From Cupriavidus gilardii (GTDB taxonomy: Bacteria; Pseudomonadota; Gammaproteobacteria; Burkholderiales; Burkholderiaceae): a stretch of DNA of 64,000 nucleotides. Each line of letters opens with the position of its first letter. Position 1 is the first letter of the stretch. The position numbers were made by a program, and so were the translations under genes. Under the pieces are notes generated by a model that worked only from the letters and a program-made list of their open reading frames with translations, did no database searches and was not told the origin of the DNA. Shown piece after piece: positions 1 to 64,000 of this stretch. The stretch lies in assembly GCF_013314895.1 (NCBI RefSeq), contig NZ_JABTYE010000007.1:124001-188000 (forward strand), written 5' to 3'.

Positions 1-318
1 GTGCTGGCGGTGCTGTCCGAAAAGCGCGCGCCGGACTTCCCCGATGCGCCGACGCTGAAAGAGATCGGGTATCCGGTCTGGTCCAATTCGCCGTTCGGCA
101 TCGTCGGCCCCGCCGGCATGAAGCCCGAAGTCGTGAAGAAGCTCGATACCGCGTTCCGCAATGCGCTGAAGGATCCGAAGCTGCTGGCCGTGACGCAGCA
201 GTACGGCATGTCGACCAACTACATGGGCCCCGAGCAGTACACCGCCTATGCGCAGAAGGCCTTCAAGACCGAGGGGGCGATCATTCAGCGGCTGGCCGAG
301 GCGATGAAGAACCAATAA
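1..318 (+). CDS. Bug/TctC-family periplasmic binding protein, C-terminal fragment
   Basis: This is the last 105 residues of a tripartite-tricarboxylate (Bug) substrate-binding protein; the 5' part lies outside the window. The visible part has the family's C-terminal pattern: a 'vPTlkEiGYpv' segment, then 'GIVGPAGMKPEVVKKLDTAF' and a closing helix that contacts the second lobe. Such proteins bind small carboxylates in the periplasm and usually sit next to catabolic genes and a regulator. The ligand cannot be told from this fragment. The neighbouring dnaJ-like gene runs towards it on the other strand. Confidence 0.85.
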   Translation: MLAVLSEKRAPDFPDAPTLKEIGYPVWSNSPFGIVGPAGMKPEVVKKLDTAFRNALKDPKLLAVTQQYGMSTNYMGPEQYTAYAQKAFKTEGAIIQRLAEAMKNQ

Positions 319-339
319 GGTTCATACCGCTCGTTCGAT

Positions 340-1386
340 TCATTCGCCCGCGCCGCGGCCGAGTTCGCGCAGCAGCATCTGCTGCGACTCGGTCAGCGTG
401 CGCAGCCGCGACGGCAGATCGATGGCCACCGTCAGCAGCAGATCACCGGTCTTTTGTTTCGCGCGGTCGTGCAGGCCCATGCCGCGTACGCGGATCACGG
501 TACCGCTGCGCGTCATTGCCGGAATCTCGGCCATCACCGTCTTGCGAAAGCGCACCACCGGCACACGGCCGCCGAGGCAGGCCAGCACGAAGTCGATCTT
601 CAGTTCGCGCGTCAGGTCCAGTCCATCTACGCCGAACACGCGGTCCTTGCGCACGCGGACCTTGCACAGCAGATTGCCGTTGGGGCCGCCGTCGATGCCG
701 GCACCACCCATGCCACGGGCTCGCAGCACCGTGCCGTCGATCACCCCAGGTTTGATCTGCACCCGCAGCGCCTTGTCGACGCGGAGCTTGCCGGTGCCGC
801 CGCAGGCATCGCAGGCAGCCGGCTCGACGCCCCGGCCGGCGCAGCGCTCGCAGGTGCCGTACGCGTTGAACAGGCCGCGCCGCACCTGTCCGGTGCCGCC
901 GCACGGCTTGCAGGGCATCATGCGGATGCCGCGCGCATCGCAGTGCAGGCAATCGACCGTCATCCTGACCCGGGTCGATGCCATGCCGCCCAGCACGGCC
1001 GTTTCCAGCGCGATGCTGGTCTCGCACAGATAGTCGACGCCCGTCTTGCCCGGTCCGTGGCGCCGCGGGCCGCCATGGGGCCAGGCTTCGCGCGCGGGAC
1101 GCGGGCCGCCGGTGCCCCTGCCGTTGCCGGCGCCGTTGCCCGCCCCGTTGGCCGATTTGCCATGCGGCGCGGCGCGCTCGGCATCGTAGGCCATCCGGCG
1201 GCCGGCATCCTTGAGCACCGCGAAGGCATGCTGCAATCGCTTGAACCGCTCTTCCGCGCCCTGCGGATCGTCCGGATTGCGGTCCGGATGCCAGCGCATG
1301 GCCAGCCGCCGATACGCCTGCCGGATCTCGTCCGCCGTGGCCGTCGGGGCAACGCCTAGGGTCTGGTAGTGGTCATGGTGCGTCAC
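340..1386 (-). CDS. DnaJ-type co-chaperone (type I paralogue)
   Basis: A 348-residue J-domain protein that would stimulate the ATPase of a DnaK partner in the cytoplasm. The J domain is at residues 5-70 with the HPD tripeptide at 33-35. The usual Gly/Phe linker is replaced by a Gly/Asn/Arg/Pro-rich stretch (about 75-105). A zinc-binding region follows with four CxxC motifs ending in G (CLHC, CKPC, CERC, CDAC), then a C-terminal substrate-binding domain. It is about 30 residues shorter than housekeeping DnaJ and has no dnaK or grpE neighbour, so it is probably an accessory paralogue. The start is GTG at 1386; the ATG just inside is out of frame. Confidence 0.88.
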   Translation of the reverse strand: MTHHDHYQTLGVAPTATADEIRQAYRRLAMRWHPDRNPDDPQGAEERFKRLQHAFAVLKDAGRRMAYDAERAAPHGKSANGAGNGAGNGRGTGGPRPAREAWPHGGPRRHGPGKTGVDYLCETSIALETAVLGGMASTRVRMTVDCLHCDARGIRMMPCKPCGGTGQVRRGLFNAYGTCERCAGRGVEPAACDACGGTGKLRVDKALRVQIKPGVIDGTVLRARGMGGAGIDGGPNGNLLCKVRVRKDRVFGVDGLDLTRELKIDFVLACLGGRVPVVRFRKTVMAEIPAMTRSGTVIRVRGMGLHDRAKQKTGDLLLTVAIDLPSRLRTLTESQQMLLRELGRGAGE

Positions 1387-1562
1387 GGGGGCCTTGTGTT
1401 CGCCGTCGGCGCAGCCGGCACTGCTGCTGCGCTACCTGTTCAGCCGGCACATCGAAGGGATAACGGCATGCCGCGGGCAAACTGTAGGGCATAGAATGAG
1501 GCCCGCTTTCCGAACCCTTCATCCAACCGTCACCGAGGCGTCATCGAACGCCGCCCCCTGTC

Positions 1563-2474
1563 ATGGAGTTTCGCCATCTGCGCTATTTCCTCGTGCTGGC
1601 CGACGAGCTGCATTTCGGCCGGGCGGCGCGCCGCCTGTCGATCTCGCAGCCGCCGCTGTCGCTGAACATCCAGCAGCTCGAAGCCTCGGTCGGCGCCCGT
1701 CTGTTCGAGCGCGACAGCAAGGGGGTACGCCTGACCGCGGCCGGCCGGGCCTTTCGCGAATCGGCCACCGCGCTGCTGGCGCAGGCCGAGGAGGCGCGAT
1801 TGCTGGCCCGGCAGATCGAAGCCGGAGCCGTGGGCAGACTGCGCGTCGGTTTCGTCGGGTCGATGCTGTATCGGGGCCTGCCGCAGAAGCTGCAGCAGTT
1901 CGAGGCCGACCAGCCCGGCATCCAGATCGCGCTGACCGAGCTCAATTCGCAGGAACAGATCGAGGCGCTGCTGCACGGGCAGCTGGACGTCGGCTTCATC
2001 CATACCAGCCGCGTGCCGGACGAGCTGGCCGCGCGGCTGATCCACAGCGAGCCCTTCGTCTGCTGCATGCCGGCCGGCCATCGGTTGGCCACCCGCCGCA
2101 ACACTGGCCGCACCGTCGCGCTGACCGAACTGCGCGGCGAGCCCTTCGTGCTGTTCTCGCGCAAGGCCTCGCCCGATTACTACGCGCGCATCGTCGACAT
2201 GTGCGCGGCCGAGGGCTTCTACCCGCAGATCCGACACGAGGTCCGCCACTGGCTGTCGGTGGTGTCGCTGGTCTCGCAGGGGATGGGCGTGGCGGTGGTG
2301 CCGGCGGCCTTGCGGCATTCGGCGCTGGCCGGCGCGGCGTTCCGGCCGCTGAAGCACAGCACGGTGCCGTCGGAGGTCTATTGCGTGTGGAAGGCGGCGC
2401 CGGACCATCCCGCACGCGATCGCTTCGTCGGCATCTTTCCTGCGCCAGCGGCCGCGCGGCCGCGCAGCGCCTAG
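1563..2474 (+). CDS. LysR-family transcriptional regulator
   Basis: A 303-residue LTTR. Residues 1-60 hold the winged helix-turn-helix (starting MEFRHLRYFLVLADELHFGR, with the Ala-Ala-Arg-Arg-Leu recognition helix); residues 90-300 form the two-lobed effector domain. Similar proteins of the BenM/CatM subgroup sense aromatic catabolites, but the ligand here is unknown. It is divergent from the dnaJ-like gene with a 176-base gap and runs into the crotonase gene, the two stop codons overlapping at 2471-2474. The ATG at 1563 matches the conserved LTTR N-terminus exactly. Confidence 0.93.
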   Translation: MEFRHLRYFLVLADELHFGRAARRLSISQPPLSLNIQQLEASVGARLFERDSKGVRLTAAGRAFRESATALLAQAEEARLLARQIEAGAVGRLRVGFVGSMLYRGLPQKLQQFEADQPGIQIALTELNSQEQIEALLHGQLDVGFIHTSRVPDELAARLIHSEPFVCCMPAGHRLATRRNTGRTVALTELRGEPFVLFSRKASPDYYARIVDMCAAEGFYPQIRHEVRHWLSVVSLVSQGMGVAVVPAALRHSALAGAAFRPLKHSTVPSEVYCVWKAAPDHPARDRFVGIFPAPAAARPRSA

Positions 2475-3247
2475 CGCGCCGACGCCTCGCGATACGCGCG
2501 GATGCGCTCGCGCAAACCCGGGCGCGCGGCCGACTGGACCAGCGCGGCCAGCTGCCTGGCGAGTTCGCCATCGGAGACGCGCGAGGCCGCGTGGATCGCG
2601 GCCTGCGTATCGCTGTCGAGGCGGCGTGCCTGACGGGCCAACACCTCCAGTGCGGTGTCGGGCTTGCCGTGTTCGTCCACCTCGAAGTGTCGCAAGGCCA
2701 GGCCCGCAGCGAGCGCCGTATCGGCATCGACCGTCGCGCCGGCGCCGATCCATTGGCGCGCGAGCGCGGGACCCACGCGGGCAGAAAGCCGCGCCGTGCC
2801 CAGCACCAGGCCAAAGGCCGCACCGGGGAACGCGAAGCGGCTGTCATCGGCGACCCAGCATTGTTCGCACGCCACCGCCAGATCGGCGCCGGCGCCCATG
2901 GCACGCCCCTGGACCCGTGCCACGGTGGTGAACGGCGCCGTGTAGACGGCCTGCAGCATCAGCTCGACGCGGACGAAGCGGGCCAGCAGCGTGTCGTCGG
3001 TTTCGCTGTCGAGGTCGCCCAGATCGAAGCCGGTGCAGAAGTGCTTGCCCGCGCCTTCGATCAGCAGCAGCCGCGTGCCATCGCGATGACAGGCGAGCAC
3101 CGCATCGTGCAGTCCCTGCACCAGTTCCGCCGACAAGGCGTTGCCGCGTTGCGGACGATTCAGCGTCAGCCGGGTGATATCGCCTTGCCGATCGACCAGC
3201 AGCGGCGGCGGCGCCAGGCTGGGCATCGACGACGCCGTGTCAGACAT
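2471..3247 (-). CDS. crotonase-superfamily (enoyl-CoA hydratase-like) protein with non-canonical active site
   Basis: A 258-residue crotonase-fold protein and the last gene of a three-gene operon. The oxyanion-hole regions are recognisable (GKHFCTGFDLGDL; GRAMGAGADLAVAC). Compared with rat enoyl-CoA hydratase, the position of Glu144 holds Asp (GADLA instead of GCELA) and the position of Glu164 holds Gly (FPGAAFG instead of GQPEILLG). Normal syn-hydration is therefore unlikely; a lyase, isomerase or thioesterase role on a CoA ester is more plausible. I start it at the ATG at 3247, which overlaps the end of the upstream dioxygenase by eight bases, implying translational coupling. The longer open frame upstream is only the dioxygenase gene read out of frame. 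Confidence 0.8.
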   Translation of the reverse strand: MSDTASSMPSLAPPPLLVDRQGDITRLTLNRPQRGNALSAELVQGLHDAVLACHRDGTRLLLIEGAGKHFCTGFDLGDLDSETDDTLLARFVRVELMLQAVYTAPFTTVARVQGRAMGAGADLAVACEQCWVADDSRFAFPGAAFGLVLGTARLSARVGPALARQWIGAGATVDADTALAAGLALRHFEVDEHGKPDTALEVLARQARRLDSDTQAAIHAASRVSDGELARQLAALVQSAARPGLRERIRAYREASAR

Positions 3248-3833
3248 CGGGAGCGGCCCACAGATTCGGCGCGAAGCGGTTGGCATAGCCGGAAATGAAT
3301 TCCTTCGGCGCGCCGGTCGCCGGATCGAAGACATGGCGGCGGATGCGGCCGATATTGCCGCCATACAGATGGACGCTGACGGAGACGCGGTCGTCGAAGG
3401 CGTTGCGCACGCGGTGGATATCGCCCAGCGAAGGCGACACCGCCGCCACCTGTCCGGCTTCGAGGCGGGTTTCCCCGCCGTCCTGGTGCATGCCGTCGCC
3501 ATCGCGCCGATAACGGATGTCGATCTCCGCGCCGCGCAGCACGCCGATCCAGCCCCACACCGTGTGGTCGTGTACCGGCGTCTGCTGGCCCGGACCCCAG
3601 ACGAAGCTGACCACCGAGAAGCGATCGAGCGGATCGCCGTACAACAGGTATTGCTGGTAATAGGTCGGATGCGGCTGCGCCAGTGCGTCGGGCAGCCAGT
3701 CGTCGCGGGCGACCAGCGCCTGCAGCAAGGGACGGGTGCCTTCGAGCAAGGCGGCCTCGTCGCGGTTTGGCCCCTCGATCAGCGACGTGACGCCGGCGAC
3801 GAAGGTCCGCAGCGGCTCGATGGTGCGGGTCAT
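3240..3833 (-). CDS. cysteine dioxygenase-family thiol dioxygenase (3-mercaptopropionate dioxygenase-like)
   Basis: A 197-residue cupin that would oxidise a small thiol acid to its sulfinate with O2 and a non-haem Fe(II). The three-His iron site is visible as H88 and H90 (TPVHDHTVWG) and H140 (GDIHRVRN). Length and spacing match bacterial 3-mercaptopropionate dioxygenase (about 200 residues, His at nearly the same positions). The Cys that forms the Cys-Tyr crosslink in mammalian cysteine dioxygenase is Gly here, as in the bacterial group. The start overlaps the CoA-transferase stop by four bases (ATGA, 3830-3833). The substrate could be 3-mercaptopropionate or cysteine; the CoA-transferase partner favours the former. 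Confidence 0.82.
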   Translation of the reverse strand: MTRTIEPLRTFVAGVTSLIEGPNRDEAALLEGTRPLLQALVARDDWLPDALAQPHPTYYQQYLLYGDPLDRFSVVSFVWGPGQQTPVHDHTVWGWIGVLRGAEIDIRYRRDGDGMHQDGGETRLEAGQVAAVSPSLGDIHRVRNAFDDRVSVSVHLYGGNIGRIRRHVFDPATGAPKEFISGYANRFAPNLWAAPDV

Positions 3834-5077
3834 GGCGTGTTCTCCTGCGTTTGTTGCTGCGCTTGCTTCTGCGCTTGCTTCTGCGTTTGCTCCTGCGCTT
3901 GCTTTTGCTCCTGCACGGCGCCGCCGGCATCAGCGGCGCGAATTGCCTCGGTATGCTCGCCAAGCCCAGGCGGCGGCCGGCGCACCGGCAAACCCATGCC
4001 GTCCAGGCGCAGCGGCGAGACGAAGGTCCGCGTCGCCACGCCGCCCGGCAGCGTCAGCGGACGCACCCACTGCATATGCTCGACCTGCGGATCCTGCAAC
4101 GCGGCGGCATAGTCGTTGATGCGCGCATGCGGCACGCCGGCGGCCTGGAAGGCGGCGATCCAGTGCTCGACGCCGGCGCGGGCAAAGCGCTGCTCCAGCA
4201 GATCCTTCAACGCGGTCTGGTTGGCGGCGCGATCGCGCGTGGTGATAAAGCGCGAATCCCCGGCCAGCTCCGGCATCTGCACCACGCGCACGACTTCCAG
4301 CCACAGCTTCTGGTTGCCGGCCGCGATCGCGAAGTAACCGTCGGCGGCGCGGAACGCCTGGTACGGCGCGTTGCGCGGATGCGCCGAGCCCAGCTTGGCC
4401 GGGCTGCGGCCGGTGCCGAAGTACTCGCTGGTCTGCAGCGCGGCGATGCCCAGCGTGCAGCCATACATCGGCACATCGATATGCATGCCGGCGCCGCCTG
4501 CCCGCACACGGGCCAGCGCGCTGGCGATGGCAAACGCCCCGTACAGGCCGGATGCAAAGTCGGCCAGCGGCACGCCGCATTTGACTGGCGCGCCGTCCGG
4601 CTCGCCGGTCACGCTCATCACGCCGGCGGCGGCCTGGATCGTCAGGTCGAAGCCGCCCTCGGTGGCGCGCGGCCCGCTCTGGCCGTAGGCCGACACCGAG
4701 CAATAGACGAGGCCCGGATGGTCCTCGCGCAGGCTCGCATAGCCCAGGCCCAGGCGATCCATCACGCCGGGCCGGTTGTTCTCGACCACCACGTCGGCCT
4801 CGAGCATCAGCCGGCGCGCCAGCGCGACGTCTTCCGGCTGCTTCAGGTTCAGCACGACCGAGCGCTTGTTGCGGTTCAGCGAGGCGAAGTTCTCGGAGAA
4901 ACCGGCCGAAATCGGCGGCCATTGCCGCAGCGTATCGCCGTCGGGCGGCTCGATCTTGACGACGTCGGCGCCCATGTCGGCCAGCAACATGCCGCAGAAC
5001 GGCCCTGCGGCGACGGTGCAGAACTCCAATACCTTGACGCCGGCGAGCGGCAGGTCCTTCTCGTTCAGATCGGGCAT
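3830..5077 (-). CDS. family III (CaiB/BaiF) CoA-transferase
   Basis: A 415-residue CoA-transferase that moves CoA between carboxylates, first gene of the operon with the thiol dioxygenase and crotonase-like protein. The N-terminus (LAGVKVLEFCTVAAGPFCG; ADMGADVVKIE) and the central 'GVPLADFASGLYG' region, with the probable catalytic Asp at residue 173, are typical. In Variovorax paradoxus a family III enzyme activates 3-sulfinopropionate, the product of a mercaptopropionate dioxygenase, which fits this context. The last 30 or so residues are an odd Gln/Lys/Ala tail encoded by a short tandem repeat and are probably dispensable. Control is likely by the divergent IclR gene. Confidence 0.9.
   Translation of the reverse strand: MPDLNEKDLPLAGVKVLEFCTVAAGPFCGMLLADMGADVVKIEPPDGDTLRQWPPISAGFSENFASLNRNKRSVVLNLKQPEDVALARRLMLEADVVVENNRPGVMDRLGLGYASLREDHPGLVYCSVSAYGQSGPRATEGGFDLTIQAAAGVMSVTGEPDGAPVKCGVPLADFASGLYGAFAIASALARVRAGGAGMHIDVPMYGCTLGIAALQTSEYFGTGRSPAKLGSAHPRNAPYQAFRAADGYFAIAAGNQKLWLEVVRVVQMPELAGDSRFITTRDRAANQTALKDLLEQRFARAGVEHWIAAFQAAGVPHARINDYAAALQDPQVEHMQWVRPLTLPGGVATRTFVSPLRLDGMGLPVRRPPPGLGEHTEAIRAADAGGAVQEQKQAQEQTQKQAQKQAQQQTQENTP
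3842..3914. repeat. degenerate 12-bp tandem repeat in the 3' end of the CoA-transferase gene
   Basis: Near-copies of a pyrimidine-rich unit (tgcgcttgcttc and variants) follow one another. On the coding strand they give the Gln-Lys-Ala-Gln tail of the CoA-transferase. The period is a multiple of three, so gain or loss of units would only change tail length. Confidence 0.8.
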
Positions 5078-5175
5078 GACGATGGCAGCGATGGGTGGTG
5101 GCGGTTGGCAAAAGGCCGCCCCGGCGGCCGGCTTGCGGGCGGCGGGGCATGCGAGGCATTATATGAACGTGCCGG

Positions 5176-5199
5176 AATACGGGACAACGGTTCCGTATT
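5176..5199. promoter_or_regulatory. candidate operator of the divergent CoA-transferase/IclR pair
   Basis: The inverted repeat AATACGG-N10-CCGTATT has perfect 7-bp arms. It lies between the divergent starts at 5077 and 5376, nearer the CoA-transferase side. IclR-family regulators bind palindromes of this size upstream of the operon they control. This is a prediction from symmetry and position. Confidence 0.4.
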
Positions 5200-5225
5200 T
5201 GAGAACACGCCGCCAGTGGAGGCGC

Positions 5226-5341
5226 TGCCCTCTCCCCCGCCCCTCTCCCGCAAGCGGGAGAGGGGCGCCGATGGCAGATGTCCGTCGCCAGATTCCTCGC
5301 TCCCCTCTCTCGCGCGCGGGAGAGGGGCTGGGGGAGAAGGC
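5226..5341. repeat. pair of REP-like GC-rich palindromes
   Basis: Two palindromes lie in this stretch. The first (5238-5267) has arms ccctctcccg/cgggagaggg around a caag loop. The second (5302-5327) has arms cccctctc/gagagggg. They are flanked by ccctctccccc on one side and gggggagaagg on the other, so the whole also forms a larger inverted arrangement. A similar pair is at 19027-19152, so this is a dispersed repeat family of the genome, lying just before the IclR start. Confidence 0.8.
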
Positions 5342-5375
5342 AAACCCGCGTGAGCGCCCAGCGATACCAGCAAAC

Positions 5376-6173
5376 ATGAACAACACCCTGATCAAAGGCC
5401 TCGGCATCGTCGAGCTGCTGGCCCATAGCGACCGGCCGCTGGGGCTGACCGAGATCGCCAACCGGCTCGGCATGGCCAAGAGCAATGTCCATCGGCTGCT
5501 GCAGGCGCTGACCGAGCTTCGCTATGTGATTCGCGACGAGGCCACCGCCACCTACAGCGCCTCGATCAAGCTGTGGGAGCTGGGCTCCGCGGTGCTGGGG
5601 CGGCTCGATCTGCGCCGTCACGCCGAAGGATGGATGGAACGGCTGATGAACGACAGCGGCGAAAGCGTCCACCTGTCGGTGCTCGACCGTGGCGAGGTCG
5701 TCTACGTGCACAAGATCGACAGCCTCAATCCGGTCCGCGCCTATACGCAGATCGGCGGCCGCGCGCTGGCGCACTGCGTGGCGACCGGCAAGGCCATGTT
5801 GGCATTCCAGCCGACCGTCGTGCTGCAGCGGATGTCGACGGCCCTCGAAGGCGCCACCGCCAACTCGATCGTCGAACCGGCGCGCTTCCTGCAGGAGATG
5901 GAGAAGGTGCGGCGGCAGGGTTATGCCGTCAATCGCGGCGAATGGCGCGAGTCGGTCCACGGCGTCGCCGCGCCGATCGTCGACGGCCATGGCCAGGTAT
6001 TCGCCGCGGTGGGCCTGTCCGGGCCGGCGGAACGCTTCAAGCCGCAGAAGGTGCGCACCTTCGCCGAGATGGTCCAGCATGCCGCCGCCGAGATTTCGGC
6101 CAGCCTGCGCGGCGGGCACCGGCACAGCGCGCTGGCGCTGGCCACGCGCGGCATGGTGACGGCAGGGCGTTGA
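5376..6173 (+). CDS. IclR-family transcriptional regulator
   Basis: A 265-residue IclR protein: winged helix-turn-helix at about residues 5-65 (LTEIANRLGMAKSNVHRLLQ) and a GAF-like effector domain at about 80-245 with the usual 'GRALAHCVATGKAML' and 'REWR..V.GVAAPI' type motifs. I take the ATG at 5376 because it gives the normal length and begins with the conserved helix; the open frame upstream runs through REP-like palindromes. It is divergent from the CoA-transferase operon and is its most likely regulator, probably responding to the substrate acid or a CoA ester. Confidence 0.92.
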   Translation: MNNTLIKGLGIVELLAHSDRPLGLTEIANRLGMAKSNVHRLLQALTELRYVIRDEATATYSASIKLWELGSAVLGRLDLRRHAEGWMERLMNDSGESVHLSVLDRGEVVYVHKIDSLNPVRAYTQIGGRALAHCVATGKAMLAFQPTVVLQRMSTALEGATANSIVEPARFLQEMEKVRRQGYAVNRGEWRESVHGVAAPIVDGHGQVFAAVGLSGPAERFKPQKVRTFAEMVQHAAAEISASLRGGHRHSALALATRGMVTAGR

Positions 6174-6536
6174 GCCGTGCGCCAGCGCGCATTCCCCCCA
6201 TTGGCAGGGGTCCAGCGCACCCGAGTGTTCCGCGGAAGCCACAACCGCGCCGGATTGGTGCAGCGCGCATAGGCCGCCCGTAGATTCACCTTATAATGCC
6301 GCCACCTGGCCGACATCGAACGGACTTACCCAGTTCTCACCGGTGCGGAGGGCAGGCGGGCGATTGGCCTGCGCAATAACAAGAACGTGGTCATGTAGTG
6401 CCCTTTCAGGCCTGAGCCGCGGTCGTGCATGCGCGCCCCGACCAGCCTGTCAAAGTCGCCGGGGAGTTCTTCGATTTTGCGCACGTCCAAGGCCCGCGCC
6501 TGGATGATTCGAACAAACACGATCGAGGAGCTCCCA
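6174..6536 (+). promoter_or_regulatory. livJ upstream region
   Basis: This gene-free stretch precedes livJ. A perfect -10 hexamer TATAAT is at 6292-6297, but I see no good -35 at the right spacing. The transcript would have a leader of about 240 bases before the livJ ATG, which has a strong Shine-Dalgarno (gaggag, 6525-6530). I see no recognisable riboswitch in the leader. Confidence 0.4.
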
Positions 6537-7652
6537 ATGAAGCATTCCCGTCTTACCTCCCTTTCTCTCGCCGCCGCGCTGGTCACCTTCGGTGCCGTCG
6601 CGCAAGCGGAAACCGTCAAGATCGCCATCGCGGGTCCGATGAGCGGCTCGGTCGCGCAGTACGGCGACATGGTCAAGGCGGGCGCGCTGACCGCCATCGA
6701 GCAGATCAACGCGGCCGGCGGCGCCGGCGGCAACAAGCTCGAAGTCGTGCTGATGGACGATGCCTGCGAACCCAAGCAGGCCGTCGCGGTCGCCAACAAG
6801 ATCGTCAGCCAGGGCATCCGCTATGTGATCGGCCACGTCTGCTCGGGCTCGACCATTCCCGCCGCCGACATCTACGAGAACGAGGGCGTCGTGATGGTCA
6901 CGCCGTCGGCCACCGCGCCGCAGCTAACCGAAGGCAAGAAGCGCAAGATGATCTTCCGCACGATCGGCCGCGACGACCAGCAGGGTCCGGCCGCCGCGCA
7001 GTACATCATCGGCAAGGTCAAGCCCAAGAAGGTTGCCGTGCTGCACGACAAGCAGTCGTACGGCCAGGGCATCGCCGCCTCGGTGCGCAAGGACCTGGAA
7101 GCGGCCAAGATCCCCGTGGTGCTGTTCGAAGGCATCAACGCCGGCGATTCGGACTACTCGGCGGTGATCACCAAGCTGAAGTCGCAGGGCGTGGACTTCG
7201 TCTACTTCGGCGGCTATCACCCGGAAATGGGCCTGCTGCTGCGCCAGGCGCGCGAGCAGGGCGTCAAGGCGACGTTCATGGGACCGGAAGGCGTCGGCAA
7301 CAAGGACGTCACCGCGATCGCCGGCCCGTCTTCGGAAGGCATGCTGGTCACGCTGCCGGCCGACTTCTCGGCCGATCCGGCCAACGCGGCGCTGGTCAAG
7401 GCCTTTGCCGACAAGAAGCGCGATCCGAACGGCCCGTTCCAGATGCCGGCCTACGCGGGCGTCAAGATCATTGCCGACGCGATCGCGGGCGCCAAGAGCA
7501 CCGATCCGACCAAGGTCGCGGCGTACATGCACAAGAACGCCTTCCAGACCCCGATCGGCAAGGTGGAATACGACGCGCAAGGCGACCTCAAGTCGTTCAA
7601 GTTCGTTGTCTTCACCTGGCACAAGGACGCCACCAAGACGGCCGCCAACTGA
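6537..7652 (+). CDS. livJ: branched-chain amino acid ABC transporter, periplasmic binding protein
   Basis: A 371-residue LivJ/LivK/BraC-type binding protein, first gene of livJHMGF. It starts with a Sec signal peptide (about 24 residues, cut after AVAQA) and continues as a type I periplasmic binding fold, with 'KIAIAGPMSGSVAQYG' at the start and the 'VCSGSTIPAADIYE' and 'MVTPSATAPQLT' ligand-loop regions typical of Leu/Ile/Val binders. The start is set by gaggag seven bases before ATG 6537; upstream in-frame codons would add a non-signal extension. Ligand preference within branched-chain or related amino acids cannot be read from sequence alone. Confidence 0.93.
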   Translation: MKHSRLTSLSLAAALVTFGAVAQAETVKIAIAGPMSGSVAQYGDMVKAGALTAIEQINAAGGAGGNKLEVVLMDDACEPKQAVAVANKIVSQGIRYVIGHVCSGSTIPAADIYENEGVVMVTPSATAPQLTEGKKRKMIFRTIGRDDQQGPAAAQYIIGKVKPKKVAVLHDKQSYGQGIAASVRKDLEAAKIPVVLFEGINAGDSDYSAVITKLKSQGVDFVYFGGYHPEMGLLLRQAREQGVKATFMGPEGVGNKDVTAIAGPSSEGMLVTLPADFSADPANAALVKAFADKKRDPNGPFQMPAYAGVKIIADAIAGAKSTDPTKVAAYMHKNAFQTPIGKVEYDAQGDLKSFKFVVFTWHKDATKTAAN

Positions 7653-7673
7653 TCGCCGGCGCGGTCCGTGCCA

Positions 7674-7705
7674 ACGCCCCGTTCGTCGCCGAACGGGGCG
7701 TTTTG
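7674..7705 (+). terminator. hairpin between livJ and livH (partial terminator)
   Basis: A 13-bp perfect stem (aacgccccgttcg / cgaacggggcgtt) with a 4-base loop is followed by a short T run. Placed between the binding-protein gene and the membrane genes, it would make much more LivJ than permease, as is usual for such operons. Confidence 0.85.
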
Positions 7706-7836
7706 ATATCCCGGGCCGCTTCGATCGCGCCCCTGCCTGCGCGGCAGGGGCCCGCCGCGACAGCACGCCGGCTTCACCGATGCGGGCCGACCACGCCCGC
7801 CCCCCGGCCGACGTGCAGTACAGACGGGACGTACCC

Positions 7837-8763
7837 ATGAACGAATTCCTACCTCAATTCACCCAGCAGCTGGTCAACGGCCTGACGCTGGGTGCGATCT
7901 ATGCGCTGATCGCCATCGGCTACACGATGGTCTACGGCATCATCGGCATGATCAATTTCGCCCACGGCGAGATCTACATGATCGGCGCCTATGTGGGCCT
8001 GGTAACGCTGACGGCCATCGGGGTCGCGGCCGGCTATCCGCTGCCGCTGGTGCTCGGCGCCGCGCTGCTGGTGTCGGTGATCGTCACCGGCCTGTACGGC
8101 TTCGCGGTCGAGCGGGTCGCCTACCGGCCGCTGCGCGGCGGACCGCGGCTGGTGCCCCTGATCTCCGCGATCGGCATGTCGATCTTCCTGCAGAACTACG
8201 TGCAGATCGGCCAGGGCGCACGCGACGTGTCGGTGCCGGTGCTGATCAGCGGCGCACTCGAACTCCAGATGGGCGGCGATTTCACGGTGACCGTGCCGTA
8301 TTCGCGCCTGCTGATCGTCGGCGTGACGCTGGTGCTGATGATCGCGCTGACGCTGTTCATCGGCCACTCGCGCATGGGCCGCGCCTGCCGCGCCTGCGCC
8401 GAGGACATGCGCATGGCCAATCTGCTGGGCATCGATACCAACCGCGTGATCTCCTTCACCTTCGTGCTGGGCGCGATGCTGGCCGCCGCGGGCGGCGTGC
8501 TGATCGGCCTGAGCATCGGCAAGCTGAACCCCTTCATCGGCTTCGTTGCCGGCATCAAGGCCTTCACGGCCGCCGTGCTGGGCGGCATCGGCAGCATTCC
8601 GGGCGCGATGCTCGGCGGCGTGCTGCTGGGCCTGGCCGAGACCTTCGCCTCCGGCTATATGCCGGCCGAGTACAAGGACGTGGTCGCGTTCGCCCTGCTG
8701 GTGCTGATCCTGCTGTTCCGTCCCACCGGCCTGCTCGGCAAGCCGGATGTGGAAAAAGTCTGA
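7837..8763 (+). CDS. livH: branched-chain amino acid ABC transporter permease LivH
   Basis: A 308-residue integral membrane permease with about eight hydrophobic segments. It has the LivH N-terminus ([20 protein letters not shown]) and the '[15 protein letters not shown]' motif. The cytoplasmic coupling loop that docks on the ATPases is visible as '[19 protein letters not shown]'. ATG 7837 is chosen because it precedes the conserved N-terminus; the longer frame extends through the intergenic hairpin. It pairs with LivM. Confidence 0.95.
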
Positions 8764-8773
8764 GGACCGCGCC

Positions 8774-10014
<1,241 letters not shown>

Positions 10015-10018
<4 letters not shown>

Positions 10019-10790
10019 GTGCACAAAGCACAGAACTGTTGAAAGTGTCGGGCCTGCAGATGCGCTTCGGCGGCCTGCTGGCGGTGGACGGCATCGACTT
10101 CAGCGTCCGCAACGACGAGGTGTTCGCCATCATCGGCCCGAACGGCGCGGGGAAGACCACCGTCTTCAACTGTGTCGGCGGCTTCTACAAGCCCACCGCG
10201 GGCGAGGTGATGCTGGATGACCGGCCCATCGCCGGCCTGCCGAGCCATATCGTGGCGCGCCAGGGCCTGGTTCGCACGTTCCAGAACATCCGCCTGTTCA
10301 AGAACCTGACGGTGGTGGAGAACCTGCTGGTAGCGCAGCATCGCCGCGTCAAGGCGGGGCTGCTGCACGGGCTGTTCGCCACGCCCGCCTATCGCCGCGC
10401 CGAGCGCGAGGCGCTGGAGCGCGCCGCCGAATGGCTCGACCGCATGGGCCTGCGCGCGGTAGCCAACCGCGAGGCCGGCACGCTGTCGTACGGCCATCAG
10501 CGCCGGCTCGAGATCGCCCGCTGCATGATCACGCAGCCGCGCCTGCTGATGCTGGACGAGCCCGCCGCCGGTCTGAACCCGCAGGAAAAGACCGAGCTGA
10601 AGATGCTGATCGATCAGCTGCGGCGCGAGTTCGGCATCGCCGTGCTGCTGATCGAGCATGACATGAGCCTGGTGATGGGCGTGTCCGACCGCATCCTGGT
10701 GATGGAGCACGGCCGCCCGATCACCATCGGCAAACCCGAGGACGTGCGCAACGACCCGCGCGTGATCAAGGCATACCTGGGAGAGGACTG

Positions 10791-10791
<1 letters not shown>
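10015..10791 (+). CDS. livG: branched-chain amino acid ABC transporter ATP-binding protein LivG
   Basis: A 258-residue ABC ATPase. Walker A is GPNGAGKT at 41-48, the signature LSYGHQ at 157-162, and Walker B LLMLDEP at 177-183; the 'AAGLNPQE' and 'LLIEHDM' motifs are typical of LivG. It starts inside the livM stop (four-base overlap) and ends one base into livF. It works as a heterodimer with LivF on the cytoplasmic face of LivHM. Confidence 0.96.
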
Positions 10792-11492
<701 letters not shown>

Positions 11493-11506
11493 GCGGGGCA
11501 ACGACA

Positions 11507-11562
11507 CGGCCCGGCCAGCGCAGCCCCGCAACGGCTGCGTTGGCCGGGCCGCTCTTCTTTTT
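11507..11562 (+). terminator. intrinsic terminator after livF
   Basis: A long GC-rich stem (ggcccggccagcgcagcc with ggctgcgttggccgggcc) and a short loop are followed by a T-rich tail (gctcttcttttt). It closes the liv operon and isolates the iron-regulated feo promoter. Confidence 0.9.
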
Positions 11563-11631
11563 CGCCCAGTATTTGCGCTCTTCTTGCGGCACCCCACGCC
11601 AGTACGGCACATCGAGCGTGATCATATGCAG

Positions 11632-11653
11632 TACAATGCAAACGATTCTCATC
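11632..11653 (+). promoter_or_regulatory. Fur-box and -10 element upstream of feoA
   Basis: TACAAT (11632-11637) resembles a -10 box and overlaps an aatgcaaacgattctcatc sequence (11635-11653) that matches the Fur consensus GATAATGATAATCATTATC at most core positions, notably the GATTCTCAT half. Iron-bound Fur here would block feoAB transcription. A similar arrangement precedes the TonB receptor at 38635-38668. Confidence 0.65.
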
Positions 11654-11734
11654 TACGCTCGCTGATTCATCACTAAGCAAGCGGTCAGGTAGTGCCGGCG
11701 CCACGCCGGAAACCCGCCCGCGGGACCAAAGCTC

Positions 11735-12022
11735 ATGCGCTTGTCAGATTTGCCGCGGCGCACCGCGGCCATCGTACTGTCGGTCGACGACAGCACCCCG
11801 AACGATCCCATCGCCCGACGCCTGCGCGAACTCGGCTTCGTGCCCGGCGAGGCCGTGCAGATCATCACCTTCGGACCGTTCGGCAAGGACCCGCTGGTCG
11901 CCCAGGTCGGCAGCACGCGCTTCGCGCTGCGCCGCGCCGAAGCCGCCCGCGTGACGGTGCAGCCCGAGGGCGCAGCCACCGGCAATCCGACCGCTGCGGC
12001 CGATACCGCTCGTACCGCGTGA
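11735..12022 (+). CDS. feoA: ferrous iron transport protein FeoA
   Basis: A 95-residue FeoA: an SH3-like cytoplasmic protein that assists FeoB. It has 'MRLSDLPRRTAAIV' followed by 'RRLRELGFVPGEAVQII' and 'DPLVAQVGSTRFALRRAEAARV', the standard FeoA pattern. The last 20 residues are an Ala/Thr-rich tail. It lies 23 bases before feoB in the same transcript, under the Fur box at 11635-11653. Confidence 0.93.
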   Translation: MRLSDLPRRTAAIVLSVDDSTPNDPIARRLRELGFVPGEAVQIITFGPFGKDPLVAQVGSTRFALRRAEAARVTVQPEGAATGNPTAAADTARTA

Positions 12023-12045
12023 AGCGGACCGATTCGAATTACGCC

Positions 12046-13932
12046 ATGTCCGTCGCTACTTCTCCCGCCACTCCCGCTTCCGCCGCCACCGCGCAGGCCC
12101 CGCTGCGCGTCGCGCTGGTCGGCAATCCCAACTGCGGCAAGACCGCGCTGTTCAACCGGCTGACCGGCAGCCGCCAGAAGGTGGCCAACTACGCCGGCGT
12201 CACGGTCGAGCGCAAGGAAGGCTATTTCGTCGCGCCGTCCGGCCGGCAGGTCCGCATCCTCGATCTGCCCGGGGCGTACAGCCTGCACGCGACCAGCCTG
12301 GACGAAGCCATCACGCGCGACGTCTGCATGGGCAACCGCCCGGGCGAGACGGTGCCCGACCTGCTGGTGTCGGTGGTCGACGCGACCAATCTGCGGCTGC
12401 ATCTGCGTTTCGTGCTGGAACTGCGCCGCCTCGGCCTGCCGATGGTGGTGGTGCTCAATATGAGCGACGCGGCCGAACGTCGCGGCATCCGCATCGATCG
12501 CGACAAGCTCGCCGCGGCGCTGGGCGTGCCGGTGGTACAGACGGTCGCCGTGCGGCGCGGCGGCGCCGCGGCGCTGCTGTCGGTGCTCGATGGCGCGCTG
12601 CCGTCGGCCCCGCCCGCTCCGCCGGCCCAGGCCGACGACTTCGACACGCATGCCGAGGTCAAGCGCCTGCTGGACGCCGCGGTGGCGATGCCGACCGCGT
12701 CGGCAAGCCTGGAAGACCGCATCGACCGCGTGGTGCTCCATCCGGTGTTCGGCCTGGCGATCCTGGCGGTGCTGCTGTTCCTGATGTTCCAGGCGGTGTT
12801 CTCGTGGGCCGAGCCGGTCATGGAAGGCATCGAGGGGGGCGTGGCGTATGCCGGCGAACTGGTCGGGGGCCTGCTGCCCGACGGACTGCTGCGCAGCCTG
12901 ATCGTCGACGGCCTGATCGCCGGCCTGGGCAGCGTGGTGGTGTTCCTGCCGCAGATCCTGATCCTGTTCCTGTTCATCCTGACGCTGGAGGAATCGGGCT
13001 ACCTGCCGCGCGCGGCCTTCCTGCTCGATCGCCTAATGATGGGCGCCGGGCTGTCGGGCCGATCGTTCATCCCGCTGCTGTCGAGCTTCGCCTGCGCGAT
13101 TCCCGGCATCATGGCGACCCGCACGATCCAGGATCCACGCGACCGCCTGACCACGATTCTGGTCGCGCCGCTGATGACCTGCTCGGCGCGGCTGCCGGTC
13201 TATGCGCTGCTGATCGGCGCCTTCATTCCGGCGGACACGGTGATGGGCGTGTTCAACCTGCAGGGGCTGGTGCTGTTCGCGCTTTATGTGGCCGGCATCG
13301 TCAGTGCGCTGGTGGTCGCCTATGCGCTGAAGTTCTTCCGCCGCGACCGCACCGAGCATCCGCTGCTGATGGAGCTGCCGGCCTACCGCATTCCGAATCC
13401 GCGCGACGTGCTGATCGGCCTGTGGGAACGCGCCCGCATCTTCCTGTCGCGCGTCGGCAAGGTGATCCTGACACTGACCGTGCTGCTGTGGTTCCTGGCT
13501 ACCTTCCCGGCGCCGCCGGAAGGCGCGACGCTGCCGCCGATCGACTACAGCTTTGCCGGCATGATCGGCCACGCGCTGGAGAAGGTGTTTGCGCCGGTCG
13601 GCTTCAACTGGCAGATCTGTATCGCGCTGGTGCCGGGCCTGGCGGCGCGCGAGGTCGCGGTCGGCGCGCTGGCAACCGTCTACGCGCTGTCGGGCAGCGA
13701 AGACACGGTGGCCGCGCAACTGGCGCCGATGATCGCCGCGCAGTGGTCGCTGGCCACCGCGCTCGCGCTGCTGGCGTGGTTCGTGTTCGCGCCGCAGTGC
13801 ATCTCGACGCTGGCGGTGATCCGCCGCGAGACCAACTCGTGGAAGGTGATGGCGGCCTCCACGCTCTATCTCGCGGGCCTGGGGTATCTGGCGGCATTCG
13901 TCACCTATCGCGTGGCGCTGCTGTTCAGCTGA
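12046..13932 (+). CDS. feoB: ferrous iron transporter FeoB
   Basis: A 628-residue Fe(II) permease of the inner membrane. The N-terminal G domain has G1 GNPNCGKT (26-33), the G2 Thr at 53, G3 DLPG (73-76) and G4 NMSD (138-141). A helical GDI-like linker and a membrane part with two Gate repeats follow, including the Cys-containing 'SSFACAIPGIMATR' segment. It is shorter than E. coli FeoB (773) but in range for beta-proteobacteria. The chosen ATG at 12046 gives the normal N-terminus; the longer frame upstream overlaps feoA out of frame. Confidence 0.96.
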   Translation: MSVATSPATPASAATAQAPLRVALVGNPNCGKTALFNRLTGSRQKVANYAGVTVERKEGYFVAPSGRQVRILDLPGAYSLHATSLDEAITRDVCMGNRPGETVPDLLVSVVDATNLRLHLRFVLELRRLGLPMVVVLNMSDAAERRGIRIDRDKLAAALGVPVVQTVAVRRGGAAALLSVLDGALPSAPPAPPAQADDFDTHAEVKRLLDAAVAMPTASASLEDRIDRVVLHPVFGLAILAVLLFLMFQAVFSWAEPVMEGIEGGVAYAGELVGGLLPDGLLRSLIVDGLIAGLGSVVVFLPQILILFLFILTLEESGYLPRAAFLLDRLMMGAGLSGRSFIPLLSSFACAIPGIMATRTIQDPRDRLTTILVAPLMTCSARLPVYALLIGAFIPADTVMGVFNLQGLVLFALYVAGIVSALVVAYALKFFRRDRTEHPLLMELPAYRIPNPRDVLIGLWERARIFLSRVGKVILTLTVLLWFLATFPAPPEGATLPPIDYSFAGMIGHALEKVFAPVGFNWQICIALVPGLAAREVAVGALATVYALSGSEDTVAAQLAPMIAAQWSLATALALLAWFVFAPQCISTLAVIRRETNSWKVMAASTLYLAGLGYLAAFVTYRVALLFS

Positions 13933-13949
13933 GGCGGCCGGAAGCCATC

Positions 13950-14270
13950 ATGCCGCTCTATCACGTCGTCGAATCCGTGCTGGTGCCGCTGATCGTGCTG
14001 GTATGCGCGCTGTCGGTGGCGGCGCGCTATATGCCGCGCACGCGCGAGCGCGCCAAGGCCGCGCTGGCCGCCAGCCTTGGCGGCGCGCAGGCACGCGGAT
14101 GGCGCGCGCGGCTGGTGGCCCGGCTGGCGCCGCAGGCGGTGGCGTCGGGGTGCGCGACTGGTTGCGACAGCGGCGGCTGCAACAGCTGCGACAGCAATAC
14201 GTCGAACGCCACGCCGCTGCCCGAGGAAAAACCGATTCGCATCGTGCGCAAGCCGCAAGGCAAAAGTTAG
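13950..14270 (+). CDS. small Cys-rich membrane protein of the feo operon
   Basis: A 106-residue protein, 17 bases after feoB. It has one N-terminal hydrophobic helix (about residues 5-25, ESVLVPLIVLVCALSVAA), a basic stretch, then a dense Cys cluster CATGCDSGGCNSC near residues 68-80 and a charged tail. It resembles in layout the FeoB-associated Cys-rich membrane proteins known in other phyla, which are thought to help iron transport or bind metal, but I cannot confirm homology. The operon position argues for a role in Fe(II) handling at the membrane. Confidence 0.8.
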   Translation: MPLYHVVESVLVPLIVLVCALSVAARYMPRTRERAKAALAASLGGAQARGWRARLVARLAPQAVASGCATGCDSGGCNSCDSNTSNATPLPEEKPIRIVRKPQGKS

Positions 14271-14314
14271 GCCGCGATACTCGACCAGGCGCGCCGTAGC
14301 ACGCAGCAGCAGAA

Positions 14315-14345
14315 TGGGCCAGCTTTTGCTGGCCCTTTGCTTTAG
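14315..14345 (+). terminator. intrinsic terminator after the feo operon
   Basis: The stem gggccagc/gctggccc with a tttt loop is followed by tttgcttta. It closes feoA-feoB and the Cys-rich gene. Confidence 0.85.
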
Positions 14346-14414
14346 GTCAAACGGGTCCGCAGGTACCAGGGGCACACTCGGCATGGGGTCTTTCCCAGTC
14401 CTGTCGATAACAAC

Positions 14415-15110
14415 ATGAGCCCGATGCAATCTCCTCGTCTCCGTTCGACCGCCGCCCTCTCCGGCCTGATCGCCGCGATGATGGCTTTCTCCCCTCTGCA
14501 CGCCACCGCCGCCGATGCCGCCGATGCCGCCGGCGCCGCAGCCGGCACGCCAGCCGGTACCCACCCGGAAGGCAACTGGATGGTCCGCCTGCGCGGCACC
14601 TATCTCGACTTTGCGCAGAAGTCCGATCCCGTCGGCGGTGTTGGTGACGCGGACCGGATCGGCGTCAACAACAAGTGGATCCCGGAGCTCGATGTCACCT
14701 ATTTCTTCACGCCGCATATCGCCGCGGAACTGGTGCTGACCATCCCGCAGAAGCACGACGTCTACCTCGACGGCAACCGGATCGGATCGTTCAAGCATCT
14801 GCCGCCGACGCTGCTGGTGCAGTACCACTTGCTGCCGCATGCCACCTTCCGGCCCTATATCGGCGCGGGGCTGAACTTCACGCGGATCTGGGGCGCCGAT
14901 ATCGCCGGCAATACGCTGTCGCTGGACCGCTGGAGCATCGCCCCCGCGCTGCAGATCGGCATGGACTACCGGCTGACGCGCAGCTGGTATCTCAATGCGG
15001 ACATCAAGAAGGTGTGGCTCTCCAGCGATGTGAAGGCGGCCGGCGCCAAGGTGTCGGAAGTCAAGCTGGATCCCTGGCTGTTCAGCGTCGGCGTGGGATA
15101 TCGGTTCTGA
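14415..15110 (+). CDS. OmpW-family outer membrane protein
   Basis: A 231-residue small beta-barrel. It has a Sec signal peptide of about 32 residues, a region 'GNWMVRLRGTYLDFAQKSD', the OmpW-type 'PELDVTYFFTPHIAAELVLT' and 'LPPTLLVQYHL' strands, and ends in YRF, the outer-membrane insertion signal. OmpW proteins form eight-stranded channels for small hydrophobic compounds and often respond to stress or oxygen. It is a single-gene unit after the feo terminator. Confidence 0.93.
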   Translation: MSPMQSPRLRSTAALSGLIAAMMAFSPLHATAADAADAAGAAAGTPAGTHPEGNWMVRLRGTYLDFAQKSDPVGGVGDADRIGVNNKWIPELDVTYFFTPHIAAELVLTIPQKHDVYLDGNRIGSFKHLPPTLLVQYHLLPHATFRPYIGAGLNFTRIWGADIAGNTLSLDRWSIAPALQIGMDYRLTRSWYLNADIKKVWLSSDVKAAGAKVSEVKLDPWLFSVGVGYRF

Positions 15111-15259
15111 GGACCGGTGCTTTTTGGCACGCAGAAACGGGTACGCTCGTCCCTCGCTGCCTCTGTTGCGGACCGATGAAACGCCCCCAGGCTGGTCGCC
15201 ATGGGGGCTGCTTCGCACGGCGCGGAACGGCACGGCGTGGCGCGCCAGCTGCGCACGGC

Positions 15260-16672
15260 TCAGATCGCGGTGCCCGCAATCGTCACCGACAACCGTTGCC
15301 CGGTCTTCCTGACGCTGCAGCTCGCGGTCAGCGAGAAGTCGCCCGGGGTTAATGGCGTCACGCCGACCTGGCCCGGATGCGTTGCCGGGGTGACGGCGAC
15401 ATTGCCGGCCTGCTGCCAATCCCAGGCCTCGCACTCCAGGAACGTCAGCGCGTTGCCGCGATGCCTGACGGTCGCGGTGACCGGGATCGGCAGCGGCGGC
15501 ATCGTGGCGATGCGCAGCGGTTGCGGGCCGTCGTAGACCAGCGCCCAGGTCGGCTGCTCGGTCACCGTCAGGCCGGCACTCGGCGTGGCGTCCAGCGCCT
15601 TGCTGGAGGCCGTGATCTTCAACAGGCTCTGCAGCGGATCGGCGCCATTGGGGCGGCTCGTGTTCAGCGTGAAGCCGCGCCCGCTCGCAGTGGACTGCGC
15701 ATTGGCTTGGACCGACAGCGACGGCGAAGTACTGGCGTACGACCATTGGCCGTCGAACTGCGCGGTCGCATCAAGGCCGTCGCTGCGCATCACGCGGGCC
15801 GACAGCGTGGCCGGATAGCCGTTCAGGATAGAGATCGCGTCGATCGGCGCGCCGTTGCGCAGCAGCTCCAGCGTGTAGGCGTAGCTGCCGTTCTTCAGCA
15901 CGACGACGGCGATCCGCGCGGCCAGCGCGACGCCATTGGGCGCCGTGACGCCGACCGTGACCGTGCCCTCGAGCGTGCTGGTGGTCGACGGATTGACGCC
16001 GTGCAGCGTCGCGCGCTCGCGATCCGCACTGAGCTGTATGCCGGCGGCCGAGCTGGCCCAGGCCCAGTCATGCACCGCGCCCGACACATCGATCCCGTCG
16101 CCATCGAGCAGCGTGGCGCGGATCTGCCGGGTTTCGCCGTTGGCCAGCGTCAGCAGCGGATGCGACACCGCAAGGCTGTAGTTGTTGCTGGCCGCGACGG
16201 TGATCGTGGCCGTCTGTACCGGCAGCGCGATCGCCCTGCCGTCGGCACCGTGGATGGTCGCGGCGACCTGCACGTTGACGGTACCCGCCGCGATGCCGGT
16301 CACGACAGCGGCGCCGGCAACGTCGGCGCTCTGCGTCACCGTTGCGACCGCGGGATCGGACGAGGTCCACGCGTAGCTGCCTTGGGCGGTGACATCCTTG
16401 CCGTTGCTGTCGACCACGACGGCGGCCAGTGTCAGCGTGCGGCCCACGCCGACCTGTCCCGCCGATTGTCCGAGTGTCACGGTATAGCTGACCGTCGTTG
16501 GGGAACCGTTAGACCCGGGACCTGAAGCGCTGCCGGAACCGGAGCCCGATCCCGCGCTGGGACCCGCCCCCGCACCATCGCCGCCGCCCCCTCCGCCACA
16601 TGCGGCCAATACCATCACTGTGAGCGTCGCCGCAATCCAGGCGAGCGCCTTCGACCCCGTTGCCGTTCTCAT
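15260..16672 (-). CDS. Ig-like-domain lipoprotein
   Basis: A 470-residue predicted lipoprotein. The signal peptide ends in the lipobox LAAC with Cys25, followed by a Gly/Ser-rich linker (about residues 26-55). Residues 60-150 look like a BIG2-type bacterial Ig domain (LGQSAGQVGVGRTLTLAAVV; 'WTSSDPAVATV'), and weaker Ig-like repeats continue to the end. It is probably an outer-membrane surface or periplasmic protein of unknown role, not obviously linked to its neighbours. It is convergent with ompW. Confidence 0.8.
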   Translation of the reverse strand: MRTATGSKALAWIAATLTVMVLAACGGGGGGDGAGAGPSAGSGSGSGSASGPGSNGSPTTVSYTVTLGQSAGQVGVGRTLTLAAVVVDSNGKDVTAQGSYAWTSSDPAVATVTQSADVAGAAVVTGIAAGTVNVQVAATIHGADGRAIALPVQTATITVAASNNYSLAVSHPLLTLANGETRQIRATLLDGDGIDVSGAVHDWAWASSAAGIQLSADRERATLHGVNPSTTSTLEGTVTVGVTAPNGVALAARIAVVVLKNGSYAYTLELLRNGAPIDAISILNGYPATLSARVMRSDGLDATAQFDGQWSYASTSPSLSVQANAQSTASGRGFTLNTSRPNGADPLQSLLKITASSKALDATPSAGLTVTEQPTWALVYDGPQPLRIATMPPLPIPVTATVRHRGNALTFLECEAWDWQQAGNVAVTPATHPGQVGVTPLTPGDFSLTASCSVRKTGQRLSVTIAGTAI

Positions 16673-16978
16673 GATGTCTCCCCGTTGGCTGGGACAATGT
16701 CCCCCTTCAGGCTAGGCGCGACGCGCGCGTCGCTGTACCGGCCAAGCGGTGGACCATCGCCGCGGTTTGCGTGTGGCAGCACGCGTTCAGGTACGAGGCG
16801 CAGAGCGCGATCTCGTCCATGTGGGCGAGACCGCGGTGTGGTGCCGCACCGCCGCAGCGCGGGTGCGTGCTTGACGAGTCGACGCTCGATGCACTACGCT
16901 TGGTGGCTTCTACACCGTCGATTCCGTCGATTCCGTCGAATCTCGTCGAATCTCGACACCCTCATACCAGCCAGCACG
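16673..16978. other. intergenic region upstream of the leuA leader
   Basis: Between the lipoprotein start and the proposed leader peptide I see no gene. It should hold the lipoprotein promoter and the leuA promoter. A short tandem repeat (16915-16955) lies near its 3' end. Confidence 0.5.
16915..16955. repeat. short tandem repeat (about 9 bp)
   Basis: ccgtcgatt is repeated almost exactly, then drifts into ctcgtcgaa copies. It lies 25 bases before the proposed leader ATG. Confidence 0.7.
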
Positions 16979-18992
<2,014 letters not shown>

Positions 18993-19026
18993 GATACGCG
19001 GCTGGTCCCGCAACACCCGTGGTCTG

Positions 19027-19152
19027 CTCCCGTCTTCCGCCTGCGGGAGACGGGCTAGGGAGAGGGCAAGGCTTTAGCGCTGGCGATACCGCTTGAGGTT
19101 TGCTGGCGCCCATTGCCCTCTCCCCTACCCCTCTCCCGCAAGCGGGAGAGGG
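19027..19152. repeat. pair of REP-like palindromes between convergent leuA and amn
   Basis: The first hairpin pairs cccgtct (19029-19035) with agacggg (19048-19054). The second is a perfect ccctctcccgc-aa-gcgggagaggg (19129-19152). The spacer carries agggagagggcaa and ttgccctctcccct in opposite orientation, so the two face each other. It is the same family as 5226-5341 and may act as a two-way terminator for the convergent genes. Confidence 0.85.
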
Positions 19153-19183
19153 AACATCAGTGGGATACAGGCGTTATCGCGGC

Positions 19184-20662
19184 TTACCGGAACGCCGGCT
19201 CGTCGAAGCTGCGTAGCTTGCGCGAATGCAGCGCCTCGACGCCGCTCTCGCGCAGGATGCGGATGGCTTCGAGGCCGATTGTCATATGCTGGCTGACGCG
19301 CTGGCGATAGAAGGCGTTGGCCATGCCGCGCAGCTTCAATTCGCCATGCAGCGGCTTGTCGGACACGCATAGCAGCGTGCCGTAGGGCACGCGCAGGCGG
19401 AAGCCGTTGGCGGCCACCGTCGCGCTTTCCATATCGATCGCGATCGCGCGCGACTGGTTGAAGCGCGCGTACAGCGTCTTCGATTTCAACTCCCAATTGC
19501 GATCGTCGGTGGAGACCACGGTGCCGGTTCGCATCCGCGTCTTCATCTCGTTGCCCGACAGCCCGGTCACGCGCGCCACCGCCTCCTGCAGCGCGACCTG
19601 GATCTCGGCGATCGGCGGGACCGGCACCCATGGCGGCAGGTCCTGGTCCAGCACGTGGTCGTCGCGCACATAGGCGTGCGCCAGCACGTAGTCGCCAAGC
19701 TGCTGCGAGCGGCGCAGGCCGCCGCAGTGGCCCACCATCAGCCAGCAGTGCGGGCGCAGCACCGCCAGATGGTCGGTCATTGTCTTGGCGTTGGACGGGC
19801 CGACGCCGATATTGACCAGCGTGACCCCGAGCCGGTCCTCGCGCACCAGGTGGTAGGCCGGCATCTGCGGCAGCGCGCGTGGATACAGCGCGAGATCGGG
19901 CTCCGCCTCGCCGTGGTTCTGCACGATATCGCCAGGCTCGACGAAGCGGACGTACTCGTCGCCATCGCCGTCTCTCATCAGCGAGCGGCCCAGCGCAACG
20001 AACTCGTCGACATAGCGCTGGTAGTTGGTAAACAGCACGAAACGCTGGAAGTGCTGCGGCGCCGTGCCGGTGTAGTGGTACAGACGTTGCAGCGCCAGAT
20101 CGACGCGCTCGGCGGGAAACAGCGACAGCGGCCAGGCCTCGCCCGGCACCGGCTCATAGGTGCCGTTGGCAATCGCATCGTCGATGCGGCTGAGCTCGGG
20201 CAGCACGAACGATGCCTCGAGTTCGCGCGCCTGGGTATAGCTGATGTCGGTGGTCGAGGCCTCGATCACGAAGGGCAGCGGTATCGGCCGCCGACTGGTG
20301 CCGACCACTACCGGCACGCGGTGATAGCGCATCAGCCGTTCGATCTGGTCGCGGTAGTAGTCCGCAAAAAGATCGGGCCGTGTCACGGTGGTGCCATAAA
20401 CCCCGGGGTATGCCACAGTGCCCCACGAGGGCCGGCTGTCGGTCACCATCGTTTCGATATTGACCGAGATGCCCAGATAGGGATAACAGGCGTGGGCGGC
20501 GGACGGCAGCGGCTCGCCGCGGGCAAAGGCATCGAAGCGCGCGCGCACCGCGCCAACCGCGTTGTCGTAGATTTCGCCGATGCGCGCCAGCGCGGCTTCG
20601 GGGTCCGTGAACTCGGCCAACTGGTCGGCCGGATGGGCGGAAGAGAAGATCGAGGCTTGCAT
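19184..20662 (-). CDS. amn: AMP nucleosidase
   Basis: A 492-residue enzyme that splits AMP into adenine and ribose 5-phosphate, helping to control AMP level. It aligns along its whole length with E. coli Amn (484): 'ITRP.LF' near the N-terminus, 'VLFTNYQRYVDEFV', 'VTLVNIGVGPSNAKTMTDHL', 'WLMVGHCGGLR', 'TGTVVSTDDRNWEL' and the C-terminal 'HSRKLRSFDEPAFR'. I use the ATG at 20662 (MQASIFSS); an in-frame ATG at 20674 is possible, and the longer frame runs into a REP element. Confidence 0.96.
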   Translation of the reverse strand: MQASIFSSAHPADQLAEFTDPEAALARIGEIYDNAVGAVRARFDAFARGEPLPSAAHACYPYLGISVNIETMVTDSRPSWGTVAYPGVYGTTVTRPDLFADYYRDQIERLMRYHRVPVVVGTSRRPIPLPFVIEASTTDISYTQARELEASFVLPELSRIDDAIANGTYEPVPGEAWPLSLFPAERVDLALQRLYHYTGTAPQHFQRFVLFTNYQRYVDEFVALGRSLMRDGDGDEYVRFVEPGDIVQNHGEAEPDLALYPRALPQMPAYHLVREDRLGVTLVNIGVGPSNAKTMTDHLAVLRPHCWLMVGHCGGLRRSQQLGDYVLAHAYVRDDHVLDQDLPPWVPVPPIAEIQVALQEAVARVTGLSGNEMKTRMRTGTVVSTDDRNWELKSKTLYARFNQSRAIAIDMESATVAANGFRLRVPYGTLLCVSDKPLHGELKLRGMANAFYRQRVSQHMTIGLEAIRILRESGVEALHSRKLRSFDEPAFR

Positions 20663-20731
20663 GGCGACGATCATACTCCGGCCCGCACGTGCACGGCACA
20701 CGACCGTACTGGCTACTCGGGAAACCGTCGC

Positions 20732-20806
20732 CACGTCGTTCCCGCGAAGGCGGGAATCCAGCGTCTTTTGCAAGTCGCCGGGTCCCCGCTTGCGCGGGGA
20801 CGACAA
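20732..20806. repeat. REP-like element (facing hairpins)
   Basis: A cgtcgttcccgcgaaggcgg type hairpin is followed by ccagcgtcttttgc and then a gtccccgc-ttgc-gcggggac hairpin (20782-20801), ending in gac. This 'cccgcgaaggcgggaatcc' module is a dispersed intergenic repeat in many proteobacterial genomes. It lies between the TctC stop and the amn start. Confidence 0.8.
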
Positions 20807-20813
20807 CATTCGT

Positions 20814-21836
20814 TCACTCCGGCTGGATATTGGCGGCGCGGATGATGCGCCCCCACTTGGCCGATTCCTGCTGCTGGAAGGTCGCCAGTTCGGCCGGCGT
20901 GCTGGTGAAGACCTCGGTGCCGGTGCTGCGATAGAAGTTGCTCGCGGTCTGGCTGCGCGCTGCCTTGACCAGCAGGTCGTTCAGCTTGGCCACCACCGGC
21001 TGCGGCGTGCCCGCGGGCGTGTACGCCGCGAACCAGTAGCTCATCTCGTAGCCCTTGACGCCGGCCTCGTCGATGGTCGGCACATCGGGCGCCAGCGGCG
21101 AACGGGTCTTGCCCGACACGCCCAGCGCACGCAGCTTGCCGCTCTTGACCTGAGGCAGGCCGGTGGCGGTATCGGTGATCATCATCTGGATCTGGTTGCC
21201 AAGCAGGTCCGTGACCGCCAGCGGATTGCTCTTGTACGGCACGTGCAGCAGCTGGACCTGCGCCATCTGCTGGAACAGCTCCCCAGCGATGCGCGACGAC
21301 GAGCTGCCGCTGCCGAAGCTCAGCTTGCCGGGCTGCTGCCTGGCCAGCGCGATGAACTCGCCCACCGTCTTCACCGGCAACTGCGGGTTGACCACCATGA
21401 TCTGTCCGCCCTTGCCCAGCGCGGTGATCGGCGTGAAGTCCTTGACCGGATCGTAGGGCAGCTTCTTGAACAGATGCTCGTTGGCCGCGTGCGTGGTGTT
21501 GGTCGTGATCAGCACCGTATAGCCGTCGGGCGCGGCCTTGGCGACGTCGGAGGCCGCGATGAAGCCGTTGGCGCCGGGCTTGTTGTCGACCACCACGGTG
21601 ACCTTGGCATCGGTGGTCATTGCCTGTCCGATCGCGCGGGCCAGCTGATCGGTGGCGCTGCCGGCGGCGAAGGGCACGACGAAACGGACCGGCTTGTCGG
21701 GGAATTCCGCACGCGCCGGTGTGGAAGGCAGCGCGAGCGCGGTGAAGGCCGTCAGTGCGGCCAGCGCCGGGAGCAGCGTCCTCAGGCGCGGCATCGGCTG
21801 CGTTCGCATGGCGGCAGGCAGAAAGCGGGATGGCAT
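20814..21836 (-). CDS. Bug/TctC-family periplasmic binding protein
   Basis: A 340-residue Bug protein with a long signal region (cut near residue 43, PARA|EFPDKPVR). The fold markers are 'FPDKPVRFVVPFAAGSATDQ', 'VVDNKPGANGFIAASDVAKA', 'PDGYTVLI' and 'VPYKSNPLAVTDLLGNQIQM'. It is the last gene of an operon with two AtuA-family genes, so its ligand is probably the substrate of that pathway. No TctA/TctB membrane partners are nearby, which is normal for orphan Bug proteins. Confidence 0.93.
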   Translation of the reverse strand: MPSRFLPAAMRTQPMPRLRTLLPALAALTAFTALALPSTPARAEFPDKPVRFVVPFAAGSATDQLARAIGQAMTTDAKVTVVVDNKPGANGFIAASDVAKAAPDGYTVLITTNTTHAANEHLFKKLPYDPVKDFTPITALGKGGQIMVVNPQLPVKTVGEFIALARQQPGKLSFGSGSSSSRIAGELFQQMAQVQLLHVPYKSNPLAVTDLLGNQIQMMITDTATGLPQVKSGKLRALGVSGKTRSPLAPDVPTIDEAGVKGYEMSYWFAAYTPAGTPQPVVAKLNDLLVKAARSQTASNFYRSTGTEVFTSTPAELATFQQQESAKWGRIIRAANIQPE

Positions 21837-21895
21837 GGTTGGGTCTCCTCTGGGTGTTTTATCAGGTCGGGATGGGCCGATGCGTAGGCACCGCG

Positions 21896-22243
21896 TCAGC
21901 CGCCCGCACGCAGGCGCGGCGGCAACGGAATCTCCAGCTGCAACAGCAGGAACGACAGCGCCTTGCCATGCGCGTCGAGATTGAGCGCATCGTTGACGCC
22001 ACCATCGAGCACGCCGTCGAGCACGAAGTTCATTGCATGCAGGCTCGGCACGACGTAGCGCGTCACCGTGGCGGGACGGCGATGGCGGAACAACTCCCGC
22101 ACCGCGTCCTCGGTGACGTACTGCAGCAGATGCGGGAAATCGCGCTCGTCGTAGGCGATCACGCTGATGTTCGAGCGGTCGCCCTTGTCGCCGGTGCGGG
22201 CGTGGGCCAGACGATAAAGCGCAATGGTGTCGGGCATCGTCAT
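21896..22243 (-). CDS. AtuA-related small protein (ferredoxin-fold-like domain)
   Basis: A 115-residue protein matching the C-terminal module that in many species is fused to AtuA. It shows 'LYRLAHARTGDKGDRSNISVIAYDE' early and 'VPSLHAMNFVLDGVLDGG' later, then 'LNLDAHGKALSFLLLQLEI'. Start ATG 22243 lies two bases past the stop of the larger AtuA gene, so the pair is coupled and probably forms one enzyme. The exact chemistry of the family is unknown; AtuA is needed for acyclic terpene use in Pseudomonas. Confidence 0.85.
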   Translation of the reverse strand: MTMPDTIALYRLAHARTGDKGDRSNISVIAYDERDFPHLLQYVTEDAVRELFRHRRPATVTRYVVPSLHAMNFVLDGVLDGGVNDALNLDAHGKALSFLLLQLEIPLPPRLRAGG

Positions 22244-22245
22244 GT

Positions 22246-23610
22246 TCAGCCTTCGATCATGGTGTGGCGCGGCGACACCGCATCGCGCGGCACCAGGCAC
22301 GACATCGCGTTCAGCCGCGGCCGCAGCGCCGTGCGTACGCCGCCGCCGCCGGCGGGGCCGCAACAGTACAGCGCATTGACCTCGCGCAGCAGCGCCTCGG
22401 CCACGGCCTTGTCCTCGTGCGCCAGCGCGGCACGCAGCCGCACGTCCTGGCTCCGCGCCTCGTGCGGTTGCGGCGCGGCGAGCCATGCTCCACCATCGTC
22501 GGCCAGCACGCTGAGCACGCCGATCAGGTCAAGCCGCACGGGGACCTCGTGGCCCAGCATCGCCATCCGCTTGCGCACGATGTCGCCAGCGAGCCTGGCG
22601 CGCGCCGCGGCGTTCGGTCCGGCGTAGGAGATCTCGCCTTCCGCGATCCAGCCGCCCTCGTGAAACAGATTGGCCTTCAGTTGCTCCGGCCGCGCATGGC
22701 CTCGGATATTGCGCACCGCGACCCGGTCCGGGCCGAGCTGCTCGACCGTGACCGCGCCGATGTCGGCGATCACATCGGGCGTCAGATAGGCGGCGGGGTC
22801 GTGCACTTCGTACAGCAGCTGTTCCTTGACGGTACGCAGATCGACGCAGCCGCCGGTGCCGGCCGCTTTGCCGATTTCGATGCCGCCATTGTTGTCGAGG
22901 CGCACGATCGGATAGCCCAGCGCATGCACGTCGGGAACGTCCTTGATGCCGGGGTCCGCAAAGTAGCCGCCGGTCACCTGCGCTCCGCATTCGAGCAGAT
23001 GGCCCGCCATGGTCGCGCATGCGATGCGGTCCCAGTCCTGCCAGGACCAGCCGAAATGCGCCATCGCCGGACCGACCGCGAGCGCCGGGTCGGCGACGCG
23101 GCCGCATACCACCACCTGGGCGCCGGCGGCCAGCGCATCGGCAATGCCCTGCGCGCCGATATAGGCGTTGGCACAGACGAAGCGGCGCTCGGGAAACGCC
23201 TCGCCCAGGATGCCGGACAGCAATGCGCGCCCGGCGTCGCCGGAGAGATCGTCGCCCTCGACCACGGCAACGCGGGGCCTGGGCAGTCCCAGTTCTGCCG
23301 CCAGCGCCTGAACACGCCGCCCGGCACCGTGGGGATTGGCCGCGCCGAAATTGCCGATGATCGGAATGCCGTGTGCCAGGCACTGGCCCAGCACCGGGGT
23401 CAGCAGCGCATCAAGCAGCGGCTCGTAGCCGCGCTCTGCGTCGGCGCGTCGGGCCAGATGGGCCAGCGCCAGCGTACGCTCGGCCAGCGTTTCGAAGATC
23501 AGCGCGGAGGGCCCGCCGTCGGCGATCAGCGTGCGCACCACGGGCAGCGCGGCGTCGATGCGATCGCCGGAAAAGCCGGCACCGGAGCCGATCGAGAGCG
23601 GAGAAACCAT
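22246..23610 (-). CDS. AtuA-family acyl-CoA/terpene utilisation protein (DUF1446)
   Basis: A 454-residue AtuA homologue. Conserved segments include 'IGSGAGFSGDRIDAALPVV' at the start, 'LIFETLAERTLALA', 'NFGAANPHGA', 'QVVVCGRVADPALAVGPAMA' and 'GGCVDLRTVKEQLLYEVHDP'. It is the first gene of the three-gene unit with the small AtuA-related protein and a Bug binding protein, divergent from a LysR gene. Families of this kind sit in catabolic operons for branched or isoprenoid acids; the substrate here is not known. Confidence 0.88.
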   Translation of the reverse strand: MVSPLSIGSGAGFSGDRIDAALPVVRTLIADGGPSALIFETLAERTLALAHLARRADAERGYEPLLDALLTPVLGQCLAHGIPIIGNFGAANPHGAGRRVQALAAELGLPRPRVAVVEGDDLSGDAGRALLSGILGEAFPERRFVCANAYIGAQGIADALAAGAQVVVCGRVADPALAVGPAMAHFGWSWQDWDRIACATMAGHLLECGAQVTGGYFADPGIKDVPDVHALGYPIVRLDNNGGIEIGKAAGTGGCVDLRTVKEQLLYEVHDPAAYLTPDVIADIGAVTVEQLGPDRVAVRNIRGHARPEQLKANLFHEGGWIAEGEISYAGPNAAARARLAGDIVRKRMAMLGHEVPVRLDLIGVLSVLADDGGAWLAAPQPHEARSQDVRLRAALAHEDKAVAEALLREVNALYCCGPAGGGGVRTALRPRLNAMSCLVPRDAVSPRHTMIEG

Positions 23611-23710
23611 GGCAGGTGCGATATCAGCAGGACGTCAGTCGGAACAAGGGACGGCGCAACTACGCAGCCGATCTCGGCATTCTAGGCACGACGGCCAATT
23701 CGGAAAAACG

Positions 23711-23727
23711 GATTATTTCGATTAATC
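23711..23727. promoter_or_regulatory. candidate LysR-type operator (GATTA-N7-TAATC)
   Basis: The dyad gatta-N7-taatc lies in the 156-base gap between the divergent AtuA operon and the LysR gene, 40 bases before the LysR start. Size and position suit an LTTR recognition site. Confidence 0.45.
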
Positions 23728-23766
23728 TAGCGATGTACTGGATAAATTCGCCATCCATCCCTCCCC

Positions 23767-24693
23767 ATGAACCTCTCCGTCAAGCATCTGCGTGCCTTCG
23801 TCGCACTGGCCCAGCAGCGCAATTTCACGCGTGCGGCGCAGGCCTGCCATCTGTCGCAGTCGGCATTCAGCGCGCTGATCCGCACGCTGGAAGAGCAGGC
23901 GGGCGCCCGGCTGTTCGAGCGCACCACGCGGTTTGTCGAACTCAGCGCGGAGGGTCGCCGCTTCGAGGAGGTGGCCGAGCGGCTGCTGGCCGATTTCGAG
24001 GACGCCTTCGCCGACCTGCGCGACCATGCCGAGCGCCGCAAGGGACGGGTCGCGATCGCCGCGCTGCCGTCGATCGCTGCCGGCGATCTGCCGCCGGTAC
24101 TGGCCGCCTTCCGCGAGCGCTACCCGGGCATCGCGCTCGCACTGCACGACGTGCTGGCCGACGGTTGCATCGATCTGGTCAGGCGCGGCCGCGTCGATTT
24201 CGCGCTGGCGCCGGCGCCCGGTCAGGATGCGGATCTGAAGATCGAGCCGCTGGTGGCGGACTCCTTTCACGTGGTCTGCCCGGCCGATCATCCGCTGGCC
24301 ACGCGCCGCAGCATCGCGCCGTCCGCGCTCGCCGGCCTGCCCTTCATCCATCTGTCGCGGACCAGCAGCGTGCGCCAGCATCTGGATGCCGCGCTGCATC
24401 CGACGCGGCTCAATGGCGTGATGGAGGTGGAGCATCTGGCCACGGTGGCCGGGCTCGTGGCGGCTGGACTGGGCGTCACGGTGGTGCCGTCGCTGGCGCT
24501 GTTCCAGTTCCAGTTGCCAAACCTGGCGATCCGCCCGCTGCGGCTCGAATCGCTGGTACGCGATATCTGCCTGGTCCGGCTGCGCGACCGCGGCGACTCA
24601 GCCGCGGCCAGCGCGATGCTCGATTACGTCTATGCCCACTTCCGCAAGCGGCGCGGCACGCAGGATACCGAGCGGCGGTCGCGTCAGAAGTGA
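23767..24693 (+). CDS. LysR-family transcriptional regulator (AtuA-operon regulator)
   Basis: A 308-residue LTTR. Its N-terminus MNLSVKHLRAFVALAQQRNF and 'AAQACHLSQSAFSALIRTLE' form the DNA-binding domain; the effector domain follows from about residue 90. It is divergent from the AtuA-Bug operon, with a palindrome in between, so it most likely controls that operon. Its 3' end overlaps the convergent SDR gene by 10 bases. Confidence 0.93.
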   Translation: MNLSVKHLRAFVALAQQRNFTRAAQACHLSQSAFSALIRTLEEQAGARLFERTTRFVELSAEGRRFEEVAERLLADFEDAFADLRDHAERRKGRVAIAALPSIAAGDLPPVLAAFRERYPGIALALHDVLADGCIDLVRRGRVDFALAPAPGQDADLKIEPLVADSFHVVCPADHPLATRRSIAPSALAGLPFIHLSRTSSVRQHLDAALHPTRLNGVMEVEHLATVAGLVAAGLGVTVVPSLALFQFQLPNLAIRPLRLESLVRDICLVRLRDRGDSAAASAMLDYVYAHFRKRRGTQDTERRSRQK

Positions 24694-25454
24694 GCGAGAT
24701 AGCCGCCGTCGACGGCCAGCACGTGGCCGGTGACATAGGACGCCGCCGGCGATGCCAGAAACACCGCGGCGCCTGCGATTTCGTCCGGCTGCCCCCAGCG
24801 GCCCAGCGAAGTGCGGCGCTGCAGCCAGTCCTTGACGCCCGCATCGCCGACCATTGGCTGGTTCGGCTCGGTGGCGAAGAACCCCGGCGCAATCGCGTTG
24901 ACGGTGACCCCATCGCGCCCCAGATCCGCCGATAGCGAACGCGTCAGCGCATCGAGCGCACCCTTGGTGGCGGGGTACAGCACGTCGTCGCCGCGGGCGA
25001 CCTGCCCCGCGATCGAACTGACATTGATGATGCGGCCATAGCCACCGCGGCGCATGCGCGTCGCCGCATGCCGGCACAGGTTGTACGGCGCGACCAGATT
25101 GGTCTCCATCATCGCGCGCAGGTCGCCGGTATCGAGTTCGGCCATGGTCTGCCGATTGCGCGCGCCGGCGTTGTTCACCAGGATGTCGAGCCGGCCGTAT
25201 TGCGTGTCGATGCTATCGAACGCCTTGGCTACCGCGGCCTCGTCGGTAATGTCGAGCACCAGAGGATGCGCGCGCTCACCAAGCGCGGCCACGGCCTGCT
25301 CGACACGCTGCGAATTGCGCGCGGCCACCAGCACGGTGGCGCCGGCGTCGATCAAACCTCTGGCAATGGCGATGCCAAGACCCTGCGCGCCGCCGGTGAC
25401 GAGCGCCACGCGGCCGGTCAGGGAGAAGGGATGGGAGGAGGGATGCGCGGACAT
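24684..25454 (-). CDS. short-chain dehydrogenase/reductase
   Basis: A 256-residue NAD(P)-dependent oxidoreductase of the classical SDR type. Cofactor motif TGGAQGLG is at 20-27 and NNAG at 94-97; catalytic Ser147, Tyr160 and Lys164 (YPATK) are present. The closing 'ASYVTGHVLAVDGGYLAHF' is typical of gluconate 5-dehydrogenase-like members, but substrate is unassigned. I start at ATG 25454; the longer frame upstream has no SDR content. Confidence 0.9.
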   Translation of the reverse strand: MSAHPSSHPFSLTGRVALVTGGAQGLGIAIARGLIDAGATVLVAARNSQRVEQAVAALGERAHPLVLDITDEAAVAKAFDSIDTQYGRLDILVNNAGARNRQTMAELDTGDLRAMMETNLVAPYNLCRHAATRMRRGGYGRIINVSSIAGQVARGDDVLYPATKGALDALTRSLSADLGRDGVTVNAIAPGFFATEPNQPMVGDAGVKDWLQRRTSLGRWGQPDEIAGAAVFLASPAASYVTGHVLAVDGGYLAHF

Positions 25455-25554
25455 GCGAGGAAATATACCGCACGGGCAGACCTGAGCACCACGCCGTGAG
25501 ACGACCCGCCACGACAGCACAAGACACGGCCACGTTGCGCACACTGACAACAAA

Positions 25555-25585
25555 TGAAAAAACCCGCACATGGCGGGTTCTTTCG
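25555..25585. terminator. orphan bidirectional hairpin
   Basis: A run of A, the stem aacccgc/gcgggtt (25561-25567 with 25573-25579), then cttt. It looks like a two-way terminator, but no gene ends here. It may be a leftover of a lost gene next to the Abi-like remnant. Confidence 0.6.
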
Positions 25586-25664
25586 GCACTATCGTCTGTC
25601 CTCGGGGGGAGGCTTGCGCCCGCAAGTCCCGCGGCTAGTGGCCGAAATATATAGCGTTCGAAGA

Positions 25665-26093
25665 ATGGCGTCAATTCAGGACAGAATCACGATCGAAGCG
25701 GTCAAGGCGGCGTTGTCGCCGGCCCGGATAGGGAGCTACGAGATGGCGGCAGGTGTGGTCACTGACGATGACCCTGCAGCCCTGGTCTGGGCGCCTCACC
25801 TCAAGCGGGTACTCCCAGGCTTGCCAACGGAAGGCACCACCGCGCAACGACGACATGCGATCTACGGCGACCTCGAGCAAGTCCGAAAGCTGCGGAATCG
25901 GATCGCGCACCATGAACCGATCTTCGGCCGTTCGCTGGGCGACGACTATCGAAGGATTCGGAATCTCGTGGCCTATCGATGTGCCATCACGGCCAAATGG
26001 CTCCATCGGAATCAGACTGCCACCAAACTGATTCAATGCAAGCCATATTGCGCGCCCGTGGCGCTTCAAAGCGAAGACCGTACGCTACGGTAA
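25665..26093 (+). pseudogene. Abi-like (Abi_2 family) remnant with an apparent internal deletion
   Basis: A 142-residue open frame. Residues 8-40 resemble the N-terminal helix region of Abi_2-type abortive-infection proteins, and residues 45-100 carry the family's C-terminal hallmark LRNRIAHHEPIF (76-87) preceded by 'WAPHLKRVLPGLP'. Family members are usually around 200 residues or more; the middle part seems missing while the frame is kept. Base composition is less GC-rich than the neighbours, suggesting acquisition by transfer. It could still make a small protein, but the expected fold would be incomplete. Confidence 0.55.
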
Positions 26094-26168
26094 CGGATAG
26101 AAAAATACGGCAGTGCGAGACGGTAGGGCGATGGGTCGCGATGCGTACCGAAGCCACGCGTGTTCACT

Positions 26169-27083
26169 TCATCCGCTGCCTGCTTCTTCCAGCATCCAGC
26201 TGCGAAACGCCACCACGCGTGGATCGTCGCTGGCGCTCTCCGGATAGACGAGGTGATACGCATAGTCCTGCGCCACGCTGACGTCGATGTCGAACAGCCT
26301 GACCAGACGGCCAGCCGCAAGGTCGTTGGCGATCATCGGCAGTTCGACCAGGCCGACCGCGCCGCTGTCCAGCACGGCCTGCACGACGTGCGTGGAATCG
26401 GCGAAGGCCATGCAGCGACTGCCGTCGAAGTTCTCGATGCCGGCGGCCGCCATCCACATCGGCCAATCCGGCCAGACAATGCCTTCGGTCCGGCAATCGA
26501 CATGGCAAAGCGTGTGGTGCAGCAGATCGCGCGGCTCGCGCAGCGGCGGACCGGACTGGAGCAGGCGAGGACTGCAGACCGGCACCACCACCGTGCCGAA
26601 CAGACGGTCGGCGCGAGCGCCGTCGTACTGGCCGGCGCCGAAGCGGATGGCGACGTCGATATCGTCGGCTTCGAAATCGCGGACCTGCTCGCTGATGTCG
26701 AAGGTCAGTTCCAGGCCGGGATTGGCAGCGCGAAATTGTGGGAGTCGAGGCAGCAGCCAGTTGGTCGCGAATCTCGCCTCGAGCGATACACGCAGATGGG
26801 CAGCGCCGCGCGCCATGCGTCGGGCGCGCGCGGTGGCGCGGCGCAGCGTGTCCAGCGCCTCGGCGGCGGCCTCGTAAAGGACCGCGCCGGCGGGCGTCAA
26901 CCGGATGCTGCGGCTGGTGCGCGTGAACAGCGCCAGGCCGAGCTGGTCTTCGATTTCCTTGATCTGGTAGCTGACCGCCGCAGGCGTGAGGCCGACCTCG
27001 TCGGCCGCGCGCGTGAAATTCAAATGCCGCGCGGCCGCTTCAAAGGTCCGGAGGGCGCGCGTGCCCGGCAGCATGCGATTCAT
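26169..27083 (-). CDS. LysR-family regulator, GcvA-like
   Basis: A 304-residue LTTR of the GcvA subgroup, judged from 'LPGTRALRTFEAAARHLNFT' with 'EVGLTPAAVSYQIKEIEDQL' and the effector-domain segments 'VAIRFGAGQYDG', 'LHHTLCHVDCR' and 'WPDWPMWMAAAG'. No obvious target gene lies on the divergent side within 180 bases except the small stress-type membrane gene, which is transcribed in the same direction, so its target is unclear. Confidence 0.92.
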   Translation of the reverse strand: MNRMLPGTRALRTFEAAARHLNFTRAADEVGLTPAAVSYQIKEIEDQLGLALFTRTSRSIRLTPAGAVLYEAAAEALDTLRRATARARRMARGAAHLRVSLEARFATNWLLPRLPQFRAANPGLELTFDISEQVRDFEADDIDVAIRFGAGQYDGARADRLFGTVVVPVCSPRLLQSGPPLREPRDLLHHTLCHVDCRTEGIVWPDWPMWMAAAGIENFDGSRCMAFADSTHVVQAVLDSGAVGLVELPMIANDLAAGRLVRLFDIDVSVAQDYAYHLVYPESASDDPRVVAFRSWMLEEAGSG

Positions 27084-27267
27084 CGATCTTCAAGCGAGAT
27101 GGAATGGTCGCACGGAAACTACCGGTTTCCTGGCGGGGGGTCAATCCACAGGGAGCCGCGCCGAGCCGGCGCGAGAAGAGGGAACGTGGTGCACGGGCAA
27201 CGACGCTCGTGCACCACGTATCGTCAGGCTGTCGAAGCGATGCAGCGCGCCGGAATCAGGGAAACGA

Positions 27268-27780
27268 TCAGGGAAACGCCGGCACCGCCGGGTCCATCCC
27301 CGCGAAGCGGGCTTCCGGATGCGAGCTGCGCAGCAGGGCTTCAATTTCCTCGCAACGGCCGCGCGGCACATCGACGATCAGCAGGATCTTCCCGTCGGCG
27401 ATATCGGCCTCGAAGGGCTTGAGCCGGCTGTTGGGCGCCGAACTGCCGATCATGCTGGAGGCCCAGGCACCGAACACCGCGCCGAGCACGGCCAGCACGC
27501 CAACCAGGCCCCATTGCGGGGTATCGCCGACGATCGGGAACATCGCCACCACCACGCCGGCGACCACGCCCACCGCACCGCCGATCATCAAACCCATTTC
27601 GGCGGCGTGAACGATATCGGAGGTCTGGAACAGATTGGCTTCATGCAGGCCGGTCATGTCCATGCCGTCGCGGGCGACGAAGTGGATGTGCCGGTGTTCG
27701 ACGCGATTGACAAGCAGATCGTCCATGGTGCGCTTCGCGCTGACCACGTCGGGCAATAACCAATAGATGCGTTTGCGCAT
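27268..27780 (-). CDS. DUF1269-like membrane protein
   Basis: A 170-residue protein: a soluble N-terminal part (MRKRIYWLLPDVVSAKRTMD...), two glycine-rich hydrophobic helices at about 62-85 and 90-112 (GLMIGGAVGVVAGVVVAMF; 'GVLAVLGAVFGAWASS'), and a soluble C-terminus 'DGKILLIVDVPRGRCEEIE'. This layout matches small stress-related membrane proteins that monitor or modify envelope properties; the function is not established. Confidence 0.75.
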   Translation of the reverse strand: MRKRIYWLLPDVVSAKRTMDDLLVNRVEHRHIHFVARDGMDMTGLHEANLFQTSDIVHAAEMGLMIGGAVGVVAGVVVAMFPIVGDTPQWGLVGVLAVLGAVFGAWASSMIGSSAPNSRLKPFEADIADGKILLIVDVPRGRCEEIEALLRSSHPEARFAGMDPAVPAFP

Positions 27781-28036
27781 GACGGATTCCTCCGAGCGAG
27801 GTCCCGTCCGTGGGCTGCCGAGGCTGGCAGGTGGCGGCAGATTCCGCCAGCGGGGCGGGTTTTACTTTTGTACGCCACCAGGCTGGGAATCGCAAGCGCG
27901 GCCGAGGAATGCGGTGTACCTGGCCGGCGCCGGGTCACGTAGCCGTCACGCCGGCAGCACGCCGACGTGACGGAGATGACGCCAGGACAAGGCCCGGCCG
28001 AAGCCGGAAACCAGGCCGAAGCCGCAGAACAGGCGC

Positions 28037-29458
28037 TCAGAACGTGATCGGCAGCCGCACGTTGACCTGCAGATCCGGCGTATCGCGCGTCAGCCCTGCA
28101 CCGACCGAGATATTGAGCGTATAGCGGTCGCTGAAGCGGTACGAATAGCCCACCAGCAACGAGCCCTGCGTGATCCGCACCGAGCCGGGCACGGTCTGCC
28201 CGTTCTGCTTGGTCGGCCAGATGATGCTTTGGTCGTAGCCGATGCTGAAGGACGCGCGCTCGTTCAGCGCCAAGCCCATGCCGAAGTTGAAGCCGAAGAT
28301 ATCGCCCGGCTCGATCTTGCCCAGCGGCTCCTTCTGGCCGTTCAGCACGGTCCGGCTGACGTTGTCGCGGCCGAAGTTGTGCAGATAGCTGAAGCTGCCG
28401 AAGAACACCGCCGGATCGGTCGGCAGCAGCCACGTGATGCCCGGCTGGATCGCATGGAACCCGGTGCCGGTCGGCATGCCCAGCGGCAGCCCGGTGCCGG
28501 TGGTATTGCCGATGCAGCGCTGCACGCAGTCGGTCACCACCTCGAACGGGCTCTTGCCGGTGTTGGACTTGTAGCGCAGCCAGCCGACGAAGAACGGCAT
28601 GCGGTCATTGCCGTAATTCAGCTGATAGCGCAGCGTCGCCTCGACATCGCCCAGCCCGCTGCCGCTCGAATTGAAGACGTTGTCCACCGCGGTGCCGGTG
28701 AAGACTTCGCGGCTGATGGTCGAGCCGGAGCTGTGCACCCAGGGGACTTTCGCTTCGATCTCCAGCCGCTTGGTAATGCCGTAGCGGAACGCGACCGAGG
28801 CGACATAAGTCGAGGTCTTGACCTCGCGCACATCGATCAGGCCGATCAGGATCGCCGGAATCACCGTGTAGCCGACCAGCGCGACGCGGTTGTTGGACGA
28901 GTATCCGTACTGGAACGCCGGCTCGACCACCAGCCGGCCGGGTGGCGTCAGCACGCCGGGCTGATCGAAGATCGGCGCGATTTCCGGCGGGCGGGTCTCG
29001 CGCTCCGGCGGCCGCCCGACCGGTTCCTGAACCTGCGCCACCGTGGTGCCGCCATTTGCGCGAGCGGGGGCCGGTGCCGGTGCTTGCGCCTGATTCACCG
29101 GCACGTTGCTCGTATTCGGCAGGCCGGTATTGCCGCTGGCCGCAGCCGGCGCCGTGGCAGCGCCGGTCGCGATATCGCCGCCGGTGACGCCCGGCCCGCG
29201 TTGTCCGCCGCGCTTGTTGGACAGCGCATCGGCGCCGACGATGCTGCGCAGCTCGCGGATCGTGGCCTCTTGCTGGGCCATCGAGCGCTTCATCGCATCG
29301 AGCACCGCCGCCTGTTCGGCGACCTCGCGTTTCAACGCCTCGAGCTTGGCGGCCGTGGGTCCGTCATCGGGCAGATTCTGCGCATGCGCCAATCCCCCCA
29401 GCAAAAGCAAGGTCGAACATCCCGCCTGCCGGATGCCCTGCATCGACCTTTTCCTCAT
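28037..29458 (-). CDS. outer-membrane beta-barrel with N-terminal coiled coil (FapF-like)
   Basis: A 473-residue protein, last gene of the fap-like locus. It has a signal peptide ending AHA|Q, then a coiled coil at about 38-75 (LEALKREVAEQAAVLDAMKR), a Pro/Ala/Gly linker (about 80-170), and a barrel with alternating strands from about 175 that ends in LPITF, the C-terminal Phe needed for outer-membrane insertion. FapF of Pseudomonas, the amyloid exporter, has the same order: signal, coiled coil, disordered linker, 12-stranded barrel, and is also the last gene after a C39 peptidase. A strong GGAGGAG ribosome site supports ATG 29458. Confidence 0.75.
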   Translation of the reverse strand: MRKRSMQGIRQAGCSTLLLLGGLAHAQNLPDDGPTAAKLEALKREVAEQAAVLDAMKRSMAQQEATIRELRSIVGADALSNKRGGQRGPGVTGGDIATGAATAPAAASGNTGLPNTSNVPVNQAQAPAPAPARANGGTTVAQVQEPVGRPPERETRPPEIAPIFDQPGVLTPPGRLVVEPAFQYGYSSNNRVALVGYTVIPAILIGLIDVREVKTSTYVASVAFRYGITKRLEIEAKVPWVHSSGSTISREVFTGTAVDNVFNSSGSGLGDVEATLRYQLNYGNDRMPFFVGWLRYKSNTGKSPFEVVTDCVQRCIGNTTGTGLPLGMPTGTGFHAIQPGITWLLPTDPAVFFGSFSYLHNFGRDNVSRTVLNGQKEPLGKIEPGDIFGFNFGMGLALNERASFSIGYDQSIIWPTKQNGQTVPGSVRITQGSLLVGYSYRFSDRYTLNISVGAGLTRDTPDLQVNVRLPITF

Positions 29459-29560
29459 GGCTCTCCTCCCCCCGGATGGCGGACTGATTCAGGAGTCCGC
29501 GACCTGCTTTGCGTTGTTGCTCTGCACCCCTGTGTGACCGGATGCGACCGTCTGCATCCA

Positions 29561-29610
29561 TTGCTTCCGCGTGCTTCCGTGTGGTTCCGTGTGGTTCCGT
29601 GTGGTCCCGT
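29561..29610. repeat. 10-bp tandem repeat (five units) between fap-like genes
   Basis: Five consecutive 10-base units (ttgcttccgc, gtgcttccgt, gtggttccgt twice, gtggtcccgt) fill the gap just after the stop of the 292-residue gene and 100 bases before the barrel gene. Copy-number change here could alter spacing or a transcript structure without touching coding sequence. Confidence 0.9.
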
Positions 29611-29622
29611 ATGCGTCTGGCT

Positions 29623-30501
29623 CTACCGCATGCTCGCCGCCCGTTGCAGGGCGCTGTTCAATGCCGCGCCGGCGACCCCCGCGCGGAACGCCTGCAAGGT
29701 GTTCACGCCCGCATCGATGGTCAACAGGCTCTGGATCGACTGGTTGTTGAGCGAGTTCTGGATCACGGTCGCCGGCGCACCGGCCAGCGTCCCCGCGTTG
29801 AAGCTGTTGCCCGGCCCGTTCTGGATCAGGTTCAGCAGGCCGTTGGTGCTGACCGAACCGGTGGCGGTGGCGATCACCGCCGGCGCCGGCATCGCGGGCG
29901 CCCCGGATGGCGATGGCGGCGATGGCGCCGCCACCGTGGCGCTGCCCGGCGTCGACGTGGCCGTGCCCGGCTGTCCTGCGCTGGCCGACGAACCGGCGCT
30001 GCCGCTGCCGGGCGTCGACGTGCCCTGCCCGGCCTGACCACCGAGCGCGTTGGCCGCGACCGAGCCCGCATTGGCCGCGGTCTGCAGCGCCGCGGCAAGC
30101 CGCCCGGCCTGCTCCGAGGTAATGCGACTGACGTCGGGAATCACCAGGCTCGTCTGTACCACCAGATTGCCGTTGATATAAACGGCGCGCTCGATGCCGA
30201 ACGACACCTGCAGGCCGGCGGTCTCGAAGCCGCCGCGCAGTTCTTCCAATCGGGCCGAGGCGACCGGTTTCCAGCCGGCCATGCCGCTGCGCGCGGCCGC
30301 GATCGCTTCGTGATGGGGATCCGCGGCCGGGTGCGACGCCAGGCCGGCGTCCAGCCCGTCTTCGCGCGGGGCCTGCGCGCTCCACGCCTGGCCGGCGCAA
30401 GCCAGCCCCGCGCCGAGCAGCACCGCTGCCGCGGCCGAACTTGCAGCGCCACGGGCGGCGCTGCGGCGCGCCGGCCGCGTAGTCATGGCTTGTCGATACA
30501 T
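29623..30501 (-). CDS. secreted amyloid-motif protein (FapE-position)
   Basis: A 292-residue exported protein. A long Ala-rich signal region ends near residue 42. The middle (about 150-205) is a low-complexity Gly/Ser/Thr/Pro stretch containing two copies of a 'GTSTPGS'-like motif. The C-terminal part has Asn/Gln-rich motifs: 'LNLIQNGPGNSFN', 'VIQNSLNNQSIQSL', 'AGVNTLQAF'. Spaced Gln/Asn motifs of this kind occur in curlin and Fap subunits. It follows the C39 peptidase by 12 bases and precedes the barrel gene, the place of fapE in Pseudomonas. Homology to FapE is inferred from position and composition, not proven. Confidence 0.65.
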   Translation of the reverse strand: MYRQAMTTRPARRSAARGAASSAAAAVLLGAGLACAGQAWSAQAPREDGLDAGLASHPAADPHHEAIAAARSGMAGWKPVASARLEELRGGFETAGLQVSFGIERAVYINGNLVVQTSLVIPDVSRITSEQAGRLAAALQTAANAGSVAANALGGQAGQGTSTPGSGSAGSSASAGQPGTATSTPGSATVAAPSPPSPSGAPAMPAPAVIATATGSVSTNGLLNLIQNGPGNSFNAGTLAGAPATVIQNSLNNQSIQSLLTIDAGVNTLQAFRAGVAGAALNSALQRAASMR

Positions 30502-30513
30502 GGTGACGGGTCC

Positions 30514-31206
30514 TTAGAAGTCTCCAGCGCCATGCTTTGGCATGACGGTAAAGAACAGGCTGTCCCGATTGACCCCCATCCAGTACGGCCCACTGGGTGC
30601 GACGCGCCAGTCCGAAGCCTGGTTGAAGCGCGCGAGATCGGTGCGGTTGTGGATCACGAACAGAAGACTACTGTCCCAGATCCGTTCGAAGTGTTCGCGA
30701 GACAACGCTCGCGTACCGAGCGCGGGATCGCCGACCAACACCCGGTTGCCGCGTACGCCCTTGACCACGACGAAATGGTGGTAGCCGTTCTCGACCACCA
30801 GCACGATCGCCGGAACCTGGGTTTCCTCGAGCTTGGACAGCGGCAGTTCGAAGCCGTCGGCGATGAAGCCGCGCGACTCGAGGAAGCGCTTCATGTCCAG
30901 CAGCGAGAAACCTTCGCGCTGGATCTTGGCGCGATCGCCGGTCAGGTACATCTGCTGGAACACTTCGGCTTCCGTGACCGGATGGCCGTACTGATAGGTA
31001 AGCAGGGTCGCCACTGCGGCCGAGCCGCAGCTGAAGTCGTACTGCTGCCGGATGGTGGTCTTGAAGCGTGCTTCCTTCAGGCTCACCGTCCGGACCTTGT
31101 ACTCGCTGCCCGCCGGTGGAATCACGACCGTGTCGGCGGCATGCGCCGGCACCGTCGCCGACGCGCAGGCGAGCGCCGCCAGCGCGGCCAGGCGTGGGAG
31201 CTTCAT
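30514..31206 (-). CDS. C39-family cysteine peptidase (FapD-like)
   Basis: A 230-residue exported peptidase with a signal peptide (MKLPRLAALAALACASATVP...). The papain-like C39 triad is visible: Cys60 in QYDFSCGSAAVATLL, His144 in GYHHFVVVKG and Asp160 in VLVGDPALG. C39 enzymes normally cut Gly-Gly leader peptides; the FapD group acts in functional amyloid export. It overlaps the preceding 163-residue gene by four bases, so the two are co-translated. The lack of any ABC transporter domain separates it from bacteriocin exporters. Confidence 0.85.
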   Translation of the reverse strand: MKLPRLAALAALACASATVPAHAADTVVIPPAGSEYKVRTVSLKEARFKTTIRQQYDFSCGSAAVATLLTYQYGHPVTEAEVFQQMYLTGDRAKIQREGFSLLDMKRFLESRGFIADGFELPLSKLEETQVPAIVLVVENGYHHFVVVKGVRGNRVLVGDPALGTRALSREHFERIWDSSLLFVIHNRTDLARFNQASDWRVAPSGPYWMGVNRDSLFFTVMPKHGAGDF

Positions 31207-31694
31207 GGTCCGAATCGCACGTTCAGAATCGTCGCGTTCTGGATCAGCGTATTGGCGCCGGTGTTCTGTATCACCGTGGGCAGGCCGCTTGCATTGGCAA
31301 ACGCCCCCTCCGAAATGGCGTTGCTCCCCGTGATGACGCGATTGGCGGTGTTGTCCGCCACCACGCCGGCCAGGCGCATGTCGTTGACCACCACTTCGGC
31401 GCCGCCGCGGATATCGGCCAGCGTGTCGGTGCCGACCGCCTTGCCGAAACCGGCCAGCACGGTGCCGGCCCGCGCTTGCGGTGGCGTGTGGGCCGAAGCC
31501 TCGACCGTGGCCTGCGGTATCGCGGCGACGGTGGTGTCCTTGTTGTCGGCCTCCGGCGTGGCGACGCCGGTCGGCATCGCGGCCGTCGGGCTTGCCGCTT
31601 CAGGCGCGGCGGACGGCTCTGCCGCGGCGTGCAGGCCGGGCCAGAGCAGGATTGCTGTCGTCAAAGCGCCGACAGCGGTGCGGACCGCTCGCAT
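31203..31694 (-). CDS. small secreted amyloid-motif protein
   Basis: A 163-residue exported protein with a signal peptide (about 25 residues), an Ala/Pro/Thr-rich linker (about 28-80), and a compact C-terminal region ending in 'VIQNTGANTLIQNATILNV', a Gln/Asn-rich repeat pair of curlin/Fap style. It could be a nucleator or a chaperone in the place of FapA/FapB. It shares its ATGA junction with the C39 peptidase gene. It starts 165 bases after the stop of the Gly-rich gene. Confidence 0.65.
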   Translation of the reverse strand: MRAVRTAVGALTTAILLWPGLHAAAEPSAAPEAASPTAAMPTGVATPEADNKDTTVAAIPQATVEASAHTPPQARAGTVLAGFGKAVGTDTLADIRGGAEVVVNDMRLAGVVADNTANRVITGSNAISEGAFANASGLPTVIQNTGANTLIQNATILNVRFGP

Positions 31695-31859
31695 GATGGT
31701 GCCTCCTCATGTCCCGTCTCCGCGTGGCGGACGACCGGACGTTCCGTCGAACGGGCGTCCCGACGCGAGGCCGGGACGCCCACTCCTGCAGAGCAACACC
31801 GAGCAAGGCGCGATGCCGGCGCGCCATCCTCGCGCCGGCATGCGCGCCCGCGCAGCGTC

Positions 31860-33251
31860 TTACCTGCCTACAGCCAGGTTGGCCTGGACCGTGACGGCTT
31901 GTTGCACCAGCGAGCCGAGGCCGCTGTTCTGATTGGCGATCATGATGCCGGCCGCCGACTGCCCGACGCTGCTCATCGCGTTGGACATGTTGAACGTGCC
32001 CGCATCGGCCAGCGCCACGCCACCAGCACCGCCGGCGCCGCCGGTTGCGCCGTTGCCGACGCCACCGGTACCGCCCGCTCCCGCGCCACCGGCACCGCCG
32101 GCACCGCTGGCCGCGCCAGCCGCGCCGACTGCGCCAGCGCCGGCCGCCGCATTGCCATTGCTGGCCGTGGTGGTGGCGCCGCCGTTGGTGGCATTGCCGC
32201 CGGTACCGCCGTTACCCGCGACGCTGGTCTGCGCGCCGCCCGCACCGCCGGTGCCCGTGCCGGCACCACCCGAGGCGGTCGCCGCGCCGCCCGTGCCCGC
32301 GCCGCCCGCACCGCCGGTGCCGGTACCCGTGCCGCCAGTGGCCGCCACCGCGCCGGTGGTGCCTGCGCCGCCGGCACCGCCCGAGGCGCCGGACGTGCCG
32401 CCCGCCGTGGTTACCGCGCCGCCAGTACCGGCGCCGCCCGCACCAGCGGTGGTCGCCGTGGTGTCAGCGCCAGGACCGCGTGCGCCGCCGCCGCTCGAGC
32501 TGCTGCTGCCGCCCAGGCCGGCGCTCGCGCCGAGCGAGCCGCCCGATGCCGCACCAGCTCCGCCGCCATCGCCGCCGCCGGCCAGGCTGCCGCCGGTGCC
32601 ATTGCCGCCGGCACCGGTGCCATTGGCGCCGCGCGCTCCCACGCCAACGCTGGCCGCCAATGCACCGCCACCGGTGCCGACACCGTTGGCACCACGGCCG
32701 GCAGTGCCGTTGGCGTTACCGCCGTAGCCGCCACGGCCCGCGGTCGCGCTGCCGTTATTGGCATCGCCCGCGGTCGCATCGCCGATCGTTGCCAGGCCGC
32801 CGGCACCGCCGTTACCGCCGGCGCCGCCATTGCCGCTGTTGCCGCCATTGCCGCCGGTACCGCCCATGGCATTGCCGCCGGTGCCCGCGCCACCGCGACC
32901 GCCGGCGCCGCCGCTGGCATTACCCAGCTGACGGGCGACGTTGCCGATATGGCTGACCGTCAGGCCGCTGACCGTGCCGTTCAGGCGCGTCGTGGCGACC
33001 GCGCGGCTCGTGTTGAAGGCATTGGAGAAGTTGGCGGTCGAGGTGGAGCCGTTGTTTGCCGCAGTCGTGCCCAGGCCCTCGGCCCATGCGCGTCCGCGGT
33101 TCTCCGAATTGGTTTTGGTCGTGGTGGTGGTGTCGTTGTCGGTGACATTGACATTCACCGCCACGGCATCGTCGGTTGCGGTCTGTGCCAAGGCGTGCCC
33201 TGTCACCCCGAAAGCCAGGGCGACGGCGGACGCGAGTAAGGTCTTTTTCAT
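31860..33251 (-). CDS. large Gly/Ala-rich secreted repeat protein (putative amyloid or matrix subunit)
   Basis: A 463-residue protein and the first gene of the fap-like locus. A clear signal peptide (MKKTLLASAVALAFGVTGHALA) is followed by an Asn/Thr-rich stretch 'DDAVAVNVNVTDNDTTTTT' and about 300 residues (roughly 110-415) of GGxGG/GTGG/GAGG repeats like PGRS proteins or silk. A conserved-looking tail carries 'MSNAMSSVGQSAAGIM' and 'NSGLGSLVQQAVTV'. It is nearly free of charged and aromatic residues in the repeats. Similar genes are often labelled adhesin or haem utilisation protein without evidence. The ATG at 33251 has a ggagg/ggag ribosome region; the longer frame upstream is non-coding in style. 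Confidence 0.75.
   Translation of the reverse strand: MKKTLLASAVALAFGVTGHALAQTATDDAVAVNVNVTDNDTTTTTKTNSENRGRAWAEGLGTTAANNGSTSTANFSNAFNTSRAVATTRLNGTVSGLTVSHIGNVARQLGNASGGAGGRGGAGTGGNAMGGTGGNGGNSGNGGAGGNGGAGGLATIGDATAGDANNGSATAGRGGYGGNANGTAGRGANGVGTGGGALAASVGVGARGANGTGAGGNGTGGSLAGGGDGGGAGAASGGSLGASAGLGGSSSSSGGGARGPGADTTATTAGAGGAGTGGAVTTAGGTSGASGGAGGAGTTGAVAATGGTGTGTGGAGGAGTGGAATASGGAGTGTGGAGGAQTSVAGNGGTGGNATNGGATTTASNGNAAAGAGAVGAAGAASGAGGAGGAGAGGTGGVGNGATGGAGGAGGVALADAGTFNMSNAMSSVGQSAAGIMIANQNSGLGSLVQQAVTVQANLAVGR
32030..32930. repeat. GC-rich imperfect repeats encoding Gly-rich blocks
   Basis: On the plus strand this stretch is made of gccgccggcaccgcc-type units with 9- to 36-base periodicity. 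Because it is so GC-biased, several other frames stay open across it; only the minus frame with signal peptide and tail is credible. Confidence 0.75.
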
Positions 33252-33982
33252 ACATAGCTCCCAGGAGGATGTTCTCTGCGACTCAGCCCGGGCACAGCCT
33301 TCGTCAGACGGAAAACGAAGCGGTAGCCGGGTCATGGTCCGGCATTGGCCAAACCGAAGCGCCCTGCGCATATTCAGTGCCAGCGCGCCATGAAGGCGCC
33401 TCTTCCCCTTGTAAAACAAGGCCAAAATAGCCCTGTTGCGGTGCAAAATCCCGCTTTCGGTGCGACACTGGGTGTGCGAATACTGTGAACCGGAACAGAC
33501 ATGTCACATTGGTGTGACAGCGCACGGAAAGCATCGCGGCGCCGTGATCCCGGCCAGCAGAAAAAAATATGTTTATCGCCGGATAGTTAAGTAGTGACGC
33601 CGATAAAACGGGAGTGGCAGTCCAGGCGTTACAGAATTGAAACGCGCAATTCGGCAGGGTGCGAGCGGTGTTTTTTTAAGCACGTCCTGCATTGGGGGGA
33701 TGTTTCGGATGGACCGCATCGCCGATCATAGGCGGCCATCGCTGCGGGGCGCTTGATGCGCCGCCTCCGAGCACGAAAACCCAGGCAAGAAAACGTCCGC
33801 CGAAATGGATCGGAATCGCGTCGACATTGCGCCGACGTTGCTCCGACAAGGCCCGGCCCACGCTTGCCAAACCAATGTGCGAATTCACACGGCCGGACGC
33901 AGTGCATTGTTACTATGTTCCATGTCTGATTTAAAGTACATTAAACTTATTGCCGACCTGTCGTCGACTCGCAAGGGAAACC
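33252..33982. promoter_or_regulatory. long upstream region of the fap-like locus
   Basis: The longest gene-free stretch in the window (about 730 bases), between the divergent Gly-rich gene and the GntR gene. It is more AT-rich than its surroundings, with short A and T runs (around 33562 and 33672), and contains a perfect dyad at 33502-33519. Short frames here (for instance 33629-33907, minus strand) lack ribosome sites and normal codon use, so I call no gene. It probably holds the promoter and long leader of the amyloid-like operon. Confidence 0.5.
33502..33519. promoter_or_regulatory. perfect dyad TGTCACA-N4-TGTGACA
   Basis: An 18-base element with perfect 7-bp arms and TTGG in the centre, about 250 bases before the Gly-rich gene. 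It is a good candidate binding site for a dimeric regulator. It is not the CRP consensus (TGTGA-N6-TCACA), since the arms are inverted relative to it. Confidence 0.5.
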
Positions 33983-34765
33983 ATGAGTGAAGCCGTCGTT
34001 CCCCTGTATCACCAGATTTACGTGGTGCTGCGCCAACAGATTGTGGAAGGCCGTTTTGGCCAGGGGCCTCTGCCGGGCGAGATCGACCTGGCCAAGCAAT
34101 TTCATGCATCGCGCGTGACCATGCGGCGGGTGTTCGATCGCCTGGTTCAGGAAGGACTGGTGCGCCGCCATCGCGGTCTGGGCACCTTCGTCAATCCGCA
34201 TCCGATCGCGCCGGCAGCGAACGCGCCGCAGACCGTCAGCCTGCTGGACAACCTGCTCGACATGGGCCAGAAGACTTCGGTCAACGTGATCTCGATCGAC
34301 GAGGTACAGGCCGCCCCCGACGTCGCCGAATCGCTGTGCCTGCAGCCCGGCGACCCGGTCACCAAGGTGGTGCGGGTGCGCCATTACCACGGCGAGCCGC
34401 TGTCCCATATCACCGTCTATGTGCCTGCCGATCTGGGCCGCCATCTGACCCGCAAGGATCTGGAGACCACGCCGATCCTGCGGCTGCTCGAGAACCGCGG
34501 CGGCCTGAAGCTCGGTCGCGCCACGCAGGTGCTGTCGGCCCGGCTGGCCGACGTGGTGGTGGCCCCGCTGCTCGACGTGCCGGTCGGCGCGGCGCTGCTG
34601 GCCACGCGGCGGGTGGTGCAGGACAAGTCCGGCCGGCCGATTCAGTTGCTGCTGGGACAGTACCGTCCCGACCGCTACGAATACCGGATGGAACTCTCGC
34701 CGGCGGGCGGCGACAGCGCCAACGTCTGGGTCGACAACGGGACCCGGACCAGCTTGCGCGACTGA
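33983..34765 (+). CDS. GntR-family regulator with UTRA domain
   Basis: A 260-residue HutC-type regulator: winged helix at about 5-70 ('PLYHQIYVVLRQQIVEGRFG', 'ASRVTMRRVFDRLVQEGLVR') and a UTRA effector domain at about 85-245 ('VTKVVRVRHYHGEPLSHITVY', 'VQDKSGRPIQLLLGQYRPDRY'). It is co-directional with and 52 bases before the TctC-dehydratase genes and is their likely regulator. ATG 33983 gives the normal start; the N-terminal extension of the longer frame is not conserved in style. Confidence 0.9.
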   Translation: MSEAVVPLYHQIYVVLRQQIVEGRFGQGPLPGEIDLAKQFHASRVTMRRVFDRLVQEGLVRRHRGLGTFVNPHPIAPAANAPQTVSLLDNLLDMGQKTSVNVISIDEVQAAPDVAESLCLQPGDPVTKVVRVRHYHGEPLSHITVYVPADLGRHLTRKDLETTPILRLLENRGGLKLGRATQVLSARLADVVVAPLLDVPVGAALLATRRVVQDKSGRPIQLLLGQYRPDRYEYRMELSPAGGDSANVWVDNGTRTSLRD

Positions 34766-34817
34766 CGCAGGCGCGCCATGCTGCGCGCTTTGACGATCAG
34801 ACAAGGAGACTCGCGTC

Positions 34818-35939
34818 ATGCCGCTGCACCGAGTTAGCCGTTCCCTGCCGCCATCGGCTCACACCGCTGGCCACGTCAAGGCCCGCCGCGCCGCGCTTGG
34901 GCTCGGCGCGGCCACGCTGCTGTCGTCGCTGGTGTCATCCCTGACGCCAATGCTGTCGCTGCTGGTCCCGTCCAACGCGTTGGGCGCCACCGGCGCAACC
35001 GGGGGAAATGGCACGCAAACCGGCACGGCCACCCAGCTTGGCCAGATCGCCGGCGGCAAGACCATCCGCATCCTGGTCGGCGCGCCGGCCGGCGGCACCA
35101 CCGATACGCTGGCCCGCACCATCGCCAATGAGATGGGCAAGCTGCTGGACCAGTCGGTCGTGGTCGAGAACCGCCCGGGCGCCGGCGGCAATATCGCCGC
35201 CGAGCTGGTGGCGCAGAGCGCGCCGGACGGCAGCACGCTGCTGATGAGTTTCACCAGCCATACGATCAACGCGACGCTGTACAAGCAGTTGCCCTTCGAT
35301 CCGGTGGCCGATTTCACCCCGATCACGCTGGTGGCCAGCGTGCCGAGCGTTCTGGTGGCCCATCCGTCGCTGCCGGCGAACAATGTCGCCGAGTTGATCC
35401 AGCTGGCCAAGTCCCGGCCCGGCAAGCTGAACTTCGGCATCGGCGCGGTCGGTTCGTCGGTGCATCTGGCCGGCGACATGTTCAAGATGATGACCGGCAC
35501 CTACATCGTCAATATTCCGTACAAGGGCACGGCGCCGGCCGTCACGGATCTGCTGTCGGGCCGCGTCGAGCTGATGTTTGCCAGCACCCTGAACGTGTTG
35601 CCGCATATCAAGACCGGCAAGCTCAAGGCGCTCGGCGTCACCAGCCCTGCGCCGCTACCACAGCTGCCCGGTGTGCCGCCGATCGCGCAGACCGTCAAGG
35701 GCTTCGAGTCCAATGCCTGGTTCGGGCTGTTCGGTCCAGCGGGACTGCCGCCCGAGGTCACGCGCACGCTGTATCAGGCGGCGCGCCGCGGCCTCGAAAC
35801 GCCATCGGTGGCCAGGCGCCTCGAAAGCGATGGCGCCCAACCGGTGGCCAGTACGCCCGAGGCCTTCAGCGCCTTCGTCAAGCAGGACATCAAGCGCTGG
35901 GCCACCGTGGTCCGGTATTCGGGAGCCAAGGTGGAATGA
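34818..35939 (+). CDS. Bug/TctC-family periplasmic binding protein
   Basis: A 373-residue Bug protein. The N-terminal region is unusually long: about 65 residues with a hydrophobic helix (LGAATLLSSLVSSLTPMLSL) and a Gly/Thr-rich linker before 'GKTIRILVGAPAGGTTDTLA'. Fold markers follow: 'VVENRPGAGGNIAAELVAQS', 'VNIPYKGTAPAVTDLLSGRV', 'LKALGVTS'. It overlaps the dehydratase large subunit start by four bases, so binding and dehydration likely concern the same or a related acid. Confidence 0.92.
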   Translation: MPLHRVSRSLPPSAHTAGHVKARRAALGLGAATLLSSLVSSLTPMLSLLVPSNALGATGATGGNGTQTGTATQLGQIAGGKTIRILVGAPAGGTTDTLARTIANEMGKLLDQSVVVENRPGAGGNIAAELVAQSAPDGSTLLMSFTSHTINATLYKQLPFDPVADFTPITLVASVPSVLVAHPSLPANNVAELIQLAKSRPGKLNFGIGAVGSSVHLAGDMFKMMTGTYIVNIPYKGTAPAVTDLLSGRVELMFASTLNVLPHIKTGKLKALGVTSPAPLPQLPGVPPIAQTVKGFESNAWFGLFGPAGLPPEVTRTLYQAARRGLETPSVARRLESDGAQPVASTPEAFSAFVKQDIKRWATVVRYSGAKVE

Positions 35940-37240
35940 ACCCTGCCCGCGCCGCGACCGCGCCGGCGCAAACCCTCGCGCAGAAGCTGGTTGCCCGCGC
36001 CGCGGGCCTGGGCAACGTGACGCCCGGCACCGTGGTGACCTGCAAGGTCGATCTGGCGATGTCGCACGATTCCAGCGGACCGCGCCGCGTCGCACCGCTG
36101 CTGCGGGAACTGGGCGCCAAGGTATGGGACCCCGAGCGCTTCGTCGTCGTGACCGATCACTTCGTGCCGGCCGCAGATGCCGAGGCCGAGGCGATCGTCC
36201 GCTTCACGCGCGACTGGGTACGCGAGCAGCGCCTGCCGCATCTGATCGACAACGAAGGCATTTGCCACGTGGTACTGCCCGAGCGCGGCTACGTGCTGCC
36301 GGGCCAGTTCATCGTCGGCGGCGACAGCCACAGCCCTACCGGCGGAGCGTTCGGCGCCTATATGTTCGGCATCGGCGCCACCGAGATGGCGGGCGTGCTG
36401 GCCACCGGCGAGATCTGGCTGCGCGTACCGCAGACCCTCCGCATCGAATGGGATGGCGCGCTTGCCGATGGCGTCTGCGCCAAGGACATCATGCTGTTCC
36501 TGTGCGCCCGGCTCGGGCTGGGCGGTGGCCGCTACGAGGCGATCGAATATGCCGGCACGGCGGTAAGCGCGCTGTCGATGCACGAGCGGATGACGCTGAC
36601 CAATATGAGCGCGGAGCTGGGCGCGCAGACCGGCCTGGTGGCGCCCGATGCCGCCACGCTGCACTGGCTGGAACAGGCCGGCGTGCCCGCCGCCACGCTG
36701 GCGCAGATCGATCTTCAGCACTGGCGCAGCGATGCCGACGCGCCGGTGCTGGAGGTGCATCGCTTCGACGCCGCCGCACTCGAGCCGCAGGTGGCCGCGC
36801 CCCACTCGCCGGCAAACGGCGTGCCGGTGACCGAGACCGAGGGCGAAGCGATCGATATCGCCTATCTCGGCGCCTGTACCGGCGCCAAGCTCGAAGACCT
36901 GCGCATGGCCGCGCGGATGCTGCGTGGGCGCAAGGTCGCGCCGGGCGTCGCGCTGCAGGTCGCACCGGCCTCGCTGCGCGACCAGCAGCAGGCCGAGCGC
37001 GAAGGCACGCTGGCGGCGCTGCTGGATGCCGGCGCGCAATTGCTGCCCAATGCGTGCAATGCCTGCGCCGGCTACGGGCCTACGCGGTTCGCCGCAGGTA
37101 CGCGGGCGATTGCCTCGACCGCGCGCAATTTCGCGGGGCGCATGGGCGATGCCGGCAGCGCCGTCTGGCTGGCCTCGCCGATGACCGTGGCGGCATCGGC
37201 GGTGACCGGCCGCATCACCGACCCGCGCACGCTGTTGTGA
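35936..37240 (+). CDS. aconitase-family dehydratase, large subunit (LeuC/HacA-like)
   Basis: A 434-residue [4Fe-4S] hydro-lyase subunit. The substrate/cofactor motif 'GDSHSPTGGAFGAYMFGIG' and the cluster-binding Cys motifs 'LGACTGAKLEDL' and 'NACNACAGYG' are present. It is not in a leucine operon; its partners are a Bug protein, a GntR regulator and a small subunit, so a dedicated role such as dimethylmalate, citramalate or another substituted malate dehydratase is more likely than leucine synthesis. Confidence 0.9.
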   Translation: MNPARAATAPAQTLAQKLVARAAGLGNVTPGTVVTCKVDLAMSHDSSGPRRVAPLLRELGAKVWDPERFVVVTDHFVPAADAEAEAIVRFTRDWVREQRLPHLIDNEGICHVVLPERGYVLPGQFIVGGDSHSPTGGAFGAYMFGIGATEMAGVLATGEIWLRVPQTLRIEWDGALADGVCAKDIMLFLCARLGLGGGRYEAIEYAGTAVSALSMHERMTLTNMSAELGAQTGLVAPDAATLHWLEQAGVPAATLAQIDLQHWRSDADAPVLEVHRFDAAALEPQVAAPHSPANGVPVTETEGEAIDIAYLGACTGAKLEDLRMAARMLRGRKVAPGVALQVAPASLRDQQQAEREGTLAALLDAGAQLLPNACNACAGYGPTRFAAGTRAIASTARNFAGRMGDAGSAVWLASPMTVAASAVTGRITDPRTLL

Positions 37241-37791
37241 TGACCGGAATCCGCATGGATACGCTTGGCAATACCGCATCCGAACAGCCGGCCGCTGGCC
37301 GCATCTGGCGCTTCGGCGACAACGTCGATACCGATGCGATGGCCCCCGCCACGCAGATGAAAGGCGGCATCGAACAGATCGCGCGCCACTGCCTGGCCGG
37401 TCTGCGTCCGGAGTTCCCTTCGACCGTACGGCCGGGCGACCTCGTCGTCGGCGGAAGGCATTTCGGCGTCGGCTCGTCGCGCGAGCAGGCCCCGCAGGCG
37501 TTGCGCCATCTCGGTGTGGCGGCGGTGATCGCGCCATCGTTCGCCGGTCTGTTCTATCGCAACGCCTTGAATCTCGGTCTGCCGGCGCTGGTCTGCGCGG
37601 ACACCAGCCGACTGATCGATGGCGAGCGGGCAACGCTGGAACTGGACGACGCCGCCATCGTGCTCGCCGATGGCACCCACGTACCGTGCGAGCCGATCCC
37701 GGCGTTTCTGCTCGACATGCTGCGCGCCGGCGGGCTGATTCCGCATCTGAAGGGGCGGCTGGCGCAGCAACAGGCCTGCCCCCCCCACTGA
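37240..37791 (+). CDS. aconitase-family dehydratase, small subunit (LeuD-like)
   Basis: A 183-residue swivel-domain subunit. The hallmark 'FGVGSSREQAPQALRHLGV' corresponds to the GSSREHA motif of LeuD, with Gln in place of His. The start ATG shares one base with the stop of the large subunit (37240), so the two are made together. The first 20 residues are a variable extension; 'GRIWRFGDNVDTDAM' is the true beginning of the fold. The Gln variant occurs in non-leucine homologues and fits a different substrate. Confidence 0.9.
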   Translation: MTGIRMDTLGNTASEQPAAGRIWRFGDNVDTDAMAPATQMKGGIEQIARHCLAGLRPEFPSTVRPGDLVVGGRHFGVGSSREQAPQALRHLGVAAVIAPSFAGLFYRNALNLGLPALVCADTSRLIDGERATLELDDAAIVLADGTHVPCEPIPAFLLDMLRAGGLIPHLKGRLAQQQACPPH

Positions 37792-37808
37792 ACCGCGCTC
37801 AGCCGCAC

Positions 37809-38504
37809 TCAACCGCCCGAGGCGTTGCGGGCCTCCCGCAGCAGCGCCATCACCTCCTCGTCGGTGGTCTGCTCGAAATCGGCGTAGTACGCGCCCACCG
37901 CGCCGAAGCCCTCCGGCACCCACAGCGAAACGCATTCGTCGGCCGCATCCCGCAGCGACGCGAGCCCTTCGACCGAAGCGACCGGCACCGCCGCAATGAC
38001 CCGAGCCGCCCCGGCATGGCGCGCACTTTCCAGCGCCGCGCGCATCGTCGCACCCGTCGCCACGCCATCGTCGACCATGATCACGACCCGCTCACGCATC
38101 GCCGCCACCGGCGCGCCGCCGCGATAGCGCTGCTGGCGCCGGGCGATCTCTCCCAATTGCCGGCCGCGCTCCAGTTCGAAGGCGCCGCTGTCGACCGCGC
38201 GGCGCGTCCATGCATCGTCGTTGGCCACGGTATGCGGCGGCGAGCCGGTGGCATCGCCCTCCACCACCGCCCCAAGCGCCAGTTCGGGATAGCCGGGCGC
38301 GCCAATCTTGCGCACCAGCAGGACGTCGAGCATGGCGCCCAACGCGCGGGCAACCTCGAACGCGACGGGCACGCCGCCGCGCGGCAGCGCCAGCACCAGC
38401 GGCGGCTCGGCGCCCTCGCGCCTTGCATAGCCGAGTTCACTGAGGCGACGCGCCAGATGGACGCCGGCTTCCCGGCGATCGGCGAAAAACGGCGGCAGCG
38501 GCAT
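37809..38504 (-). CDS. phosphoribosyltransferase-domain protein
   Basis: A 231-residue protein with a PRTase fold: 'LVLALPRGGVPVAFEVARAL' near residue 35 and the PRPP-binding loop VVIMVDDGVATGATM. Such stand-alone proteins are common in proteobacteria and often linked to stress or regulation; the acceptor base is not known. I start at ATG 38504 because an AGGAGG site precedes it; the longer frame begins 18 codons earlier. It is convergent with the dehydratase genes. Confidence 0.85.
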   Translation of the reverse strand: MPLPPFFADRREAGVHLARRLSELGYARREGAEPPLVLALPRGGVPVAFEVARALGAMLDVLLVRKIGAPGYPELALGAVVEGDATGSPPHTVANDDAWTRRAVDSGAFELERGRQLGEIARRQQRYRGGAPVAAMRERVVIMVDDGVATGATMRAALESARHAGAARVIAAVPVASVEGLASLRDAADECVSLWVPEGFGAVGAYYADFEQTTDEEVMALLREARNASGG

Positions 38505-38634
38505 CGCGGCCCTCCTGTCCTGTTTGGTGCTCCCCGGGGCGCTGTCATGCCGCGACAAGGCTTCGCGACGTGCACGCCCGGCGATTAACCCCGTGACGCG
38601 GTCACCCTTTTATGTCCGGCTCGACACATACCGT

Positions 38635-38668
38635 TACAATGCGAAGGTTAACAAGAACGATTCGCATT
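38635..38668 (+). promoter_or_regulatory. Fur-box and -10 element of the TonB receptor
   Basis: TACAAT (38635-38640) is followed by aacaagaacgattcgcatt (38650-38668), a Fur-like sequence with the GATTcgCAT half-site. The arrangement resembles the feoA promoter (TACAATGC then a Fur box), though spacing differs by some bases. It predicts iron repression of the receptor. Confidence 0.6.
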
Positions 38669-38780
38669 TATCGTTCGCGACCTGAGCCTCCGACCCGCAC
38701 GGATCGACGTCACGATCCGCGCCGCCGCACCGCGGCGGCATTCCGCGGGCGTTCTGAAAAAAATATAGACGGAACCGACC

Positions 38781-41015
38781 ATGCCACAGCGTGCATCTCT
38801 TCGCCGCGGCCGCCACCGCGGCCATGCCCTTCGCCTGACGACTCTCGCCCTGGGCTTGCAAGCCGCCGGCATGGTCTGGGCCCAGCAGTCCGCCCCGGGC
38901 GATGCGTCCGCACCGGCTGCCGCTCCCGCCTCCCCCGCTTCTGCCACCGCAACCGCCACGGCGGCCGGCGAATTGCCCGCGGTCACCGTGCGCGCCACCA
39001 GCGACAACGAAACGGCGACCAGCCCGGTGTTCGGCTTCGTCGCCAAGCGCAGCGCCACCGCCACCAAGACCGATACCCCGGTCATGGAGACGCCACAGTC
39101 GATCACCGTGATCACCCGCGACCGCATCGAGGCGCAAGGCGCTCAGTCCGTGCAGCAGGCGATCGGCTATACCGCGGGCGTCCACGCGGGCCTCTACGGC
39201 AACGACAATCGCGGCGACTGGGGACGATTCCGCGGCACCGATTTCACGCAATACCAGGATGGGCTGCTGAACGCGGTCGGCTTCTACAACAATGTCCGCC
39301 CCGATGTGTACGCGCTGGAGCGGATCGACGTGCTGCGCGGTCCGTCCTCGATGCTGTTCGGCCAGGGCGCGGTCGGCGGCATCCTGAACCTGGTCAGCAA
39401 GCGGCCGCAGGCCGAAGCCGCCCGCGAAATCGGCGTGCAGTTCGGCAATAACAACCGCAAGCAGGTGCAGGCCGACCTGACCGGCCCGCTCGATGCGGAT
39501 GGCAAATGGCTGTATCGACTGGTTGCGCTGGCGCGCGACAGCGACACGCATGTCGACTTCGCCCAGGACAATCGCTATCTGATTGCGCCGTCGCTGACGT
39601 ATCGGCCGAACAACGATACGTCGTTTACGCTGCTGGCCAATTTCCAGCGCGATGACAGCAATACCACTGCGGGCTTCTTCCCCTGGAGCGGGATGCTTTA
39701 CCCGAACCCGGGCGGCCTGAAGATTCGCGACAGCCTGTTCGTCAGCGAGCCGGGCTTCGACCGCTTCAAGGCGGAACAGGCGGCGATCGGCTACCAGTTC
39801 GAGCACAAGGCCAACGAGGTATTCACGTTTCGGCAGAACCTGCGGTATTCGTACAGCACGGTGGATTACCGCAGCATTTATGCGCGATTCAATGGGCCCA
39901 ACGGTGGCTGGGTTCCCGGCAGCGACAGGCTGCTGAACCGCACCGTCTATTGGGACAACCCGCGGCTCCGAACCTTCCTCGTCGACACCCAGGCCCAAGC
40001 GAACTTCAACACCGGCAGCGTGCGCCATACCTTGCTGACGGGCCTGGACTATCAGCACGCCGATATCGACGGGCGCCGAGGCATCAACGGTACCGGCAGC
40101 GCCGCGCCGATCGACATCGTCAATCCGGTCTACGGCAATTACGTCGCACCGACGCTGGCCCACGTCAATCCCACCAAGCAGATCCAGACCGGCATCTACA
40201 TGCAGGACCAGATGTCGTGGAACAAATGGCTGCTGATGGTCGGCCTGCGCTACGACTGGTCGCGCGCCTCGCAGGTGAACACGCCGGCCGGCTCGCGCGA
40301 TGACAACGAACTGACCAAGCGCGCCGGGCTGATGTATCGCTCGGACATTGGCCTGAATCCGTACATCAGCTATTCGGAATCCTTCCAGGGCGTACCCGGC
40401 AACAACCGCGCTGGCCCACTGAAGCCGCTGCGCGGCAAGCAATGGGAAGCCGGTATCAAATACCAGCCGCCCGGCAAGAATGCGATGGTGACGATGGCGG
40501 TGTTCGATATGCGCGAGAAGAACCGTCGTGCCTCCGGCATCGTCAACGGCGTGGCGGACACCGTGCAGATCGGTGAGGCCCGCACCCGCGGTTTCGAGGT
40601 CGAAGCGCTGGCGTCGCTGAACAACCGTGTCGACCTGCTCGCCAACTACACCTACCTCGACACCCGCATCCTCGCCGGCAACCCCGCCGAAGTCGACAAG
40701 CGCATCGCCAGCATTCCGAAGCATATGGCGTCGCTGTGGGGCACCTACAAGTTCAACCTGTTCGACAAGCCGGGCTTTTCGGCCGGCGCGGGCGTGCGGT
40801 ATTTCAGTTCCAGTTACGACGGCACCGACCGCAACAAGGTCAGCGGCGCCACGCTGGTCGACGCCGTGCTGGCCTACGACCACGGCCCCGTTCGCGTGGC
40901 ACTGAACGTGAACAACCTGTTCGACAAGGAATATCTGACCACCTGCCTGTCCCGCGGCGACTGCTATTTCGGCTCGCGCCGGACGGTGGTGGGGAGTGTT
41001 ACCTACCGGTTCTGA
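38781..41015 (+). CDS. TonB-dependent siderophore receptor
   Basis: A 744-residue outer-membrane receptor. The signal peptide (about 35 residues) is followed by an Ala/Thr-rich linker and a TonB-box-like 'LPAVTVRA'. The plug domain (about 85-200) has 'ETPQSITVITRDRIEAQGAQ', 'GLYGNDNRGDWGRFRG' and 'RIDVLRGPSSMLFGQG'; the 22-stranded barrel ends in 'RTVVGSVTYRF'. It belongs to the FhuA/FpvA-type ferric-siderophore group; the siderophore is unknown and no biosynthesis gene is nearby, so it probably takes up a foreign siderophore. Fur box upstream, terminator downstream. Confidence 0.94.
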   Translation: MPQRASLRRGRHRGHALRLTTLALGLQAAGMVWAQQSAPGDASAPAAAPASPASATATATAAGELPAVTVRATSDNETATSPVFGFVAKRSATATKTDTPVMETPQSITVITRDRIEAQGAQSVQQAIGYTAGVHAGLYGNDNRGDWGRFRGTDFTQYQDGLLNAVGFYNNVRPDVYALERIDVLRGPSSMLFGQGAVGGILNLVSKRPQAEAAREIGVQFGNNNRKQVQADLTGPLDADGKWLYRLVALARDSDTHVDFAQDNRYLIAPSLTYRPNNDTSFTLLANFQRDDSNTTAGFFPWSGMLYPNPGGLKIRDSLFVSEPGFDRFKAEQAAIGYQFEHKANEVFTFRQNLRYSYSTVDYRSIYARFNGPNGGWVPGSDRLLNRTVYWDNPRLRTFLVDTQAQANFNTGSVRHTLLTGLDYQHADIDGRRGINGTGSAAPIDIVNPVYGNYVAPTLAHVNPTKQIQTGIYMQDQMSWNKWLLMVGLRYDWSRASQVNTPAGSRDDNELTKRAGLMYRSDIGLNPYISYSESFQGVPGNNRAGPLKPLRGKQWEAGIKYQPPGKNAMVTMAVFDMREKNRRASGIVNGVADTVQIGEARTRGFEVEALASLNNRVDLLANYTYLDTRILAGNPAEVDKRIASIPKHMASLWGTYKFNLFDKPGFSAGAGVRYFSSSYDGTDRNKVSGATLVDAVLAYDHGPVRVALNVNNLFDKEYLTTCLSRGDCYFGSRRTVVGSVTYRF

Positions 41016-41065
41016 TCCGGGTCGGAATGATGATCGACACTTGGGCTAATGGACGAAGCCTGATT

Positions 41066-41095
41066 GCGCCGCCTTTGGGCGGCGCTTTTTTTTTT
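41066..41095 (+). terminator. intrinsic terminator after the TonB receptor
   Basis: A perfect 8-bp stem gcgccgcc/ggcggcgc with a tttg loop is followed by ten T. This is the clearest terminator in the window. Confidence 0.95.
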
Positions 41096-41262
41096 AAGCC
41101 CATCTATTCGAGTGCTCGCCAAGGCACTGTAACGCTCTTCAGTACCCGTCTCCGACACGACACTACCGAACTCTATTCGAGGTTAAGCGGCACGGATATC
41201 TTGACTTCCTGCGCAAAAAACGCAAAATTCCCGCTTATTCCAACGCCACCCGGGTCAATGAC

Positions 41263-42531
41263 ATGCTCGTCGAGTTCCGCGTCAAGAACTTCCGCAGCCT
41301 TCGTGACGAGCAGGTCCTCAGCCTTGTGGCGTCGAAGGACGCCTCTCTGGCCGACACCAACACGGTCGAATCCGGGCTCAAAGCCGCTCCCCGGCTTCTG
41401 AGCAGCGCTGTCGTTTATGGCGCAAACGCGAGCGGCAAATCCAATCTGATCAAGGCGCTGCAATACATGCGTGGCGTGGTCGTGGAATCTGCCACGGTCG
41501 TACAGCCGGGGCAAACATATGCCGTCCAGCCATTCCGCCTCGACACTGCTTCTGCCGAGGAACCGAGCGAGTTCGAGGTGACCGTCATCCTGTCCGGCGT
41601 GCGGCACCAGTACGGATTTGCCATGACGCAACAACGCATCGTCAGGGAACATCTGCTCGTCTATAAAGCCTTCAAGCCGCAGCGTTGGTTCGAGCGGCAT
41701 TACGACGCAAGCTCGGGCAAGGACGTCTACGAGTTCGGGACCGGGCTGAAGGGCTCGAAGACGCTTTGGGAAAACGCCACCCGCTCCAATGCGCTATTTC
41801 TGTCGATGGCCGCGCAGCTCAACAGCGAAGCGCTGCGGCCGCTATTCGACTGGTTTGCCAGCAGCCTGGTCCTCTTCAACGAGCAAGCGCTGCTCAACCC
41901 GCAGGTCTCGATCGAGATGCTCAAGCAGCCTGGAGGACGCAAGCGGATTTGCGATTTCCTGACTTCGGCCGACATCAGCATTGCCGACATCGAAGTCGTG
42001 ACGCGCAAGGTGCCGGGGCAGACGATGCATTTCGATGTCGCCGCCGGCAAGTCCGAGTTGCGGTACGAGGAAGTGGAACAGCAGCAATTGCGGTTCTCGC
42101 ATACCACCGGCCGCGGCACAGCCGTGTTCGATCTAATGGATGAGTCAAGCGGGACACGCAACCTGCTGTTCCTCGCCGGTCCCGTCCTGGACATTCTCGA
42201 GAAGGGTCAGACATTGGTGATCGATGAACTCGACACCAGCCTTCATACGCTTCTGGTTCGCGAATTGGTCCGAATGTTTCACCGGCCCGAGATCAATACC
42301 GGCGGCGCGCAGCTGATTTTCACGACCCACGATACCTCCCTGCTCGATGCTCCGGATCTCTTCCGACGCGATCAGATCTGGCTTGTCGAAAAGGACAACG
42401 AACAAGCCTCGAACCTGATCGCGCTCGCAGAATTCAGCCCTCGCAAGAATGAAGCGCTGGAGCGCGGATATCTGATCGGCCGATATGGCGGCATCCCGTT
42501 CGTGCGCGGCGATATCGGGCGACGTCACTGA
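41263..42531 (+). CDS. AAA-family ATPase, RloA-like (OLD/AAA15 type)
   Basis: A 422-residue ATPase of the SMC/OLD-like AAA15 group. Walker A GANASGKS is at 53-60, Walker B TLVIDELD at 317-324, and 'IFTTHDTSLLDA' follows as the sensor His motif. RloA proteins of this kind are normally encoded just before RloB, and the pair is found in defence islands and beside restriction genes. Here the next gene, overlapping by TGATG, is only a 55-residue RloB-like remnant, so the ATPase may have lost its partner. It is somewhat less GC-rich than its neighbours, suggesting transfer. Confidence 0.88.
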   Translation: MLVEFRVKNFRSLRDEQVLSLVASKDASLADTNTVESGLKAAPRLLSSAVVYGANASGKSNLIKALQYMRGVVVESATVVQPGQTYAVQPFRLDTASAEEPSEFEVTVILSGVRHQYGFAMTQQRIVREHLLVYKAFKPQRWFERHYDASSGKDVYEFGTGLKGSKTLWENATRSNALFLSMAAQLNSEALRPLFDWFASSLVLFNEQALLNPQVSIEMLKQPGGRKRICDFLTSADISIADIEVVTRKVPGQTMHFDVAAGKSELRYEEVEQQQLRFSHTTGRGTAVFDLMDESSGTRNLLFLAGPVLDILEKGQTLVIDELDTSLHTLLVRELVRMFHRPEINTGGAQLIFTTHDTSLLDAPDLFRRDQIWLVEKDNEQASNLIALAEFSPRKNEALERGYLIGRYGGIPFVRGDIGRRH

Positions 42532-42698
42532 TGGCGCGGGATCATTCGGCAAGGGTTCGCCAACGGGACCAGCTTGACGCCGCGACGCGACGGGCTGAGG
42601 AGCTGAGCCGGCGATTCACGGCCGAAATGGCGCCGGAGCCGTACACGGGCGTGGGAGAACTCGTGACACGGCTGACTACGCTTAGGGCAGCGCCTTGA
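42531..42698 (+). pseudogene. RloB-like remnant, internally deleted
   Basis: A 55-codon frame whose start overlaps the RloA-like stop (TGATG), as in intact rloAB pairs. The first dozen residues (MARDHSARVRQR) resemble the RloB N-terminus, and the last 20 (PEPYTGVGELVTRLTTLRAA) resemble its C-terminal 'PST.VH.LVE.LL' tail. The roughly 150-residue catalytic middle, a TOPRIM-like domain in this family, is absent while the frame is kept. Identification rests on these short ends and on gene order. Confidence 0.5.
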
Positions 42699-42745
42699 TC
42701 GTTGAACGGCGGACGAAGCTGAACTGAGCCTTCCGGGTCGGGATC

Positions 42746-43534
42746 TCAGGGCAAAAACGCGCCGATCTCAGCCAGGAACGCCTCGCGCAATTCCACATTG
42801 GACATATGCACCGCCGGCAGCAACACCAGCTTCGCCCCCGGAATTGCGGCCGCGATCTCTTCGCTGTGCTCGGCGCGCGTAACGGTGTCGAATTTGCCCC
42901 CAAGCACCAATGTCGGCCGTGGGATCAGCGCGAGCGTTCGACGCATGTCCATATCGCGAACCGCTGCCAGCGCGCCGGCAATACCGCGGGCGTCCGTCTT
43001 CAGCAGAACCTCCCTGAACGGCCGAATGGCCGGATCGTTCCTCTCGCGCATCTCGGCGGGAAACCAGTTGCCGAGGAACGCGTCGGCGGTCTCGCTAGGC
43101 GTCGCGGCGAGGATCGTTTGAATGCGCGGCTCCCAATCCGCGGCGGGGCCGAGGTAAGCCGCCGTATGCGCCAGCACCAGGTGGTCGATTCGCTCGGGCG
43201 CGTGAACGCCGAGCCATTGCGCGACCATGCCGCCGAGCGATAGCCCGAGGAAGTGGACGCGTTCGAGTTCGAGCGCATCCATCAGTTCCAGCGCGTCAAG
43301 CCCGAGTCGATCCAGCGAGTAGGCGCCGGCCGGCACGTCGGAGGCGCCGTGGCCGCGCATGTCGTAGCGCAGCACGCGGAAGCGTTCCAGCAAGTGTGGC
43401 ATCACGCCGTCCCACATCGACAAATCGGTCGCGATCGAATTGGACAGCATCAGCACCGGGCGGCCAGCCACACCTTCGAGCCGGTAGGCAATCCGTTGGG
43501 CGTCGCTGGTCGTGAAGGTCGAAAACGCTTGCAT
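42746..43534 (-). CDS. alpha/beta hydrolase, 3-oxoadipate enol-lactonase-like
   Basis: A 262-residue hydrolase similar to PcaD/CatD, which opens the enol-lactone in the beta-ketoadipate pathway. The nucleophile elbow GLSLGG (Ser99), a 'RYDMRGHGASDVPAG' segment and a C-terminal catalytic His243 (AVHMSNVE) are in place. No other pca or cat gene is nearby, so it may act on another lactone or ester. ATG 43534 has an aggaga site; it is divergent from a LysR gene that probably controls it. Confidence 0.85.
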   Translation of the reverse strand: MQAFSTFTTSDAQRIAYRLEGVAGRPVLMLSNSIATDLSMWDGVMPHLLERFRVLRYDMRGHGASDVPAGAYSLDRLGLDALELMDALELERVHFLGLSLGGMVAQWLGVHAPERIDHLVLAHTAAYLGPAADWEPRIQTILAATPSETADAFLGNWFPAEMRERNDPAIRPFREVLLKTDARGIAGALAAVRDMDMRRTLALIPRPTLVLGGKFDTVTRAEHSEEIAAAIPGAKLVLLPAVHMSNVELREAFLAEIGAFLP

Positions 43535-43662
43535 CTCGGTTCTCCTGGAAAGTAGTGGCCCGGCGCAGGTCGACGCCGGGGTCATCACAGGAGTCATCGT
43601 AGCGGCGGATCGAATCTGCGAAAATTACAAAGTTCTCAATATCTCTGTCACGGAATACGACA

Positions 43663-44580
43663 ATGTCCCGATTCACCCTGCAGGATCTGCAGTGCTTCGA
43701 TGCCGTGGTGCGCGAGGGAGGTTTCCAGGCCGCTGCGGCGGTTCTGCATCGAACGCATCCGGCGGTATTCGCGGCCGTCGCGCGGCTGGAGCGGCAGCTC
43801 GGGTTGGCGCTGCTCGATCGCAGCGGGTACCGGGTCACGCCGACGGAAACCGGCCGTGCCTTTCATCGGCACGCGCAGTCGCTACTGCGCGAGTTGCACG
43901 CGTTGCAGCTTCACGCCGAGCAATTGGCGATGGGAGAGGAAAGCGAACTGCGCGTGGTGATCGGCGACCTGTGTCCGCCGTCGCAGACGCTACGGCTGCT
44001 GGGCCCGTTCTTCGCGGAATACGCCGCAACGCGGCTGGACCTGCACGTCGAAGCGGTGACCGGACCGTGGGAGCGGCTGTTCGAAGGTGAGGCCGATCTG
44101 ATCGTGCATCGCGTCGATAAAAGCGATACGCGGATCGAATGGGTGGATCTGTGCAAGATCGAGCTGGTCCCGGTGGTCGCGCCCGGCTTTCTGCCGTTTC
44201 CGGTATCGCGTGCGATCCGCCCCGAGCAATTGCGCCCGCTGACGCAGTGCGTGATCCGCGACAGCGCCCGACAACCACTGGCTGTCGAGCATTTCGTCAT
44301 TGCGGGCGCGCCGCAATGCACGGTGCCCGATCCGTTGATGAAAAAGGAAATCATCCTGCAGGGAATGGCTTGGGGCCACTTGCCCCGGTTCCTCATCGAG
44401 CAGGAGCTGGCGGAAGGAAAACTGCTGTCGATCGCCGGGCGCTATCTTCCCGGCCGTGTCGAGGAACTGGTCGCCGCCCGCCGGCGCGATCGCCCGCATG
44501 GGCCTGTCGCGAACCGTCTGTGGGCGCATCTGGGCAAGGCGGCGCCGAGCTTTCGCGCGGCGCTTCGCCATGGCGGCTGA
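43663..44580 (+). CDS. LysR-family transcriptional regulator
   Basis: A 305-residue LTTR: 'LQDLQCFDAVVREGGFQAAA' and 'HRTHPAVFAAVARLERQLGL' form the DNA-binding part; the effector domain spans about 90-290. It lies 128 bases from the divergent hydrolase gene, its likely target. Residues 230-240 (FLIEQELAEGKLLSIAG) are typical of the family's second lobe. Confidence 0.92.
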   Translation: MSRFTLQDLQCFDAVVREGGFQAAAAVLHRTHPAVFAAVARLERQLGLALLDRSGYRVTPTETGRAFHRHAQSLLRELHALQLHAEQLAMGEESELRVVIGDLCPPSQTLRLLGPFFAEYAATRLDLHVEAVTGPWERLFEGEADLIVHRVDKSDTRIEWVDLCKIELVPVVAPGFLPFPVSRAIRPEQLRPLTQCVIRDSARQPLAVEHFVIAGAPQCTVPDPLMKKEIILQGMAWGHLPRFLIEQELAEGKLLSIAGRYLPGRVEELVAARRRDRPHGPVANRLWAHLGKAAPSFRAALRHGG

Positions 44581-44701
44581 GCGGGTCGGCGCATCGGGTG
44601 CGGCGGGTGCGGCGGTCTGTGCAGGCCGTCCAGCGGCTCGGTATGACGACCAGAGTGGGATAATGGCGCCTCAGCATTGCCGCGCCTTGTTCGCTATCGG
44701 A

Positions 44702-44728
44702 CAAGGCCGGCAATTTTGCTCGGCCTTG
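44702..44728 (+). promoter_or_regulatory. stem-loop in the leader of the BCCT transporter gene
   Basis: caaggccg (44702-44709) pairs with cggccttg (44721-44728), and the loop can pair further as gcaa/ttgc. It lies 30 bases before the ATG. No U run follows, so it looks like a leader structure or an RNA-binding site rather than a terminator. Confidence 0.45.
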
Positions 44729-44757
44729 CCGGGCGGCCAACATGAGGATTCTCGATC

Positions 44758-46890
44758 ATGCCAAACCACCCCGATAACACCGCCGAGCCGCCGCGTTCCG
44801 CACCTAACCCTTCTGCCGGCGATCCGTCAGCCACCGCGGACGAACGCACTTCACCGGCGCCTTCCCGAGGGTTCCGCACGACCTTCGATTTCAAGGTGAT
44901 GGTGCCCTCCATCCTGCTGATCGGCACCTTGATTGCGTTGTGCGCGCTGTTTCCCGACCGCGCCAGCGCGGTGTTCTCATCGGCACAGTCGTGGGTCACC
45001 GGACATTTCAGCTGGTTCTACACGCTGTCGGTCACCTTGTTCCTGGTATTCCTGGTACTGATCGCGGCCAGCAGCTTCGGCGACATCAAGCTGGGACCCG
45101 ACGATGCCAAGCCGGAGTTCAGCTTCGTGTCGTGGACGGCCATGCTGTTCGCCGCCGGCATGGGCATCGGCCTGATGTACTTCGGGGTCGGCGAGCCGAT
45201 GCAGCACTTCCTGAAGCCTCCGTTGGCCGAAGGCGGAACGACGGCGGCGGCCCGCGAGGCGATGCTGATGACCTTCTTCCATTGGGGTTTTCATGCGTGG
45301 GCGATTTATGGCGTGATGGGCCTGGTGCTGGCGTACTTCGGCTTTCGCTACAACCTGCCGTTGACGCTGCGGTCCGGCCTGTATCCGATCCTGCGCGGGC
45401 GGATCGATGGCGTGCTGGGCCACGCAGTCGATACCTTCGGCCTGGTGGGCACCATCGCCGGCATCGCCACCACGCTTGGCTATGGCGTGCTGCAGCTGAG
45501 CGCGGGCCTCAGCACGGTGGCTGGCTGGGAGACATCCTCGTCGACGTTCCGCGTGGGCCTGATCGTGGTGGTGATCTCGCTCGCGGGCATTTCGGCGGCA
45601 TCGGGTCTGGACAAGGGCGTGCGCCGGCTCAGCGAAATGAATCTGATACTGGCGTTCCTGCTGCTCGCCTTCGTCGCCATCAGCGGCCCTACCCAATTTC
45701 TGTTCGAGGCGCTGAGCGACAACATTGGAAACTACCTGACCAACCTCGTCGATCTGTCGTTCCGCACCTATTCGTACACGCCCACGCAAGACCCGGGCTG
45801 GTTCGGCGGCTGGACGATCCTGTATTGGGCGTGGTGGATTTCGTGGTCGCCGTTCGTCGGCATGTTCATCGCGCGCATTTCGCGCGGCCGCACCATTCGC
45901 GAGTTCGTCGTTGGCGTGCTGCTTGTGCCGACCGCGTTCAACCTGCTGTGGATGACGATATTCGGCAACAGCGCGATCTGGCTCGACACCCATGCCGCAA
46001 TGGGCGCGCTGGCGGAGTCCGCGACCAACGTCGACGCGCTGCTGTTCCGGTTCTTCGACTACCTGCCGTTGACCACGGTGCTGTCGTGGCTGACGATCGT
46101 GTTGATTACGGTCTTCTTCGTCACCTCCGCCGACTCCGGCGCCTACGTCATCGACACCATCGCTTCCCGCGGCGCACCCGGGTCCCCGGCCTGGCAACGG
46201 CTGTTCTGGGCCGCGGTACTGGGCACCACCGCCGCGGTGCTGATGGTGGCCGGCGGCCTGAAGGCCCTGCAGGCCATGACGCTGGTCGCGGCATTGCCGG
46301 TGGCGTTGATCATGCTGGCGCTGTGCTACGGGCTATGGCGCGGCCTGGTCGCCGACCGCGCCCACTACTCTCGGGACTTTGCGCCGGCGACCAATTTCTG
46401 GAGCGGTCAGCACTGGCGCAAGCGGCTGGCGCAGATCGTCCATGAACCGACCGAAAAGGACGTGCGCCAGTTCCTGCGCGAGACGGTCCTGCCGGCATTG
46501 CACGAAGTCAGCAAGGAACTGCGCCACCGCGGCGTCGAGTCCAGCGTGCATTTCGAAGAAGCGGGCGATGGTGGCGTGCGGCTGACCATTCCGGTCGATG
46601 GCCTGCGGGATTTCGTCTACGGCGTCAGGCCGGTGCGCCGCACGCTGCCGGCGTTCCTGATGCGAGAGGCGGCGGAGTCGAGCGAGCGCCGATCGCATGT
46701 GTACGAGCCCATCACCTTCTTCGAGGATGGCCGGGAGGGGTACGACATCCAGTACCTGCGCGGCGAGGAAATCATCGCCGACATCCTGCGCCAATATGAG
46801 CGCTACCTGTCGTTGAGCGCCAACCGGCGCACGCTTCTGCTCAATCGCGCTCCGGGGCATGCCGACCCCGTGGACGACGGCCGCCTCTGA
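44758..46890 (+). CDS. BCCT-family transporter (BetT-like choline/betaine)
   Basis: A 710-residue secondary transporter with 12 membrane helices from about residue 40 to 545. The family signature in helix 8 is visible: 'WTILYWAWWISWSPFVGMF' followed by 'ARISRGRTIREFV'. A long cytoplasmic C-terminal tail (about 545-710) is the mark of BetT-type choline carriers, in which it senses osmotic state. No choline oxidation genes (betAB) are next to it, so choline, betaine or carnitine cannot be separated by sequence. Confidence 0.92.
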   Translation: MPNHPDNTAEPPRSAPNPSAGDPSATADERTSPAPSRGFRTTFDFKVMVPSILLIGTLIALCALFPDRASAVFSSAQSWVTGHFSWFYTLSVTLFLVFLVLIAASSFGDIKLGPDDAKPEFSFVSWTAMLFAAGMGIGLMYFGVGEPMQHFLKPPLAEGGTTAAAREAMLMTFFHWGFHAWAIYGVMGLVLAYFGFRYNLPLTLRSGLYPILRGRIDGVLGHAVDTFGLVGTIAGIATTLGYGVLQLSAGLSTVAGWETSSSTFRVGLIVVVISLAGISAASGLDKGVRRLSEMNLILAFLLLAFVAISGPTQFLFEALSDNIGNYLTNLVDLSFRTYSYTPTQDPGWFGGWTILYWAWWISWSPFVGMFIARISRGRTIREFVVGVLLVPTAFNLLWMTIFGNSAIWLDTHAAMGALAESATNVDALLFRFFDYLPLTTVLSWLTIVLITVFFVTSADSGAYVIDTIASRGAPGSPAWQRLFWAAVLGTTAAVLMVAGGLKALQAMTLVAALPVALIMLALCYGLWRGLVADRAHYSRDFAPATNFWSGQHWRKRLAQIVHEPTEKDVRQFLRETVLPALHEVSKELRHRGVESSVHFEEAGDGGVRLTIPVDGLRDFVYGVRPVRRTLPAFLMREAAESSERRSHVYEPITFFEDGREGYDIQYLRGEEIIADILRQYERYLSLSANRRTLLLNRAPGHADPVDDGRL

Positions 46891-46909
46891 TGGCTTCGAG
46901 GAGCATGTC

Positions 46910-47524
46910 TTGCAATGGATTAGCGACCACAGCCAGTTGATCACCGCCCTGACGGGCGTCGGCACGCTGCTGGTGTGGGTCATCTATTTGCAGGTATTCG
47001 TCAGCAGTTACCGTCGACAGCTTCGCGCCACGCTGCTGATCACGCGCGGCCCCGGCGAAGGTCTCGCCGCGCGCTGCTTCGTGACCAACATGAGCGCAGG
47101 GCCGGTGTATGTGCAGAGCGTCATCGTCGAGGTCGAAGCGCCGCAGCGAACGCTGGTCATGCCGGCGACCGAGATCCACGACGCGGAACGGGACGCGCAT
47201 GCCTTGCAACGGACCAGACAGGGTCCGCTTCAACCCGCGCAGATTCGGGACATCGGCGCCTTCGATCGTCTGATCGCGCCCGCGCTTCGGGAAATCGGCG
47301 ACCGTGCCGAGGGGCTGCAGGCGAGCGAGGCGATCGAAGCCGTGACGATCACGGTGGTTGGCGTCTATGGCTCCGAAGACCTACCAATCGGTGCGCGGCG
47401 CCGCTTCGCGCTGGCGGTGTCGGGCGACAAGGTGCAACTGCATGGCGCGACCATCGAGACCGAGCAGATCAGGCGGCGAAGCGAGCGCCAATCGCTGCTG
47501 GCAGACCTTCGGCGGGATCAATAG
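46910..47524 (+). CDS. membrane-anchored protein of unknown function
   Basis: A 204-residue protein with one N-terminal membrane helix (about 12-32, TGVGTLLVWVIYLQVFVSS) and a soluble domain with beta-rich pattern ('GPVYVQSVIVEVE', 'AVTITVVGVYGSE'). I prefer the TTG start at 46910 because a gaggag site lies seven bases before it and because the protein then begins MQWISDHSQ just before the helix; an in-frame ATG at 46859, inside the BCCT gene, is the alternative. The gene follows the transporter closely and may be in its operon, but its role is unknown. Confidence 0.75.
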   Translation: MQWISDHSQLITALTGVGTLLVWVIYLQVFVSSYRRQLRATLLITRGPGEGLAARCFVTNMSAGPVYVQSVIVEVEAPQRTLVMPATEIHDAERDAHALQRTRQGPLQPAQIRDIGAFDRLIAPALREIGDRAEGLQASEAIEAVTITVVGVYGSEDLPIGARRRFALAVSGDKVQLHGATIETEQIRRRSERQSLLADLRRDQ

Positions 47525-47574
47525 GCGCATCGCCGGCCGAGGCGCGGCCCCGGCTCGGCGATACCCCGGCCTTC

Positions 47575-48885
47575 CTATCGATTGACCGTCTTCGCCGGCA
47601 TCGCCAGCACCAGCAGGCAGCTTCCCAGCAGGCAAACGGCGAACAGAATCAATCCGGCGCTGGGGCTGTTGAACGTATCCTTCATCCACCCCAGCAGATA
47701 TGTCGCCGCAAACCCGCCCAGATTGGCGATCGAGCAGGCCAGCGCAATCCCGGCCGCGGCGGCGGTGCCGCTCAGGAAGGTCGAAGGCAGGCACCAGAAC
47801 ACCGGGAACGTTGCCACGATGCCGACGTTGGCGAGCGTCAGCAGAGCGAGCGTGGCGCCGGTGTGGCCCGTGACGAAGGTACTGGCGATCAGCCCGAACG
47901 CGCCGAACAGCACCGGCACCACGATATGCCAGCGGCGTTCGCGCGTTCGGTCCGAGTGCGCGCCGTTGATCAGCATGGCCACCACCGCCACCGCATGCGG
48001 AATCGCGGTCAGCAGCCCGATATGCAGCGGGCTGGCGACGCCCGAGTCGCGGATGATGGTCGGCATCCAGAAGCCGATCGAGTACGTTCCCATCAGCAGG
48101 CACATGTCGATCACGCCCAGCATCCAGACGCGGCGGTCGGTGAAGGCCGCCTTCAGCGAATGATGGTTCTCGACCAGCACGTCGGCTTCCAGATTGCGCT
48201 GCAGCGTGCGTTTCTCGCCGGCATCGAGCCACTTGGCCGATTCGATGTCGTTCGGCAGATAGAAGAACACCATCACGCCGAGCAGCACCGAGGGCAACGC
48301 TTCGAGAAAGAACAGCCATTGCCAGCCGGCATAGCCATAGACGCCCGAGAACGCCGTCATGATCCAGCCGGAGATCGGGCTGCCGATCATGCTCGCCAGC
48401 GGCAGCCCGATCATGAACAGCGCGATGATCTTGCTGCGGCGATGGGTCGGATACCAGTAGGTCAGATACAGCAGCACGCCCGGCAGAAAGCCCGCCTCCG
48501 CCGCGCCCAGCAGGAACCGCACGATATAGAACTGCGTGGGCGTGGTGACGAACATGGTGGCGCCCGACAGCAGCCCCCAGGTGACCATGATGCGGGCGAT
48601 CCAGAGGCGGGCGCCGACCTTCTGCAGCACCAGATTGCTGGGCACTTCGAACAGGATATAGCCGACGAAGAACAGGCCGGCGCCCAGGCCATAGACCGTC
48701 TCGCTGAACTTCAGGTCGTCGAGCATCTGCAGCTTGGCCAGACCGACGTTGATGCGGTCCAGATACGCGGCCAGATAGCACAGACAGAAGAACGGAATCA
48801 GGCGCCATGTCACCTTGCGGTAGACATCCGGTTCCGTCGTTGGGGCCAGCGCGCCGGCCGTTCCTTGCGGGTACTGATACGACAT
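47575..48885 (-). CDS. nicT: MFS transporter of the ACS family, probable nicotinate importer
   Basis: A 436-residue major facilitator with 12 predicted helices. The N-terminal 'CYLAAYLDRINVGLAKLQM' and 'GYILFEVPSNLVLQKVGARL' segments identify the anion:cation symporter group (phthalate, galactonate, 4-hydroxyphenylacetate carriers). It is the last gene of the minus-strand nicC-nicA-nicB run, 173 bases after nicB, and has the length of Pseudomonas putida NicT. The transport of nicotinate is inferred from this context. Confidence 0.8.
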   Translation of the reverse strand: MSYQYPQGTAGALAPTTEPDVYRKVTWRLIPFFCLCYLAAYLDRINVGLAKLQMLDDLKFSETVYGLGAGLFFVGYILFEVPSNLVLQKVGARLWIARIMVTWGLLSGATMFVTTPTQFYIVRFLLGAAEAGFLPGVLLYLTYWYPTHRRSKIIALFMIGLPLASMIGSPISGWIMTAFSGVYGYAGWQWLFFLEALPSVLLGVMVFFYLPNDIESAKWLDAGEKRTLQRNLEADVLVENHHSLKAAFTDRRVWMLGVIDMCLLMGTYSIGFWMPTIIRDSGVASPLHIGLLTAIPHAVAVVAMLINGAHSDRTRERRWHIVVPVLFGAFGLIASTFVTGHTGATLALLTLANVGIVATFPVFWCLPSTFLSGTAAAAGIALACSIANLGGFAATYLLGWMKDTFNSPSAGLILFAVCLLGSCLLVLAMPAKTVNR

Positions 48886-49058
48886 CTTCGCTCCTTGCTT
48901 GGTCTACCTTTGGGTGCTGGCGCCAACACCGTCCCCGCCTCGGCGTCGATGACGCAAGGTACGGAGTCGGGGTGACTGGGTCCGATGCAGTGCGTGCTAC
49001 ATCGTGATCGGGAATTCGTCGGTGAACGCTTGGGGATCAGGGGGCGGCGTCTTTCTTT

Positions 49059-52000
49059 TTATTGCGAGCGGTGCGCGCCAGTGGCCGCGCTGGTACGTAT
49101 TCGTGTGATCGCCTGGTCGACGCCCTGCCACGCCGGCTTGTCCGGCGCAAAGCGGGCGCGCAGGTAGTGCACCAGTTCCGCGACTTGCCTGTCGTCGAAG
49201 CTGTCGGCAAAGCCCGGCATGTCGCCCAGCGCATTCGACGAAGGCGCCGGGATGCCTTTCAGCACGGCCTGAATCACGTTGTCCGGCTTGTCGCTATGCA
49301 GATTGGTGTTCAACGCCAGGGAAGGCTTGACGCCGAACATCGGCACGCCCTGATCCGATTGATGGCAGACCGCGCAGGCGCTTTGATAGAGCCGGTCCGC
49401 GGTGCCGGTCATCGTGCGGGCCAGTGTCGCGCTGCGCTGTTGCAGCTCGCGCGCCTGCTGTTCGATCGTGGCGGCATCGGGCACGGACGGATTGAACGAG
49501 GCCACGTAGTGCGCGATCGCCCGCACGTCGCTCTCCGGCAGTTGCGCGAGCTCGTCCACGACGGGCGCCATCGGGCCGGCTGCGGCGCCATGGCGCGCGG
49601 AATAGCCGGTGCGCAAATACTGGAACAGGTCTTCCTCGGTCCAGGGAATCGGCGCGCGCGACAACGCAGTCAATGCCGGCGCCTCCCAGCCCTCGGCTTG
49701 TCCGCCGGTCAGATAGGCGCGGCCGCCCTTTTCGGCGCCGAAGGCATTGCGGGGCGAATGGCAGGCGCTGCAGTGTCCCAGCCCTTCGGCCAGATACGCG
49801 CCGCGATTCCATTGCACGGAGCGCGACGGGTCGGGCTGGAAGGGCTCGTTGCGATGGAACAGCAGGTTCCAGCCCGCCATCAGCGGCCGCAGATTGAAGG
49901 GGAAGGCCAGCTCGGTTTTGGGCGCCGGCGCCCGCACCGGCTCGGCGGACATCAGATAGGCGTACAACGCCCGCATATCGCCCTCGCTGATCCTGGCGAA
50001 AGCGGTATAGGGGAAGGCGGGGTACAGGCGGCGTCCGTCGCGATGGATACCCTCGCGCATCGCGCGTTCGAAGGCGGCGTACGACCAGTTGCCGATGCCG
50101 GTGTCGGCATCGGGCGTGATATTGGTGCTGTAGATGGTGCCGAACGGCGTCTCGAGCGGCAGCCCGCCGGCATTCTTCGCGCCGTTGGGCGCAGTGTGGC
50201 AGACGGCGCAGTCGCCGGCAGCGGCAACCAGCCGGCCGCGTTCGATGGTGGCGGCCGAATAAAAGCCCGGCTCCGGCGGAGCAACCGGAGCGATGGCGGA
50301 GCGCCATGGCATCACGGTCGCGCACAGTCCCGCAATCGCGGCGCCGGCCGCGAGCAGCCAATTGCGTTTGCGCCTTGACGGCTCCGCACCGGCGCGGTCT
50401 CCGGCGAGCGCGAGCCGTATGCGTTCGCCGCTGAACGGCGGTTCGCGCAGACGCACGCCGGTCGCGTCGAAGATTGCATTGGCAATTGCGGCGGCGGCGG
50501 GCAAGGTGGCAGCGGCACTGCCGCGCAGTCCCGCGGTCGTCGTCAGACCGCCAACGACGCGAACCTCCGGCGCGAACGTAGCAAGCGTCGCGGGCACAGC
50601 GGACGGGTCTGCGGACTCGATGGACCCGTTGTGGAACGAGGGCGTGCCGGTCGTCAATCGCCGCGTCGCTTGAGCAACATCGTGCTCCAGCGCCCGTTCC
50701 AACGCCGGCGCGGCGTCCCGCGATGCGAAGGACGAGGGCGATGCCGCCGAAGCGGCGCGGTCATGGCCCACCGTGACCCGTGTCACGCTGACTTCGCCGC
50801 TGAATGCATCGACCTCGACGTCGGCAACCCACGCCGCCCAGCTGTGCGCCGGCTTGTCGCCATCGGCCTCCAGCACGCTGGCATAGGCGAAGCCGCGCCC
50901 GCGGCGAACGCCCGCCGATGGTTCGCGAGCGGCCGCGCGCTGGGCAGGGGTCTGCCATCCGGCCTGCTGCGCTACCTGACGAACCAGTGTCGCGCCCCGC
51001 TCGTCCTGCAGATGACGCAGGCGCAGGGCTACCGGGTCGACGCCGGCCATGGCGGCCGCCTCGTCCAGATGCGATTCGCGCGCGAAGACGTGCGCGACGG
51101 CCTCTGCCAATGGAGTGACGGCGATGGGAGCGGCGGACGTGTGCACCGTGTCGGTCGACGCGACTTCGAGATGGTCGAACCGATATGGCGGCACCAGCCC
51201 GAGAGCTTCGTCCGTGCCGACATCCGACACGGCGGACGGCGTACCGGTCTGGATCGATGCGAGCGGCCGGACATGGACCGGCATCGCCGTGGCCGTGACC
51301 TGATAGGCGGAGACGGCGACGGCATCGCTGTCGGGCTCGCCGGTCGACGTCGCGCTGGCAATATGCGTCGTCATCCAGCCAGCTGCGTCGTCGAAGTGCG
51401 CGGCATCGAAGCGAACCAGCACCGGTGCGCCCACCGCCTGCGCCAGCAGCGCGGCATCGGCGGCGGCATGGTGGGACACGCTCGCCTGCGCGGGCCCTCC
51501 GGCCATATCGGCGCCGTCGTGCCCGCCGTCGTGCCCGCCGTCGTGCCAATGGATCAGCGTGACCGCAGCCTCCGAAATCTCGAGCAGCTTCGCCAGTTCT
51601 GCGCGCAGCGCACCGGGGCGGCTGTCCGGAAGCCAGACCCGCAGCTCGCCTTCGCGCCAGTCCGCGATCGCGGTGGCCGCAGGCGGGGCCATGCCAGCCA
51701 GCGGCCAGCGATAGTCCCGTTCGAGCCGCAAGGCAGCGCTGGCGAGCGCCGATGCCGGATCGCCACGCGAGGCCAGTATGCGACGCTGGCGCGGAACGCG
51801 CAGGTCGGCCCGACCGCCAACCTTCGCCCATACCGGCCGCAACGCCGCCGCACCGGCGGCTGCCTGCGCGGGCGATCGTGCGACCACTGCCAGAAAATTG
51901 CCGCGCGATACCACCGCGACCACATCGGCTACTGCGCGAGCCGCGTCCCCATCGAAGCGGCGCAGCGTGGCGCCGTGGGGATCGTGCGGGCGCACGACCT

Positions 52001-52106
52001 CGCCGAACAGCCATTGCCCGCGTGCGGGCGGCGGGCAGACCGGCGTCGCCGCGCGTGCCGCTTCGGTGAGTTCGCCGCGGTCCGGCACCCTGGCCAGATC
52101 GTTCAT
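49059..52106 (-). CDS. nicB: nicotinate dehydrogenase, cytochrome c subunit with degenerate molybdopterin domain
   Basis: A 1015-residue protein. Residues 1-560 are a shortened molybdopterin-type domain beginning at the hammerhead region; the 'GAGE' active-site motif (Glu) of the family is replaced: the segment reads GLRGSAAATLP near 525-535. A membrane helix follows (about 577-598), then three c-haem sites CxxCH at about 634 (DCAVCH), 780 (HCSACH) and 914 (ACAVCH). P. putida NicB (about 1187 residues) is the fused active form. Here the intact Mo subunit is probably the separate gene at 58564, and this protein serves to pass electrons from the Mo/2Fe-2S part to the respiratory chain. It overlaps nicA by four bases. 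Confidence 0.85.
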   Translation of the reverse strand: MNDLARVPDRGELTEAARAATPVCPPPARGQWLFGEVVRPHDPHGATLRRFDGDAARAVADVVAVVSRGNFLAVVARSPAQAAAGAAALRPVWAKVGGRADLRVPRQRRILASRGDPASALASAALRLERDYRWPLAGMAPPAATAIADWREGELRVWLPDSRPGALRAELAKLLEISEAAVTLIHWHDGGHDGGHDGADMAGGPAQASVSHHAAADAALLAQAVGAPVLVRFDAAHFDDAAGWMTTHIASATSTGEPDSDAVAVSAYQVTATAMPVHVRPLASIQTGTPSAVSDVGTDEALGLVPPYRFDHLEVASTDTVHTSAAPIAVTPLAEAVAHVFARESHLDEAAAMAGVDPVALRLRHLQDERGATLVRQVAQQAGWQTPAQRAAAREPSAGVRRGRGFAYASVLEADGDKPAHSWAAWVADVEVDAFSGEVSVTRVTVGHDRAASAASPSSFASRDAAPALERALEHDVAQATRRLTTGTPSFHNGSIESADPSAVPATLATFAPEVRVVGGLTTTAGLRGSAAATLPAAAAIANAIFDATGVRLREPPFSGERIRLALAGDRAGAEPSRRKRNWLLAAGAAIAGLCATVMPWRSAIAPVAPPEPGFYSAATIERGRLVAAAGDCAVCHTAPNGAKNAGGLPLETPFGTIYSTNITPDADTGIGNWSYAAFERAMREGIHRDGRRLYPAFPYTAFARISEGDMRALYAYLMSAEPVRAPAPKTELAFPFNLRPLMAGWNLLFHRNEPFQPDPSRSVQWNRGAYLAEGLGHCSACHSPRNAFGAEKGGRAYLTGGQAEGWEAPALTALSRAPIPWTEEDLFQYLRTGYSARHGAAAGPMAPVVDELAQLPESDVRAIAHYVASFNPSVPDAATIEQQARELQQRSATLARTMTGTADRLYQSACAVCHQSDQGVPMFGVKPSLALNTNLHSDKPDNVIQAVLKGIPAPSSNALGDMPGFADSFDDRQVAELVHYLRARFAPDKPAWQGVDQAITRIRTSAATGAHRSQ
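51513..51548. repeat. 12-bp tandem repeat inside nicB
   Basis: Three copies of gccgtcgtgccc (the last with one change) encode DGGH-DGGH-DG-type residues in the degenerate molybdopterin domain. In-frame copy changes are possible without breaking the gene. Confidence 0.85.
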
Positions 52107-52612
52107 CGCTGTTCCACCTGATAAGGCGCCTGCTGCAGCAACATCGCGGCACGCTTGACCGCGCGGACGATCTCGACATGCGTGCCGCAGCGGCACAGAT
52201 TGAAGCGCAGGGCTTCGCGGATCTGCTCGTCGGTCGGATCGGGGTGCGTCGACAGGAAGGCCCTGGCGGTCATGATCATGCCGTTCAGGCAGTAGCCGCA
52301 CTGGGCCGCCTGTTCATCGATAAAAGCCTGCTGCACCGGGTCCGGTTGCTCGCCCTGCCCCAATCCTTCCAGCGTGGTCACCGCATGCCCGACCGCGGCC
52401 CGCACCGGCACCACACACGAACGCGCCGCGACGCCGTCGATCAGCACCGTGCAGGCGCCGCACTGGCCCAGCCCGCAGCCATACTTCGGCCCATTGCATT
52501 CGAAGTCGTTGCGCAGGATATAGAGCAGCGGCGTCGCGGGGTCGACGCAGACCGATCGTTCGGTGCGATTGACGTTCAGCGAGAGCTGGCTGGGGGGACG
52601 AGGCACGCTCAT
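52103..52612 (-). CDS. nicA: nicotinate dehydrogenase, [2Fe-2S] subunit
   Basis: A 169-residue protein with two iron-sulfur clusters. The plant-ferredoxin type site uses Cys46, 51, 54 and 66 (GCGLGQCGACTVLIDG); the second, alpha-helical site uses Cys105, 108, 140 and 142 (QCGYCLNG; LCRCG). This is the small subunit that takes electrons from the molybdenum centre during hydroxylation of nicotinate to 6-hydroxynicotinate. The chosen ATG (52612) gives the standard length; its stop overlaps the nicB start. Confidence 0.93.
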   Translation of the reverse strand: MSVPRPPSQLSLNVNRTERSVCVDPATPLLYILRNDFECNGPKYGCGLGQCGACTVLIDGVAARSCVVPVRAAVGHAVTTLEGLGQGEQPDPVQQAFIDEQAAQCGYCLNGMIMTARAFLSTHPDPTDEQIREALRFNLCRCGTHVEIVRAVKRAAMLLQQAPYQVEQR

Positions 52613-52728
52613 GGGGCTGGCTTGGCTTGGGGACGGCAATGCGATGTTGCCGCGCCTCCGGGATTCACGATGGGCACCGCCGGCCGGGACCGCGCCGGCG
52701 GGCCGGAGAACCCGCGCAAGGCGTTCGC

Positions 52729-54248
<1,520 letters not shown>

Positions 54249-55001
54249 GTGCAGAAAGTCTTCCGGATCGGCCAGATCGTGCCGAGCTCCAACACCACCA
54301 TGGAAACCGAGATCCCCGCGATGCTGGCGGCACGCCAGCTGGTCAGGCCGGAACGCTTCACCTTTCATTCGAGCCGGATGCGGATGAAGACCGTCAAGAA
54401 GGAGGAGCTCGCGGCAATGGATGCCGAGTCGGACCGCTGCGCGGTCGAGCTCAGCGATGCGCGGGTCGACGTGCTCGGCTATGCCTGCCTGGTCGCGATC
54501 ATGTCGATGGGGCGCGGCTATCACCGCGTGTCGGAAGAGCGCCTGCAGTCGCGCACCGCCGAGAACGACGGCACCGCGCCCGTGGTGACCAGCGCCGGCG
54601 CGCTGGTCAACGCGCTGAAGGTGATCGGCGCGAAGCGCATTGCGCTGGTGGCGCCCTATATGAAACCGCTGACCGAGCTGGTAGTCGACTACATCCGGCA
54701 CGAGGGCTACGAGGTGGTCGACTGGCGCGCACTGGAGATTCCCGACAACCTCGAGGTCGGCCGCCACGATCCGAATCGTCTTCCGGCCATCGTCGCGCAG
54801 ATGAATACGCGCGATGTCGATGCCGTCGTGCTGTCTGCCTGCGTGCAGATGCCTTCGCTGCCGGTGGTGGCAAAGGTCGAGGCGATGACCGGCAAGCCGG
54901 TCATTACCGCCGCGATCGCGACGACCTACGCGATGCTGAAGGCGCTGGACCTCGAACCTGTCGTGCCGGGCGGCGGCACGCTGCTGTCAGGCGCGTACTG
55001 A
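54249..55001 (+). CDS. nicE: maleate isomerase
   Basis: A 250-residue Asp/Glu racemase-superfamily enzyme that turns maleate into fumarate, the last step of nicotinate breakdown. The two catalytic cysteines are Cys80 (LGYACLVAIMS) and Cys198 (LSACVQMPSLP). The N-terminal 'IGQIVPSSNTTMETEIPAML' is typical. The start is GTG. It heads the plus-strand nicE-nicD-nicX-nicF unit. Confidence 0.93.
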   Translation: MQKVFRIGQIVPSSNTTMETEIPAMLAARQLVRPERFTFHSSRMRMKTVKKEELAAMDAESDRCAVELSDARVDVLGYACLVAIMSMGRGYHRVSEERLQSRTAENDGTAPVVTSAGALVNALKVIGAKRIALVAPYMKPLTELVVDYIRHEGYEVVDWRALEIPDNLEVGRHDPNRLPAIVAQMNTRDVDAVVLSACVQMPSLPVVAKVEAMTGKPVITAAIATTYAMLKALDLEPVVPGGGTLLSGAY

Positions 55002-55018
55002 GCCGCGCGGGGACAGCC

Positions 55019-55849
55019 ATGACGACATCCTTTCTCTACGGCGGCAACGTCTTCGCCAACGGCATCCGCCAACACTATCTGCGCTATGGCGGCCCAGGCG
55101 AAGGCCGCGATGCGCGCGACCCGGTCATCATCGTGCCGGGCATCACCAGCCCGGCCATTACCTGGGGCTTCGTCGGCGACCGCTTCGGGCGCCAGTTCGA
55201 TACCTATGTGCTCGATGTACGCGGCCGCGGACTGTCCGCGGCAGGCGACGCGCTGGACTACAGCCTCGATGCGCAGGCGGCCGACGTGATCGCCTTCGCC
55301 GACGCCCTCGGCCTGAAACGCTACAGCGTGGTCGGCCATTCGATGGGCGGTCGCATCGGCCTGCGCGCGGCACGAGCCAGGCCCCCTGGTCTGGTGCGGC
55401 TGGCGATGATCGATCCGCCGGTGTCCGGCCCCGGCCGCCGGCCCTATCCCTCGCAGCTGCCGTGGTATGTCGATTCGATCCGGCTGGCACGCCGCGGCAT
55501 CGATGTCGAAGGCATGCGGGCCTTCTGCCCCACCTGGACGGAGGCGCAGCTACGACTGCGCGCCGAATGGCTGCACACCTGCGACGAGCGCGCCGTGGTG
55601 GCCAGCTTCGACGGTTTCCATCAGGACGACGTGCATGCGGACATGCCGCATGTCGCCGTGCCGGCGCTGCTGATGGTGGCCGGCCGCGGCGACGTGATCC
55701 GGCCGGAGGACATCGAGGAGATCCGTGGATTGATGCCGCAGCTGCAGGTCGCGCATGTACCCGATGCCGGCCACATGATTCCGTGGGACGACGAAGACGG
55801 CTTCTATCGTGCCTTCGGCGATTTCCTCGGCGCGCCGCTGCAGGCATGA
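55019..55849 (+). CDS. nicD: N-formylmaleamate deformylase
   Basis: A 276-residue alpha/beta hydrolase that releases formate from N-formylmaleamate. Nucleophile Ser108 is in VVGHSMGGRIG, and His252 near the end (PDAGHMIPWDD) completes the triad with an Asp in between. It follows nicE by 17 bases and precedes nicX, the order expected for enzymes acting after and before it in the pathway. Other functions for this fold are possible, but context is decisive. Confidence 0.88.
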   Translation: MTTSFLYGGNVFANGIRQHYLRYGGPGEGRDARDPVIIVPGITSPAITWGFVGDRFGRQFDTYVLDVRGRGLSAAGDALDYSLDAQAADVIAFADALGLKRYSVVGHSMGGRIGLRAARARPPGLVRLAMIDPPVSGPGRRPYPSQLPWYVDSIRLARRGIDVEGMRAFCPTWTEAQLRLRAEWLHTCDERAVVASFDGFHQDDVHADMPHVAVPALLMVAGRGDVIRPEDIEEIRGLMPQLQVAHVPDAGHMIPWDDEDGFYRAFGDFLGAPLQA

Positions 55850-55884
55850 GCGCCCCGCCAACATTCACCGATCAAGGAGAACGC

Positions 55885-56964
55885 ATGCCGGTAAGCGATC
55901 ATGATCTGACGCAAGCCTGGAAGCAGGTGCTGACGCTGTCGAAGCTGCAGCCGGGCCAGAGCGTCACCGTGCTGACCAGCGCCGCCACGCATCCGCAGAC
56001 GATGCGCACCGCGCTGCTGGCGGCATCGTCGATGGGCGCCATCGTCAACCGGCTCGACCTGCCGCCGGTCAATGCGGAGAAGGCACTGAGCCGCGATTCG
56101 CTGGCGTATCTGGGCACCACGCCGCTGACCGGAAACCAGGCGGCCATCGCGGCGCTCAAGGCCAGCGATCTGGTGCTCGACCTGATGACGCTGCTGTTCT
56201 CGCCCGAGCAGCACGAAATCCTCGCCACCGGCACCAGGATCCTGCTCGCGGTCGAGCCACCGGAGGTGCTGGTGCGGCTGGTGCCGACCGAGGCGGACCG
56301 CACACGTGTGCGTGCGGCCACCGCGCGGCTGTCGCGGGCACACGAGATGCATATCGTCTCCGACGCCGGCACCGATCTGCGCTGCGCGCTCGGCGAATTC
56401 CCGGCAATCAGCGAATACGGCTTCGTCGACGAACCGGGCCGCTGGGACCACTGGCCCAGCGGCTTCGTGCTGACCTGGCCCAACGAAGGCGGCACCAACG
56501 GCCGCATCGTGCTCGACCGCGGCGACATCCTGCTGCCGATGAAGTCCTATATCCAGGCGCCGATCGACATCACGGTCGAAAACGGCTACGTCACGTCGAT
56601 CGACGGCGAGCTCGATGCCGAGCTGCTCGCCGACTACATGGCGTCGTTCAACGACCCGGAGGCCTATGCGATGTCGCACATCGGCTGGGGCCTGCAGCCG
56701 CGGGCGCGCTGGTCCACGCTGGCGATGTACGACCGCGAGGCGACCATCGGCATGGACGCACGTGCCTACGAAGGCAATTTCCTGTGCTCGTTCGGGCCGA
56801 ACAACGAGGCCGGCGGCAGCCGCACCACCGCCTGCCACATCGACATTCCGGTGCGCCATTGCACCGTCAGGCTCGATGGCGACACGGTGGTGGAACGGGG
56901 CCGCGTCATGGATGGCGGCGCCCCGATCCAGCAAGCATTCGACTATCGAACCGACGGAGCCTGA
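55885..56964 (+). CDS. nicX: 2,5-dihydroxypyridine 5,6-dioxygenase
   Basis: A 359-residue Fe(II) extradiol-type enzyme that opens the pyridine ring of 2,5-dihydroxypyridine to N-formylmaleamate. It aligns with P. putida NicX from the N-terminus (MPVSDHDLTQ) to the end, including 'TGTRILLAVEPPEVL' and 'YADEPGRWDHWPSGF'-like 'VDEPGRWDHWPSGF'. The metal ligands His265, His318 and Asp320 are all present at the same positions. The ATG at 55885 is preceded by aaggaga. Confidence 0.95.
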   Translation: MPVSDHDLTQAWKQVLTLSKLQPGQSVTVLTSAATHPQTMRTALLAASSMGAIVNRLDLPPVNAEKALSRDSLAYLGTTPLTGNQAAIAALKASDLVLDLMTLLFSPEQHEILATGTRILLAVEPPEVLVRLVPTEADRTRVRAATARLSRAHEMHIVSDAGTDLRCALGEFPAISEYGFVDEPGRWDHWPSGFVLTWPNEGGTNGRIVLDRGDILLPMKSYIQAPIDITVENGYVTSIDGELDAELLADYMASFNDPEAYAMSHIGWGLQPRARWSTLAMYDREATIGMDARAYEGNFLCSFGPNNEAGGSRTTACHIDIPVRHCTVRLDGDTVVERGRVMDGGAPIQQAFDYRTDGA

Positions 56965-56965
56965 C

Positions 56966-57607
56966 ATGCAGCATGAAGTGTCGACGTACCAGCGCCAGGG
57001 ATTTGGCGCGACCCTGGAGATCGCCGCGCCGTTCGGCCTGTTGATCATCGACTTCGTCAACGGCTTCGCCGACCCGGAAGTGTTCGGCGGCGGCAATATC
57101 CCCGAGGCGATCGCGAATACCGGGCCGCTACTGGCCGCGGCGCGCGAACAGGGTTGGCCGATCGCGCATACGCGCATCGTCTTTGCCGACGACGGCGCGG
57201 ACCGCAATGTCTTCACGCAGAAGGTGCCGGGCATGCTGACGTTGAAGGAGGCCAGCCACAACAGCGCGATCGTGCCGCAACTGGCGCCGGGCGACGGCGA
57301 ACTGGTGGTGCGCAAGACGGTGCCGTCGGCGTTCTTCGGTACCTCGCTGGCGGCATGGCTCGCGCATCGCGGCGTGCGCACGCTGCTGGTGGCGGGCTGC
57401 GTCACCAGCGGCTGCGTACGCGCCAGCGTGGTCGACGCGATGTCGTACGGTTTTCGCCCGCTGGTGCTGTCCGATTGCGTCGGCGACCGCGCGCTGGGCC
57501 CGCATCAGGCCAATCTGTTCGACATGGAGCAGAAGTACGCCACCGTGATGCCGCGCGACGAGGCGCTGGCCGCGATCGCGGCAACGGTCGCGGCGCAGGC
57601 CCGCTAG
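56966..57607 (+). CDS. nicF: maleamate amidohydrolase
   Basis: A 213-residue isochorismatase-fold amidase that converts maleamate to maleate and ammonia. The catalytic triad is Asp29 (LLIIDFVNGF), Lys117 (VVRKTVPSAF) and Cys150 (VTSGCVRASV), near the positions of P. putida NicF. The start ATG lies two bases after the nicX stop. It ends the nicE-D-X-F unit; together with nicA/B and nicC the set covers nicotinate to fumarate. Confidence 0.94.
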   Translation: MQHEVSTYQRQGFGATLEIAAPFGLLIIDFVNGFADPEVFGGGNIPEAIANTGPLLAAAREQGWPIAHTRIVFADDGADRNVFTQKVPGMLTLKEASHNSAIVPQLAPGDGELVVRKTVPSAFFGTSLAAWLAHRGVRTLLVAGCVTSGCVRASVVDAMSYGFRPLVLSDCVGDRALGPHQANLFDMEQKYATVMPRDEALAAIAATVAAQAR

Positions 57608-57647
57608 CGCGGCGACGGACCGCTGGAGATCGCCGATGCGCCGCGCC

Positions 57648-58424
57648 TCAACCGGCCGCCGCCACGCGAGCGTTCTGCGCGGTCTTGCGTACCGGCTTGC
57701 GCGCGGCCTTGCTTGCGCGCGGTGCGGCAGGCGGCTCGGCCGTCGCAGCATGCTCCGCGGCAATCGAGGGCCGGCACACTGCGTTCAGCACGGTGTGCTG
57801 CATCACGTTGCGCCAGTGCTCGAGCGCGGGCTTGCTCATCATCGGCTCGCCCAGGAACGCACTCAGCGTATGGTGGTTGGAGTTGTAGAAGTAGCCCAGC
57901 GAAGCGATCACCAGATAGATGTCGCGGGCGCGGACCTCGGGCTGGAAGTGGCCGCTGGCCTTGCCGCGCTCGAGCACCCCGTCGAGCACCGACAGCGCAT
58001 AGCTGGAGATTTCCTTCAGCCTGCCCGACTTCTTCGCATGCCGCCCCTGGCTGATGTTTTCGCTGGTCAGGATCGCGACGAACTCCGGGTGGTCCAGATA
58101 GTAGTGCCAGACGAAGTCGGTCAGCTGCATCAGCGCGCGCACCGGATTGTCCGGATCGAGCTCCAGCGCCTGCTCGGCCTCGTTCAGCTGCGTGTAAATG
58201 GTCTCGAGCACTTCGACGAACAGCTTTTCCTTGCTGCCGAAGTAGTAGTAGATCATCCGGTCGTAGGTCTTGGCGAGCGACGAGATGCGCTCGACCCGCC
58301 CACCGTCGTAGCCGCGCTCGGCAAAGACCTTGATGGCCGCCTTGAGGATCTTGGCGCGCGTATCCTGGGCTTGCCTGGCCCGCGTGCCGGCCGCTGCCCT
58401 GGTTCTTGCCGTCGCGGTGGTCAT
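57648..58424 (-). CDS. TetR-family regulator
   Basis: A 258-residue repressor-type protein: helix-turn-helix at about 20-65 ('ILKAAIKVFAERGYDGGRVE', 'YYYFGSKEKLFVEVLETIYT') and a helical ligand domain. The C-terminal 30 residues are Ala/Lys/Arg-rich (ASKAARKPVRKTAQ) and look disordered. The ATG at 58424 gives a normal TetR start; the longer frame runs upstream into the divergent Mo-subunit promoter. It is divergent from that gene and may control it, which would be a second regulator for the nicotinate hydroxylase. Confidence 0.88.
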   Translation of the reverse strand: MTTATARTRAAAGTRARQAQDTRAKILKAAIKVFAERGYDGGRVERISSLAKTYDRMIYYYFGSKEKLFVEVLETIYTQLNEAEQALELDPDNPVRALMQLTDFVWHYYLDHPEFVAILTSENISQGRHAKKSGRLKEISSYALSVLDGVLERGKASGHFQPEVRARDIYLVIASLGYFYNSNHHTLSAFLGEPMMSKPALEHWRNVMQHTVLNAVCRPSIAAEHAATAEPPAAPRASKAARKPVRKTAQNARVAAAG

Positions 58425-58563
58425 GTCGTCGGTTGCGAGGATCTGGCGTTGCGAAGCTGCCAGTATAACTGTCGAAGGTGGCCGCAGCCGCACGCCTTTC
58501 CGGGTGTGCGAGGCCATTGCAGCGCCATGGCGGCGCGCCCGCCTTCGAAGGGAAAAGAACGAA

Positions 58564-60891
58564 ATGCCGATGCACGACGATGACTCTCCACGCGCACTGA
58601 GACTGGCCCTGGCGCAGGCGCGTGGCGTGCTGCTGATCACGCGCGCCGCGCAGGCGGCGCCCAAGCCAGCGCCCGGCCAACCCGGCGCGGCATCCGACTA
58701 TGTGCCGGCGCTGCCGGATGTCTTCATCGCGGTGCGCGCCGATGGCGAGGTGCTGGCCTTCAATGGCCACGTCGATCTCGGCACGGGCATTCGCACCGCG
58801 CTCGCGCAGATCGTCGCCGAGGAGCTGGACGTGCCGCTCGCGTCGGTGCGCATGGTGCTGGGGCATACGGACGCCACGCCCAATCAGGGGCCGACCATTG
58901 CCAGCGCGACCATCCAGATTTCCGCGCAACCGCTGCGCCGGGCCGCGGCGCAGGCGCGGGCGTTCCTGCTGGCGCGCGCCGCCGAGCGGCTGGGCGCAGC
59001 CGTCGACAGACTGGTCGTAGACCAGGGCCGCGTTCGCATCGGTCAGGCCGGCGGGGATACGCTGGGCGAAGCCGGGCTGCCCTACGCTGCCCTGCTCGGC
59101 GACGACCATATCGAGCTGCCGCTGGCCGACGACGTCGCGACCAAGCCGGCCAGCGACTATCGCGTGGTCGGCAAAGCCGCGCCGCGCGTGGATATTCCGG
59201 CCAAGGCTACCGGCGCGCTGACCTTTGTCCATGACATGCGCGTGCCCGGCATGCTCCATGGCCGGGTGATTCGTCCCCCGTATGCGGGACGCGATGCCGG
59301 CGATTTCGTCGGACGCAGCCTGATCTCGGTCGACCGCGATTCGATCCGCGATGTGCCTGGCGTGATCGACGTCGTGATCGTCGGCGATTTCGTCGGCGTG
59401 GTTGCGCAGCGCGAGGAGCAGGCCATCGAAGCGGCACGGAGGCTGCGCGTGCAATGGCGCGCCGCGCCGCCGTTGCCGCCGCTCGACGACCCCGAGCCCG
59501 CGCTGCGCGCCAATCCCGCCAAACGTCGCGAACTGCGGACCGAAGGCGATACCGCCTCCGCGCAGCAGCAACAGCCCGCCACCACGCTGAAGCGCAGCTA
59601 CGTGTGGCCCTACCAGATGCACGCGTCGATCGGCCCCTCCTGCGGTGTGGCCGAGTGGCGCGACGATGGATCCGTCGACGGGCGCGGCAGCGCGCTGACG
59701 GTCTGGTCCGGCACGCAGAACCCGCATGTGCTGCGGATCGACCTGTCGCGCCTGACCGGCCTGGACGAAAGCCGGATCGAGATCGTGCGGATGGAGGCGG
59801 CCGGCTGTTATGGCCGCAACTGTGCGGACGATGTCTGCGCCGACGCGGTGCTGCTGTCGCGCGCGGTCGGCCAGCCGGTGCGCGTGCAGCTGTCGCGCGA
59901 GCAGGAGCATCTGTGGGAGCCGAAGGGCGCGGCGCAGCTGATGGACGTACAGGGCACGCTCGGTGCCGACGGCGCGCTGCTCGGCTACGACTTCGTCAGC
60001 CGCTATCCGTCCAACGACGCGCCCACGCTCGCGCTGCTGCTCACCGGCAAGATCGACCCGGCGCCGCGCATGCTGGAGATGGGCGACCGCACCGCGGTGC
60101 CGCCCTACGACTATGCGCGCACGCACATCGCCTGCGACGATACGCCGGCCATCGTCCGCGCCGCCTGGCTGCGCGGCGTGTCGGCGCTGCCCAATACCTT
60201 CGCGCACGAATGCTTCATCGAGGAACTGGCGCACGAGGCGGGCGCCGACCCGCTGGCCTTCCGGCTGCGCCACCTTCCCGACGATCGGGCCGCGGACCTG
60301 CTGCGCGCGGTCGCGCAGGAAGCCGGCTGGCGCGACGGCGGGCGCGGTACGCGCGGCATCCCGGCTGCGGACGGCAAGCTGCGCGGCCGCGGCATCGCCT
60401 ATGCCCGCTATATCCACAGCAAGTTCCCCGGCTTTGGCGCGGCCTGGTCGGCGTGGGTCGTCGATCTGGAGGTCGAGCCCGACAGCGGCAACATCCGCGT
60501 GCTGCGCGTGGTGGTCGGTCAGGACACCGGCATGATGGTGAACCCGGACGGCGTCCGCCATCAGGTGCACGGCAATGTGGTGCAGACCCTCAGCCGCTCG
60601 CTGAAGGAGCAGGTGCGCTTCGACGCCGTTGGCGTCGCCAGTCGCGAATGGGGCAGCTATCCGCTGCTGACCTTCCCCGAGCTGCCGCCGATTTCGGTGG
60701 TGCTGATGCCGCGGCAGCACGAGGCGCCGCTGGGCGCCGGCGAATCGGCTTCGCTGCCGGGCGCGCCCGCACTGGCCAATGCGCTGTTCGATGCCACCGG
60801 CATCCGGCTGCGGCGGCCGCCGTTCACGCCGGAATCGGTGCGCGCGGCGTTGTCCCGGAAGACGGTGCCCTGCGCCACCGAGGCGGCCTGA
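58564..60891 (+). CDS. molybdopterin-binding catalytic subunit (NicB-like Mo subunit)
   Basis: A 775-residue xanthine dehydrogenase-family large subunit with no cytochrome domain. It has 'LAFNGHVDLGTGIRTALAQI' and 'VLGHTDATPNQGPTIASATI' in the first Mo domain, the hammerhead domain near 200-300, 'WSGTQNPHVLRIDLSRLTGL' and 'MEAAGCYGRNCADDVCADA' in the second, and the catalytic Glu727 in GAGESASLPG. No signal peptide is seen. With nicA and the cytochrome protein at 49059 it can form a complete nicotinate dehydrogenase. A role on another N-heterocycle or aldehyde is possible. Confidence 0.87.
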   Translation: MPMHDDDSPRALRLALAQARGVLLITRAAQAAPKPAPGQPGAASDYVPALPDVFIAVRADGEVLAFNGHVDLGTGIRTALAQIVAEELDVPLASVRMVLGHTDATPNQGPTIASATIQISAQPLRRAAAQARAFLLARAAERLGAAVDRLVVDQGRVRIGQAGGDTLGEAGLPYAALLGDDHIELPLADDVATKPASDYRVVGKAAPRVDIPAKATGALTFVHDMRVPGMLHGRVIRPPYAGRDAGDFVGRSLISVDRDSIRDVPGVIDVVIVGDFVGVVAQREEQAIEAARRLRVQWRAAPPLPPLDDPEPALRANPAKRRELRTEGDTASAQQQQPATTLKRSYVWPYQMHASIGPSCGVAEWRDDGSVDGRGSALTVWSGTQNPHVLRIDLSRLTGLDESRIEIVRMEAAGCYGRNCADDVCADAVLLSRAVGQPVRVQLSREQEHLWEPKGAAQLMDVQGTLGADGALLGYDFVSRYPSNDAPTLALLLTGKIDPAPRMLEMGDRTAVPPYDYARTHIACDDTPAIVRAAWLRGVSALPNTFAHECFIEELAHEAGADPLAFRLRHLPDDRAADLLRAVAQEAGWRDGGRGTRGIPAADGKLRGRGIAYARYIHSKFPGFGAAWSAWVVDLEVEPDSGNIRVLRVVVGQDTGMMVNPDGVRHQVHGNVVQTLSRSLKEQVRFDAVGVASREWGSYPLLTFPELPPISVVLMPRQHEAPLGAGESASLPGAPALANALFDATGIRLRRPPFTPESVRAALSRKTVPCATEAA

Positions 60892-60903
60892 GAACGCAGC
60901 CGA

Positions 60904-61398
60904 TTACGCCCCCGACTCCCGCTCGTCGAACTCGCTCATTTTCTTCAGCAGATAGGTGATCGCGACGCGCTCGGCCGGATTGAGGTCGCCGAAGGTCTGT
61001 TCGGTGATCTGGTGCGCGAACGGAATGGTCTCGTCGATCAGCGCCAACCCGGCGGGCGTGACGGTGACCACCACCTTGCGCCGATCGCTGGGGTCATGCG
61101 ACACCGCGATCAGCTCGCGCGCCTTCAGCCGTTCGATGATGCCGCGCACCGTGGCCTGGTCGATCGCGGTGGCGCGCACGATCTCGCTGAGCGAACACGA
61201 CTGCCGTTCCTTGACCGCACACAGCACGACGAATTGCGCCGCGGTCAGCTGCGAATCGGGAATGGTCTGCTGGAAGATCGCCACATGCCGCTGATAGGCC
61301 CGCCGCAACAAATGGCCGACCTGATCGGTGAAATCGTAGGAAGGGACCGGCGTCTTGTTCTTGTTGGATGACGAGGTGGACACTTTGCGTGGCGGCAT
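60904..61398 (-). CDS. nicR: MarR-family regulator (NicR-like)
   Basis: A 164-residue MarR protein: wing-helix region 'SLSEIVRATAIDQATVRGII' with 'SHDPSDRRKVVVTVT' as the beta-wing. NicR/BpsR of Pseudomonas and Bordetella are MarR repressors released by 6-hydroxynicotinate; size and neighbourhood fit. It ends 12 bases from the convergent Mo-subunit stop. I start at ATG 61398; the upstream extension of the frame is not conserved in type. Confidence 0.85.
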   Translation of the reverse strand: MPPRKVSTSSSNKNKTPVPSYDFTDQVGHLLRRAYQRHVAIFQQTIPDSQLTAAQFVVLCAVKERQSCSLSEIVRATAIDQATVRGIIERLKARELIAVSHDPSDRRKVVVTVTPAGLALIDETIPFAHQITEQTFGDLNPAERVAITYLLKKMSEFDERESGA

Positions 61399-61574
61399 CG
61401 GAAGCAGGGTTGCGCAGAGTATATCGGGCATGGCCACCATACGGGGCTGTGGCGGCCCACCGGCGCTGCCGCGACAGGCATTTGCGGGCCATCGCCGGCC
61501 GATTTGACCGGCCGGCCGTACGGGCGCAGTATCATGGCAGCTTCTACACGCCGCAGCGCCCCCATACCGTTTCC

Positions 61575-63761
61575 ATGTCAGCCGTTATCCCGGGGCATCT
61601 GGCCAAGCCTGATGCCGCCCACCTGGTCCGCTTCTACGACGAGGATTCGCTCCTGATCGCGGACGTGCGGGAGTTCGCTGACGAGGCCTTGCGCTGCGGC
61701 GGCAGCGCGATCCTGATCGCCACCGAGGAGCATCTGGAGGCATTGCTGCCCTTGCTGCGCGGCCTTGGCCCCGGTCGCGACGAGCAGCCGTGGTACACCG
61801 GCAATCTGATCGCGCTGCCGGCGCAGGCGACGCTGGACCGCTTCATGGTCGACGGATGGCCGGACGAGCAGCGCTTTCTGGCCAGCGTCGGTGAGCTGGT
61901 CGCGGCCGAAGCGCAGCGCTCGCCGCCACTGCATGCGTTTGGCGAGATGGTGGCGCTGCTGTGCGAGCAGGGTCGGCACGACGCCGCGCTGCGGCTCGAG
62001 GAACTCTGGAACGATCTGATCGGGCGGCATGGCTTTCGGCTGCTGTGCGCCTATCCGCACCGCGTCTTCGCCAGCAGCGAGCAGGCCCGCCACTTCCGCT
62101 GCGTCTGCGACGTCCACACCCACTTCTACGCGACCGCCGCGGGCAAACCCGCGGAGATTGCCGATGCCGATCTGCGCGCCTCGGTATGGCAGCAGAAGGC
62201 GCTGGCGCTCGAGAACGAGGTCAAGCGCCTGCGGGGGGCCGAGTCCACGTTGCGCCGGCGCGAGATCGAACTGACCGACTTCCTCGACAACGCCGCCGAG
62301 GGCGTGCATCGCGTGGCGGCCGACGGCACCATCCTGTGGGCCAACCAGGCCGAGCTGCAGATGCTCGGCTACCGCTACGACGAATACGTGGGACGCCCGA
62401 TCACCGACTTCCACGTCGATGCCCCGGTGATCGAACACATCCTGGACAGTCTGAAAGCCGGCGACACGCTGTACGACCAGCCCGCGCGGCTGCGCTGCAA
62501 GGACGGCAGCATCAAGCCCGTGCTGATCCATTCGAACGGTTGCTTCGAAGACGGCAAGCTGCGCTATACGCGCTGCTTCACGCGCGACGCCAGCGACCGG
62601 GTAGCGCGCGAGATCGCGGAGCAGCAGCGCGAGCGGCTGCTGCGCGAACTGGAACGCGCCAGCCAGGCCAAGGACGAGTTCCTGGCGATGCTGGGGCACG
62701 AGCTGCGCAACCCGCTGTCGCCGATCGTCACCGCGCTGCAGCTGATGCGCATGCGCGGCTCCACCGAGACCGAACGCGAGCGCGCCATCATCGAGCGCCA
62801 GGTCGAACATCTGGTGCGGCTGATCGACGATCTGCTCGACGTCTCGCGCATCACGCGCGGCAATATCGAGTTGAAGGTCGAGACGGTCCAGCTTGCCGAC
62901 GTGTTGGCCAAGGCGGTCGAGATGGCCAGCCGCCTGCTCGAGCAGCGCAGCCACCGGCTGTCGATGGATGTCGACCGCACGCTGGTCTGGCAGGGCGATC
63001 CGGTGCGCCTGGCGCAGGCGGTCGCCAATCTGCTGACCAATGCGGCACGTTACACCGATATCGGCGGGGATATCCTGCTGTCGGCGCAGCGCGATGGCGA
63101 TGGCGACATCGTGATCCGCGTGCGCGACAACGGCATCGGCATCGGCGCCGAGATGCTGCCGCATCTGTTTGACCTGTTCTACCAGGGGCCGCGCAAGATC
63201 GACCGGCAGCAGGGCGGGCTGGGCATCGGCCTGGCGCTGGTCAAGAATCTGGTCGAGTTGCACGGCGGCAGCGTCGCCGCCGCCAGCGATGGGCCGGGCC
63301 ACGGCAGCGAGTTCACGATCCGGCTGCCCGCGGTGGCCAGCGCGGAACTGGTCGCCGCCGCGCATCGCGACGAACACGCCGCCGTTGCCGCCGGCGATGC
63401 GCAACGCGTGCTGCTGGTCGATGACAACGTCGATTCGGTGCAGGCGCTGGCGCAGCTGCTCAAGGCCTATGGCCATCACGTGGCAGTGGTCTACGACCCG
63501 GTCTCCGCGCTGCGCATCGTCGAGCGTTTTGCGCCCGACGTCGCCGTGCTCGACATCGGCCTGCCAGTGATGGACGGCTACGAACTGGTACGCCGTCTGC
63601 GCGAGTCGCTCGGCGACCACCCGTGCCGCTTCGTCGCGCTGACCGGCTACGGCCAGGACACCGACCGCGATCGCAGCAGGGCCGCCGGCTTCGGCCAGCA
63701 TCTGGTCAAGCCGGTCAGCCCCGACGCGCTGCTGCGGCTGATCCAGGAGACCGGCCGCTGA
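61575..63761 (+). CDS. hybrid histidine kinase with MEDS and PAS sensor domains
   Basis: A 728-residue soluble sensor kinase. Residues 15-175 are a MEDS domain (HLVRFYDEDSLLIADVREFA), a module first seen in methanogen/methylotroph sensors such as DcmR. A coiled coil and PAS domain follow (about 215-350). HisKA has the phospho-acceptor His375 (MLGHELRNPLSP), then a HATPase with 'NLLTNAARYTD' and 'GGLGIGLALVKNLVELHGG'. A C-terminal receiver has Asp660 (VAVLDIGLPVMDG). No membrane helix is seen. No cognate response regulator is nearby. The long open frame 5' of 61575 is not conserved in style. Confidence 0.9.
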   Translation: MSAVIPGHLAKPDAAHLVRFYDEDSLLIADVREFADEALRCGGSAILIATEEHLEALLPLLRGLGPGRDEQPWYTGNLIALPAQATLDRFMVDGWPDEQRFLASVGELVAAEAQRSPPLHAFGEMVALLCEQGRHDAALRLEELWNDLIGRHGFRLLCAYPHRVFASSEQARHFRCVCDVHTHFYATAAGKPAEIADADLRASVWQQKALALENEVKRLRGAESTLRRREIELTDFLDNAAEGVHRVAADGTILWANQAELQMLGYRYDEYVGRPITDFHVDAPVIEHILDSLKAGDTLYDQPARLRCKDGSIKPVLIHSNGCFEDGKLRYTRCFTRDASDRVAREIAEQQRERLLRELERASQAKDEFLAMLGHELRNPLSPIVTALQLMRMRGSTETERERAIIERQVEHLVRLIDDLLDVSRITRGNIELKVETVQLADVLAKAVEMASRLLEQRSHRLSMDVDRTLVWQGDPVRLAQAVANLLTNAARYTDIGGDILLSAQRDGDGDIVIRVRDNGIGIGAEMLPHLFDLFYQGPRKIDRQQGGLGIGLALVKNLVELHGGSVAAASDGPGHGSEFTIRLPAVASAELVAAAHRDEHAAVAAGDAQRVLLVDDNVDSVQALAQLLKAYGHHVAVVYDPVSALRIVERFAPDVAVLDIGLPVMDGYELVRRLRESLGDHPCRFVALTGYGQDTDRDRSRAAGFGQHLVKPVSPDALLRLIQETGR

Positions 63762-63790
63762 GGCCGCCCTTCCTCAGACCCGCGATACAC

Positions 63791-63836
63791 CCCTATACGG
63801 CCTATACGGCCTATACGGCCGATACCGCCTATACCG
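63791..63836. repeat. 9-bp tandem repeat between convergent genes
   Basis: cctatacgg is repeated three times, then continues as ccgataccg-cctataccg-cc. The last units include the stop codon of the LivF-like gene (63829-63831). It fills almost all of the gap between the kinase and that gene. Confidence 0.9.
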
Positions 63837-64000
63837 CCAGATAGCTGCGCCGAACCTCGTCGTTGGCGGCGAGTTCCGCCATGGTGCCGTGATAGCGGAT
63901 ATGGCCGTTCTCCAGCACATAGGCGCGATCGCTGACCAGTTCGGCGAAATGCAGGTTCTGCTCGGACAACAGGATGGACATGCCCTCGCGCTTGAGCGCC
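63829..64000 (-). CDS. LivF-type ABC ATPase, C-terminal fragment
   Basis: The last 56 residues of an ABC transporter ATPase; the rest lies beyond the window. Residues such as 'SILLSEQNLHFAELVSDRAY' and 'VLENGHIRYHGTMAEL' and the closing 'DEVRRSYLAV' are the standard LivF C-terminus. It implies a second branched-chain or urea-type amide ABC system next door. Confidence 0.85.
   Translation of the reverse strand, partial: ALKREGMSILLSEQNLHFAELVSDRAYVLENGHIRYHGTMAELAANDEVRRSYLAV

Follow-up and report, generated by a model that had tools for sequence, protein, structure and literature searches.

A predicted sister system of the Fap functional amyloid with a glycine-rich first protein and single Fap-type repeats

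Introduction

Among described systems, the locus reported here stands closest to Fap, encoded by fapABCDEF in Pseudomonas and other Proteobacteria. According to a 2025 review, Fap is an amyloid that has become evolutionarily 'fixed', FapB and FapC nearly always having three repeats, and FapE and FapF are the presumed substrates of FapD (PMC12822426). Earlier papers had described the target of FapD as unclear (2017; PMC5557850) and as still undetermined (2018; PMC6173800). Pairs of fapD and fapF outside Fap are noted in one paper (PMC6173800) and appear as larger families in another (PMC3792158). The original prediction for the present locus held that its combination of genes may be undescribed, and this agrees with the openly available literature searched, in which neither this Gly-rich locus nor a double-glycine leader in FapE was found.

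Gene organisation and conservation

Five open reading frames (ORFs) lie together on the minus strand at 28037-33251 of the window, the 64,000-nucleotide stretch of DNA that was analysed, and the five exported-protein genes of the original prediction were confirmed with identical coordinates. All features described below are on the minus strand. The first gene (31860..33251) encodes a 463-residue Gly/Ala-rich exported protein, defined by its ORF and by homologues with conserved ends. It is followed by a 163-residue protein with a double-glycine leader and one FapB-like repeat (31203..31694), a 230-residue FapD-like C39 peptidase with a signal peptide (30514..31206), assigned from profile matches and its catalytic triad, a 292-residue FapE-like protein with a double-glycine leader and Asn/Gln motifs (29623..30501) and a 473-residue FapF-like outer-membrane barrel with an N-terminal coiled coil (28037..29458). 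The start of the peptidase ORF overlaps the stop of the small second protein by 4 nt.

A total of 80 relatives were retained from genome contigs, of which 64 lay on contigs long enough on both sides to be scored as uncut loci. Both Asn/Gln proteins, the small second and the fourth, adjoin the peptidase in 64/64 of these, a recognised first gene is present in 62/64, and the barrel is encoded downstream on the same strand in 52/64, convergently in 10 and elsewhere in 2. The five-gene association is more than chance because the set is kept across uncut loci, in 62-64 of the 64. The barrel is present in 58 of 60 Cupriavidus genomes, and the gene set is also retained in other Burkholderiales and in Lysobacteraceae. 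Strains of Cupriavidus necator are among the carriers (relatives L034, L044 and L047).

Upstream of the first gene is a palindrome, TGTCACA-N4-TGTGACA (33502..33519), which from its sequence may be an operator. Of 50 first genes that were examined, 21 have the strict form upstream; these belong to Cupriavidus and its near kin. A scan for sigma-70 promoters gave 0 sites.

Peptidase and barrel

The peptidase matched NF058616 (E 1.2e-40) and PF03412 (E 8.9e-25) in profile searches. The residues Cys60, His144 and Asp160, named beforehand as its catalytic triad, are intact and align with those of the C39 protease 6mpz. Together with Gln54 they are identical in 80/80 close relatives, 14/14 wider relatives and 20/20 canonical FapD sequences by alignment count.

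The barrel was matched to FapF by profile, by sequence (phmmer against 5o67, E 1.7e-27) and by the fold of its AlphaFold2 (AF2) model (Foldseek against 5o65, E 1.5e-19), and on these sequence and model comparisons it is a FapF homologue. The coiled coil expected of such a barrel is predicted by AF2 as a helix of 39 residues (35-73; 29240..29356). No confident plug was modelled at residues 153-167, where pLDDT is <50. A CxxxC motif formed by Cys311 and Cys315 (28514..28528) is typical of close relatives, being present in 77/78 of them, 1/14 wider relatives, 0/20 canonical FapF and 0/5 barrels of a third type.

Related proteins are also found in the Fil system of Acinetobacter, of which FilC and FilF are described as present in biofilm and as pilus adhesion factors (PMC8792954). 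That the locus is a Fil-type surface system would accord with matches of the peptidase to FilB (E 4.5e-37) and of the barrel to FilC (E 1.8e-12), but both proteins matched FapD and FapF better in a comparison of models alone, and the FilB and FilC model cut-offs were not reached (127.9 of 475 and 47.3 of 630 bits), leaving this reading very improbable.

Relationship to canonical Fap

The pairing that serves as a criterion for Fap, a FapD-like C39 peptidase beside a FapF-like barrel, is present. The scores of the two proteins against the FapD and FapF models (139 and 138 bits) fall short of the NCBI equivalog cut-offs (330 and 700). The canonical locus L134 does not reach them either (282 and 439 bits), and the cut-offs therefore do not decide membership. 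Models of FapA, FapB, FapC and FapE gave no match at the locus, FapB and FapC none even at E<=1. No FapC was found in the locus's own genome, while four positive-control genomes did match.

The fap link originally drawn from the peptidase, the barrel and the order D-E-F was borne out by homology to FapD and FapF in profile and sequence, in the barrel also in fold, and by retention of that order. The accompanying view, that FapB and FapC had been replaced within a Fap operon, gave way to a different one. The FapD and FapF homologues form their own supported clades apart from canonical Fap (support 98/97 and 100/99, respectively), and canonical Fap coexists with this system in genome G071 and in Cupriavidus genomes. 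Judged from sequence, the locus represents a system sister to Fap and not a Fap operon. A diverged canonical operon, in which FapC lost its repeats and gained a Gly-rich linker, would account for the order D-E-F and for the FapE- and FapB-like features described below, and FapC linkers are known to vary (PMC3792158). It is nevertheless improbable in view of the separate clades, the coexistence of both systems and the profiles of the first, second and fourth proteins, which match in 0/20 canonical loci.

Second and fourth proteins

The double-glycine leader of the second protein (31401..31445) ends in R96-G97-G98, with a predicted cut after Gly98. RGG is present in 77/80 relatives, with hydrophobic residues at -12, -7 and -4 in 97, 99 and 79%; in wider relatives the second protein is mostly without RGG (1/10 among those listed has it; L166 has RGG). 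The leader of the fourth protein (30229..30273) ends in R89-G90-G91, with a predicted cut after Gly91, and is kept in 81/81 sequences, with hydrophobic residues at -15, -12, -7 and -4 in 85, 95, 100 and 86%. Both proteins carry what defines a C39 double-glycine substrate, namely hydrophobic residues at -12/-7/-4 and Gly-Gly. Canonical FapE, chosen by place alone, has the same leader pattern ending in RG[RK] in 17/17 loci, a count that omits L146 and L147 (barrel far away) and L150 (no fitting ORF). At the position where C39 leaders carry Gly or Ala, FapE has R or K.

The C39 protease LahT has a groove for leader positions -4/-7/-12 (PMC6363468), and the leader pattern of the second protein, the fourth protein and FapE fits that groove. 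The double-glycine leaders of both Asn/Gln proteins and of FapE are likely FapD cut sites, to judge by these patterns. A similar motif was seen in FapA of canonical locus L134. Mass spectrometry is reported to have found FapA-D unprocessed (PMC5557850). A C39 peptidase with double-glycine leaders would also suit a locus for the export of bacteriocin- or RiPP-like peptides; such an assignment is scarcely credible, since signal peptides are present on the peptidase and on its substrates, a FapF-like barrel is the partner and none of the five genes encodes an ABC transporter.

A Fap-type repeat was located by hhalign at about residues 125-159 of the second protein (31218..31322). Against full-length FapB the second protein gave a moderate match (hhalign E 1.3e-4, prob 54%), with best single matches at E 0.0014, and when the FapB profile was run over 7,384 ORFs the first 25 ranks were all second-gene ORFs. 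Comparison with FapE gave E 4.4e-6 for the second protein and, over 34 columns of the FapE N-domain, E 3.6e-6 (prob 87.5%) for the fourth, the FapE sequences in these hhalign comparisons having been chosen by a pattern in which the residues at -7 and -4 are fixed. Neither the second nor the fourth protein gave any match at E<=10 in profile searches of the PDB. Stray single matches were all that was obtained for 34 second-gene proteins against Pfam and 32 fourth-gene proteins against NCBIfam, one of the latter being FapA at E 0.036.

The first protein

The first protein comprises a signal peptide, an N-domain, a low-complexity middle and a C-terminal repeat. The middle, defined by composition (residues 111-418; 31998..32921), is GGX-rich, with 43% Gly and 23% Ala. 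The Asn/Gln repeat at about residues 426-459 (31875..31976) is conserved in relatives and resembles the repeat of the second protein (hhalign E 2.7e-10). An unusual large first subunit, as proposed originally, is supported; the proposal that it is without regular amyloid repeats is amended, as the protein ends in one Fap-type repeat. The description 'PGRS-like' holds for composition and does not extend to family or fold: there was no Pfam or NCBIfam match, and the AF2 model built with 23 relatives gave no confident fold (mean pLDDT 34.2). A PGRS-like fold was dropped on that value, and no structure is therefore claimed.

Direct comparison of the C-terminus with Fap repeats was not significant alone (E 0.18 and 0.0026). 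A score of 24.6, against <=14.0 in 40 column shuffles, is biased because the windows were chosen by patterns common to both sides, and was not relied on. A match of the N-domain to FapC (E 1.7e-5) was set aside, the alignment covering the signal peptide only.

Relatives keep the machinery and the repeat and exchange the middle, which may be GGX-rich, Asn/Ser/Asp-rich or made up of several repeats. Since relatives with the same machinery have other first proteins, the Gly-rich middle counts as one filling among several.

A stem-loop lies between the first and second genes (31795..31859; z -4.19 on 83 nt, z -2.3 when the region was scored on 93 nt). Stem-loops with z<-2 follow the first gene in 61/74 relatives, and a stem-loop follows fapC in 12/20 canonical loci; among Cupriavidus fap loci in the fapC test, 3/5 were above z -1.1. 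By analogy with the many fapC genes followed by such an element, this suggests that the first gene is the source of the major product.

Proposed assembly

On balance it is somewhat probable that the locus builds an extracellular matrix fibre, probably amyloid-like, as a sister of Fap. The N-terminal signal peptides seen in the sequences would direct the products out of the cytoplasm by Sec. In the periplasm, the FapD-like peptidase would clip the N-terminal propeptides of the second and fourth proteins at their double-glycine leaders, and the first, second and fourth proteins would be exported unfolded through the coiled-coil barrel, as judged from FapF. Once outside, the second protein may nucleate through its single Asn/Gln repeat, onto which the first protein may stack by its matching C-terminal repeat, with the Gly-rich middle hanging outward to form a hydrated coat of low complexity. 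The FapE-like protein may start or anchor the fibre, and the predicted stem-loop may cause the product of the first gene to predominate. Most likely, then, the product is an amyloid-like matrix fibre with an exchangeable low-complexity domain, its formation being inferred like cleavage and export.

A single repeat per chain may not suffice for a fibre, and the first protein of most relatives has one only. A non-amyloid coat, in which the repeat acts solely as a tag for export or docking and a hydrated adhesive or gel with no cross-beta structure is formed by the Gly-rich (or Asn-rich) domain, would suit this and also the long, compositionally changing middle with no confident fold. That alternative is considered unlikely, though to be reckoned with: no other part of the first protein is as well conserved as the repeat, which occurs 3 or 4 times in tandem in the first proteins of L154 and L155, and a matching repeat is found in the second protein.

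Comparison with known systems

The amyloid-like fibre may belong to a broader picture, of which the joint statement is given an even chance. Fap would be one of the branches in a wider class of export modules with two parts, a periplasmic double-glycine protease and a gated FapF barrel. In the second branch the amyloid core would have shrunk to a single repeat displaying exchangeable low-complexity domains (GGX, Asn/Ser/Asp or several repeats), and FapD would act by the leader code of bacteriocin proteases, its substrates being FapE and the counterparts of FapE but not the main subunit. Among loci classified from an evenly drawn sample of this class, the second branch is about as frequent as Fap. 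Screens demanding FapB/C repeats would probably miss this branch, in which the same kind of exporter serves a very different cargo. A leader code common to FapE and both small proteins would give exact, testable FapD cut sites, and an exporter family that takes Gly-rich, Asn-rich and repeat cargo is of interest for designed protein matrices.

The GGX-rich composition is shared with the PE_PGRS proteins of mycobacteria, from which the first protein differs in having no Pfam match (the PE domain included), no confident fold and a different secretion route. Curlin repeats gave no Pfam match in the first, second and fourth proteins or in 34 second-gene proteins. With the C39 proteases of bacteriocin exporters (LahT, PCAT1, ComA) the peptidase shares its catalytic residues and the -4/-7/-12 leader code, but here it is stand-alone, with a signal peptide and no fused ABC transporter. 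The likeness to Fil, compared by models alone, lies in a C39 peptidase (FilB) and a related barrel (FilC).

Fap itself shares with the locus the FapD-like peptidase, the FapE-like N-domain, the FapF-like barrel and the order D-E-F, as well as Asn/Gln repeats of Fap type and, in many loci, a stem-loop after the main subunit gene. Unlike Fap, in which FapB and FapC nearly always carry three imperfect repeats, the first and second proteins here have one each, the first protein is Gly-rich, the leaders are true RGG leaders and the clades are separate. The locus probably belongs among the fapD-fapF pairs outside Fap, with which it shares co-located FapD and FapF homologues without FapB/C; whereas the portions of text on those pairs name no cargo, the cargo, leaders and clade are described here.

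Locus organisation and conservation

The locus (28037-33251, minus strand) belongs to a Cupriavidus genome of 5.5 Mb. ORF calls bore out the five minus-strand genes of the original prediction, which encode, in order, a Gly-rich protein, a small Asn/Gln protein, a C39 peptidase, a FapE-like protein and a FapF-like barrel. The second and third genes overlap by 4 nt; the gap is 165 nt between the first two genes and 164 nt between the last two. A short tandem repeat (about GGAACCACAC) lies between the fourth and fifth genes at 29555-29615. The membrane-protein ORF just 3' of the locus (27268-27780, minus strand), with a weak match to DUF1269 (E 0.026), is taken here as a neighbour of the system. 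At the thresholds used, first protein, peptidase and barrel are each single copy in this genome. The closest named relative of the peptidase is from C. cauae (97% identity), followed by a Cupriavidus MAG (96%).

Relatives of the barrel were present in 58 of 60 Cupriavidus genomes, the window's genome counted; the two genomes lacking a match are 54% and 97% complete. Close relatives, taken as the best 80 of 535 peptidase relatives in a scan of genome contigs, share species with that set and came from Cupriavidus, Paraburkholderia, Burkholderia, Pararobbsia, Polaromonas, Oxalobacteraceae and Lysobacteraceae. Among the 64 uncut loci of these best 80, the five-gene set is mostly kept: the second and fourth genes each adjoin the peptidase in 64/64, the first gene was recognised in 62, and the barrel gene follows downstream in the same orientation in 52, is convergent in 10 and sits elsewhere in 2. 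The second-protein profile matched at least 31/399 genomes of the order and at least 14/398 of the phylum (window's genome included), counts that are lower bounds because at most nine candidates were scored per genome. Four Paraburkholderia loci (L062, L067, L068 and L072) carry two first genes in tandem, and one second-gene relative (G481:C1:5234402-5234839) is broken by TAG.

Relationship to canonical Fap

The proposed likeness to Fap was upheld by profile searches, the barrel matching the NCBIfam FapF model at E 2.8e-40 and the peptidase the FapD model at E 1.2e-40. For the barrel, phmmer also hit FapF crystal sequence 5o67 over residues 160-472 (E 1.7e-27), and Foldseek matched its fold to 5o65 (E 1.5e-19), the second-best fold family being the COG4313 channel 4rl8 (E 1.4e-11). 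In the AF2 model of this protein (mean pLDDT 69.7), residues 35-73 form a helix and the C-terminal part a barrel; pLDDT is below 50 at residues 153-167, ahead of the first strand, and the model gives no confident plug. The peptidase also matches C39 protease 6mpz, and its Gln54, Cys60, His144 and Asp160 are identical in 80/80 close relatives, 14/14 wider relatives and 20/20 canonical FapD proteins. Both proteins score below the NCBI equivalog cut-offs; these are not decisive for membership, since canonical locus L134 likewise falls short for FapD and FapF and none of 369 genomes reaches the FapD cut-off.

Those 369 genomes were an even draw from the class; searched with the FapD model (E<=1e-20), 43 matched, with 50 places listed. 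Forty stretches were compared: 35 of the listed places (the window is itself another, and 14 were left out) and five second copies from Cupriavidus. Profiles of this system's proteins sorted them cleanly into 20, 14 and 6. The 20 canonical loci (L133-L152) match the peptidase and barrel profiles only, and every one encodes a protein in which the FapC-type repeat occurs two to eight times. Curated models, applied to two of these loci, gave matches to FapB, FapC, FapD, FapE and FapF in L134 and to FapC for the FapC-type protein of L148. In addition to these two profiles, the 14 wider relatives (L153-L166) all match that of the fourth protein and 12 match that of the second (L153 and L161 do not). 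The remaining six (L167-L172) constitute a third type, of which L167 (G268:C258) has a peptidase relative broken by TGA.

Trees were built from 68 peptidases and 66 barrels, taken from the window, one in three of the close relatives and each of the 40 stretches that yielded an ORF; they placed the window's type in a single clade (peptidase 98/97, barrel 100/99). Canonical barrels form a separate clade (99/98) and canonical peptidases a weaker one (86/37); members of the third type do not form a coherent group. A second barrel, 28-31% identical, occurs in 6/60 Cupriavidus genomes, and the five fetched are canonical Fap (L148-L152, from genomes G021, G023, G001, G039 and G056). In G021, G056 and G001 canonical Fap lies 76-79 kb from the window-type system on the same contig; G071 holds both systems 89 kb apart. 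A FapC search of 10 genomes matched four, the positive controls, and found no match in the window's genome. The original prediction had read a Fap-like locus with a swapped subunit: the fap link is real by homology and gene order; placement as a Fap operon gives way to a separate clade with exchangeable cargo.

A CxxxC motif in the barrel (encoded at 28514-28528) recurs in 77/78 of the close, Gly-rich relatives; canonical FapF, unlike these barrels, has it in 0/20. Wider relative L158 combines a Gly-rich first protein with a barrel lacking CxxxC.

First protein and its transcript

In the first protein, the signal peptide and N-domain are followed by a middle of 43% Gly and 23% Ala, in which Gly recurs at i+3 (0.236 against 0.186 expected), and then by a strongly conserved C-terminus. 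Among relatives its ends are constant and its filling is swapped. The middle holds 14-46% Gly (median 41%) in 66 close-relative ORFs. In six wider relatives (L157, L160, L162-L165) it holds 1-8% Gly and 20-31% Asn, the N-domain profile matching at E 5e-3 to 4e-11, partly via the signal peptide; two others (L154, L155) have three or four Fap-type repeats. The C-terminus resembles the second-protein repeat (E 2.7e-10) and, alone, gave no significant match to Fap repeats. The second protein matched full-length FapB (E 1.3e-4, probability 54%), and among 7,384 ORFs second-gene ORFs took ranks 1-25 with the FapB profile (E 0.0014-0.38), these being related loci and not 25 independent events.

A strong stem-loop is predicted after the first gene (z -4.19 over 83 nt, -2.3 over 93 nt), with z<-2 in 61/74 relatives, compared with 5/80 after the fourth gene and 22/78 after the barrel gene. 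One also follows fapC in 12/20 canonical loci and 12/14 first-gene candidates of the wider relatives. As it has no T-tract, a stability or partial-stop element would be the likelier reading. The palindrome TGTCACA-N4-TGTGACA lies at 33502-33519, some 250 nt ahead of the first gene. Its strict form precedes 21/50 first genes examined and a relaxed form, expected 0.013 times per 500 bp, 22; apart from two records that bear other names (L041, L049), the carriers are Cupriavidus. Most Cupriavidus relatives examined keep it with a variable spacer.

Leader sequences

The second and fourth proteins carry a double-glycine C39-type leader (positions numbered back from the glycine pair), at which the peptidase would cut, to judge from the motif. 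Fourth proteins (n=81) are hydrophobic at -15, -12, -7 and -4 in 85, 95, 100 and 86%; at -11 to -8, -6 and -5 the figure is 0-7%, compared with 25% for the background. Second proteins have RGG in 77/80 and are hydrophobic at -12, -7 and -4 in 97, 99 and 79%. The pattern [hydrophobic]..[hydrophobic]RG[GA] stands near the N-terminus of 60/79 second and 56/80 fourth proteins, against 60/6,730 of the remaining ORFs in these loci; no first-gene (0/50 and 0/74), peptidase (0/80) or barrel (0/78) ORF has it. In wider relatives RGG is present in 13/13 fourth proteins scored below 1e-5 (without L153) and in 1/10 second proteins listed, plus L166.

Canonical FapE proteins (n=17), selected only by their place between FapD and FapF, share an Arg-Gly column in 17/17, then Arg or Lys, with hydrophobic residues at -12, -7 and -4 in 100, 100 and 88% (0-12% at -11 to -8, -6 and -5; background 28%) and Glu at -8 in 14/17. 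The 2017 FapF paper (PMC5557850) reports that canonical C39 sites are absent from Fap proteins, that the first ~70 residues of FapE yielded no peptides, that FapA-D were seen unprocessed and that secretion depends on the FapD cysteine. The leader code may be general, since exported neighbours at third-type loci L169 and L171 have double-glycine-like motifs (ending AG, GG or GQ) close to the N-terminus.

Comparison with known systems

The product of the locus is most likely an amyloid-like matrix fibre, for which the encoded proteins would provide export, nucleation and anchoring. FapD/FapF pairs outside Fap were already known from passages of two studies: Dueholm 2013 (PMC3792158), where FapD and FapF profiles reach 1,594 and 217 hits against 70 and 69 curated and extend to larger families, and Rouse 2018 (PMC6173800), where fapD and fapF homologues are co-located in five more phyla. 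Those passages hold no description of the pairs' cargo. A 2025 review (PMC12822426) calls both the gene order and the number of repeats of Fap itself "fixed"; judged by its sequence, the present locus is a sister system of Fap with its own exchangeable cargo.
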